From: Meiothermus sp.
GTDB lineage: Bacteria > Deinococcota > Deinococci > Deinococcales > Thermaceae
Reading direction: 5' to 3'
Assembly: GCF_025060375.1 (NCBI RefSeq)
Contig: NZ_JANXCG010000028.1
Coordinates: forward strand, 1 to 37,189
Length of the DNA stretch: 37,189 nt
How positions within the stretch are numbered: the stretch's first letter is position 1; the number at the start of each line of letters is the position of its first letter. A program made the translations under genes and the position numbers. Shown piece by piece: positions 1-37,189 of this stretch. The notes beneath the pieces were generated by a model, which was not told the origin of the DNA, did not search any database, and saw only the letters and a program-made list of their open reading frames with translations.

Positions 1-2
1 GG

Positions 3-131
3 GAGCTTGACGCCTACCTGGACCACTACAACCGCCGGCGACCCCACCGGGCCTTGGGGGGCCTGGCCCCTTTAGAGTACCTGGCTAGAATACGGGGAGA
101 GGCGGTCCCCACAGAGTCTCAAATGTGTTGA
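3..131 (+). CDS. Transposase C-terminal fragment (IS481/IS3-like, DDE integrase core), cut by window start
   Basis: Reading from base 3 gives 42 residues ending at TGA 129-131. They contain the segment HYNRRRPHRALGGLAPLEYL, which is the usual C-terminal end of rve/DDE transposases of the IS481 and IS3 families (YN.RRPH.aLg..tP). Only the tail is inside the window, so the catalytic residues cannot be seen and it is unknown whether the gene is intact. The frame runs toward rpsO on the same strand. The probable element end lies 9 bp past the stop codon. Family level is fairly sure from the motif; the choice between IS481 and IS3 is inference. Confidence 0.8.
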   Translation, partial: ELDAYLDHYNRRRPHRALGGLAPLEYLARIRGEAVPTESQMC

Positions 132-140
132 CCGACTACA
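124..140 (+). repeat. Probable right terminal inverted repeat of the IS element
   Basis: The sequence TGTGTTGACCGACTACA overlaps the transposase stop codon; its reverse complement begins TGTAGTCGG. IS481/IS3-type elements start with TG and end with CA, with the transposase stop close to the right end, which fits here. The left end is outside the window, so the repeat cannot be matched to its partner. Confidence 0.5.
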
Positions 141-145
141 AAGGC

Positions 146-174
146 TTGACCCGCTCAAGGAGCAAGCCTATACT
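146..174 (+). promoter_or_regulatory. rpsO promoter (sigma-A type)
   Basis: TTGACC (146-151) and TATACT (169-174) are separated by exactly 17 bp, a near-consensus housekeeping promoter. The expected start of transcription is near 181, giving a leader of about 62 nt before rpsO. The -35 box lies only 5 bp from the probable end of the IS element. An inverted repeat, AGGCTTG (142-148) with CAAGCCT (163-169), spans the spacer. Confidence 0.8.
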
Positions 175-177
175 TAG

Positions 178-242
178 CTCGCCCGGCGAGGGCTCGAGGG
201 AGCCTTGGCGGATAGGCTGAGGCTTTCCTGGCGAGGTGAGAA
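178..242 (+). promoter_or_regulatory. Structured rpsO leader, candidate S15 autoregulatory element
   Basis: The short leader holds competing pairings. CTCGCC at 178-183 can pair with GGCGAG at 185-190 or with GGCGAG at 230-235, and the latter touches the Shine-Dalgarno sequence GAGGTGAG (233-240). GGCTC (191-195) and GAGCC (200-204) form a further hairpin. In Thermus thermophilus, S15 is known to repress its own translation by binding an rRNA-like fold in the rpsO leader. Assigning the same function here is inference from position and the visible pairings. Confidence 0.45.
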
Positions 243-512
243 ATGCCCTTTACCAGAGAGGATAAAGCCCGTATTATCGCGCAGCATGCGCAGAAGCCCG
301 GCGATACCGGCTCTACAGAGGTGCAGGTGGCCCTTCTAACCGAACGCATCAACCGCCTTTCAGCCCACCTCACCGCCAACAGGAAGGACATGTCCGCCAA
401 GCGGGGTCTTCTCATGTTGGTGGGGCAGCGCAAGCGGCTTTTGCGCTACCTGGAAAGAAAAGATGAGGCCCGCTACAAAGCCCTCATCGAGAGGTTGGGT
501 CTTCGGAAGTGA
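243..512 (+). CDS. rpsO: 30S ribosomal protein S15
   Basis: The 89-aa product has the full family length and the S15 signature: an N-terminal MPFTREDKARII, a central DTGSTEVQVALLTERINRL and the C-terminal basic helix GQRKRLLRYLERKDEARY. S15 binds the central domain of 16S rRNA early in 30S assembly and contributes to an intersubunit bridge. The ATG at 243 follows Shine-Dalgarno GAGGTGAG. A 17-bp-spaced promoter lies upstream and an intrinsic terminator begins right after the stop, so rpsO can be its own transcript. pnp follows, as in many bacteria. Identification is secure. Confidence 0.98.
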   Translation: MPFTREDKARIIAQHAQKPGDTGSTEVQVALLTERINRLSAHLTANRKDMSAKRGLLMLVGQRKRLLRYLERKDEARYKALIERLGLRK

Positions 513-543
513 AAAAACCCCCGGGGCCTCCCCGGGGATTTTT
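513..543 (+). terminator. Intrinsic terminator after rpsO
   Basis: An A-tract precedes an 8-bp stem CCCCGGGG (519-526) / CCCCGGGG (530-537) with a 3-nt loop, followed by a T-tract at 539-543. The A- and T-tracts can extend the pairing. It begins directly after the rpsO stop codon, so pnp probably depends on read-through or its own promoter. Confidence 0.88.
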
Positions 544-589
544 ATGTACAATGGACTTAGCTCGGTAGGCGGGGCCCGGGGTTGGCTCC

Positions 590-690
590 GCTGGCATCTT
601 GGTGTTGGGAAAAGTGCAACGTGCAGAGCCAGCTGGGGAAGAACAGAGCAGATCGGTGGAAAATATGCGCGCCCAGCGCATAATCTGGGC
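590..690 (+). promoter_or_regulatory. pnp leader with two hairpins
   Basis: GCTGGC (590-595) can pair with GCCAGC (628-633), enclosing a smaller GTTG (604-607)/CAAC (617-620) stem. A second hairpin, GCCCAG (671-676) with CTGGGC (685-690), ends 4 nt before the GGGAG Shine-Dalgarno of pnp. In enterobacteria pnp is autocontrolled through a leader stem cut by RNase III; whether this leader works similarly is unknown. A -10-like TACAAT (547-552) has no clear -35 box, so the promoter for pnp is unresolved. Confidence 0.35.
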
Positions 691-704
691 TATTGGGAGC
701 CACC

Positions 705-2843
705 ATGAGTCAAGCCAATCCAGTACCCCAAGGCAAGCGCTACAGCGTGGAGCTAGGGGGCCGTACCCTGAGCATCGAAACGGGAAAGTACGCCAAGCAG
801 GTCTCGGGCTCAGTCTGGGTGCGCTACGGGGACACCGTGGTCATGGCCACCGCCCAGGCCTCCGAGAACCCCATTGAAGCCGATTTTCTGCCCCTCACGG
901 TGGAGTTTGAGGAGCGCCACTACGCCGTAGGACGCATTCCCGGTAGCTTCATGCGCCGGGAGGGCCGGCCTGGCGAAAAGGCTATACTATCAGCCCGTCT
1001 GACCGACCGGCCCATCCGGCCTTTATTCCCCAAAGGATTCCGCCACGAAGTACAGGTCATCATCACCGTGCTCTCGGCCGACCAGGAAAACACCCCGGAC
1101 ATCCTGGGTCCCATCGCCGCCAGCGCTGCTCTGATGCTCTCCGACATCCCCTGGGAAGGCCCCATCGCCGCGGTTCGGGTGGGCTTGCAGGGCGACCGAC
1201 TGGTGCTAAACCCAACCGCCCAGGAGGAGAGCCAGCTCGACTTGGTGGTAGCCGGCTCCAAGGATGCCATCATCATGGTGGAGGCCGCGGCCCAAGAAGT
1301 CCCGGAGGACAAGCTGGTGGAAGCCCTGGAGTTCGCTCACCAGGCCATGCAGCCCATCCTGGAGCTGCAAGAGCAGATGCGCAGCGAGCTGGGGAAGGAA
1401 AAGTTCACCTTTACTCCCCCTGCCAAGCTCGAGCCCGAAGTCCAGGCGGCCCTCTACCAGCGAGCCACGGAGAAGGGCCTTTCCAGCGTGCTGCAGACCG
1501 CCTCCAAGGGTGAGCGCTCCAGGGCTTTGGAGGCCTTCGCCCAGGCGCTGGTAGAGGAGTTCGCACCCCCTGCCGAGGACGGCACGGTGGACAGCCTCCG
1601 GCGCAAGCAGGTGGCTGAGGCCTTTGATGAGGTGGTCCGCAAGGAGCTGCGCCGACTGATCCTCGAGGAGAACCGGCGGGCCGACGGGCGCACCCCTACG
1701 GAGATACGGCCCATCTGGATAGAAACCGACGTTCTCCCCAAAGCCCACGGCTCGGCCCTCTTCACCAGGGGCGAAACACAGGTATTGGGGGTAGTAACCC
1801 TGGGTACCGGCCGGGATGCCCAGCTGGTAGACGACCTAGGGATTGAAACCGAGGACCCCTTTTTGGTCCACTACAACTTCCCTCCCTACTCTACCGGCGA
1901 GGTGCGGCGGCTGCGCGGGGTGAGCCGCCGGGAGGTGGGGCATGGCAACCTGGCCAAGCGTGGCCTCAGAGCGGTGTTGCCGAGCCAGGAGGAGTTTCCC
2001 TACACCATCCGGGTGGTGGGGGACGTGCTGGAGTCAAACGGTTCCTCCAGCATGGCCACGGTCTGCGCGGGCTGCCTGGCCTTGTTGGACGCGGGAGTTC
2101 CCCTCAAAAAGCATGTGGCCGGGGTGGCCATGGGTTTGGTGAAGGAAGGGGAGCAGGCGGTGGTGCTCACCGACATCCTAGGGCTGGAGGATGCCCTGGG
2201 CGATATGGACTTCAAGGTTACCGGAACCCGCGATGGGATCACCGCACTGCAAATGGACATCAAAATCAAAGGCCTGTCCCCCGCGCTGATGCGCCAGGCC
2301 CTCTACCAGGCCCGGGAAGCCCGGCTGCACATCCTAAGGCTTATGGAGCAAGCCCTGCCCACCCACCGCGCCGAGATGAAACCCCACGTGCCGCGCATCC
2401 TTGCGCTCAAGGTGAGCCCAGAGAAAATTGGGCTCATCATTGGCCCTGGCGGCAAAAACATCCGGCAGCTCGAGGAGCTAGGTGTGGAAATTGACATTGA
2501 ACAAGACGGCACCATCCGCATCTATAGCGCCAACGCTGCTGCTGCTGAGGAGGCCAAAAAGCGCATCCTAAGCCTCACTGCGGAGGCCAAGGTAGGTGAG
2601 ATATACGAGGGCACGGTCACCCGGATCACCAACTTCGGTGCCTTTGTGGAGATTCTGCCGGGCAAGGACGGCCTCCTCCACATCAGCCAGCTCGCCAAAG
2701 GGCGGGTGGAGAGGGTGGAGGATGTGCTGAAGCTCGGCCAGAAGGTGCGGGTCAAGGTCAACAGCATTGACGAGCAGGGACGGGTCGACCTAATCCGACC
2801 GGAGCTGGAGGGAATAGTACCCCGCCGTCCCGCCAAACGCTAG
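705..2843 (+). CDS. pnp: Polyribonucleotide nucleotidyltransferase (PNPase)
   Basis: The product of 712 aa has the full PNPase layout. Two RNase PH domains are joined by a helical linker (roughly residues 10-220 and 300-530), followed by a KH domain with the GxxG loop ([20 protein letters not shown]) and an S1 domain beginning [20 protein letters not shown]. It phosphorolytically degrades RNA 3' to 5' as a trimer in the cytoplasm. The second PH core motif [13 protein letters not shown] is present. I place the start at ATG 705, which has GGGAG at 695-699; the in-frame TTG at 693 lacks a ribosome-binding site. The C-terminus is short and basic. RNase J follows, suggesting a joint RNA-decay operon. 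Confidence 0.97.
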
Positions 2844-2869
2844 CCGTGTGCATCCGCGCGGCCGTTCAG

Positions 2870-2891
2870 CCTCGGGGTGGCGACCCCGAGG
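2870..2891 (+). promoter_or_regulatory. Perfect 9-bp hairpin between pnp and RNase J
   Basis: CCTCGGGGT (2870-2878) and ACCCCGAGG (2883-2891) form a perfect stem with loop GGCG. No T-tract follows, so it is not a standard terminator. It ends 7 nt before the AGGAGG Shine-Dalgarno (2899-2904) of the RNase J gene. A processing or mRNA-stability element, or a 3' barrier protecting pnp mRNA, is plausible; this is inference. Confidence 0.6.
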
Positions 2892-2908
2892 TGGCCGCAG
2901 GAGGGAAC

Positions 2909-4639
2909 ATGAACGAGAGTTCCAACCCCATTCGTCCCCGGGGGCCGCGCCGCCGGCAACCCCGGCCAAAACCCAAGGAGCCCATCCTCCTAGGCAAGCC
3001 TGGTGGAGCCGTTGAAATTGTCTTCCTCGGTGGGACCGGAGAGATTGGAAAGAACATCACCGTGTTCCGGTACGAGGATGAAATGTTCGTTGTGGATGGG
3101 GGCCTGGCCTTCCCCGACGAGCACATGCTGGGGGTGGACATCGTCATCCCCCGGATTGACTACCTGATCCAGAACAAGGACCTAATCAAAGGATGGGTAC
3201 TTACCCACGGCCACGAGGACCACATCGGGGCCTTGCCCTACCTGTTCCCCCAGCTCCCCAAGGTACCGGTCTATGGGGCCCGGCTCACCTTAGGCCTGGT
3301 GCGAGGAAAGCTGGAGGAATTCGGCATCAACCCAGGCGAGTACAACTTCAAAGAGGTCTCCACAGACGACCGCATCCGCATCGGTCGCTACTTCCTTCTG
3401 GACCTCTTTCGGATGACCCACTCCATCCCCGACAACTTCGGAATGGTCATCCACACCCCGGTTGGAAAAATCGTCCATACCGGCGACTTCAAGCTCGACC
3501 CACGGCCTATTGATGGCCAGACCTCCCACCTGGAGAAAATCGCCCAGGCTGGGGCTGAAGGGGTGCTCTGCCTAATCGCCGACTCCACCAACGGCGAGCG
3601 GCCTGGCACCACCCCCAGCGAAAGCGAGGTGGCCGAGGAGCTGGACAAGGTCATCGGTGCGGCCAAGGGGCGCATCTTTGTGACCACCTTCGCCTCCCAC
3701 ATCCACCGCATCCAGTCGGTGGTCAGCGCAGGCGAGAAGTACGGGCGGAAAATAGCGGTAGAGGGGCGTTCGATGCTCAAATACGCGCGAATCGCCCTCG
3801 AGCTGGGTTACTTCAAGCAAAAGGACCGTTTCTACACCCTGGACGAGATCAAGGACCTGCCGGATGAGCAGGTGCTGGTCATCGCCACCGGTTCTCAAGG
3901 CCAGCCCGAGGCTGCCCTATCCCGGCTGGCCTCGGGGAACCACGCCAAAATCGCCATCAAGGAGGGCGACACGGTTATCCTGAGCAGCAGCCCCATCCCC
4001 GGCAACGAGGAGGCGGTGAACACCATGATCAACCGCCTGTATGCCCTAGGGGCCTATGTCTTCTACCCGCCCCGCTACAAGGTCCACGCCTCGGGACATG
4101 CCAGCCACGAGGAGCTCAAGGCCGTTCTGAACCTAGCTCGGCCCCGCTTCCTCCTACCCTGGCACGGCGAGGTACGGCACCAGGTCAACTTCAAGTGGTT
4201 GGCGGAAAGCCTGCCCAACCCCCCGGAGAAAGTCCTCATTCCCGAGAATGGGCGGCTCATCCGGCTCACCTCAGACCGCATAGAGTTCGATGGTAAGGTG
4301 CCCCACGGGCAGCTCTACGTGGACGGGCTAGGGGTAGGCGACATCACCGACGAGATACTGGAGGACCGCAATCACATGGCCGCCGAAGGGGTGGTGGTCA
4401 TCACCGCGCTGGTGAGCCGCGACCCGTTGGTGGAGGTGATCTCCAAAGGGTTTGTGAAGGCCGGAGAGCGGCTTCTGGGCGAGGTGCGGAGAATGGCCCT
4501 GGACTCCCTCCACCGGGGAATGCGGGAGAAAAAGCGGCTGGAGGAGATTCGCGACGACATCTACTACCCGGTGAAGAAATTCATCGCCAAGAACACAGGC
4601 CGCAACCCGGTAATCCTGCCCATCGTGATACAGGGGTGA
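2909..4639 (+). CDS. rnj: Ribonuclease J (metallo-beta-lactamase/beta-CASP)
   Basis: The 576-aa product carries the zinc-binding HxHxDH motif in THGHEDHIGA (about residues 100-105), a beta-CASP domain and the later histidine motif SGHASHEEL, followed by the RNase J C-terminal domain. RNase J has endonuclease and 5'-3' exonuclease activity on RNA. The start at ATG 2909 is set by AGGAGG at 2899-2904; an upstream in-frame extension to 2846 runs through the intergenic hairpin and is unlikely. The N-terminal 20 residues are Arg/Pro-rich, a possible RNA-binding or partner-binding tail. The length is close to that of other RNase J proteins. It probably shares a transcript with pnp, giving one operon for both exonuclease directions. 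Confidence 0.95.
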   Translation: MNESSNPIRPRGPRRRQPRPKPKEPILLGKPGGAVEIVFLGGTGEIGKNITVFRYEDEMFVVDGGLAFPDEHMLGVDIVIPRIDYLIQNKDLIKGWVLTHGHEDHIGALPYLFPQLPKVPVYGARLTLGLVRGKLEEFGINPGEYNFKEVSTDDRIRIGRYFLLDLFRMTHSIPDNFGMVIHTPVGKIVHTGDFKLDPRPIDGQTSHLEKIAQAGAEGVLCLIADSTNGERPGTTPSESEVAEELDKVIGAAKGRIFVTTFASHIHRIQSVVSAGEKYGRKIAVEGRSMLKYARIALELGYFKQKDRFYTLDEIKDLPDEQVLVIATGSQGQPEAALSRLASGNHAKIAIKEGDTVILSSSPIPGNEEAVNTMINRLYALGAYVFYPPRYKVHASGHASHEELKAVLNLARPRFLLPWHGEVRHQVNFKWLAESLPNPPEKVLIPENGRLIRLTSDRIEFDGKVPHGQLYVDGLGVGDITDEILEDRNHMAAEGVVVITALVSRDPLVEVISKGFVKAGERLLGEVRRMALDSLHRGMREKKRLEEIRDDIYYPVKKFIAKNTGRNPVILPIVIQG

Positions 4640-4702
4640 GGAACCCCAGAGGAGCCCCCAACCCCGTACAGGCCAGGGCCACCGGGACGGGGCCTGGCGC
4701 CC

Positions 4703-5515
4703 TTAGTCCGCCGACCCCTCCAGTACCCCCAGGGCCGCCCGGTACATTACCTGCAGGTTAGGCCTAAGGCCTGTCCAAAGCTCAAAGGCCAAGGCCCCTT
4801 GCCAGACCAGCATGGGCACACCCCCCAGGGTGGGCAGCCCGGCTCGAGCCGCCTCGCGCAGCAGGCGGGTCTGAAGGGGGTTGTACACGATGTCCACCAC
4901 CGCGGCCGAGCGAGGCAGAAGCCCTTCCGGCAGGGGGGAGGAGTGGGGGTCCTTCATCCCCACACTGGTGGCGTTCACCAGGAGGTCGCAACCCAGAACC
5001 GCCGTCTCCAGGTCGTCCTCTGCAACCAGCTGGGCCCCCAGGTCCCGGCAGAGGGCCCTGGCCCGCTCCAGGCTGCGGTTGTGCACCCTCACCCAGGCCC
5101 CTCCTTCTCGAAGGGCATAGACCACGGCCCGGGCTGCCCCCCCAGCCCCCAGGACCAAGGCCCTCTTCCCCCGGTAGGCAATACCGGCCTCCTCCAAAGC
5201 GGCTATAAATCCGGGCGCATCGGTGTTGTGGCCGATTAGTTTGCCATCCCTTACCTGTATGGTGTTGACCGCTCCAACAGCTTGGGCCTCTGGGCTCAGG
5301 GCGTCAAGCCAGGCCAGCACGCTTTCCTTGTGGGGGATGGTGACGTTGACCCCTACATACCCCCGACGCACCTCCTGAAGGCGCTCCTCCAGGCGCTCAG
5401 GGGGGGTTTCTAAGGGCCGGTAGGAGCCTGAAAGCCCTGCCGCCCTCAAGGCCGCCTCCTGCATGGCCGGAGAAACCGTGTGGTGCAAGGGGAACCCTAT
5501 GAGACCTAGCTTCAC
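4703..5515 (-). CDS. aroE: Shikimate dehydrogenase (NADP+)
   Basis: The 270-aa product begins MKLGLIGFPLHHTVSPAMQE, with the substrate-binding SPAM region, the catalytic pair Lys63 (NVTIPHKE) and Asp99 (GHNTDAPGF), and the NADP-binding glycine motif VLGAGGAARAV. It reduces 3-dehydroshikimate to shikimate in aromatic amino-acid synthesis. The start codon is GTG at 5515. A TAGAAT box ends 6 nt upstream of it and no Shine-Dalgarno is visible, so a leaderless transcript is likely. It is convergent with the RNase J gene and divergent from nfeD; no other aro gene is in the window. A GC-rich hairpin with a bulge (about 4672-4698) lies between the converging stops but lacks a T-tract. Confidence 0.96.
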   Translation of the reverse strand: MKLGLIGFPLHHTVSPAMQEAALRAAGLSGSYRPLETPPERLEERLQEVRRGYVGVNVTIPHKESVLAWLDALSPEAQAVGAVNTIQVRDGKLIGHNTDAPGFIAALEEAGIAYRGKRALVLGAGGAARAVVYALREGGAWVRVHNRSLERARALCRDLGAQLVAEDDLETAVLGCDLLVNATSVGMKDPHSSPLPEGLLPRSAAVVDIVYNPLQTRLLREAARAGLPTLGGVPMLVWQGALAFELWTGLRPNLQVMYRAALGVLEGSAD

Positions 5516-5521
5516 AAAAGG

Positions 5522-5527
5522 ATTCTA
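5522..5527 (-). promoter_or_regulatory. aroE -10 box, leaderless configuration
   Basis: TAGAAT read on the minus strand lies 6 nt upstream of the aroE GTG start, so transcription would begin at or next to the start codon. No good -35 hexamer is visible at 16-18 bp. Confidence 0.5.
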
Positions 5528-5593
5528 CGGCCTAAAGGCGGGCCCGCCCAGGGTACCCACCGACCACCTTACACTCCCACCGGCTTGGCTTGC

Positions 5594-5599
5594 TAAGAT
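5594..5599 (+). promoter_or_regulatory. nfeD -10 box, leaderless configuration
   Basis: TAAGAT is followed by 7 nt and then GTG 5607, the start that also leaves a proper signal peptide. A possible -35, TTACAC (5569-5574), is 19 bp upstream. No Shine-Dalgarno is present. Confidence 0.5.
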
Positions 5600-5606
5600 A
5601 AAGTTG

Positions 5607-6881
5607 GTGAGGAACCTGATTTTCTCCTTGCTGTTGCTGACCAGCCTGGCGCAGGCGCGGACCTACGTCGTTCCCATAGAGGGGACCATCGACGGGCCTT
5701 TGGCCACCTTTGTGGAGCAGTCGCTGGCAAGGGCTGAACGGGAGGGGGCCAGCGGGGTGGTCTTCCGCATCAACACCCCTGGAGGGCGGGTGGACGCCGC
5801 CATCCGCATCACCGACCGCATCCTGGCCTCCAGCGTGCCCACCTTGGCCCTGGTGGAAAACGCCTTTTCCGCAGGGGCCCTAATCTCTTTAGCGGCCCAG
5901 CAGATCATGATGCTACCCGGCTCCAACATCGGCGCGGCCCTGCCAGTCACGGTAACACCGGTGGTGGGAAACACCAACCCCGCCGACCGTAAGGTCATCT
6001 CCGCGCTCAAAGGCAAGTTCCGCGCGGTGGCCGAAGCCCGCGGGCGGCCAGCCAACATCGCAGAGGCCATGGTTGACCCCGAGATAGAGGTACGGGGCAT
6101 CACCACCAAGGGTGAGCCCCTGACCCTCTCGGCCAAAAAGGCGGTGGAACTCAAGGTGGCCGACGCCGAGGTGGCGAGCCTGCGGGCAGCCCTGGAGAAA
6201 GCAGGCTTTAGCGACGAGGTGGAGACGCTCGAGCCCGGCCCCCAGGTGCGGGTCGCCCGCTTCCTCACCGACCCTACCATCGCGGCCATCCTGCTGGCAG
6301 TGGGGGTTTTGGGGCTGGTGCTGGAGTTCTTCACCCCGGGCACCTTCATCCCTGCTATCGTTGGCCTCACCTCTTTGGGGCTCTTCTTCCTCGGAGGGTA
6401 CCTGGCTGGGCTTTCCAGCGCCCTTACCGTCATCCTGCTCTTCGCTGGGCTACTCCTGGTCGCCTTTGAGCTCTTCGTTACCCCAGGCTTCGGCATCCCA
6501 GGCCTGGTGGGCCTTGGACTGATTGGGGCCTCTATTTACTTCACCTTCGGGGACGAGGCTCTGCAGGTGGGCTCCTACGCCATCATCGGCCTGGTGCTGG
6601 GGCTTTTCCTGATGTTCCGCTACCTGCCTAAAGGCCGGGCTGCCCGGCCCTTTGTGCTGAGCAGCGCGGTGGAGGAGAAAGCCCCACCCAAAAACGAGCT
6701 GGAGTCGCTGCTGGGGGCCATCGGCGTTGCCCTGACCGACCTGCGCCCCGCAGGCACCGCCCAGTTCGGCGAGCGCCGGGTGGACGTGGTCACCTCGGGG
6801 GAGTTCATCGACCGCGGGCAGACCATCCGGGTGATCCAGGTGGAGGGCCCGCGGGTGGTGGTGCGGCGGGTGGAGGGCTGA
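5607..6881 (+). CDS. nfeD: NfeD family membrane protein with ClpP-like serine protease domain
   Basis: The 424-aa product is a long-form NfeD. It has a signal peptide (residues about 1-17, ending LAQA), a ClpP/SppA-like domain (about 18-220) with the Ser-containing segment ENAFSAGALISLA, several membrane segments in the region 225-350 rich in Gly/Leu, and a C-terminal OB-fold (about 365-424) ending in DRGQTIRVIQVEGPRVVVRRVEG. NfeD proteins partner with flotillin/stomatin-type proteins, whose gene floA follows 45 bp downstream. I choose GTG 5607 because it sits 7 nt after a TAAGAT box and starts a normal signal peptide; the open frame continues upstream to 5463 but overlaps aroE antisense and is implausible as protein. 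Confidence 0.9.
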   Translation: MRNLIFSLLLLTSLAQARTYVVPIEGTIDGPLATFVEQSLARAEREGASGVVFRINTPGGRVDAAIRITDRILASSVPTLALVENAFSAGALISLAAQQIMMLPGSNIGAALPVTVTPVVGNTNPADRKVISALKGKFRAVAEARGRPANIAEAMVDPEIEVRGITTKGEPLTLSAKKAVELKVADAEVASLRAALEKAGFSDEVETLEPGPQVRVARFLTDPTIAAILLAVGVLGLVLEFFTPGTFIPAIVGLTSLGLFFLGGYLAGLSSALTVILLFAGLLLVAFELFVTPGFGIPGLVGLGLIGASIYFTFGDEALQVGSYAIIGLVLGLFLMFRYLPKGRAARPFVLSSAVEEKAPPKNELESLLGAIGVALTDLRPAGTAQFGERRVDVVTSGEFIDRGQTIRVIQVEGPRVVVRRVEG

Positions 6882-6926
6882 GGCCCAGATGACAGGCGGG
6901 TGTATACAAGGTTTTAGGAGGAGTTC

Positions 6927-7928
6927 ATGGAGATAGGCATCCTAATCCTCGCAGGTATCGCGCTTCTAGCGGTTTTCCTCTTCTTCTATCTGGTTCCGGT
7001 GCCCCTCTGGATCACCGCGCTCTTCTCTGGCGTGAACGTACCCCTCACCTCACTGGTGGGGATGCGCTTCCGCCGGATTCCCCCGGCCAAGATCGTGAAC
7101 CCCATGATCAAAGCCTTCAAAGCTGGCATCCCGGTGGAAACGGCCAAGCTCGAGGCCCAGTACCTGGCGGGGGGTAATGTGGACCGGGTGGTGGACGCCC
7201 TGATCGCCGCCGACAAAGCTGGCATCAAGCTCAACTTCGACCGGGCCGCGGCCATCGACCTGGCAGGGCGCGACGTGCTGGAGGCGGTCAAGCTCTCGGT
7301 CAACCCTAAGGTCATCACCAGCCCTACGGTGGCTGGGATGGCCAAGGATGGCATCCAGCTCCTGGTCACCGCGCGCATCACCGTGCGGGCCAATATCGAC
7401 CGGCTGGTGGGTGGGGCTGGGGAGGAGACCATCGTGGCCCGGGTGGGCGAGGGTATCGTGGCCTCCATCGGCCAGTCAGAGGACCACAAGATGGTGCTGG
7501 AACAGCCCGACCGCATCTCCAAAACCGTGCTGGCCAAAGGTCTGGACGCAGGCACGGCCTTTGAAATTCTGTCCGTAGACATCGCCGAGGTGGATGTGGG
7601 CAAGAACATCGGCGCCCAGCTCCGCACTGACCAGGCCGAGGCCGACAAGAAGATCGCCCAGGCCAAGGCTGAGGAGCGCCGGGCCATGGCGGTAGCCCTG
7701 GAGCAGGAAAACGCCGCCTTGGTGGAGGCCATGCGGGCCAAGCTGGTGGAGGCCCAGGCTGCGGTTCCTCTGGCCCTGGCCGAGGCCCTTCGGAATGGCC
7801 GCATAGGGGTGATGGACTACTACCAGCTCAAGAACATCGAGGCCGACACCGATATGCGCGAGTCCATCAGCCGGGCCAGCGGCGGGGCCACCCCTGAGGG
7901 AGGCTCGGGCACCACCAGCCCGCGCTAG
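6927..7928 (+). CDS. floA: Flotillin-like protein FloA (YqfA family)
   Basis: The 333-aa product has an N-terminal membrane hairpin (about residues 3-38), the FloA-specific region [20 protein letters not shown], the SPFH/PHB-like domain with [19 protein letters not shown], and a C-terminal Ala/Glu-rich coiled coil (about 230-300, [19 protein letters not shown]). FloA scaffolds functional membrane microdomains and oligomerises at the membrane. The length matches the Bacillus protein. AGGAGG at 6916-6921 gives a strong ribosome-binding site for ATG 6927. A -10-like TATACA (6903-6908) lies in the short gap from nfeD but has no matching -35, so co-transcription with nfeD is more likely. The C-terminus ends in a Gly/Thr/Ser tail. 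Confidence 0.95.
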
Positions 7929-7936
7929 GGGGCAGT

Positions 7937-8434
7937 ATGGGCCTAGACGACCTACTCGGCCTGCTTTTTCTCTTCTTCTTCATCATCCTTCCAGCCCTCC
8001 AGGGCTTTCTGCGGCGCGGGCAGCAGATACCCCCCGATTTTGAGCCCGACGAAATTCCCCTCCCAGGGGAAAACCGGCCGCCGCCCGCCCCATCCAGGCC
8101 CAGCCCAAGCCCCACACCCCAAACCACCCCGCCCCAACCCTCAGCCCCACCCCCTGCGGCCCGCCCGGCTCCGCACAGCCCTCCCGGGGTCCCCAAACCC
8201 CAGGCCCCCCGACCCAAACCTGTCCCCACCCGAGCCAAGGGGGAGGAAGCCAGGAGGGAGCCTCAGACCCGAAGGGAAACCGAGCCTCAGGCCCCACCCC
8301 CGCCAACACCAAAGCCCCCTCGCTGGCAACTGTCCACTCAGAGGGATGCTATTCTGAATGGTGTGGTTTGGCACCAGATACTGGCCGAACCCAGGAGCCG
8401 ATATTGGAGAAGGGTAAGGAAACCAAGGCGGTAG
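7937..8434 (+). CDS. Proline-rich single-pass membrane protein of unknown function
   Basis: I do not recognise a named family. The 165-aa product starts with one very hydrophobic segment (about residues 6-24, LLGLLFLFFFIILPALQGF). This is followed by a long Pro/Arg/Gln-rich tail (about 45-135) and a compact basic C-terminus with conserved-looking aromatics (ILNGVVWHQILAEPRSRYWRR). The gene starts 8 nt after the floA stop behind GGGGG and overlaps the phoH start, so it is in the operon and translated with its neighbours. In Bacillus the small YqfB sits at the same place between floA and phoH; sequence relation to YqfB is not evident. The C-terminal motif, rather than the low-complexity middle, is probably the functional part. 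Confidence 0.75.
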   Translation: MGLDDLLGLLFLFFFIILPALQGFLRRGQQIPPDFEPDEIPLPGENRPPPAPSRPSPSPTPQTTPPQPSAPPPAARPAPHSPPGVPKPQAPRPKPVPTRAKGEEARREPQTRRETEPQAPPPPTPKPPRWQLSTQRDAILNGVVWHQILAEPRSRYWRRVRKPRR

Positions 8435-9387
8435 TACCCCTGCGCTCCCCTCAAGAAGCCCTGGCCCTGCTGGGCCAAGGGGATAGGCACCTCAAGACCC
8501 TGCGCAAGCTTCTCCCCGTCCAGCTCGTGGTACGGGGGCAGGAGGTGCGGATCTCTGGTCTGCCCGAGAACGTGCGCCTGGCCGAACAAGTGGTGCGGGA
8601 CCTGGTTACCCTGATACGCCAGGGGGCCGAAATCGACACGGGAATCCTCGAGCAGGTCGTCCTGGTAGCCGAGAACGGGCAATCCTTCCCGGAAGAAACC
8701 TCAGTCCCCAGCCTGGAAGGGGAAATCGTCCTGCCCGGCCGGCTCAAACCCAAAACCCCCGGCCAGCGCAGGTACGTAGAAGCTATCAGCACCCACGACA
8801 TCACCTTTGGAATTGGCCCCGCCGGAACCGGCAAAACCTACCTGGCGGTAGCCATGGCGGTGGCCTTCCTGAAGGCCAAAAGGGTCAAGCGAATCATCCT
8901 AACCCGGCCCGCAGTGGAGGCCGGGGAACGGCTAGGCTTTCTGCCTGGGGATTTACAGGCCAAAATCGACCCCTACCTGCGCCCTCTCTACGACGCGCTG
9001 TTCGACATGATTGACGCGGAGCGCTTTGAGCAGTACATCCAGTCTGGGGTCATTGAGGTGGCGCCACTGGCCTTCATGCGGGGGCGTACGCTAAACGACG
9101 CTTTCATCATCCTGGATGAGGCTCAGAACACCACCCCCGAGCAGATGAAGATGTTTCTAACCCGGATGGGCTTCAACAGCCGGGTGGTCATCACTGGGGA
9201 CATCACCCAAATAGACCTGCCCAAGGCTCAAAAAAGCGGCCTGGTGGAGGCTTTGCGCGTCCTAAAAGGCATCCAGGGTATCGCCCAGCAACGCTTCTTG
9301 GAGTCGGACGTGGTGCGGCACCCCCTGGTGGCCCGCATCATCAAGGCCTACGAGTCCTACGAGTACGAGACCGAGCGCTCCTCATAG
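8404..9387 (+). CDS. phoH: PhoH-like ATPase
   Basis: The 327-aa product has an N-terminal KH-like region (about residues 10-75), a Walker A motif GPAGTGKT (138-145) and a Walker B segment ending ILDEAQN, followed by NSRVVITGDITQIDLPK. PhoH proteins are RNA-associated ATPases, often linked to YbeY. The frame is open further upstream, but I choose TTG 8404: AGGAG at 8393-8397 is correctly spaced and the predicted N-terminus then aligns with other PhoH proteins. This start lies 31 nt inside the preceding gene, consistent with translational coupling. The stop codon abuts the ybeY ATG. Confidence 0.93.
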   Translation: MEKGKETKAVVPLRSPQEALALLGQGDRHLKTLRKLLPVQLVVRGQEVRISGLPENVRLAEQVVRDLVTLIRQGAEIDTGILEQVVLVAENGQSFPEETSVPSLEGEIVLPGRLKPKTPGQRRYVEAISTHDITFGIGPAGTGKTYLAVAMAVAFLKAKRVKRIILTRPAVEAGERLGFLPGDLQAKIDPYLRPLYDALFDMIDAERFEQYIQSGVIEVAPLAFMRGRTLNDAFIILDEAQNTTPEQMKMFLTRMGFNSRVVITGDITQIDLPKAQKSGLVEALRVLKGIQGIAQQRFLESDVVRHPLVARIIKAYESYEYETERSS

Positions 9388-9813
9388 ATGGCCACCGTTG
9401 CCCTAGTTGCCCATGTCCGACTACCCAGAGGGATCAGGAGCAAGCTCAGGCGGGTCTTGCAGCAGCTCATGGTTGAGCTGGGGCAAGGCGACAAAGCCCT
9501 GACCCTGGTCCTAACCGACGACACAGAGGTACGTGCGCTCAAAAAGGCCCACTGGGGTGAGGACATCCCCACCGATGTCCTCTCATTCCCCAGCTACGAA
9601 CCCGGCGACCCGTTTGTCCCTCCCCATCTGGGGGACATCGTGATCAGCCTTGAGACCGCCCAGCGGCAAGCAGAAGCCTTGGGCCACAGCCTAGAGGAGG
9701 AGTTGCGGGTGCTGGCCGCCCACGCCCTGTGGCACCTTCTGGGCCACGACCACCGGAGCGAAACCGAGTGGGCCGGATTCCACCGGGTACAAGCCCGGGC
9801 GCTGGAAATTTAG
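9388..9813 (+). CDS. ybeY: Endoribonuclease YbeY (16S rRNA maturation)
   Basis: The 141-aa product has the YbeY/UPF0054 hallmarks: the segment DIPTDVLSFPSYE, then LGDIVISLETA, and the zinc-binding histidine motif HALWHLLGHDH (family HGxLHLxGxDH; here Ala replaces Gly and Trp the second variable position, while the three His remain). YbeY is a metal-dependent RNase needed for 16S 3'-end maturation and ribosome quality control. ATG 9388 directly follows the phoH TAG, so translation is coupled. Its stop is 2 nt from the stop of the convergent tamB-like gene, with no visible terminator between. Confidence 0.95.
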   Translation: MATVALVAHVRLPRGIRSKLRRVLQQLMVELGQGDKALTLVLTDDTEVRALKKAHWGEDIPTDVLSFPSYEPGDPFVPPHLGDIVISLETAQRQAEALGHSLEEELRVLAAHALWHLLGHDHRSETEWAGFHRVQARALEI

Positions 9814-9815
9814 GC

Positions 9816-12800
9816 TCAGAAGCGGAAGGTTATGCCAATTCCAAAGCGCACCCCATCCCCCCGTGCACCGTCCCCTACGCCGGTAGCGATGTCTAGGGTC
9901 AGGTCGGCCCCCAGAGGCCGCAGGGTGTAGCCCAAGGTCAGCTCCGGTCGGGGTTGGGGAAACACCTCACTGCTGAAGCGGAAGCGCAGGTCGCCTTGCT
10001 GGTACTCCGCAAACACCGTCTGATACCCCCGCAGGTCCACGCTGTAAGCAAAAAACAGCTCGGGGAGCAGGTAGCGTCCGATGGTGAAGCGGGTCTCCTC
10101 GAGGGTACCTCCATTGAGGGCAGGGATCTCCACCCGCACCTGGTCCAGCCCCAGGGCCTTGGCCAGCTCGCGCTCGAGCTGGCCCACGATGAAGTTCTGA
10201 ACCGCTGCTTGCAGGCCCGTCTGGGCGATGTCGGCCGGAAGGGCCGAAAGGTCAGAGCGGCCCAGCAGCAACAGGGCATAAATCTCCGCATCGGTGTAGG
10301 CCTGGCCGTCGGCCTTGCGAGCCAGCTCGCCGTTGCTCCAGGCGGTGAAGGAGGGGGTGAGGCCGACCTTGATGCGTCCGTTCTGGCGCAAAAATTCGCC
10401 CTTCAAGGTGAGGTTGATCTGTACGCGCCGGTTTTCCTGACCCCGATCCTGCACCGTGGTATCGGCAACGATCTGCAGCTCCGGCAGGATACCCGCCGAG
10501 GGCGAAAAGCGAGCGTAGCTGCGTTCCTGGCCCCGATCGCGGACGGTGAAGTCGCGGTCCCAGAGCTTGAAATTGCCCCGCAAGGGCACCACCTCCCCGG
10601 AAAGGTAGGGGTCGGCCAGGCTGCCCCCCAGGTAGACCTCGCCGGCCAGCTCGCCTTGGACCAGCGATTCCTGGATCAGGACGCCCCGCTCAGCGCGGAA
10701 CTGGATGTTGGCGAACTCCAGGGGTACCCCTGCGGCCGGCGGGGTTTTGGGCTCAGAGGCCGGGATAGAAACCTCCTGCTGCCCCTCGGGAAGGCCCAAC
10801 CGAGCCCGTAGCACCTCCACCGCCCCCTGGGCAATGTAGACCCCGCGTTGGTAGCGCAGGATTAGGTTGGTGTCCAGAAGACCCTCCAGCAGGAAGTAGC
10901 GCGGATAGCTCACCGGAACCAGCCCCTGCAGGGTCAGCACAAGCTGGGGGAAGAGTGTCCCGTACAGCCGAGCTCGCTGGTTGCGCAAGGAGGCGTCTAT
11001 GGTGTAAGCGGGGTAGCTGAAGCTCAGGTCAAAGGGTTCACCCGGGTTGAGCAGGGGCGGGTTGGCGGTTCCAGAGGCCCGTACGGTGAAGCCGTTCAGG
11101 CTCCCCTCACCAGACAGCTGGGCCTGGGCGGGAAAGGGCGCGGTAAGCAGAATGCGCCCTTCCGCACTGGCGGTGTCCGCCACCCGCAAAACCGCGCGGG
11201 GGGTTTCGGCCTGTACCGGACCCAGCTTGAAGCGGAAGTTCTCCAGGGTCAGGTCAAAGACCTGTCCACTCGAGCGAAGCCTCAGGGTACCGCTGCCCTC
11301 TGGAGCCAGGGGCTTGAGGTTGGGCAGCACCTGCAACACCGGGGTAAAAACGGTGTTCTCCAGGTCCAGCCGCAGGTTGCTGCCCCGACGCCCGTAGTAC
11401 CCCGAGCCGCTCCAGGTGCCCTTGCCCGTAAGGGCCAGGTGGTCTATGTAGAGCCGCTCCCCCTCAAAGCGCAAGGCTGCGCTGCCCACCAGGGCATCGC
11501 CCCCTCCCTGAAAACGCAGCCGCTCCCCCACCAAGACCCCCTGAGAAGCCCAGGGGTTGGCGAGGTCAAGGCTGAAGCGGGCCTGACCCGTCCAAAAAGC
11601 CTGGCCCGCCAGGTCGCCAGCCCAGGTGGAGAACAACCAGTGCAGCGGAAAGGCCACTGCCCTGGCTTCCCCCTGGAGCCGATGGTTCTGCACTCGAAGC
11701 CGCAACCAGGTGCGTTGGGAACCCGCAATACCGTCCTGACCCAGGCTCCCTTCCCCCAGGGGACGCTCTAGGCTCAGCTCAGCCTGCATGGAGCCACCCT
11801 CCCAACTCCCGCTTAGGCGGCTGGCCAGCGCCAGGTCGTCCCCCTTGACCCGAAGCGCCGGGCTGCTCGCCCCGAACACCAACCGCCCCCCCGCGTACTC
11901 TATGAGGCCGGTGACGCGACCCTGAATAAAGGGCAAGCGGGTGCTTATCCAGGGCACCTCCTCCAGGGCCAGGTCGCTGAACCCAGCCCGGGCTTCGAGA
12001 CCAGCCTGAGCGAGGCGTGCCTCTAGGCGCAAGCGGCCTAGGTCGCCGCTCAGGTTGCCGCTGGCCTCCAAAGCCCCCCTTCCCTCCAGCTCGAGCTGGA
12101 GGCGGCTGGCCAGGGGTTCCAGTGGGAGTTCGGCGCGCAGGCGGCCCTGCCAGGCTCCAGCGGCGTATCCCATCTGGCCCTCGAGCCAAGGGCCTTGGGC
12201 CAGCAAGCGGGCCTCCAACAGACGGCCTTCAAGCTGGAGCCGCTGCTCCTTGGCGTCGCTGTAAACCAGGCGCCAGGCCCCGTCTAGACCTACCTGTCCC
12301 TCCAAAGCCCCTACCCTCCAGGGAAGCCAAGGGGTCTCGGGATGGGTCGCGCGGATTTGAAGCTCCCTTCCAGCCCCTTCCAGGGCCACCTCAAGGCCGT
12401 AGAGGGAAATTTTCAGGCCCCCGCTAAGCTGCCCCTTCGAAAAGAGCAGCATACCCGTGCCCAGCTCAGGCGCGGAAAGCCGCACCTCGTAGGTGCGCAG
12501 GTCCAGCTCAGCCCGGAAGCTACCCTCAGCAAAGGGGTAGACCGCCTCTAAAAGCCCACCCCGACCCCGCACCTCCACAGGCCCAAGGGGGAGCTCCCCC
12601 GAGGCACTGGCCTCAGCAAGGTTGACCTGCAGGGAGGAAGGGGCCCCAGGGCGGGCCAGCTGGAGGGAGGGGTAGGCCAAGCGCAAGGCCATCCCCAACA
12701 CCTGGCCGTCCACCACCGGGAGGCCCGTTCCGGAGAGCTCGAGGTAGCCCTCGCGAAAGGCCACCCGCCCCGACCAGGCGCCGTTGTAGGCCACTGCGCC

Positions 12801-15800
12801 CGACAGGTCCCCCTCCAACTGGGCCTCCAGCCGGCCCTCCTGCCAAAGCGCCACCACCTTTCCCTTCCGCCCCCCCCCTTCCCAACCCAGGTCAGCCTGC
12901 AGGTTGCCCCAAGGACCCTCCACCCCCCCGCTCAGGTAGAGCCCCTCCACCGGGCGATACCCCTCCAACCGGAGCCAGAGGCTCCCAGGGCTCAGGCGGG
13001 CTTCCAGACCCGGGGCCTGGAGCCTGAGACCATCCTCCTGGCCCTCCAGGGCCACCTCCTGCCCGGCCACCCGGTACCGACCCACCAGCCAACGGCCAGG
13101 GTAGACGCCCTGGGCCTCCAGGCTCCCCAGCCCCCGCGGTAGGGCGCCCCCATAGGACCAGCTGAGCCGAAGGGGGTTGAGGTCAATCCGGGCCAGCAGG
13201 GGGTCCAGCCCATCGCGGCCGCGAAGGTCCACCTCCTGCCCCCGGGCCGTGAGCTCCACCCTCCCCCATTCGGGCATCCAGAGCGAACCATCGCCCCGCA
13301 GCGCCAGGGGCGAAGCATCCAGTTCAAACCGGCCCTCAAAGCGCAAATCGGCCGGGCCCGACCAAGGCCCCCGGGCCTGCGCCTCAAGAACCCAGCGCCC
13401 TGGCTGGGACCAGCCCTCGCGGAGCCGGAGCTGGAGCCGACCCTGCCAACCCTCGCGCCCCTCCAACCAAACCCGGCCCTCCTCCAGGTCGGCCCGGCCC
13501 GTCCAGCGCCCCCCTACCACCGGGAAGTCCAGGCTTACCAAGCCGCTGGGGGCCCCCGCGGCCCAGCGAACCAACCCGGTGGCATAGGGCCCTTCGAGCC
13601 GCAGCCGCAGCTGGCCGTCGTAAAAAACCTCAAACCGCTGCCGCTCGTAGCGCCCGGCCAGCTGGCCCTCCAGCCGGGCCGGCCAGAAGCTCCCTTCGGC
13701 CAAAAGGTTGGGGCCGGTGAGCCGGAGGGGCAGCTCGAGCCCCTCCCAGGGCCCCTCCCCCTGGGCCACCAGGTGGAGGGGCAGCCCCAGAAAGGGCTCC
13801 AGGCTGCCGTCGAAGTTCAGGCGAAGGTGGTGGTTCTCAAGGCGCGCGGAAAGCCCAGCTCCCCAGGCCTCCGCCCAAAGCCCCTCCCGGTAGCCAAACC
13901 TGAGCGCAATCTCGGCACCCCGGCCCACAAGCCTTCCCTGTCCCCTCAGCTCAGGGCGGCTCAGGCTTCCACCAAGCCCCGCCTGAAGCTCGAGGGCGGC
14001 CACCCCTAGGCCCTGGCGGTAAGCCAGGTCGCCCTGAAGTGCGCCATCCAGGCCAGCAGAAGCCCGAACAACCGCGCCATAGGCCCGCCCCTGGGCCAAA
14101 ACCCGGGGGCCCTGGCCCAGCAGGGCCAGGTCTACCTGCTCTCCCCGAAGTTGTAGGCGCCCATCCAAGGAACCCTCCAGCAGGTCCATCCGGCCCGCCA
14201 GGGTGAATCGGCGGTCCAAGGCCTCCACCTGGCCCTGCCCTGAAACCCTCGCCCGCCTCAGCAGAACCCCCTGCCCTTCAGCCTCTAACCGCAAAGGGGC
14301 ATCCCACACCAACCCCCAGCTTGCCCCTTCCCCAAAAACCCTCAGGGGGCCGCTTTGCTCGAGGTAGCGCAATCCCACCAGCCGCCCGCTGGCCTGGTAC
14401 CGACTACCCAGGGTGTACAAGGAGAGCTGGGCTTGCGCGTAGGGCCCCTCGACCTCCAGCTTAGCCTGACCCCGCTGCTGGGCCAGGGTGTAGCTCCCGT
14501 CTGCGCGCAATCGGGTCCACGGGGTGTGGAGCTCCAGCCCAACCTGGGGGCGCTGAGGGCTTCCCCCAAGCTCGGCCTCTGCCTCCAGGTGGGGCCCCCT
14601 GTAGGCCAACCGACCCTCCAGCCGCTCCCCCAGGGTAAGCTCCCCCTCGAGATCGCCCGTACCCACCAGGCGAAGCGGTCGGCCGGGCTCGAGCTCCAGC
14701 AGCACCCCCGCGTGGTACTGGGGCAAGAAAGCCGAAAGGGAACGGTCCTTGTAGTCCACCTGAACTTCCTGGCCATAGGCCCATAGGCGCCCTTCCAGTT
14801 CACCGCGCCCCTCCAGGTCCAGCCAGCCTCGCAACCGACCCTGCACATCGGCAGCGAACGTCCGGGCCAAAGGCCCCGTCTCCAGATCAAGGTAGGCCCT
14901 AAGCCCCTCCACCTCCACCTGCCCCTCAGGCAGGCTCAGGGTAGCCCGCAGCCGGCTTAGGTCTGCCCCGTAAGCCTCCAGCCGGGCCTTCAGGGGCAGG
15001 CCAGCGTAGGTGGTGCGCAGCTCGCTCCACAGCTCCAGGGCCTTCCCCGCCAGCTCCCCCTCCACCACCCCGCCGCGCCCCTGCCAGCGATAGGGCCAGC
15101 TCACCCGCCCCCTATACGACAGGCCGCGGCCTGAAAGCGCCAGGGGCCCCTCCAGCCGCCAGGTCTGCTCCAGCACATCCGCCTCAAACCGCCAAGGCAG
15201 GGGCTCCAGGTAGGGTAGGCCGTAGGTACCCTGCCCCGAAGCGGACAGGTTCTCCCAAGGACCATAGACCGCGAGCGTACCCCGCAGGTAGGGGAGCCGA
15301 AGGCTACCCCGCAGGTCCAACCCCTCCAGGCTGGCCCAGCCCTGGAGCCGCGCGTAGGGGCTCTCCAGCTGGGCACGCACCGGCCCCAGCAGGCGGGTGC
15401 CGCTGAGCCGGGCTTGGCCGTAGGGGGTATCCAGGGTCAGCTGCCCGCCCCGCTCCGACCAACCCCCCCGCAGGCGGCCCGGAAAGCCCCAGGGCTCCAG
15501 GCTGTAGTCAGCAGCAACCAGGCGGAGCCGCAACCCCTCAAGCGGCTCCGACGCCGGCTGGTAGTCCCCCACCACCCGCAGACGGCCGTTTTGGAGCTGG
15601 GCGGCATAGGTCAGCTGGGCCCCCTGGCCGCGGAACTCCATCTCGCCCTCCAGCTCTGGAACCCTCAAGCGCCCCTGGTAGGCCAGCCGGGGAAGGTCAA
15701 GCTGGCCCCGCAGCTCACCCCAGTAGCCGCCGTAGGCCAGGCGTCCCTGCAGACCAAGGCTCCTCCAAAGCCCCCGGCCTGCAAGCCGGCCATAGGGGGT

Positions 15801-18059
15801 GGTGAGCTCCAACTGCCCTCCCTCGAGGTTCCCCCGGGCCCAAAGGCGGGCAGGCTGTCCGCCCATGCGCAGGGGAAGCGCGCCCTCAAAGGGAAAACCT
15901 GCCCGAAACAGGACCCGTCCCTCCGGCCAGCGCAGCTCGCTCCGGCCCACCCAAAGGGGAACCTCCTCCACCTCCACGCCGCCCGCCGAAGGCAGGGTAA
16001 GCCGTCCGGTGAGGTTGGGGACCGGCCAGATCGGGCCCGAAAGCCGGGCGTAGCCCTCCGTGCTCAGCCAAAGCTCCTCGCCCCGGCCCTCAAGCCTCCC
16101 CTCGAGCCAGGGGGAGTCGAAGCGCACCTCCCCTGTGTAGCCCCCCGCCCGTAGGCCCAGGCCGGCCTCCAGCCGCAACTGCGGGGTAAGCCGCAAAGGT
16201 CCCTCAATGCGCAGACCCTCCCCGTCGGCGCGGATGCGCAGGGTTTCAAGCCGGGCCTGCAAGCCCTCCGCGTTCGCGGTCCCCTCCAGCCTAAGGGGCC
16301 GGAAGGGGGTCTGCACCACCCCCCGGTAGCGGGTGGCCAGGTCGTAAAGCTCCCCCACCAGCTGCACCCGTTCACCCCTGAGGCCCCAGGTCCCGGAAAG
16401 CCGACCGCCGCCGTAACGCACATCGGCGGAGAGCCGAAGGGGCTCCAGGAGCGCGATGGGCAGCTCCCGCACCTCCAGGCTAAGAACCCCCCCGGCGTAG
16501 CTCCCCTCTCCGTAGCGGCTGGAAATCCTCCAGGCTGAACCCTCCTGCCGTAGAGCGATGGGAAAGCGGGTGTAGGGGGAGTCGTAGCCCAGCTCGGCGC
16601 TGAAGCGGCCTGCCTTGAAGCGGCCTGAACCGCTCAGGCGGCCTACCAACATCTCGAGGCCGCCCAGCCGCAAGCTCAAGTCGTCCCAGAACCCCCGCAG
16701 CTCGAGCTCCCCCAGCCGCCCTCCCACCCGAGGCCCCTCTCCCTCCAGCCGTCCCGAGAGGCTGAACGGCCGGGCCAGGGGCAGGCCAACCCCCTCTGAG
16801 AGCACCTCGAGGGACCAGCGTCCACCCTGGGCCAAAAAGCGCAGCTCAGCCTCGCCCAGCAGGGGGCGCGGCCAGACCAAGACCCCCTGCCCCTCCAGCC
16901 GGGGCCCTTTCCCCCAAAGGCGTAGGTTGCTGTGGTAGACGTCTCGCAGGGTCACGGTGTAGGCATCGTCTCGCAGGGCCACCCGGGCCTGGAAGGTGCG
17001 GTCAAAAATGGCCCCGTCCACCACGGCGTCCAGGCGGAAGCTCTGGTCAAAGGCCAGGGTCCCCTCGTAGGTCAGAGGCTCACCCAGAAGGCGGCCCTCC
17101 CCGCTGTAGCGGCCGCTGAGCTCCAGCCTCTGCCAGCCCCGCCCTTCCAGCACCAAAGGCCCACCCCCCTCCACGGGCAGCCGGAGGCCAAAGTGCTGGG
17201 CTAGGGCAGGAAGGGTGGGCCGCCCCTCTACCCGGAAGCGGTACTCCTGGCGGGGCAGGTCCACCGTGGCCGAGCCCCTTAGGGGGCCGTCAAGACCGCG
17301 CCCTACCAGATTAGCCGTCACCACCTGCCCATCAAAATCGGCCTCACCGTAAATCTGGCTCAGGGCGAAGCCCACCAGGCGAACAGAGGCATTCTTGATC
17401 CGGTTTCTCCCCAGAACGCCATTTTTCACCTGAGGCCCCACCGTCCAGCTCCCCTCCACCTCTCCCGACTCCAGGCCGCTGAACCAGTACCGCGCCGCTC
17501 TCAGGTCCCCTCGAAACTCAACCTGCCAGGCCTCCAGCTCCCGCCCAGTGCGGTAAACCACGGCGCTTAGACGGCCCTCGGGCAGGTTCAGGACCACCTG
17601 GTACGGCCCCGAACCCCGCACAACCGCCCGCAGGGGGGGCAAAGGAAACGCCTTTCCCTCCTCCAATTGCACGCTCACCCGATTGAGCGCCAGCTCGTCA
17701 ATCCGCAGGCTGAAAAGGGACGGAGGAGCAGACCCGGCCCCTTGGGGAAGGAGGGCCTCCCAGGACAGGTGCAGGTCCCCTTCCTCAGCCCAGATGCGCA
17801 AAGGCAACTCCTTCCGCCTGAGGCCGAGCAGGTTGTACCCCAGCCGCAACCGGCCGGCCTCGAGCCTGAGGCCCCTACCCTCCAGCCGGACCTCCCTCAG
17901 CTCAAAGCCCACCAGCAGGTACCCCCCCGCAGCCCGCCAGGTGGCGCGGAAGCCCGCCGCTCTAAGGCCCTCTTGGAGGACGTAGGTGATGAGGGGTGGA
18001 AATGCTGGGAGCCCCACCAACAGGAGGAGGAAAAGAGGCGCCCAGCGCAAAAATCGCAC
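9816..18059 (-). CDS. tamB: Giant TamB-like translocation/assembly module protein (DUF490)
   Basis: The product of about 2747 aa begins with a basic residue and one hydrophobic anchor (FLRWAPLFLLLLVGLPAF). It then consists almost entirely of amphipathic beta-repeats rich in Gly, Leu, Arg and aromatics (recurrent LxLxGxGP and YxGxLxGR patterns), typical of AsmA/TamB groove proteins. The last 400 or so residues form the DUF490/TamB domain and end FGIGITFRF, an outer-membrane-type C-terminus. TamB-like proteins bridge inner and outer membranes for lipid transport and outer-membrane protein assembly. The length is more than twice E. coli TamB. I set the start at GTG 18059 because a TAGACT box ends 7 nt upstream; the open frame reaches TTG 18119, but that start precedes the promoter and lacks a ribosome-binding site. 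There are no internal stops over 8.2 kb. Confidence 0.88.
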   Translation of the reverse strand: MRFLRWAPLFLLLLVGLPAFPPLITYVLQEGLRAAGFRATWRAAGGYLLVGFELREVRLEGRGLRLEAGRLRLGYNLLGLRRKELPLRIWAEEGDLHLSWEALLPQGAGSAPPSLFSLRIDELALNRVSVQLEEGKAFPLPPLRAVVRGSGPYQVVLNLPEGRLSAVVYRTGRELEAWQVEFRGDLRAARYWFSGLESGEVEGSWTVGPQVKNGVLGRNRIKNASVRLVGFALSQIYGEADFDGQVVTANLVGRGLDGPLRGSATVDLPRQEYRFRVEGRPTLPALAQHFGLRLPVEGGGPLVLEGRGWQRLELSGRYSGEGRLLGEPLTYEGTLAFDQSFRLDAVVDGAIFDRTFQARVALRDDAYTVTLRDVYHSNLRLWGKGPRLEGQGVLVWPRPLLGEAELRFLAQGGRWSLEVLSEGVGLPLARPFSLSGRLEGEGPRVGGRLGELELRGFWDDLSLRLGGLEMLVGRLSGSGRFKAGRFSAELGYDSPYTRFPIALRQEGSAWRISSRYGEGSYAGGVLSLEVRELPIALLEPLRLSADVRYGGGRLSGTWGLRGERVQLVGELYDLATRYRGVVQTPFRPLRLEGTANAEGLQARLETLRIRADGEGLRIEGPLRLTPQLRLEAGLGLRAGGYTGEVRFDSPWLEGRLEGRGEELWLSTEGYARLSGPIWPVPNLTGRLTLPSAGGVEVEEVPLWVGRSELRWPEGRVLFRAGFPFEGALPLRMGGQPARLWARGNLEGGQLELTTPYGRLAGRGLWRSLGLQGRLAYGGYWGELRGQLDLPRLAYQGRLRVPELEGEMEFRGQGAQLTYAAQLQNGRLRVVGDYQPASEPLEGLRLRLVAADYSLEPWGFPGRLRGGWSERGGQLTLDTPYGQARLSGTRLLGPVRAQLESPYARLQGWASLEGLDLRGSLRLPYLRGTLAVYGPWENLSASGQGTYGLPYLEPLPWRFEADVLEQTWRLEGPLALSGRGLSYRGRVSWPYRWQGRGGVVEGELAGKALELWSELRTTYAGLPLKARLEAYGADLSRLRATLSLPEGQVEVEGLRAYLDLETGPLARTFAADVQGRLRGWLDLEGRGELEGRLWAYGQEVQVDYKDRSLSAFLPQYHAGVLLELEPGRPLRLVGTGDLEGELTLGERLEGRLAYRGPHLEAEAELGGSPQRPQVGLELHTPWTRLRADGSYTLAQQRGQAKLEVEGPYAQAQLSLYTLGSRYQASGRLVGLRYLEQSGPLRVFGEGASWGLVWDAPLRLEAEGQGVLLRRARVSGQGQVEALDRRFTLAGRMDLLEGSLDGRLQLRGEQVDLALLGQGPRVLAQGRAYGAVVRASAGLDGALQGDLAYRQGLGVAALELQAGLGGSLSRPELRGQGRLVGRGAEIALRFGYREGLWAEAWGAGLSARLENHHLRLNFDGSLEPFLGLPLHLVAQGEGPWEGLELPLRLTGPNLLAEGSFWPARLEGQLAGRYERQRFEVFYDGQLRLRLEGPYATGLVRWAAGAPSGLVSLDFPVVGGRWTGRADLEEGRVWLEGREGWQGRLQLRLREGWSQPGRWVLEAQARGPWSGPADLRFEGRFELDASPLALRGDGSLWMPEWGRVELTARGQEVDLRGRDGLDPLLARIDLNPLRLSWSYGGALPRGLGSLEAQGVYPGRWLVGRYRVAGQEVALEGQEDGLRLQAPGLEARLSPGSLWLRLEGYRPVEGLYLSGGVEGPWGNLQADLGWEGGGRKGKVVALWQEGRLEAQLEGDLSGAVAYNGAWSGRVAFREGYLELSGTGLPVVDGQVLGMALRLAYPSLQLARPGAPSSLQVNLAEASASGELPLGPVEVRGRGGLLEAVYPFAEGSFRAELDLRTYEVRLSAPELGTGMLLFSKGQLSGGLKISLYGLEVALEGAGRELQIRATHPETPWLPWRVGALEGQVGLDGAWRLVYSDAKEQRLQLEGRLLEARLLAQGPWLEGQMGYAAGAWQGRLRAELPLEPLASRLQLELEGRGALEASGNLSGDLGRLRLEARLAQAGLEARAGFSDLALEEVPWISTRLPFIQGRVTGLIEYAGGRLVFGASSPALRVKGDDLALASRLSGSWEGGSMQAELSLERPLGEGSLGQDGIAGSQRTWLRLRVQNHRLQGEARAVAFPLHWLFSTWAGDLAGQAFWTGQARFSLDLANPWASQGVLVGERLRFQGGGDALVGSAALRFEGERLYIDHLALTGKGTWSGSGYYGRRGSNLRLDLENTVFTPVLQVLPNLKPLAPEGSGTLRLRSSGQVFDLTLENFRFKLGPVQAETPRAVLRVADTASAEGRILLTAPFPAQAQLSGEGSLNGFTVRASGTANPPLLNPGEPFDLSFSYPAYTIDASLRNQRARLYGTLFPQLVLTLQGLVPVSYPRYFLLEGLLDTNLILRYQRGVYIAQGAVEVLRARLGLPEGQQEVSIPASEPKTPPAAGVPLEFANIQFRAERGVLIQESLVQGELAGEVYLGGSLADPYLSGEVVPLRGNFKLWDRDFTVRDRGQERSYARFSPSAGILPELQIVADTTVQDRGQENRRVQINLTLKGEFLRQNGRIKVGLTPSFTAWSNGELARKADGQAYTDAEIYALLLLGRSDLSALPADIAQTGLQAAVQNFIVGQLERELAKALGLDQVRVEIPALNGGTLEETRFTIGRYLLPELFFAYSVDLRGYQTVFAEYQQGDLRFRFSSEVFPQPRPELTLGYTLRPLGADLTLDIATGVGDGARGDGVRFGIGITFRF

Positions 18060-18066
18060 GATTTTT

Positions 18067-18072
18067 AGTCTA
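18067..18072 (-). promoter_or_regulatory. tamB -10 box, leaderless configuration
   Basis: TAGACT on the minus strand is separated by 7 nt from GTG 18059. The trpS gene in this window has the identical TAGACT-7-GTG arrangement. No clear -35 box is visible. Confidence 0.5.
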
Positions 18073-18161
18073 GACCAGAAGTCTGAGCAAAATCTAGGAA
18101 AACCCCCATGAAAAGCCAATCAAGGGGCCTAGAAGGATGCGACAAAAACCCCCGCTCCGCG

Positions 18162-18167
18162 TATTCT
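18162..18167 (+). promoter_or_regulatory. psuG -10 box, leaderless configuration
   Basis: TATTCT lies 7 nt before ATG 18175. A weak -35 candidate TGCGAC (18138-18143) is 18 bp upstream. No convincing Shine-Dalgarno precedes the start. Confidence 0.5.
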
Positions 18168-18174
18168 GGGAATC

Positions 18175-19077
18175 ATGCGCCTGCACCCTGAAATCGCCGA
18201 AGCCCTGCAAACCCGAAAACCGGTGGTGGCCCTGGAGTCCACCGTCATCACCCATGGGCTCCCCCGTCCCACCAACCTGGAGCTTGCCCGGACCCTCGAG
18301 GCCACCGTCCGGCAGGCCGGAGCCATTCCCGCCACCATTGCCGTGGTAAAGGGCCAGGTGGTGGTAGGGCTGGAGCCGGAAGAGCTGGAGGCCCTCTCGA
18401 GGGACGAGGGTGCCGAAAAGGCCAGCCTGTGGAACCTCGGGGCTCTCCTTGCCCAGGGGAAGTGGGCTGGAACCACCGTGGCCGCCACCGCCTTTTTGGC
18501 CCACAAGGCGGGCATCCCCGTCTTTGCCACCGGGGGCATCGGGGGGGTACACCCCCACCCCTACGACGAGTCGGCAGACCTGCTCGAGCTCTCCCGCACC
18601 CCTATCCTGGTGGTCTCCGCCGGCCCCAAAAGCATCCTCAACCTGGCAGCCACACTGGAGCGGCTGGAGACCTTCGGGGTGGCCCTGCTCGGCTACCGCA
18701 CAAACCACCTACCCGCCTTTCACAGCCCCCAAAGCCCCTACCCCCTGCCCGCCCGGGTGGAAAGCCCCGAGGAGGCCGCTAGGGCCTTCCTGGCGGCCCG
18801 AGGGCTGGGGCTCCCGGGGGCCACCCTGGTCCTCAACCCCATATCCCAGGGCCTGCCCTTTGGGCAGGTCCAGCGCTGGGTAGAACAGGCCACGCAGGAA
18901 GCCGCCCGGGCCGGGGTAATCGGCAAGGCCCTGACCCCCTTCCTGCTGCGGCGGATTTCCGAACTGAGCGGGGGGCAGACCGATGTGGCCAATCTCCGGC
19001 TCCTGCAGGAGAACGCCCGTCTGGCGGCGGAGATTGCGCGGGCCCTAGCCCAGGACGGAGAGGCCCCGAAGCGTTAA
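18175..19077 (+). CDS. psuG: Pseudouridine-5'-phosphate glycosidase
   Basis: The 300-aa product carries the PsuG signatures: PVVALESTVITHGLPRP with Glu21, FATGGIGGVHPHP, an Asp in DESAD (residue 135), and AGPKSIL containing Lys152, which corresponds to the lysine that forms the covalent ring-opened intermediate. The C-terminal part includes ARAGVIGKALTPFLLRRI. The enzyme cleaves the C-C glycosidic bond of pseudouridine 5'-phosphate to uracil and ribose 5-phosphate, or runs in reverse. The usual partner, pseudouridine kinase PsuK, is not next to it. It is divergent from tamB, with 115 bp between the two starts that hold both leaderless-type promoters. Confidence 0.95.
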   Translation: MRLHPEIAEALQTRKPVVALESTVITHGLPRPTNLELARTLEATVRQAGAIPATIAVVKGQVVVGLEPEELEALSRDEGAEKASLWNLGALLAQGKWAGTTVAATAFLAHKAGIPVFATGGIGGVHPHPYDESADLLELSRTPILVVSAGPKSILNLAATLERLETFGVALLGYRTNHLPAFHSPQSPYPLPARVESPEEAARAFLAARGLGLPGATLVLNPISQGLPFGQVQRWVEQATQEAARAGVIGKALTPFLLRRISELSGGQTDVANLRLLQENARLAAEIARALAQDGEAPKR

Positions 19078-19104
19078 CTCCAAGACCGCCCTCAGGCAGT
19101 GGCG

Positions 19105-19110
19105 TAGAAT
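19105..19110 (+). promoter_or_regulatory. -10 box of the rodZ-like gene, leaderless configuration
   Basis: TAGAAT is followed by 7 nt and ATG 19118. The box lies 28 nt after the psuG stop, so the gene has its own promoter or an internal operon promoter. Confidence 0.5.
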
Positions 19111-19117
19111 GGGGGAA

Positions 19118-19996
19118 ATGTGCGAGCTGGGCAAGCGGCTGAAGGAGGCTCGGGAAAGCAGGGGGCTGGAACTTGGGAAGGCGGCCGAGGCGCTCAAGGT
19201 GCGCCGGGCAGTGCTGGAGGCCCTGGAGGAGTGCCGCTTTGATGAGCTGCCCGAGCCTGCCCTGGCTCGAGGCTACCTAAAGCGCTACGCCCAGCTCCTG
19301 GGGCTTGATCCGGCCCCCCTGCTGGCCCTCTACCCCAGCAACCTCCCCCCTGAGCCCACCAGAACACCTCCCCCCCCGCAACCCCCCCCCCTCAGATGGT
19401 TCTGGCTGCTCCCGCTGGCCCTCCTGCTGGCCTTCGGAGCCTGGTGGGCCTTGCGTTCGGCAGCCCCTTCCCAGGCGACGCCCCCGGCCACTCCCTCCCT
19501 CCCCCCGCCCCCTCAGCAGGTCAGCCTCCGGGTCAGCACCGACCCCAGCGGGGCGCGGGTCTATCTGGACGGCTTTCTTCTGGGGCAGTCCCCCCTGGAG
19601 GTTCGGGTAGAGGCAGGGGAGCGCACCTTGCGGGTTGAGGCTCCAGGGTACCGCAGGCACGAGCAGGTGCTCGACCTGCAAACCGACCGCAACCTGCGCC
19701 TCACCCTGACCCCCCTGCCCGCCAACCCCAGCCCCACCCAGCCCTCCCCCAGCCCGGGCACCCCTCCCAGCGGCCTGCTCCTCCGCTTTGAGGGGACGAG
19801 CTGGCTGCGCGTGGCTGACGGACGCACTGGCCAAATCCTCTTCGAGGGCACGGCTGGACCGGGCACCCAGCAAAGCTACCCCTTGCCCGTGAACGTGCGG
19901 GTGGGCAACGCGGGGGCGGTGCGGGTCATTCTGAATGGGCGGGACCTGGGCGTTATGGGCAACCCCGGCCAGGTCGTGAACCGGCGCTTTGAGTGA
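19118..19996 (+). CDS. rodZ: RodZ-like helix-turn-helix membrane protein with inserted PEGA domain
   Basis: The product of 292 aa has an N-terminal RodZ-type helix-turn-helix (about residues 2-70, CELGKRLKEARESRGLELGK), a Pro-rich linker and one membrane span (94-113, RWFWLLPLALLLAFGAWWAL). A PEGA domain follows (about 135-200, STDPSGARVYLDGFLLGQSP), then a second Pro/Ser linker and a C-terminal RodZ DUF4115 domain (about 220-292, EGTSWLRVADGRTGQILFEG). RodZ links MreB to the elongation machinery and sets rod shape; PEGA domains are extracytoplasmic and thought to bind cell-surface components. The ATG at 19118 is chosen from the leaderless-type TAGAAT; an ATG 9 nt earlier overlaps that box. 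No mre gene is in the window. Confidence 0.85.
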   Translation: MCELGKRLKEARESRGLELGKAAEALKVRRAVLEALEECRFDELPEPALARGYLKRYAQLLGLDPAPLLALYPSNLPPEPTRTPPPPQPPPLRWFWLLPLALLLAFGAWWALRSAAPSQATPPATPSLPPPPQQVSLRVSTDPSGARVYLDGFLLGQSPLEVRVEAGERTLRVEAPGYRRHEQVLDLQTDRNLRLTLTPLPANPSPTQPSPSPGTPPSGLLLRFEGTSWLRVADGRTGQILFEGTAGPGTQQSYPLPVNVRVGNAGAVRVILNGRDLGVMGNPGQVVNRRFE

Positions 19997-20128
19997 GCCC
20001 CAGCGTAACCCGCCGCTCAGCCCACTGCGAGACGCAGGTCCACCACCCCCAGCCCTCTAACCCAGCAGGCCTTCCCCAGGGGTGCGTTTTTTCGCTGGGA
20101 AAGCCGGGTTATCCTGAAGGGTGAGGCT

Positions 20129-22456
20129 ATGGCTGAGCGCTACACCCCTCCCCCGACCCCGCAGTACGCCCTCGAGTCCGGCCCCATCCTGCTCAAGGAC
20201 GGCCGCACCGCTACCCTGCGCCCGGCCCAACCCGAAGACCGGCCCCTCTTCGTGGAATTTCTCCAGCGCCTCTCCCCCCAAGCCCGCACCTTCCGCTTCT
20301 TTTCGGAAATAGACCCCGAGACCGCTGCCGACCTCCTCCTGCGCAAGCCTCCCGACGAGGACAAGGTCACCCTGGTGGTCCTCACCGGCGACCCTGAGCG
20401 CATCATCGCCACCGGTGAGTACGTGCAAGAAGGCCCTGGCTCTACCTCGGCAGAGGTGGCCTTTCTGGTGGACGACTGGTACCAGGGCCGCGGCCTAGGC
20501 TCCCTGCTCCTGGAGCGGCTGGCCCTCATCGGGGTGCGGCGGGGCATCCGGCGCTTCCACGCCTACACCCTGGCCGAAAACAAGCAGATGCTGGATGTCT
20601 TCAAGGCCAGCGGCTTCAAAATTGAGGCCCACAACGAGGCAGGAGAGGTAGAGGTCAGCTTTGAAATTGAGCCCAACCCCGAGATGCTGGCCCGCTTTGA
20701 GCTGCGCGAGCGGGTGGCTACGGTGGCCTCGCTCCTGCCGGTGTTGCGCCCGCGGGGCGTGGCGGTGGTAGGGGCCTCCCGCGACCCGGAGAGCGTGGGC
20801 TACAGGGTGCTGGAAAACCTGGTGCTGAACCGCTTCCAAGGGCCGGTCTACCCGGTCAACCCAGCCGTCGTGCCCGCTGCAGGCGAGGTGCCGGTGGTGG
20901 GTTCCATGCTGGCCTACACCTCCATCAAGGCGGTGCCCGGCCCGGTAGACCTGGCGGTGCTCACCACCCCTCGGGAGAAGGTCCTAGAGGCCGCTGAGGC
21001 CTGCGGTCAGCGGGGCGTGCGGGCTTTGATGGTGGTCACCACCGATATGGAGCCGCCCCAGACCAAGGCCCTGGTGCAGACCTGCCGCCGGTACGGCATG
21101 CGCCTGCTGGGCCCAGGCTCGCTGGCCCTCATGACCACCAGCCCAGAGGTCCAGCTGTGCGCTGGGCTGGCCCCAAGGCTACCGCTCAGGGGCCAGATTG
21201 CCATGTCAAGCCAGAGTGGGGCCGTGGGCCTGGCCGTGCTGGAGTACGCCCGCGAGATGGGTCTGGGGTTCTCCAACTTCGTCTCGCTGGGCGCCAAGGT
21301 GGACATCTCCTCCAACGACCTGATCCAGTACTGGGAGGAAGATCCCGAGACCGGGCTGATCCTGCTCTACGTGGAGTCGTTTGGCAACCCCAGGCGGTTC
21401 GCGCGGCTTGCCCGACGGGTGGGGCGCAAAAAGCCCATCCTGGCAGTGCGGCCGGGTCGGGACGCGGTGGTGGAGGCCCTCTTCAAGCAAACCGGGGTGG
21501 TGCGGGCCGAGAACCTTGAGGAGATGTTCGACATCGCCGCCTTGCTGGCCCACCAACCCCTGCCCGAAGGGCCACGGGTAGCCCTGCTGAGCAACGCTTC
21601 GGGACCCGCCTACCTAGCCAAAGATGCCCTCGAAACCGAGGGAATGCAGGCGGAGGTGCTGGACCTGGGCTCCCGGGCCTCGGGCCAGGCTTACCGGGAA
21701 AACGTCAGAAGGCTCCTCAAGGAGGGCTTCCACGCCCTCATCACCCTCTTTGTTCCGCTGGGCTACGCCACCGTGGAGGAAGTCCAGCAGGCCCTGGGTG
21801 AGGCCTTCCAGGAGGCCCGCCGCCAGGGGGTGGACATTCCCTTGCTCACCTGCTTCATGAGCGCGGGAAGGCCCCGGGTGCAGCTCGAGGGCGAGCAAAT
21901 CCCCACCTATCGCTTTCCAGAGTCGGCCGGGCGTGCCTTGGGCGCGGCCTATGCCTACGCCCAGTGGAGAAAAACGCCCCCTGGAGAGATTCCCGACCAC
22001 AACGTCCGCGAGGACGAAGCCCGAGCCCTGGTAGCCGGGGCTAGGGGCCTGCTGAAGCCCGAAACGGTCCAGGCCCTGTTGGACTGCTTCGGCCTTAGGC
22101 TATCCCCTCCCCCTAAAGGGGCCATCCCCCTGGCCCTACGGGTTCAGCATGACCCCCTGTTCGGCCCGGTGCTCTCCCTGGCGCTTACCGGGCTGCCCCT
22201 GGGCGAGCAGCCCCTCGGCCTGCGCATCACCCCCCTCACCGACCGCGAGGCTGCGGAGATGCTGGCCCCTCTGGGAGGAATTGCTCATCTGGAAAGCCTC
22301 CAAGACCTGCTGCTACGGGTCTCCCGGCTCCTGGAGGAGCTGCCCGAGGTGGAGGGGCTCGAGCTGCGGCTGGCCTCGGGGCCTGAAGCTACCGCCATCA
22401 CTGAGGCCCAGGTACGGCTCAAAGGGCCTTCTCGGGAAGACCCAAAGCCCTCGTGA
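20129..22456 (+). CDS. GNAT acetyltransferase fused to NDP-forming acyl-CoA synthetase-like domain (Pat-like)
   Basis: The 775-aa product has an N-terminal GNAT domain (about residues 25-175) with the acetyl-CoA loop QGRGLG (119-124). A CoA-binding Rossmann domain follows (from about 208, VAVVGASRDPESVGYRVLENL), then ligase-CoA domains with AMSSQSGAVGLAVLEYA, and a reduced ATP-grasp-like tail. In active ADP-forming acyl-CoA synthetases a phosphohistidine lies in an SHTGS motif; here the matching place reads FKQTG (about 452-456), so the synthetase half is probably catalytically dead. This is a hallmark of Pat protein lysine acetyltransferases, which regulate acyl-CoA ligases. The GNAT domain is N-terminal, unlike Salmonella Pat. 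GGTGAGG precedes the ATG, and TATCCT (20110-20115) is a possible -10 box. Confidence 0.85.
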   Translation: MAERYTPPPTPQYALESGPILLKDGRTATLRPAQPEDRPLFVEFLQRLSPQARTFRFFSEIDPETAADLLLRKPPDEDKVTLVVLTGDPERIIATGEYVQEGPGSTSAEVAFLVDDWYQGRGLGSLLLERLALIGVRRGIRRFHAYTLAENKQMLDVFKASGFKIEAHNEAGEVEVSFEIEPNPEMLARFELRERVATVASLLPVLRPRGVAVVGASRDPESVGYRVLENLVLNRFQGPVYPVNPAVVPAAGEVPVVGSMLAYTSIKAVPGPVDLAVLTTPREKVLEAAEACGQRGVRALMVVTTDMEPPQTKALVQTCRRYGMRLLGPGSLALMTTSPEVQLCAGLAPRLPLRGQIAMSSQSGAVGLAVLEYAREMGLGFSNFVSLGAKVDISSNDLIQYWEEDPETGLILLYVESFGNPRRFARLARRVGRKKPILAVRPGRDAVVEALFKQTGVVRAENLEEMFDIAALLAHQPLPEGPRVALLSNASGPAYLAKDALETEGMQAEVLDLGSRASGQAYRENVRRLLKEGFHALITLFVPLGYATVEEVQQALGEAFQEARRQGVDIPLLTCFMSAGRPRVQLEGEQIPTYRFPESAGRALGAAYAYAQWRKTPPGEIPDHNVREDEARALVAGARGLLKPETVQALLDCFGLRLSPPPKGAIPLALRVQHDPLFGPVLSLALTGLPLGEQPLGLRITPLTDREAAEMLAPLGGIAHLESLQDLLLRVSRLLEELPEVEGLELRLASGPEATAITEAQVRLKGPSREDPKPS

Positions 22457-22467
22457 CCCACCCCACT

Positions 22468-22496
22468 TTGAACTTTGGGGTGCCCTCTGCTAAATT
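22468..22496 (+). promoter_or_regulatory. paa operon promoter
   Basis: TTGAAC (22468-22473) and TAAATT (22491-22496) are separated by exactly 17 bp. Transcription should start near 22503, inside the palindromic operator that follows at once. Confidence 0.82.
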
Positions 22497-22516
22497 AAAC
22501 TAACGAGCGTTAGTTT
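22497..22516 (+). promoter_or_regulatory. 20-bp palindromic operator, probable PaaR (TetR family) site
   Basis: AAACTAACGAGCGTTAGTTT is a perfect inverted repeat with a 2-nt centre. Its core CTAACGAGCGTTAG (22500-22513) matches CNAACGNNCGTTNG, the consensus I recall for the T. thermophilus HB8 repressor PaaR, which is released by phenylacetyl-CoA. It covers the expected transcription start of paaA, a position suited to repression. No TetR gene is in the window, so the repressor must be encoded elsewhere. Confidence 0.85.
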
Positions 22517-22530
22517 GATCAGGAGGAGAC

Positions 22531-23499
22531 ATGCCCGGCAGATACGGAGTTCCCACCGACCCCGACTACCAGGAGCGCCTGGCCGAGTTTGAAGCCCGCA
22601 TCCGACGGGGTGAGAAGATAGAGCCTGGCGACTGGATGCCCGAGGAGTACCGCCGCCAGCTCATCCGGATGATCTCCCAGCACGCCCACTCCGAAGTGGT
22701 GGGTATGCTCCCCGAAGGAGCCTGGATTACCCGTGCTCCCAGCCTCAAGCGCAAGCTCATCCTCATCGCCAAAGTGCAGGATGAGGCCGGGCATGGTCAG
22801 TACCTCTACCACGCCGCTGAAACGCTGGGCGTACGCCGCGAGGAGATGCTGGAGGCGCTGCTTTCGGGCAGGGCCAAGTACTCCTCCATATTCAACTACC
22901 CCACCCTCACCTGGGCCGACATCGGCACCATCGGCTGGCTGGTGGACGGAGCGGCCATCAAAAATCAGACCATGCTGGCCCAGTGCTCCTACGGACCCTA
23001 CAGCCGCGCGATGGTGCGGATCTGCGCTGAGGAGACCTTCCACCACAAGCAGGGCAAGGAGATGGTGCTGCTCTACGCCCACGGCACCCCCAAGCAGCGG
23101 GCCATGGCCCAAGACGCCATCAACCGCTGGTGGTGGCCGGCCCTGATGATGCTGGGACCCCACGATAAAGACAGCCCCAACACCGAGGTGCTGGTCCGCT
23201 GGGGCATCAAAACCAAAACCAACGACCAAGTACGCCAGGAGTTCATCAACGAGCACGCCCCGGAAATCCTGGCCGCGGGCCTGAGCATTCCCGACCCCGA
23301 GCTGCGCTACGACGAAAAGAGCGGGAACTGGCTGCACGGCCCCATCAACTGGGAAGAGTTCTGGCAGGTGGTGGGCGGCAACGGCCCCATGAACAAAGAG
23401 CGGCTGGAGGCCCGCCGCCGCGCCCACGCCGAGGGGGCCTGGGTGCGGGAGGCGCTCCAAGCCTATGCGGCAAGACAGCAAAGAGCCGTAGCGGTGTAG
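22531..23499 (+). CDS. paaA: Phenylacetyl-CoA 1,2-epoxidase subunit A (catalytic)
   Basis: The 322-aa product is a ferritin-like di-iron monooxygenase subunit close to the E. coli PaaA length. Iron ligands can be placed in [13 protein letters not shown] (ExxH) and in [14 protein letters not shown] (second E and ExxH). PaaA with PaaC forms the core that converts phenylacetyl-CoA to its ring-1,2-epoxide in aerobic phenylacetate breakdown. AGGAGG at 22521-22526 precedes ATG 22531. It is the first gene of the operon, directly under a TTGAAC/TAAATT promoter and a PaaR-type operator. paaB starts 10 bp downstream. Confidence 0.97.
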
Positions 23500-23509
23500 G
23501 AGGGCCCGG

Positions 23510-24091
23510 ATGGACACCCAATGGCCCCGTTGGGAGGTCTTCAAGCAAGATGCCCCAGGAAAGCCCCACCAGGCGGTGGGCTCAGTGCACGCTGCCGACC
23601 CCGAGCACGCCCTTCTGACCGCCCGGAATGTCTTTGCCCGGCGGCCCCAGGCGGTAAGCCTGTGGGTGGTGCGGGCGGAGGAGGTCTTTTCCTGGACCAA
23701 GGAGGAAATAGCCCAGGACCCAGCGCTGCAGGGTGGGGCCACGCCAGCTCGAGGCCTCCGGCCAACCAGCTACCTGGTCTTTCGCAAAACCAGCCACAAG
23801 CGCTCCATGACCTTTGTGGACCACGTGGGGGAGGTACAGGCCTGCTCACCTCAGGAGGCTCTTAGGGAGGCCCTGGCCCGCTTTAGGGATGCGGAAGGGC
23901 TGGCCTGGTGGGTGGTAGCCGCTGAAAAGGTGCACAGAAGCGACCCCAGCCAAGAAACTGTGGAGAGCTGGTTCGCCCCGGCCAAGGAGAAAACCTACAA
24001 ACAGCAACAATACTACACCACGGTGAGCGCGAGCCGGCCCAAGCGGAGGGGGGAGGATGAAGCCTTTGGTGAAGGATGCGCTCATTGCTAA
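23510..24091 (+). CDS. paaB: Phenylacetyl-CoA epoxidase subunit B, tandem-duplicated form
   Basis: The 193-aa product is about twice the length of the roughly 95-aa E. coli PaaB and contains two PaaB-like units. Unit 1 spans residues 8-62 (WEVFKQ...[14 protein letters not shown]...[10 protein letters not shown]) and unit 2 residues 88-142 (YLVFRK...[14 protein letters not shown]...[10 protein letters not shown]). PaaB is non-catalytic and bridges PaaAC heterodimers. AGGAGGG at 23499-23505 precedes ATG 23510. The C-terminal tail is basic and ends GEGCAHC; its last 35 nt overlap the start of paaC in another frame, so the tail is fixed by a double-coding constraint. Function as PaaB is well supported by operon position; the duplication is read directly from the sequence. 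Confidence 0.93.
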
Positions 24092-24815
24092 GCTGACCAC
24101 CCTGGCCGACGACGAGGTAATCCTGGCACACCGCAACAGCGAGTGGGTGGGGCACGGGCCCATCCTGGAAGAGGACATCGCCCTGGCCAACATCACCCAG
24201 GATGAGCTGGGCCACGCCATACTCTGGTACGGCCTGCGAAAAGAGCTGGACGGCAGCGACCCTGACCGGCTGGCCTTCTTCCGCGATGCTTACGAGTACC
24301 GCTGCTGCGAGCTGGTGGAGCTACCCAAGGGCGACTGGGCCTTCACCATGCTCAGGCAGTACCTCTTTGACCTGTACGAGTCGCTTTGGCTCGAGGCTGC
24401 CCAACAAAGCACCTACCCGCCCCTGGCCGGGGCCGCCCAGAAAATCATCCGTGAGGAGCGTTTTCACCTTCAGCACACCCGGGCCTGGGTGGAGCGGCTG
24501 GGCCTGGGGACCGAGGAGTCCAACCGACGGCTACAGCAGGCCCTAGACTTCCAGTGGGGCTACGCCCAGCAGCTTTTTGTGCCCATCCCTGGCGAAGAGC
24601 TCCTGGTGGCCGAGGGCATCGTGCCCGACCTAGTGCCCCTCAAGGCACGGTGGCTCGAGCAGGCCAGCCGCCACCTGCAAAACGCCGGCCTCAAACTGCC
24701 CATCAATCCGGGATACCAGCCTACCTCGCGGGAGCAGCACACCGAACACCTGTGGAGCCTCCTGGCCGAGATGCAGTCCACTGCCCGTTGGGACCCAGAG
24801 GCCAAGGTCTGGTGA
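24057..24815 (+). CDS. paaC: Phenylacetyl-CoA epoxidase subunit C (structural)
   Basis: The 252-aa product is a ferritin-like four-helix protein matching PaaC in length, with the segments [15 protein letters not shown] and [16 protein letters not shown]. PaaC pairs with PaaA as its non-catalytic partner and helps bind substrate. ATG 24057 follows GGAGGGGGGAGG and lies 35 nt inside paaB, which indicates tight translational coupling. Both ExxH-like motifs are still visible, so from sequence alone I cannot say whether metal binding is lost as in the E. coli subunit. Confidence 0.95.
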
Positions 24816-24816
24816 T

Positions 24817-25311
24817 ATGACCGCCCTACCCACCGCCGAGCAAGTTTGGGAAGCCCTAGCCCGGATTCCTGACCCTGAGATTCCGGTGGTAAGCGTGGTG
24901 GAGATGGGCATCGTGCGGGATGTCCAGGTGGAAGGCCCCAAAGCCACCATCACCATGACCCCCACCTTCTCGGGCTGCCCCGCCTTGCACCTGATCCGGG
25001 AGCAACTGGAGAAAACCGCCCGGTCGCTGGGCTTCGCCGATGTGGAGGTAAAAACCGTGCTCTCGCCGCCCTGGAGCACCGACTGGATTACCCCTGAGGC
25101 CAAGGAACGCCTGCGCCAGTACGGGATTGCGCCGCCCAAACCTGCCCACGAGGGAAGCGGGCTTATACAGATTGAGACCAACCCCACCCCCTGCCCCCGC
25201 TGCGGCTCCCTCGACACCCGGCTCACGAACGCCTTCGGCCCCACACTCTGCAAGGCCCTCTACGTCTGCCACAGTTGTAAAGAGCCCTTTGAAAGCTTTA
25301 AGTCGGTCTAA
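24817..25311 (+). CDS. paaD: PaaD, iron-sulfur/assembly factor of the epoxidase
   Basis: The 164-aa product has an N-terminal MIP18/DUF59 domain (about residues 5-95) with [15 protein letters not shown] and the conserved Cys in [13 protein letters not shown]. It also has a C-terminal zinc ribbon (about 126-160) with CPRC and CHSC pairs. PaaD is needed for a working epoxidase, probably in Fe-S or di-iron maturation. ATG 24817 comes 1 nt after the paaC stop. The operon then ends: no paaE reductase follows in the window, and the next gene is an unrelated lipoprotein with its own ribosome-binding site. Confidence 0.95.
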
Positions 25312-25347
25312 GGTGCAAATCTCACCGCCCTGGCCACTCCCCTACCC

Positions 25348-25353
25348 TATAGT
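25348..25353 (+). promoter_or_regulatory. Possible -10 box of the lipoprotein gene
   Basis: TATAGT lies 31 nt before ATG 25385, but no matching -35 hexamer is visible. It would make the lipoprotein gene independent of the paa operon. Confidence 0.35.
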
Positions 25354-25384
25354 GGAGCTGTGGCCTCGCAGCAGGAGGTGAGGT

Positions 25385-25975
25385 ATGGGCAAGAGAGGAT
25401 TGTGGTTCGGCCTAAGCGTGCTGGTTTTGGCGGGGTGCGGGCTCATCAGCAGCCCCCCCATCAACAACCCCTTCGGGCTGGAGGGGAAGCAAACCAGTGT
25501 GACCTTGGCTGCAAGCAGCCAGGCCACGGGCAGCCTGAACCTGAACGCCACCTTCAACGACCAGAGCCTGAACCTGCCCGCCACCCCCAGCGGCTTCAAC
25601 TACACCCTGGCCATCTCGAACGTCTCCTTTAGCGGGAGCGGCTGCCCAGCCAGCCTGCCCGCCAGCGTGAACGTGACCATGAGCGTCAACCTGACGGTCT
25701 CGGACAGCCCCTCCACTGGCCCCCGTCAGGCCCAGGCCAGCGCCCAGAACGTGAGCTTCACCCTCACCCAGTCGGGCAGCGGCTACACCGTGGGCAACAT
25801 CACCGGCGGCACCCTGAGCTTTTCTAACCTGGGGACCCTTCTGGACATCCTGCAAAACGGCGGCCCAAACACCGCCAGCCTCTCCGGTACGATCAACACC
25901 AGCAGCAACCCCGACCTGGCGGGCTGCACCATGACCATCACCTGGGGTGGTGGGCAGGGCGTGCTCAGGTTCTAG
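25385..25975 (+). CDS. Small secreted lipoprotein, Ser/Thr/Asn-rich, function unknown
   Basis: The 196-aa product begins with a lipoprotein signal peptide (LSVLVLAGC, lipid-modified Cys at residue 18). After this comes a low-charge, Ser/Thr/Asn/Gly-rich sequence that looks like beta-sandwich strands. Two further Cys (in SGCPAS and LAGCTM) could form a disulfide. I recognise no named domain. A Shine-Dalgarno AGGAGG stands before ATG 25385. A strong terminator follows the stop, so it is transcribed alone or as the last unit after paaD. The protein is probably anchored on the outer face of a membrane. Proximity to paa does not by itself imply a role in phenylacetate metabolism. Confidence 0.82.
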   Translation: MGKRGLWFGLSVLVLAGCGLISSPPINNPFGLEGKQTSVTLAASSQATGSLNLNATFNDQSLNLPATPSGFNYTLAISNVSFSGSGCPASLPASVNVTMSVNLTVSDSPSTGPRQAQASAQNVSFTLTQSGSGYTVGNITGGTLSFSNLGTLLDILQNGGPNTASLSGTINTSSNPDLAGCTMTITWGGGQGVLRF

Positions 25976-25993
25976 GGGGTCGTCCAGCCAGAG

Positions 25994-26017
25994 CCCACCC
26001 CTTGCGGGGTGGGTTTT
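25994..26017 (+). terminator. Strong intrinsic terminator, between convergent genes
   Basis: CCCACCCC (25994-26001) and GGGGTGGG (26006-26013) form a perfect 8-bp stem with loop TTGC and a TTTT tail. It ends at the stop codon of the facing minus-strand gene. Confidence 0.88.
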
Positions 26018-27279
26018 CAACGCTGGGGTAGCTCGAAATAGCGCCGCACCACCTCGCGCACCTCGGGGGGCAGGGGTTCGGACTCGAGGTACTTTTCGGC
26101 CTGACGCTGCACGTTCTCTGGGGGCTGCCCGGCCCGCCAAGGGCTGGGCAGGGGCATCGGCCTGCCCTGCTGGCCCTCACCCCGGCTGAGCGGAGCCTCC
26201 CCCGCTGGGCGCTGCGGGTTGGCTGGGGGGCGCTGGGTGGGGCGGGCCTGCGTCCCCACTCCGGGGTTGCCCTGCTCACCGCCCCCCGGTTGCCCCCGGC
26301 CTTGGACCCTCTGCCCGTCTGCCGGGGAGGCCCGGCCGGGTTGCGGCTGGGCCTGCTCGGGCCGCCCGGGCCCCAGTTGGGATGGCTCCGCCTGAGGGGG
26401 TTGTGGGGGCGGTCCCGATGGGTTGGGCTCCGCACCCGAAGGAGCCAGCACAGGCTGCCCCTGCGGCGTCTGTCCGGGGGATGAGCGGCCCGTCTGAGGG
26501 GGTTGCGGTTGACCGGATGGTGGGGGTTGTGCCTGCCCGGGTACGTCCTGAGCAGGCTGGCCGGTCTGCGGTTGCCCGGACGCGGTGGGTTGGGGCTGGC
26601 CCTCCGGGTTTCCTGGCTGGGCTGCGCTCCGGTTCTCCTGGCTGGATGCCGGCGGCTGGAGGCCCTGACCTGGCTGGTCGGGCTGGGTCGTCCCGTCGGC
26701 GGCCTCCTGGGGTGCCTCCTGCTCCGTTGTCCCGCCCGCAGACCCCTCCGCTTCCCCGCTGGGGGGCTCCAGGGAGCCAGGAGCGGCCGTCCCCGGGCTT
26801 TGCGGCGGGGCCTGCACGGAGGGGGGTTGCCCAGCCTGCGGGCCGGTGGCCCCCTCCTCCTGGGTTGAGGCAGGCTCGGAAGGGGCGGGAGCTGCCGAAG
26901 AGGCCGCTGAAGGCAAACCCAGGGGGGGCAGGAACCACACCAGGCCCACCAAGGCCAGGTAGAGGCCAGCGGCGATCCAAGGGAAAGCAGGAGGTCGGGC
27001 CCCCCGCAGGCTGGCCTCTGCTTCAGCCCGCAGTTGGTCCCGCCAGGGGTGGTGGGCAGGGGCTTCCAGGGCGCTGCGGTAGGCCAGGCCGTAGCGGCGG
27101 TCCAGGTCGGCCAGGGCTCGAGGCTCTTCCCAGCGGGTGGGGTACAGAAGGCCCAGGGCAGAGACCAGCGCCCAGGCCGGGTGCACCAGCACGGCCAACG
27201 GGAGCAGCAAAAGCGCCAGCCCCAGCGCTATTGCGAGGCGGACCCGCCAGGCCCTACGGGCAGCCCAGACGCGGTGCAT
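26017..27279 (-). CDS. Membrane protein with long Pro/Gln/Gly-rich region, function unknown
   Basis: The 420-aa product has an N-terminal membrane hairpin (about residues 14-46, LAIALGLALLLLPLAVLVHP and following), a soluble stretch, a third span (about 99-121, WIAAGLYLALVGLVWFLPPL) and then some 250 residues made mostly of Pro, Gln, Gly, Ser and Ala (about 125-375). It ends in an amphipathic, charged C-terminus (QRQAEKYLESEPLPPEVREVVRRYFELP) that resembles the short end motif of membrane proteins in MoxR/DUF58-type clusters; that similarity is recall, not proof, and no such genes are adjacent. The start ATG 27279 lies 6 nt after a TAGGCT box and has no Shine-Dalgarno. The frame is intact despite low complexity, which supports a real gene. 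Confidence 0.75.
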   Translation of the reverse strand: MHRVWAARRAWRVRLAIALGLALLLLPLAVLVHPAWALVSALGLLYPTRWEEPRALADLDRRYGLAYRSALEAPAHHPWRDQLRAEAEASLRGARPPAFPWIAAGLYLALVGLVWFLPPLGLPSAASSAAPAPSEPASTQEEGATGPQAGQPPSVQAPPQSPGTAAPGSLEPPSGEAEGSAGGTTEQEAPQEAADGTTQPDQPGQGLQPPASSQENRSAAQPGNPEGQPQPTASGQPQTGQPAQDVPGQAQPPPSGQPQPPQTGRSSPGQTPQGQPVLAPSGAEPNPSGPPPQPPQAEPSQLGPGRPEQAQPQPGRASPADGQRVQGRGQPGGGEQGNPGVGTQARPTQRPPANPQRPAGEAPLSRGEGQQGRPMPLPSPWRAGQPPENVQRQAEKYLESEPLPPEVREVVRRYFELPQR

Positions 27280-27285
27280 ACCCCA

Positions 27286-27291
27286 AGCCTA
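27286..27291 (-). promoter_or_regulatory. Possible leaderless -10 box of the Pro/Gln-rich membrane protein gene
   Basis: TAGGCT on the minus strand is 6 nt upstream of ATG 27279. The hexamer is a weaker match than the others and no -35 is seen, but the spacing follows the same rule. Confidence 0.35.
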
Positions 27292-27333
27292 TGCCCAAAC
27301 CCAAGGGGCCGGCCAGGACCCAGACCACCATGG

Positions 27334-28206
27334 CTAGCTGATCTTGTTGCCCCTCTCGTCGTAGCGGTAGAAGCCCCGGCCGCTCTTGCGGCCCAGAAGC
27401 CCGGCCTCCACCATCTTGCGCAGGAGGGGTGAGGGCCGGTACTTGTCGTCCCCCAGGCCCCGGTGGAGGACCTCCATGATGGCCAAGCAGGTATCCAGAC
27501 CGATGAAATCGGCCAGGGTCAGAGGGCCCATGGGGTGGTTCATCCCCAGGCGCATCACCTGGTCAATGGCCTCTGGGGTGGCCACCCCCTCCATCACGCA
27601 CTGGATGGCCTCGTTGATCATGGGCAGGAGGATGCGGTTGGAGACAAAGCCAGGGTAGTCGTTGACCTCCACCGGGGTCTTGCCCATGCGGCGGGCCACC
27701 CCCAGCACCGCCTGGGTGGTCTCGTCGCTGGTCAGGTGGCCGCGGATGACCTCGACCAGCTCCATCAGGGGCACCGGGTTCATGAAGTGCATACCTATGA
27801 AGCGCTCCGGCCTGCGGGTGACGGCCGCCAGGCGGGTAATGGGAATGGAAGAGGTATTGGAGGCCAGGATGGCCCCGGGCTTTACCAGGCCGTCCAGTTC
27901 GCGGAAAAGCTCCAGCTTGGTGGGCTCGTGCTCCACAATGGCCTCCACCACCAGGTCGCAGTCCTTCAGGTCAGCGAGGCGCAAGGTGGTTTGGATGCGG
28001 CCCAGCGCCACCTCGTGGGCCCCTGGGTCAATCCGGCCCTTCTCCAGAAGCTTACCCAAGGAACGCCGGATATTCTCTAGGGCACGCTCGAGGTAGCCCT
28101 CCTCGAGGTCGCGCAACACCACCTGGTAGCCCGCCTGGGCCGCCACCTGGGCAATCCCCGAGCCCATCTGCCCGGCGCCAACCACGCCAATTTTGGCAAT
28201 TTCCAT
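27334..28206 (-). CDS. 3-hydroxyacyl-CoA (3-hydroxybutyryl-CoA) dehydrogenase
   Basis: The 290-aa product is a stand-alone 3HCDH. It has the NAD-binding motif [20 protein letters not shown] at the N-terminus, the catalytic-site region [18 protein letters not shown] with its His, [12 protein letters not shown], and the C-terminal dimer domain with [18 protein letters not shown]. It oxidises (3S)-hydroxyacyl-CoA with NAD+. Likely roles are 3-hydroxybutyryl-CoA dehydrogenase (hbd) or the PaaH step of phenylacetate breakdown, given paaABCD 2 kb away; sequence alone does not separate these. ATG 28206 lies 6 nt after TAAAAT, so the gene is likely leaderless. Confidence 0.93.
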
Positions 28207-28212
28207 GGCCGT

Positions 28213-28218
28213 ATTTTA
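28213..28218 (-). promoter_or_regulatory. -10 box of the hydroxyacyl-CoA dehydrogenase gene, leaderless configuration
   Basis: TAAAAT on the minus strand lies 6 nt before ATG 28206. No strong -35 and no Shine-Dalgarno are visible. Confidence 0.5.
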
Positions 28219-28237
28219 CCGTCCACCCCTCAGGGAA

Positions 28238-28261
28238 GCCCGCCCGGCCCCCAGCGCGGGC
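28238..28261 (-). terminator. Possible terminator hairpin after the 5'-nucleotidase gene
   Basis: GCCCGC and GCGGGC arms (28238-28243, 28256-28261) enclose a 12-nt loop between the 5'-nucleotidase stop and the next promoter. It lacks a T-run, so a terminator role is uncertain. Confidence 0.25.
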
Positions 28262-28271
28262 ACCGAATCAG

Positions 28272-29933
28272 CTATACCAACGCTCGAGCAGGGGACTCCA
28301 CGTAGAAGGGTCCGTCCCAACGCCGGCTACGAGGTTCGTTGAGGATGGTGATGCGGCCTCCTGCCACGCTTTCCACCGTGCCCAAGCTGCGCAGGTACTC
28401 CATGAAGCTCTCCGCATCGCTGAACCCGGTGTCGGTGCGGAAGCCCTTAGCGTCGCGCAGGCTGGTGAAGCCGTCGCCGCCCCCGGCGATGAAGCTGTTG
28501 ACCACCGTGCGGTAGGTGGCGTTGGGGTCAATGGGCTGGAAGCCCCCCTGAGCGGCCACCTCCACCCGGGTTACCCGCTGCCCGGCAGGGCGGGAGAGGT
28601 CGAAGGTGTAGCGCAACCCGGCCACCCCGGAGAGGAAACGTCCCGCCGTCTGCTCCCACTGGGAGACGCTGTTCTCCAAGGCAGCGATGATCTCGCTTCC
28701 CCTCAGGTCAAGCACCACCAGGGTATTGCCGAAGGGCAGCACCTCGTAGACCTTACCCACCGTGATGGGGCCCGCCGGGATGCTGGCCCGCACCCCCCCG
28801 CCGTTTTGCAGGGCGATCACGGTGCCGGCGCCGCGGGTCTTCCAGAGCATGCCGTCGGCGATGAGGGAGGCCAGGTTGGTCTCCCGGCGCCGCACGTTGG
28901 CCCGCTCGCCATCTAGGGCAATTCGGGTCTGGGCCACCACCTGGGCGTTGAGGGCCGCGATGGGCAGGGCGTAAACCTTGACCGCATCGGCGGTGAAGAC
29001 GTCCTCGCGCAAGGGCGGGGTTACCAGGATGGGCTGGCCCTGGTAGCTGGTCAGCAACCCCTTCTCGTCAAAGGTCAGGCGCAGAACCCCCACCACCTTG
29101 CCCCACTCCCAGGCCTGCACCACCAGCACATCCCGGCCCTCCGGGTTCTTGACCACCGTGGGGTAGGGCCCAGCGGGCTGCAGCTCGCGGTGGGGGAACT
29201 GGCCCAGAAGCGTGTGGGAGTGCCCCCCCACGATCACCTGGCAACCCACGATGCGGCGGGCCAGCTCGAGGTCGGCCAGGTAGCCCAGGTGGGATAGGAT
29301 GACGATCTTGTTCACACCTCGAGCCAGAAGCTCGTTGATGGCGTTTTGGGCTGCAGGAACCGGGTCAGTAAAGCGCACCGTAGGGCCGGGGTTGGAGATG
29401 ATAGCGGTATCGGGGGTGGTGAGGCCAATCACCCCTACCCGCTCACCCCCCACAAAGAGCACCACGTAGGGCTTCACCTTGGCCAGCCTGGGCTCGCGGG
29501 AGACATCGGTGTTGGCCGAGACCACCGCGAAGCGGGCCTCGCTCAAAAAGCGGGCCAACCCCTCAGGGCCCAGGTTGAACTCGTGGTTCCCAAGGGCCAT
29601 CACCCGGATGCCCTCGCGGTGCATGAAGTACCGGTCGGCCAGCCCCTGGTACTGGTTGAAGTAAAGGGTGCCTTGGAAGACATCCCCCGCGTGCAGGAAC
29701 ACCGGGTTGCGCTCGGTGGCCCGCAGGCGGTCAAAAAGGGCCACCCGCCGAGCTACCCCACCCATGGGGGTAGCCTGACCGCTCAGGGTTACGCTCACCG
29801 GTTCGATGCGGGCGTGGGTGTCATTGACGTGAACGATGGTCATGGAAAAGCTGCCCCCGGACTGGGCCTTCCCCAAACCCGACAGAGCTGCTCCCCCCAG
29901 CAAGCCGGCTTTAAGCACATCTCTTCGGCGCAT
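28272..29933 (-). CDS. Tat-exported bifunctional 5'-nucleotidase/metallophosphoesterase
   Basis: The 553-aa product starts with a twin-arginine signal (MRRRDVLKAGLLGGAALSGL). Next comes a calcineurin-like metallophosphatase domain with metal ligands in HVNDTHARIE, FLHAGDVFQGT, ALGNHEFN, ILSHLGY and IVGGHSHTLL. The C-terminal 5'-nucleotidase domain (about 320-520) contains GGVRAS and FIAGGGDGFTS. Enzymes of this family hydrolyse nucleotides and related phosphoesters outside the cytoplasm; SoxB-like relatives exist, but no sox genes are present. The start is ATG 29933 after GGAGGA; the reading frame extends five codons upstream to TTG 29948. Tat export suggests metal loading in the cytoplasm. 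It is independent of the dehydrogenase downstream, which has its own promoter. Confidence 0.92.
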   Translation of the reverse strand: MRRRDVLKAGLLGGAALSGLGKAQSGGSFSMTIVHVNDTHARIEPVSVTLSGQATPMGGVARRVALFDRLRATERNPVFLHAGDVFQGTLYFNQYQGLADRYFMHREGIRVMALGNHEFNLGPEGLARFLSEARFAVVSANTDVSREPRLAKVKPYVVLFVGGERVGVIGLTTPDTAIISNPGPTVRFTDPVPAAQNAINELLARGVNKIVILSHLGYLADLELARRIVGCQVIVGGHSHTLLGQFPHRELQPAGPYPTVVKNPEGRDVLVVQAWEWGKVVGVLRLTFDEKGLLTSYQGQPILVTPPLREDVFTADAVKVYALPIAALNAQVVAQTRIALDGERANVRRRETNLASLIADGMLWKTRGAGTVIALQNGGGVRASIPAGPITVGKVYEVLPFGNTLVVLDLRGSEIIAALENSVSQWEQTAGRFLSGVAGLRYTFDLSRPAGQRVTRVEVAAQGGFQPIDPNATYRTVVNSFIAGGGDGFTSLRDAKGFRTDTGFSDAESFMEYLRSLGTVESVAGGRITILNEPRSRRWDGPFYVESPARALV

Positions 29934-29958
29934 CTCAACCTCCTCCAACTTCGCTCAC

Positions 29959-29989
29959 ATTCTATTGCCTGCCGTCAAGGGTGTATCAA
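29959..29989 (-). promoter_or_regulatory. Possible promoter of the 5'-nucleotidase gene
   Basis: On the minus strand TTGATA (29989-29984) and TAGAAT (29964-29959) are separated by 19 bp, slightly long. The expected transcript would include the GGAGGA ribosome-binding site before ATG 29933. Confidence 0.45.
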
Positions 29990-29999
29990 GTCAGGAAAG

Positions 30000-31169
30000 C
30001 TAGCGCAAAAAGTCCAGCACCGTCCGCGTGAGCAACTCCACCCCCAGGGGCAGGGCCCGCTCGTCGTCAATCCAGAAACCCGGATGGTGGTGGGGGCGGT
30101 TCTGGTCCGGGCTGGAGCTCCCTGCCCCCAGCCAGAAGTAGACCCCGGGGCGCCGGTTCAAGAACTCCGCCATATCGTCCCCGCCCATTACCGGGGGTAC
30201 CTCCAGCACCCTCTCTTCCCCCACCACCTCCTTGGCCACCTGTCGGAAGCGCTCCACCAGGTCGGGGTCGTTGACCACCGCAGGCGACCCTGGCTTCCAC
30301 TCCACCCAAGCGCTCCCCCCCATGGCTGCAGCAATGCCCTGGGCCAGCTCAGCGATGCGGCGCATCAAGCGCTCCCGCAGTTCGGGCTCAAAGGTGCGCA
30401 GCGTACCCTTGAGAACCGCGGTTTCGGGGATGACGTTGTGGGCCCCTTCACCCGCCTGAACGGTGGCGATGGTGACCACCGCGGTCTTTATGGGGTCGGT
30501 TTCACGGCTCACCAGGCTCTGCAGGGCCACCACGGTATGGGCCGCCATCAGCACGGTATCCACACCCTCGTGGGGCATGGCCGCGTGGGCACCCCGGCCC
30601 CGCAGGTGGAGGGTGAAGGCGTCGGCAGCGGCCATAGAGGGCCCGGGCCGCACCCCCACCTGGCCCGCGGGCATCAGGCTGTACAGGTGCAGCCCCACCA
30701 CCCGGTCTACCCCCTCCAGCACCCCCGCTTCCACCATGGGCCTGGCCCCCGCCACGATCTCCTCGGCAGGCTGGAAGACGAAGCGCACCTCGCCCTCCAG
30801 GCTCTCCCTCTGCCGGACCAGCACCGCAGCCACATGGGCAGCAATCGCGGCGTGCCCGTCGTGTCCGCAGGCGTGCATAACCCCAGGGGTCTGGGAGCTA
30901 TAGGGGACCCCCGAGGCCTCCTGGATGGGCAGGGCGTCCATATCGGCTCTCACCAGCACCGTCTTCCCAGGCCGGGCTCCCTTCAGCCGGGCCACCAACC
31001 CGGTGCCGGCCACCCCCCGGGTTACCTCGAGGCCCAGCCCCTCCAAAAACTCGGCCAGCTTGGCGCTGGTCCGCACCTCCTGGAAGGCCAGTTCTGGGTG
31101 CTGGTGAAAGTCTCGGCGCATAGCAAGCAGGCTCGGCGTGATCTGAGCGATGGCTTCCTTGAGGCTCAC
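30000..31169 (-). CDS. M20 family amidohydrolase (N-acyl-amino-acid hydrolase/carboxypeptidase type)
   Basis: The 389-aa product belongs to the M20D amidohydrolases. It begins with the RRDFHQHPELAFQE segment and has the metal and catalytic residues in VMHACGHDGHAA, VFQPAEE and GEGAHNVIPETA, and a C-terminal PGVYFWLGAG followed by HHHPGFWIDD. Such enzymes remove acyl groups from amino acids or cleave C-terminal residues in the cytoplasm; the exact substrate cannot be read from sequence. The start is GTG 31169 behind a purine-rich AGGGGG. It lies 66 bp upstream of the 5'-nucleotidase gene on the same strand and could be read together with it. It is divergent from the acyl-CoA ligase gene. Confidence 0.93.
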   Translation of the reverse strand: MSLKEAIAQITPSLLAMRRDFHQHPELAFQEVRTSAKLAEFLEGLGLEVTRGVAGTGLVARLKGARPGKTVLVRADMDALPIQEASGVPYSSQTPGVMHACGHDGHAAIAAHVAAVLVRQRESLEGEVRFVFQPAEEIVAGARPMVEAGVLEGVDRVVGLHLYSLMPAGQVGVRPGPSMAAADAFTLHLRGRGAHAAMPHEGVDTVLMAAHTVVALQSLVSRETDPIKTAVVTIATVQAGEGAHNVIPETAVLKGTLRTFEPELRERLMRRIAELAQGIAAAMGGSAWVEWKPGSPAVVNDPDLVERFRQVAKEVVGEERVLEVPPVMGGDDMAEFLNRRPGVYFWLGAGSSSPDQNRPHHHPGFWIDDERALPLGVELLTRTVLDFLR

Positions 31170-31225
31170 GCCCCCTAGTCAAACACTCCCCCCGCCCCAC
31201 GTCAACCGCCCGACTGACCTGTGGG

Positions 31226-31253
31226 TTGAACCAAGTACAAATTTTGCTAGACT
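31226..31253 (+). promoter_or_regulatory. Promoter of the acyl-CoA ligase gene, with inverted repeat
   Basis: TTGAAC (31226-31231) and TAGACT (31248-31253) are 16 bp apart. An inverted repeat CCAAGT (31231-31236) / ACTTGG (31251-31256) spans the spacer and the -10 box, with arm centres 20 bp apart, which could serve a dimeric repressor. Confidence 0.7.
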
Positions 31254-31277
31254 TGGGGCAAACACAGAGGAGCTTTT

Positions 31278-32963
31278 ATGAACAAGCCTTGGCTCAAACA
31301 CTACGACAAAGGTGTCCCAGCCGACGTACAGGTCCCTGAAATACCCCTTTGGAAACTCCTAGAGGAAAGCGTGCGAAAATACCCTGACCACGTGGCCCTG
31401 GAATTCTTGGGGTACACGATGGGCTACCGCCGGCTTTGGGAGTCGGTCCTCCGTTTTGCTGGGGCCCTCCGGGCCCAGGGGGTTCAACCTGGCGACCGGG
31501 TAGCGATTATGCTGCCCAACTCTCCCCAATTCGTCATCGCCTTTTACGGAACCCTGGTGGCGGGGGGGATTTGCGTAAACGTGAACCCCCTTTACACCCC
31601 CCGCGAACTGCGGCACCAGCTCACCGACGCTGGAGCGGAAACGCTCGTGATCCTGGACCTGCTCTGGCCCCGCTACGCCGAGATCGAGGGGGAAGTCCCG
31701 GTCAAACGGGTTTTCACCACCGGCATCCAGGACTACCTGCCCTTCCCCAAAAACCTGCTCTTTCCCCTAAAAGCCCGCCGGGAAGGGCGCTGGGTCAAGC
31801 TTCCCCAGCACCCCAAGCGCCTCGACTTCAAAAGGGCCCTGCGCAGCGCCACCCCCATCGACCAACCCTACCCTGCGAAACCCGACGAAGTGGCCCTTTT
31901 GCAGTACACCGGCGGCACCACCGGGGTCTCCAAAGGGGCAATGCTCACCCACCGCAACCTGGTAGCCAACACCTACCAAAGCCTGGCCTGGGGTGGGGAT
32001 GAGGTAAAGGAGCTGGAGGGTAAAGGGGTGATGCTGGGCGCCATTCCCTTCTTCCACGTCTATGGGATGACCGTAGCAATGAACTACGGGCTAGCCGCGG
32101 GGTACAAGCTGGTCCTGCTGCCCCGGCCAGAGGTCAAGCCCTGCATCGAGGCTATCGAGAAACACGGGGTGACCCACTTCCCCGGGGTGCCCACCCTCTA
32201 CATTGGCTTTATCAACTTCCCTGGCATTGAAAAGCGCAGGGTAGGAACCGTGAAGGTCTGCATCTCGGGCTCAGCCGCCTTACCGGTGGAGGTGGCCAAG
32301 AAGTTTGAGGAACTTACCGGTGGCAAGCTGGTGGAGGGGTACGGCCTGACCGAGGCCGCCCCCTGCACCCACTGCAACCCCCTATCGGGGCAACGCAAGA
32401 TGGGCAGCATCGGCATTCCCATGCCTGGGATTGATGCCAAAATTCTGGACGAGAACCTAAACGAGCTCCCCCCCGGCGAGGTGGGCGAGCTGGCTGTGCG
32501 AGGGCCCAACGTGATGCTGGGCTACTGGCAACGCCCCGAGGAAACCAACAAGACCATCAAAATTGACTGGCTGCTTACCGGCGACATGGCCCGGATGGAC
32601 GAAGACGGCTACTTCTACATCGTAGACCGCAAGAAGGACATGATCATCGCGGGAGGATACAACATCTACCCGAGGGAGGTGGAGGAGGTCTTATTCGCAC
32701 ACCCCAAGGTGGCCGAAGCAGCGGTGGTGGGCCTGCCCGATCCCTACCGGGGTGAGACCGTAGCCGCCTTCATCGTCCCCAAACCGGGGGTTACCCTAAC
32801 CCAAGAGGAGCTGGACAGGTACTGCAGGGAGAACCTGGCCGCGTACAAGGTACCCCGCATCTACGAGTTCCGCAACGAGCTTCCCAAGAGTGCGGTAGGC
32901 AAGGTACTCCGGCGGGAGCTACGGGAAGCAGCCCTCAAAGAACGGCAGAAGGTGGGGAACTAG
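31278..32963 (+). CDS. fadD: Long-chain fatty acyl-CoA ligase (AMP-forming)
   Basis: The 561-aa product is a full adenylate-forming enzyme with the P-loop YTGGTTGVSKG (210-220), the A5 motif GYGLTEAAP, the A7/A8 region LTGDMARMDEDGYFYIVDRKKD followed by the hinge, and the C-terminal catalytic Lys region PKSAVGKVLRREL. It activates fatty acids through acyl-AMP to acyl-CoA. Its N-terminal organisation and length are typical of FadD; a medium- or aryl-acid substrate is not excluded. GAGG precedes ATG 31278. It has its own promoter with an inverted repeat, suggesting control by an acyl-CoA-responsive TetR-type regulator. Such ligases are known targets of Pat acetyltransferases, and a Pat-like gene lies in the same window. 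Confidence 0.93.
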   Translation: MNKPWLKHYDKGVPADVQVPEIPLWKLLEESVRKYPDHVALEFLGYTMGYRRLWESVLRFAGALRAQGVQPGDRVAIMLPNSPQFVIAFYGTLVAGGICVNVNPLYTPRELRHQLTDAGAETLVILDLLWPRYAEIEGEVPVKRVFTTGIQDYLPFPKNLLFPLKARREGRWVKLPQHPKRLDFKRALRSATPIDQPYPAKPDEVALLQYTGGTTGVSKGAMLTHRNLVANTYQSLAWGGDEVKELEGKGVMLGAIPFFHVYGMTVAMNYGLAAGYKLVLLPRPEVKPCIEAIEKHGVTHFPGVPTLYIGFINFPGIEKRRVGTVKVCISGSAALPVEVAKKFEELTGGKLVEGYGLTEAAPCTHCNPLSGQRKMGSIGIPMPGIDAKILDENLNELPPGEVGELAVRGPNVMLGYWQRPEETNKTIKIDWLLTGDMARMDEDGYFYIVDRKKDMIIAGGYNIYPREVEEVLFAHPKVAEAAVVGLPDPYRGETVAAFIVPKPGVTLTQEELDRYCRENLAAYKVPRIYEFRNELPKSAVGKVLRRELREAALKERQKVGN

Positions 32964-33004
32964 GCGCAGAAGGGCTCCTTCCAGGCTTGGGGTCTTACCC
33001 TGAG

Positions 33005-33033
33005 CTGACAAGCCCCTTCGCCCCACGTATACT
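33005..33033 (+). promoter_or_regulatory. minD promoter
   Basis: CTGACA (33005-33010) and TATACT (33028-33033) are separated by exactly 17 bp. The transcript would start near 33040 and contain the GGAGG ribosome-binding site before ATG 33075. Confidence 0.78.
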
Positions 33034-33074
33034 GGGGGCGTCTAGGCCCCGAGCCAGGTGGTTTTCGGAGGGTT

Positions 33075-33878
33075 ATGAACGCTCGAGCGATCGTGGTGAC
33101 CTCAGGGAAAGGAGGGGTGGGCAAAACCACCACCACCGCCAACGTGGGCGCTGCCCTAGCCCGCCTAGGCGAAAAGGTGGCGGTGGTGGACGTGGACGTG
33201 GGCCTGCGCAACCTGGACGTGGTCATGGGCCTCGAGGGGCGGGTGGTCTACGACCTTATTGATGTCATCGAGGGACGCTGCAAGCTCCGGCAGGCCCTGA
33301 TTCGGGATAAGCGTGTAGAAGGCCTCGCCCTTCTGCCGGCTTCCCAAACCAAGGACAAAGAGTCGCTGGACGCGGAGCGGTTCCGCCAAATCGTGCGGGC
33401 CCTGCTGGAGGAGGAGGGGTTTGATCGGGTGCTGATTGACTCCCCTGCGGGGATTGAAAAGGGCTTCCAGACCGCTGCCACCCCCGCAGAGGGGGCTTTG
33501 GTGGTGGTGAACCCGGAGGTCTCGAGCGTGCGGGACGCCGACCGTATCATCGGCCTTCTGGAGGCCCGGGAGGTGCGGGAGAACTACCTGGTCATCAACC
33601 GCATCCGCCCCAGGATGGTGCAGCGGGGCGACATGCTCTCGGTAGAGGACGTGGTGGAAATCCTAGGCATCGAACCCATTGGGATTGTTCCCGAAGACGA
33701 CAGCGTGCTCATCGCCTCCAACCAAGGCGAGCCCCTAGTGCTCAAGAACGGTTCCCCAGCAGGCCGGGCCTTCTTTGAAATTGCCCAACGGGTGCGGGGG
33801 GAAGAGGTGCCCTTCACCGCCCTCAACGACAACCCAGGGTTCTTGGGGGCGCTGCGCCGTTTGTTTGGAGGTAGGTGA
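33075..33878 (+). CDS. minD: Septum site-determining ATPase MinD
   Basis: The 267-aa product is a deviant Walker ATPase with GKGGVGKTT (from residue 11), the switch segment VDVDVGLRNLDVVMGLEGR, DRVLIDSPAGIEKG and a C-terminal amphipathic membrane-targeting helix (GFLGALRRLFGGR). MinD-ATP dimers bind the membrane and recruit MinC to block polar division; MinE triggers hydrolysis. GGAGG precedes ATG 33075, and a CTGACA/TATACT promoter lies upstream. Its stop overlaps the minE start. No minC gene lies in front of it, where the acyl-CoA ligase is found instead. Confidence 0.97.
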   Translation: MNARAIVVTSGKGGVGKTTTTANVGAALARLGEKVAVVDVDVGLRNLDVVMGLEGRVVYDLIDVIEGRCKLRQALIRDKRVEGLALLPASQTKDKESLDAERFRQIVRALLEEEGFDRVLIDSPAGIEKGFQTAATPAEGALVVVNPEVSSVRDADRIIGLLEAREVRENYLVINRIRPRMVQRGDMLSVEDVVEILGIEPIGIVPEDDSVLIASNQGEPLVLKNGSPAGRAFFEIAQRVRGEEVPFTALNDNPGFLGALRRLFGGR

Positions 33879-34111
33879 TGGGTTGGTGGCCTTTCAGTGG
33901 CAAAAGCAGCAGGGAGCAGCTAAAGGAGCGGCTCAAGGTGGTGCTGGCCTACGACCGCGCCCACCTTTCCCCTGGGCTGGTGGAACAGCTCAAGCAAGAC
34001 CTGCTGGACGTGCTCAAGCGCTACTTTCCGGAAGAGGAGGGCATCTCCATACAGGTGGAGACCCTCGACGACAAGATGAAGCTTCACGCCGACGTCCCAA
34101 TCCCCAAGTAG
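33878..34111 (+). CDS. minE: Cell division topological specificity factor MinE
   Basis: The 77-aa product has the MinE features: a short N-terminal amphipathic membrane-binding stretch (MGWWPFSG), the anti-MinCD helix region LKERLKVVLAYDRAHLSPG and the C-terminal dimer domain IQVETLDDKMKLHADVPI. MinE stimulates MinD ATPase and positions the division site. I choose ATG 33878, which overlaps the minD stop by one base and has GGAGG at 33867-33871 with 6-nt spacing; an in-frame GTG lies one codon before. The stop is 1 nt from the stop of convergent scpA, with no room for a terminator. Confidence 0.95.
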   Translation: MGWWPFSGKSSREQLKERLKVVLAYDRAHLSPGLVEQLKQDLLDVLKRYFPEEEGISIQVETLDDKMKLHADVPIPK

Positions 34112-34112
34112 G

Positions 34113-34787
34113 TCAAGGGCTTTTGAGCTCAACCTCGAGGGGCCCAAAGTTCTCCATCTGCCGCAACTCTACCTGTCCTTGCTTCTTGGCCTCTAAAAGC
34201 GCGGCAAAGGCCACCACCTGCTCACCCCAGCCACGAAAGGGCAGCCGCCCAAAAAGCACCCGCCCTACCCCCTGCAGAAACCTCCGCAGGCGCTCCCAGG
34301 CTTCCTTCAGCCCAAAGGTCTCGGGCTCCAGGTGGAGCGATACCCGACGGGCCAAGGGGCCAGCGGCCTGCTGAAGAAGTTCCACAGGCAACGGGCGCAG
34401 ACGGCGGTCCTTGGGCAAGGGCGAGGGCGGCACCGGGAAGACCCGCGCCCGCTTTCGGGCCCGCTGCTCGAGAAAGGCGATGGCCTCTTCCAGGGCCACC
34501 AGGGTTTCCAAAAACCCCGGTATTCCGCCCTCGGAAGCCTCCTCCTCAAGGGGGAGGGGCTCCGGCTCGAGCCCCGGTGCGAAGGCCCGTAGCTTGTAGA
34601 GCAACAGCTCAGCAAGCGTTGGCAGAAGCTCGCTCCGCTCAGGAAGACTCATTTCAGCCACCTGGGCCAACGCCTGTTCGGTGAGGGCCAGCACCGGCAG
34701 ACCACGCGCCTCAATCTGCCCTTTGCGGACCCGCTCTGCCAGCTCTTTGGGGCTACCGCTAAACCCTTCGAAGCAAAGGGTAATCAT
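34113..34787 (-). CDS. scpA: Segregation and condensation protein A
   Basis: The 224-aa product matches ScpA (kleisin): MITLCFEGFSGSPKELAERV at the N-terminus, LPVLALTEQALAQVAEM, a charged variable middle and a C-terminal winged-helix-like segment ending LRQMENFGPLEVELK. ScpA joins Smc and ScpB in the bacterial condensin complex. The start ATG 34787 overlaps the trpS stop (ATGA), so translation is coupled. ScpB is not in the window because the gene ends tail to tail with minE. Confidence 0.9.
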   Translation of the reverse strand: MITLCFEGFSGSPKELAERVRKGQIEARGLPVLALTEQALAQVAEMSLPERSELLPTLAELLLYKLRAFAPGLEPEPLPLEEEASEGGIPGFLETLVALEEAIAFLEQRARKRARVFPVPPSPLPKDRRLRPLPVELLQQAAGPLARRVSLHLEPETFGLKEAWERLRRFLQGVGRVLFGRLPFRGWGEQVVAFAALLEAKKQGQVELRQMENFGPLEVELKSP

Positions 34788-35809
34788 GTCCTGAGGGGCT
34801 GCGAGGGGCGACCCCTCTTGGGGCGGAGCAATCCGAACTTCTCCCGAACCTCCTCCATGGTGGTCTGGGCGATTCGGCGGGCCTTGGCTGCGCCGTCCTC
34901 CAAAGCACCCCAAACCCGCTCGGGATGGGCGCGAAGGGTCTCAGCCCGCTCGCGGATGGGTCGGAGGGTCTTCATCATCTCCTGCATCAAAAGCTGCTTG
35001 ACCACCAGGGTGCCAATACCGCGGCGGCGGTACTCCTCCTTGAGCACCTGCACCAGCTCGGGCGGAGCGAAGTACTGAAGAAACTTGAAGGCCACGCTGC
35101 GTTCGGGGTCACCGGGGTCGGAGAGGCGGATGCGGGCGGGGTCGTCGGGCATAGCCCGGATTTTCTCCCAGATGCTCCCTTCGTCCTCCAGAAGGCCGAT
35201 GGTGTTGCCCACGCTTTTGGACATCTTGGCCTTGCCGTCAACCCCGGGTACGCGGGGGGCATGGGGGTTCAAGTAGGCCTCGGGCTCGGGAAAGGTATCC
35301 CCGTACCTCTGGTTCCAACGTCGGGCAATCTCGCGGGTGAGCTCGAGGTGTTGCAGCTGGTCCTCACCAACAGGAACCGTGTCGGCCTTGTAGAGGAGGA
35401 TATCGGCGGCCATCAGCACAGGGTACATGAGCAGCCCCGCCGGTACCGACTCGAGCTTGGCGGCTTTGTCCTTGAACTGGGTCATGCGGGTCAGGTCGCC
35501 GTAGGGGGTCTGGGTGGTAAAGATCCAGGCCAGCTCGGTGTGTTCGGGCACGTGCGACTGCACGAAGAGAATCACCTTGTCCGGGTCGAGGCCCGCCGCC
35601 ATGTTCACCAGCGCGGCGTCGAAGGTGCGCTGGGCCAGCAGCTCTTTGTCGTAGGCCGCCGGGTTGGTGGGGGCGTGGTAGTCCACAATACAGTAGATGG
35701 CGTCCTGTCCCAGCTTTTCGCCCAGGGCGATGTAGTTCACCATCGCGCCCAGGTAGTTGCCGATGTGCAGGTCGCCGGTGGGCTGAAAGCCGGAGAAAAC
35801 TCGCCTCAC
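34784..35809 (-). CDS. trpS: Tryptophanyl-tRNA synthetase
   Basis: The 341-aa product is a class I synthetase with the HIGN motif at residues 15-18 (GFQPTGDLHIGNYLGAM) and KMSKS at 195-199. It charges tRNA-Trp. The length is normal. The start is GTG 35809, 7 nt downstream of TAGACT and without a Shine-Dalgarno, so it is probably leaderless; no long leader for a T-box or attenuator exists. It is the first gene of a two-gene unit with scpA. Confidence 0.97.
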   Translation of the reverse strand: MRRVFSGFQPTGDLHIGNYLGAMVNYIALGEKLGQDAIYCIVDYHAPTNPAAYDKELLAQRTFDAALVNMAAGLDPDKVILFVQSHVPEHTELAWIFTTQTPYGDLTRMTQFKDKAAKLESVPAGLLMYPVLMAADILLYKADTVPVGEDQLQHLELTREIARRWNQRYGDTFPEPEAYLNPHAPRVPGVDGKAKMSKSVGNTIGLLEDEGSIWEKIRAMPDDPARIRLSDPGDPERSVAFKFLQYFAPPELVQVLKEEYRRRGIGTLVVKQLLMQEMMKTLRPIRERAETLRAHPERVWGALEDGAAKARRIAQTTMEEVREKFGLLRPKRGRPSQPLRT

Positions 35810-35816
35810 GGGGAGT

Positions 35817-35822
35817 AGTCTA
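35817..35822 (-). promoter_or_regulatory. trpS -10 box, leaderless configuration
   Basis: TAGACT on the minus strand is 7 nt from GTG 35809, identical in sequence and spacing to the tamB promoter. A weak -35-like TTGGTT lies 20 bp upstream. Confidence 0.5.
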
Positions 35823-35864
35823 GCAGGTTGGGGGGTCTAAAAACCAAAGTGCTGAATTTTTGCG

Positions 35865-35876
35865 TATGCTAGCATA
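35865..35876. promoter_or_regulatory. 12-bp perfect palindrome upstream of the ECF sigma gene
   Basis: TATGCTAGCATA is fully self-complementary and lies 8 bp before ATG 35885. It contains two -10-like hexamers (TATGCT and TAGCAT), so it could be a promoter element, an operator, or both. The divergent trpS promoter lies 42 bp away. Confidence 0.4.
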
Positions 35877-35884
35877 GGCCGAGC

Positions 35885-36433
35885 ATGAGCCTCGAGGCCT
35901 TCTCCGACGAAGCCCTGCTGGCCCTGGTGGCGCGGGGCGAGGAGGCCGCCTTACAACAGCTCTTTCGCCGTTACGCCGGGGCTTTTCTGGGGCTGGCCCG
36001 GCGGATGGGCCTGGACTCGGCCAGCGGGGAGGACGTGGTGCAGGAAGCCTTCAGCAAGGTCTGGCAAAACGCGAACGCCTTTGACCCCCGGCGGGCCTCG
36101 GCCCGGGCCTGGCTCCTGGCCATCGCCCACCACACCGCGGTAGACCACATCCGCCGCTTGGAGGCCCGCCCCAAGCCCCTCGAGGACGAGGAGGCCGAGG
36201 CCTTTGACCTTCCGGGTGCTGGCCTGGACGAGGAGGGCCAGCTGAACCGCATCCGGCTCAAGCAAGCCCTGGCCCAGCTCTCCGAGGAAGAGCGGGAGGT
36301 CATTGAGGTGCTTTTTTACCAGGGCTACGCCCATCAGGAGGCCGCGCTGAAGCTGGGGTTACCCCTGGGCACCCTGAAGACCCGGGCCCGGCGGGCGCTC
36401 GCGCGGCTCAAGGGGGTGCTGCGTGAGGCCTGA
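35885..36433 (+). CDS. ECF-type RNA polymerase sigma factor (SigK-like)
   Basis: The 182-aa product has the sigma-2 region (about residues 20-95, with GEDVVQEAFSKVWQNANAFD and RAWLLAIAHHTAVDHIRR) and the sigma-4 region (about 125-180, LSEEEREVIEVLFYQGYAHQ and LPLGTLKTRARRALARLK). It directs RNA polymerase to a stress-type regulon. The RskA-like anti-sigma gene overlaps its end by 11 nt, the usual arrangement for an ECF pair. No Shine-Dalgarno is visible before ATG 35885; the -10-like TAGCAT (35870-35875) would give an almost leaderless mRNA. The signal sensed cannot be deduced. Confidence 0.93.
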   Translation: MSLEAFSDEALLALVARGEEAALQQLFRRYAGAFLGLARRMGLDSASGEDVVQEAFSKVWQNANAFDPRRASARAWLLAIAHHTAVDHIRRLEARPKPLEDEEAEAFDLPGAGLDEEGQLNRIRLKQALAQLSEEEREVIEVLFYQGYAHQEAALKLGLPLGTLKTRARRALARLKGVLREA

Positions 36434-37046
36434 GGAGGTGCGGGAACTCCTGCCGCTGTACGCCCTGGGGGCGCTAAACCCCGAGGAGCGGGCCCGGCTC
36501 GAGGCCGCCCTTTCCCGCTACCCGGAGCTTTGGGCCGAAGCCCGCGCCCTGCAGGAAACCGCCGCCGACCTGGCCAGCCTTGTGCCCCCAGCCCCGGTAC
36601 CGCCTGGCCTGGAGGAAAAGGTCATGGCCCGCCTCCGGCCCCCGCGGCGGCACGGCCTTCCGGTCTGGCTGGTCCGGGCCGCGGCGGTTCTCCTCCTGCT
36701 GGGCCTGGGGTACACGGGTGGATGGAGCGCCCTCTGGCTGCTCGCGCTGCGCGACCCCCAGGCCCAGGTGGTCACCCTCGCCAGCCCCAAAGGCGAGGTG
36801 GTGGGACGGGTCATCCTGCGGAGGGACCGGGCTGCGTTGGTGCTCCTGAACCGCTGGCCCCCCCAGGGCCAGGTCTTCCAGGCCTGGGGGCTGGCCCAGG
36901 GCAGCCCGCTGCCGCTCCCCACCTTCCGCACCCCTATCAAGAGCCTGCGCCTTCCCCCTGAGGCCCAGGCCCTGGCCGTCTCCCTCGAGCCTCCCGGCGG
37001 GAGCCCGGCGCCCACCACCCTGCTGGGCCTGCCCCCTGCCCCTTAA
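36423..37046 (+). CDS. Anti-sigma factor, RskA family membrane protein
   Basis: The 207-aa product has a cytoplasmic N-terminal anti-sigma domain (about residues 1-75, ELLPLYALGALNPEERARLE) without the HxxxCxxC zinc motif, one membrane span (about 80-103, LVRAAAVLLLLGLGYTGGWS), and an extracytoplasmic RskA domain with RAALVLLNRWPPQGQVFQAW. It holds the upstream sigma factor at the membrane until signal-dependent proteolysis. The start is GTG 36423, inside the sigma gene. The next gene begins 44 bp downstream with its own ribosome-binding site and could be part of the regulon. Confidence 0.9.
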   Translation: MRPEEVRELLPLYALGALNPEERARLEAALSRYPELWAEARALQETAADLASLVPPAPVPPGLEEKVMARLRPPRRHGLPVWLVRAAAVLLLLGLGYTGGWSALWLLALRDPQAQVVTLASPKGEVVGRVILRRDRAALVLLNRWPPQGQVFQAWGLAQGSPLPLPTFRTPIKSLRLPPEAQALAVSLEPPGGSPAPTTLLGLPPAP

Positions 37047-37090
37047 TCCAAAGTTCCCTCCCTCTGCGAACAGCAGGGTGGAGGTGCAAA

Positions 37091-37189
37091 ATGGAAACGC
37101 AACCCCAGAATCCAGCCCGTAGGAAGTTCGTGCAGGTCTTGACCGCTGCCGGTGTCTCGGCGGCCCTGGCCCATAGCCTGGTGGGCCGG
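37091..37189 (+). CDS. N-terminus of a Tat-signal protein, cut by window end
   Basis: Thirty-three codons are visible from ATG 37091, preceded by GGAGGTG. The peptide METQPQNPARRKFVQVLTAA and the hydrophobic stretch after it (VSAALAHSLVG) look like a twin-arginine or RR-containing signal peptide. The function is unknown because the mature protein lies outside the window. Its place just after an ECF sigma/anti-sigma pair makes it a candidate member of that regulon. Confidence 0.7.
   Translation, partial: METQPQNPARRKFVQVLTAAGVSAALAHSLVGR

Follow-up and report, generated by a model that had tools for sequence, protein, structure and literature searches.

A two-unit form of the phenylacetyl-CoA epoxidase subunit PaaB in Deinococcota and other bacteria

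The locus reported here bears on the question why phenylacetyl-CoA epoxidase needs a bridging dimer of PaaB. According to reviews of the Klebsiella PaaABC structure, ordinary PaaB is a homodimer at the centre of the PaaABC heterohexamer, where it joins two PaaAC pairs and each PaaB occupies the cleft of one pair (PMC4498308, PMC9493321). PaaB of E. coli has been reported to be necessary for phenylacetyl-CoA epoxidation, and product formation in vitro falls more than 100-fold without it (PMC9493321). The paaB gene described in this study is a two-unit variant form of this known subunit. In a preliminary description of the locus PaaB was called a bridging subunit, which agrees with what these reviews say of ordinary PaaB. 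With a homodimer as the ordinary link between two PaaAC pairs, the simplest interpretation of the covalent double is a dimer fused into one chain.

The window, that is, the whole stretch of 37,189 nucleotides analysed, contains the gene in a paaA-paaB-paaC-paaD operon (Table 1), with paaA, paaC and paaD each above their NCBIfam cut-offs. The start codon of paaB is an ATG located 10 bases past the paaA stop codon and immediately preceded by an AGGAGG-like site, and the reading frames of paaB and paaC overlap by 35 bases. The PaaE reductase model (TIGR02160) had no match in the genome of the window, which is 99.8% complete and has paaABCD, so that the electron donor of the epoxidase must here be something other than PaaE. 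A PaaE match is likewise missing in several relatives of this genome. Just 5' of paaA, at positions 20129-22456, a protein of 775 aa is encoded with an acetyltransferase-like (Pat-like) N-terminal part and an acyl-CoA ligase alpha-like part, while the by far longest open frame of the window (2767 aa) lies at 9816-18119 (-).

Table 1. Features of the double PaaB gene and its operon (positions in the window; residues numbered in the PaaB chain)
Feature	Positions	Strand	Evidence
paaA, catalytic di-iron subunit of phenylacetyl-CoA epoxidase	22531..23499	+	TIGR02156, 519.8 bits
paaB, two-unit (double) PaaB, 193 aa	23510..24091	+	ORF; two PF06243 matches; NCBIfam TIGR02157, 94.8 bits (cut-off 85.45)
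Unit 1, residues 4-66: PaaB body, beta-beta-alpha-beta, without C-terminal tail	23519..23707	+	PF06243, 83.2 bits, profile 1-65; model elements E7-13, E21-27, H31-42, E50-55
Arg44-Arg45, invariant in single PaaBs and every unit 1, missing from every unit 2	23639..23644	+	Column counts; out-of-sample check
Linker, residues 67-83, at the position of the tail of a single PaaB	23708..23758	+	Between the two modelled bodies; length and sequence vary among relatives
Unit 2, residues 84-148: PaaB body without Arg-Arg, with conserved H-K/R-R-S-M-T-F-V-D hairpin	23759..23953	+	PF06243, 48.8 bits; modelled alone, best matches PaaB 3egr and 4iit
PaaB C-terminal tail from W154, residues 154-171, one copy	23969..24022	+	PF06243 match to profile position 86; 68% mean identity in Deinococcota; disordered in model
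paaC, structural subunit	24057..24815	+	TIGR02158, 290.8 bits
paaD, maturation factor	24817..25311	+	TIGR02159, 210.6 bits

The Pfam PaaB profile (PF06243, cut-off 27 bits) matches the chain twice, the second match extending over profile positions 5-86, and these two units above the cut-off are the sole PF06243 matches of the whole genome. The pairwise alignment of the halves, which had been suggested as a check, gave a local BLOSUM62 score of 60, against 26 ± 5 (SD) for shuffled sequences, and none of 5000 shuffles scored as high. In profile-profile comparisons, for which the unit 1 and unit 2 profiles were alignments of nine relatives, unit 2 matched unit 1 with an E value of 1e-7 and single PaaBs with one of 1e-10. 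The halves are thus significantly similar, and the internal duplication claimed in the preliminary description is confirmed. All the repeat motifs that it had named are present where it placed them, namely W8-E-V-F11 and Y88-L-V-F91, A22-V-G-S-V26 and H105-V-G-E-V109, D30-P-E-H-A-L35 and S113-P-Q-E-A-L118, and W52-V-V-R-A-E and W134-V-V-A-A-E in units 1 and 2, respectively. The repeat had been delimited as residues 8-62 and 88-142; the pattern holds over this span, but the end at residue 142 falls short, as unit 2 also has the tail at about 154-171. The offset between the repeats shifts from 80 to 83 and then to 82 along the chain, the first hairpin being three residues longer in unit 2 and the end of the helix one residue shorter, at the place of Arg44-Arg45 of unit 1.

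The hairpin of unit 2 (23795-23821) has the pattern H/Q-K/R-R-S-M-T-F/Y-V/G-D, which is conserved in Deinococcota and in some Chloroflexota doubles and absent from ordinary PaaB. Within Deinococcota, mean identity was 71% for unit 1, 68% for the tail and 41% for the unit 2 body, which makes this body the freest part of the chain, its conserved hairpin notwithstanding. Having a conserved Deinococcota motif of its own, unit 2 must serve some purpose and need not be mere filler; the hairpin is a possible new contact surface.

The whole chain was modelled with AlphaFold2 from an 11-row alignment, in which the rows of single PaaBs were trimmed to the body so as not to bias the placement of the tail. 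The model has two beta-beta-alpha-beta bodies (pLDDT about 95 each, pTM 0.70) and a disordered tail, and its confident matches in the PDB were the PaaB chains 3egr and 4iit (probability 1.00). These pLDDT and pTM values suggest that the units are packed against each other in a defined way. When unit 2 was modelled alone from two sequences, its body reached a pLDDT of about 75-90 and the tail was again disordered. The top three PDB matches of this model were 3egr_B, 4iit_B and 3egr_A, with a probability of 1.00 and target TM scores of 0.77-0.81, and all others listed had a probability of at most 0.18, so that the two solved PaaB structures are its only confident matches. Within the limits of modelling, an unrelated fold of the second half can be excluded; it is predicted to fold as PaaB. 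It must be noted that 3egr and 4iit have coordinates for only 62-63 of their 95-96 residues, the tail being seemingly unbuilt in both.

PaaB was found in 60 of the 111 Deinococcota genomes, and in 56 of these 60 it has the double form, which is the usual one in the phylum of the window and not peculiar to this genome. The four genomes with a single PaaB all belong to one other family of the same order and have a different paa operon (L032-L035). PaaA and PaaC of L032, the one of these loci included in the tree described below, group with those of Chloroflexota, as though the paa operon had been replaced or transferred in its entirety. Other phyla were surveyed by even samples of genomes. Doubles were at least seven among 75 Chloroflexota genomes with a match over the cut-off, 1 of 76 in Actinomycetota and 4 of 69 in the GTDB phylum to which Melioribacteraceae belong (treated here as Bacteroidota), and none was found in the samples of Pseudomonadota (0 of 62) and Planctomycetota (0 of 5). 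Among relatives, the Actinomycetota double was present in 4 of 50 PaaB-bearing genomes and the Bacteroidota double in 29 of 83 by two matches, or 30 of 83 with one read by eye (G1766). All these counts are lower bounds, as a diverged second unit can escape detection. An uninterrupted reading frame with both units recurs in dozens of genomes, which rules out an assembly accident, and the gene order paaA-paaB-paaC-paaD was found at all 12 of the non-Deinococcota doubles first examined.

Named holders of the double are Deinococcus psychrotolerans, from Antarctica, and Deinococcus sp. QL22, in both of which the gene lies between paaA and paaC. On the Deinococcus plasmids L210 and L211 the double PaaB is annotated merely as 'phenylacetic acid degradation protein', and the protein of D. 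psychrotolerans scores 78.2 bits, below the TIGR02157 cut-off of 85.45; surveys of PaaB based on names will therefore miss such proteins. In addition, about 30 Chloroflexota genomes (e.g., G368:C4:14026-14205, G200, G216) gave weak PaaB-like matches of about 22-37 bits over approximately profile positions 3-58; a PaaB relative that has not been described may lie behind them.

The doubles were assigned to four lineages: A, Deinococcota with some Chloroflexota; B, a group of Actinomycetota; C, Chloroflexota with large genomes; and D, a group of Bacteroidota. In all four, unit 1 has kept Arg-Arg and has no tail, and unit 2 has no Arg-Arg and has kept the tail. Of all positions that single PaaBs conserve, the two of this Arg-Arg, located after the helix, are the only ones present in every single PaaB and every unit 1 and in no unit 2; the counts were 29 of 29 single representatives, 20 of 20 first units and 0 of 20 second units, and the pair was present in all 128 distinct single PaaBs. 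The tail, with its Tyr/Phe-Arg/Lys, follows unit 2 only. For lineages B and D this rule was set down as a prediction before further doubles were examined, and all 19 further doubles obeyed it (17 from these two lineages and two from Deinococcus); two other Actinomycetota proteins fetched with them turned out to be single. In lineage B, the least diverged, unit 2 is near to ordinary PaaB, but Thr-Lys or Thr-His replaces Arg-Arg. At locus L177 of lineage C (PaaB ORF 3267-3938 (-)), unit 1 is followed by a worn tail-like stretch, HPLNEAYQQQARY vs PPLDRSYRRLDGY. This stretch is likely what remains of a tail that belonged to the first copy, and it would be expected if unit 1 originally carried one. 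The lack of a tail on unit 1 could, alternatively, be a simple consequence of its position in the middle of the chain.

We propose that the double PaaB is a single-chain pseudo-dimer, whose two units would pack like the two chains of the homodimer. A fused chain would be assembled at a fixed stoichiometry and would be free to turn asymmetric. According to the preliminary description, a covalent double could fix the bridge or alter the size of the complex, and either may hold. The complementary loss, with Arg-Arg kept in unit 1 only and the tail after unit 2 only, points to such an asymmetry and perhaps to the loss of one docking site. Both Arg-Arg and the tail may belong to the face of PaaB on which PaaAC docks, and they may act in trans, a given PaaAC being held by Arg-Arg from one unit together with the tail from its partner. 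If this is so, the homodimer would have a pair of equivalent docking sites, the double only one whole site, made of the Arg-Arg of unit 1 and the tail of unit 2, the other having been given up. The likely complex would then be a heterotrimer with single copies of PaaA, PaaC and the double PaaB and a computed mass of about 88 kDa, as opposed to two PaaAC on one bridge. We regard it as an even question whether the fused dimer has one complete PaaAC docking site rather than two.

If both features of one chain instead served the same PaaAC pair, each site of the double would be half made, an arrangement that is harder to understand when it has been reached four times. This bears on the closest rival, in which the fused dimer still bridges two PaaAC pairs unequally, one mainly through unit 1 with its Arg-Arg and the other mainly through unit 2 and the tail, for a computed mass of about 154 kDa. 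That unit 2 retains a conserved lineage-specific motif in Deinococcota, and that the tail is conserved to the same degree as unit 1, is in line with it. Nevertheless, the same residue pair was lost from the same unit in four lineages, and half-sites are an odd end point to be arrived at four times; we consider this reading rather unlikely.

The extra unit might also serve in a larger assembly, in which two double chains dimerise (A2C2BB2, about 175 kDa) and unit 2 is an additional arm reaching, for example, the electron donor. In its favour, the donor must be something other than PaaE in the genome of the window, as indicated above. However, PaaE absence does not track the doubles: many Chloroflexota with a single PaaB, and the Deinococcota with a single PaaB, also have no PaaE match over the cut-off, and the Actinomycetota double adjoins a full PaaE. 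The double PaaB as a compensation for missing PaaE is ruled out by these observations, and the larger assembly seems to us improbable.

The division of features is common to all doubles, as it would be if they descended from a single ancient duplication that was then lost in most lineages. A tree built from the joined PaaA and PaaC sequences of 74 loci was used to analyse the origin of the double form. On this tree the double form needs four changes, which well-supported branches force and which are still four when two long branches are removed, and a single clade of all doubles was rejected (p-AU 1.6e-79). A single origin of the doubles is rejected by this tree, and the ancient duplication would in addition require many separate losses. 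Moreover, the two units of the Actinomycetota double have diverged little (alignment score 121, z 22), as expected of a younger duplication. We thus give the ancient duplication even less credit than the larger assembly. As judged from PaaA and PaaC, the double PaaB has had four or more independent origins. Lineage A is consistent with a single gain shared by Deinococcota and those Chloroflexota, by descent or by transfer. A tree of the PaaB units (63 columns), too short to give support between groups, agrees with separate origins: both units of lineage B fall among ordinary PaaBs, those of D near their own singles and those of C near Chloroflexota singles, all with weak support.

Heat stability, tentatively put forward in the preliminary description, is very improbable as the reason for the fusion: such a chain would prevent dissociation of the bridge, and genera resembling Thermus and Meiothermus seem to be among the near relatives of the Deinococcota genome that contains the window, but the same protein in the Antarctic D. 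psychrotolerans rules out heat adaptation in general, nothing ties the doubles of the three other lineages to heat, and a single PaaB occurs in some records that we take from their names (Tepidimonas, HRbin39) to come from hot habitats.

With respect to known systems, the double shares with the PaaB family (PF06243, TIGR02157; 3EGR, 4IIT) the fold, the place between paaA and paaC and the core residues. Arg-Arg and the Tyr-Arg/Lys tail are both present in the double chain too, but on different units. A typical PaaB is a single unit of about 95 aa, a length that the family models do not require, whereas the double has two units and 193 aa. The haloarchaeal PaaB model NF041867 belongs to the same family, and the double matches it with 56.9 bits, below its cut-off of 150 bits; the model has 100 positions and describes a single unit, in contrast with the two of the double. 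Fused pseudo-dimers exist also among the dimeric alpha/beta-barrel proteins, in chlorite dismutase and DyP peroxidases. In form these resemble the double PaaB, as two small beta-alpha units that are homodimeric elsewhere have been joined and have diverged, but their families and functions differ from those of PaaB. No report of a double PaaB was found in the open literature covered; the primary PaaB structure paper, which reportedly appeared in J Struct Biol in 2013, lies outside that coverage, and prior notice there is possible.

What is new is the repeated origin of doubles with the same split of features. In the four lineages a symmetric bridge may have become, independently each time, a clamp made of one chain, asymmetric and with only one site for PaaAC. 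The epoxidase would then be a heterotrimer, and its two-lobed assembly dispensable for catalysis; we hold this to be slightly less likely than not. The repeated origin with its shared split yields a clear test of stoichiometry. The same division of features in every lineage singles out Arg-Arg and the tail, the part seemingly unbuilt in either solved structure, and the repeated fusions serve as a natural experiment on the parts of PaaB that matter and on the combinations in which they do so.
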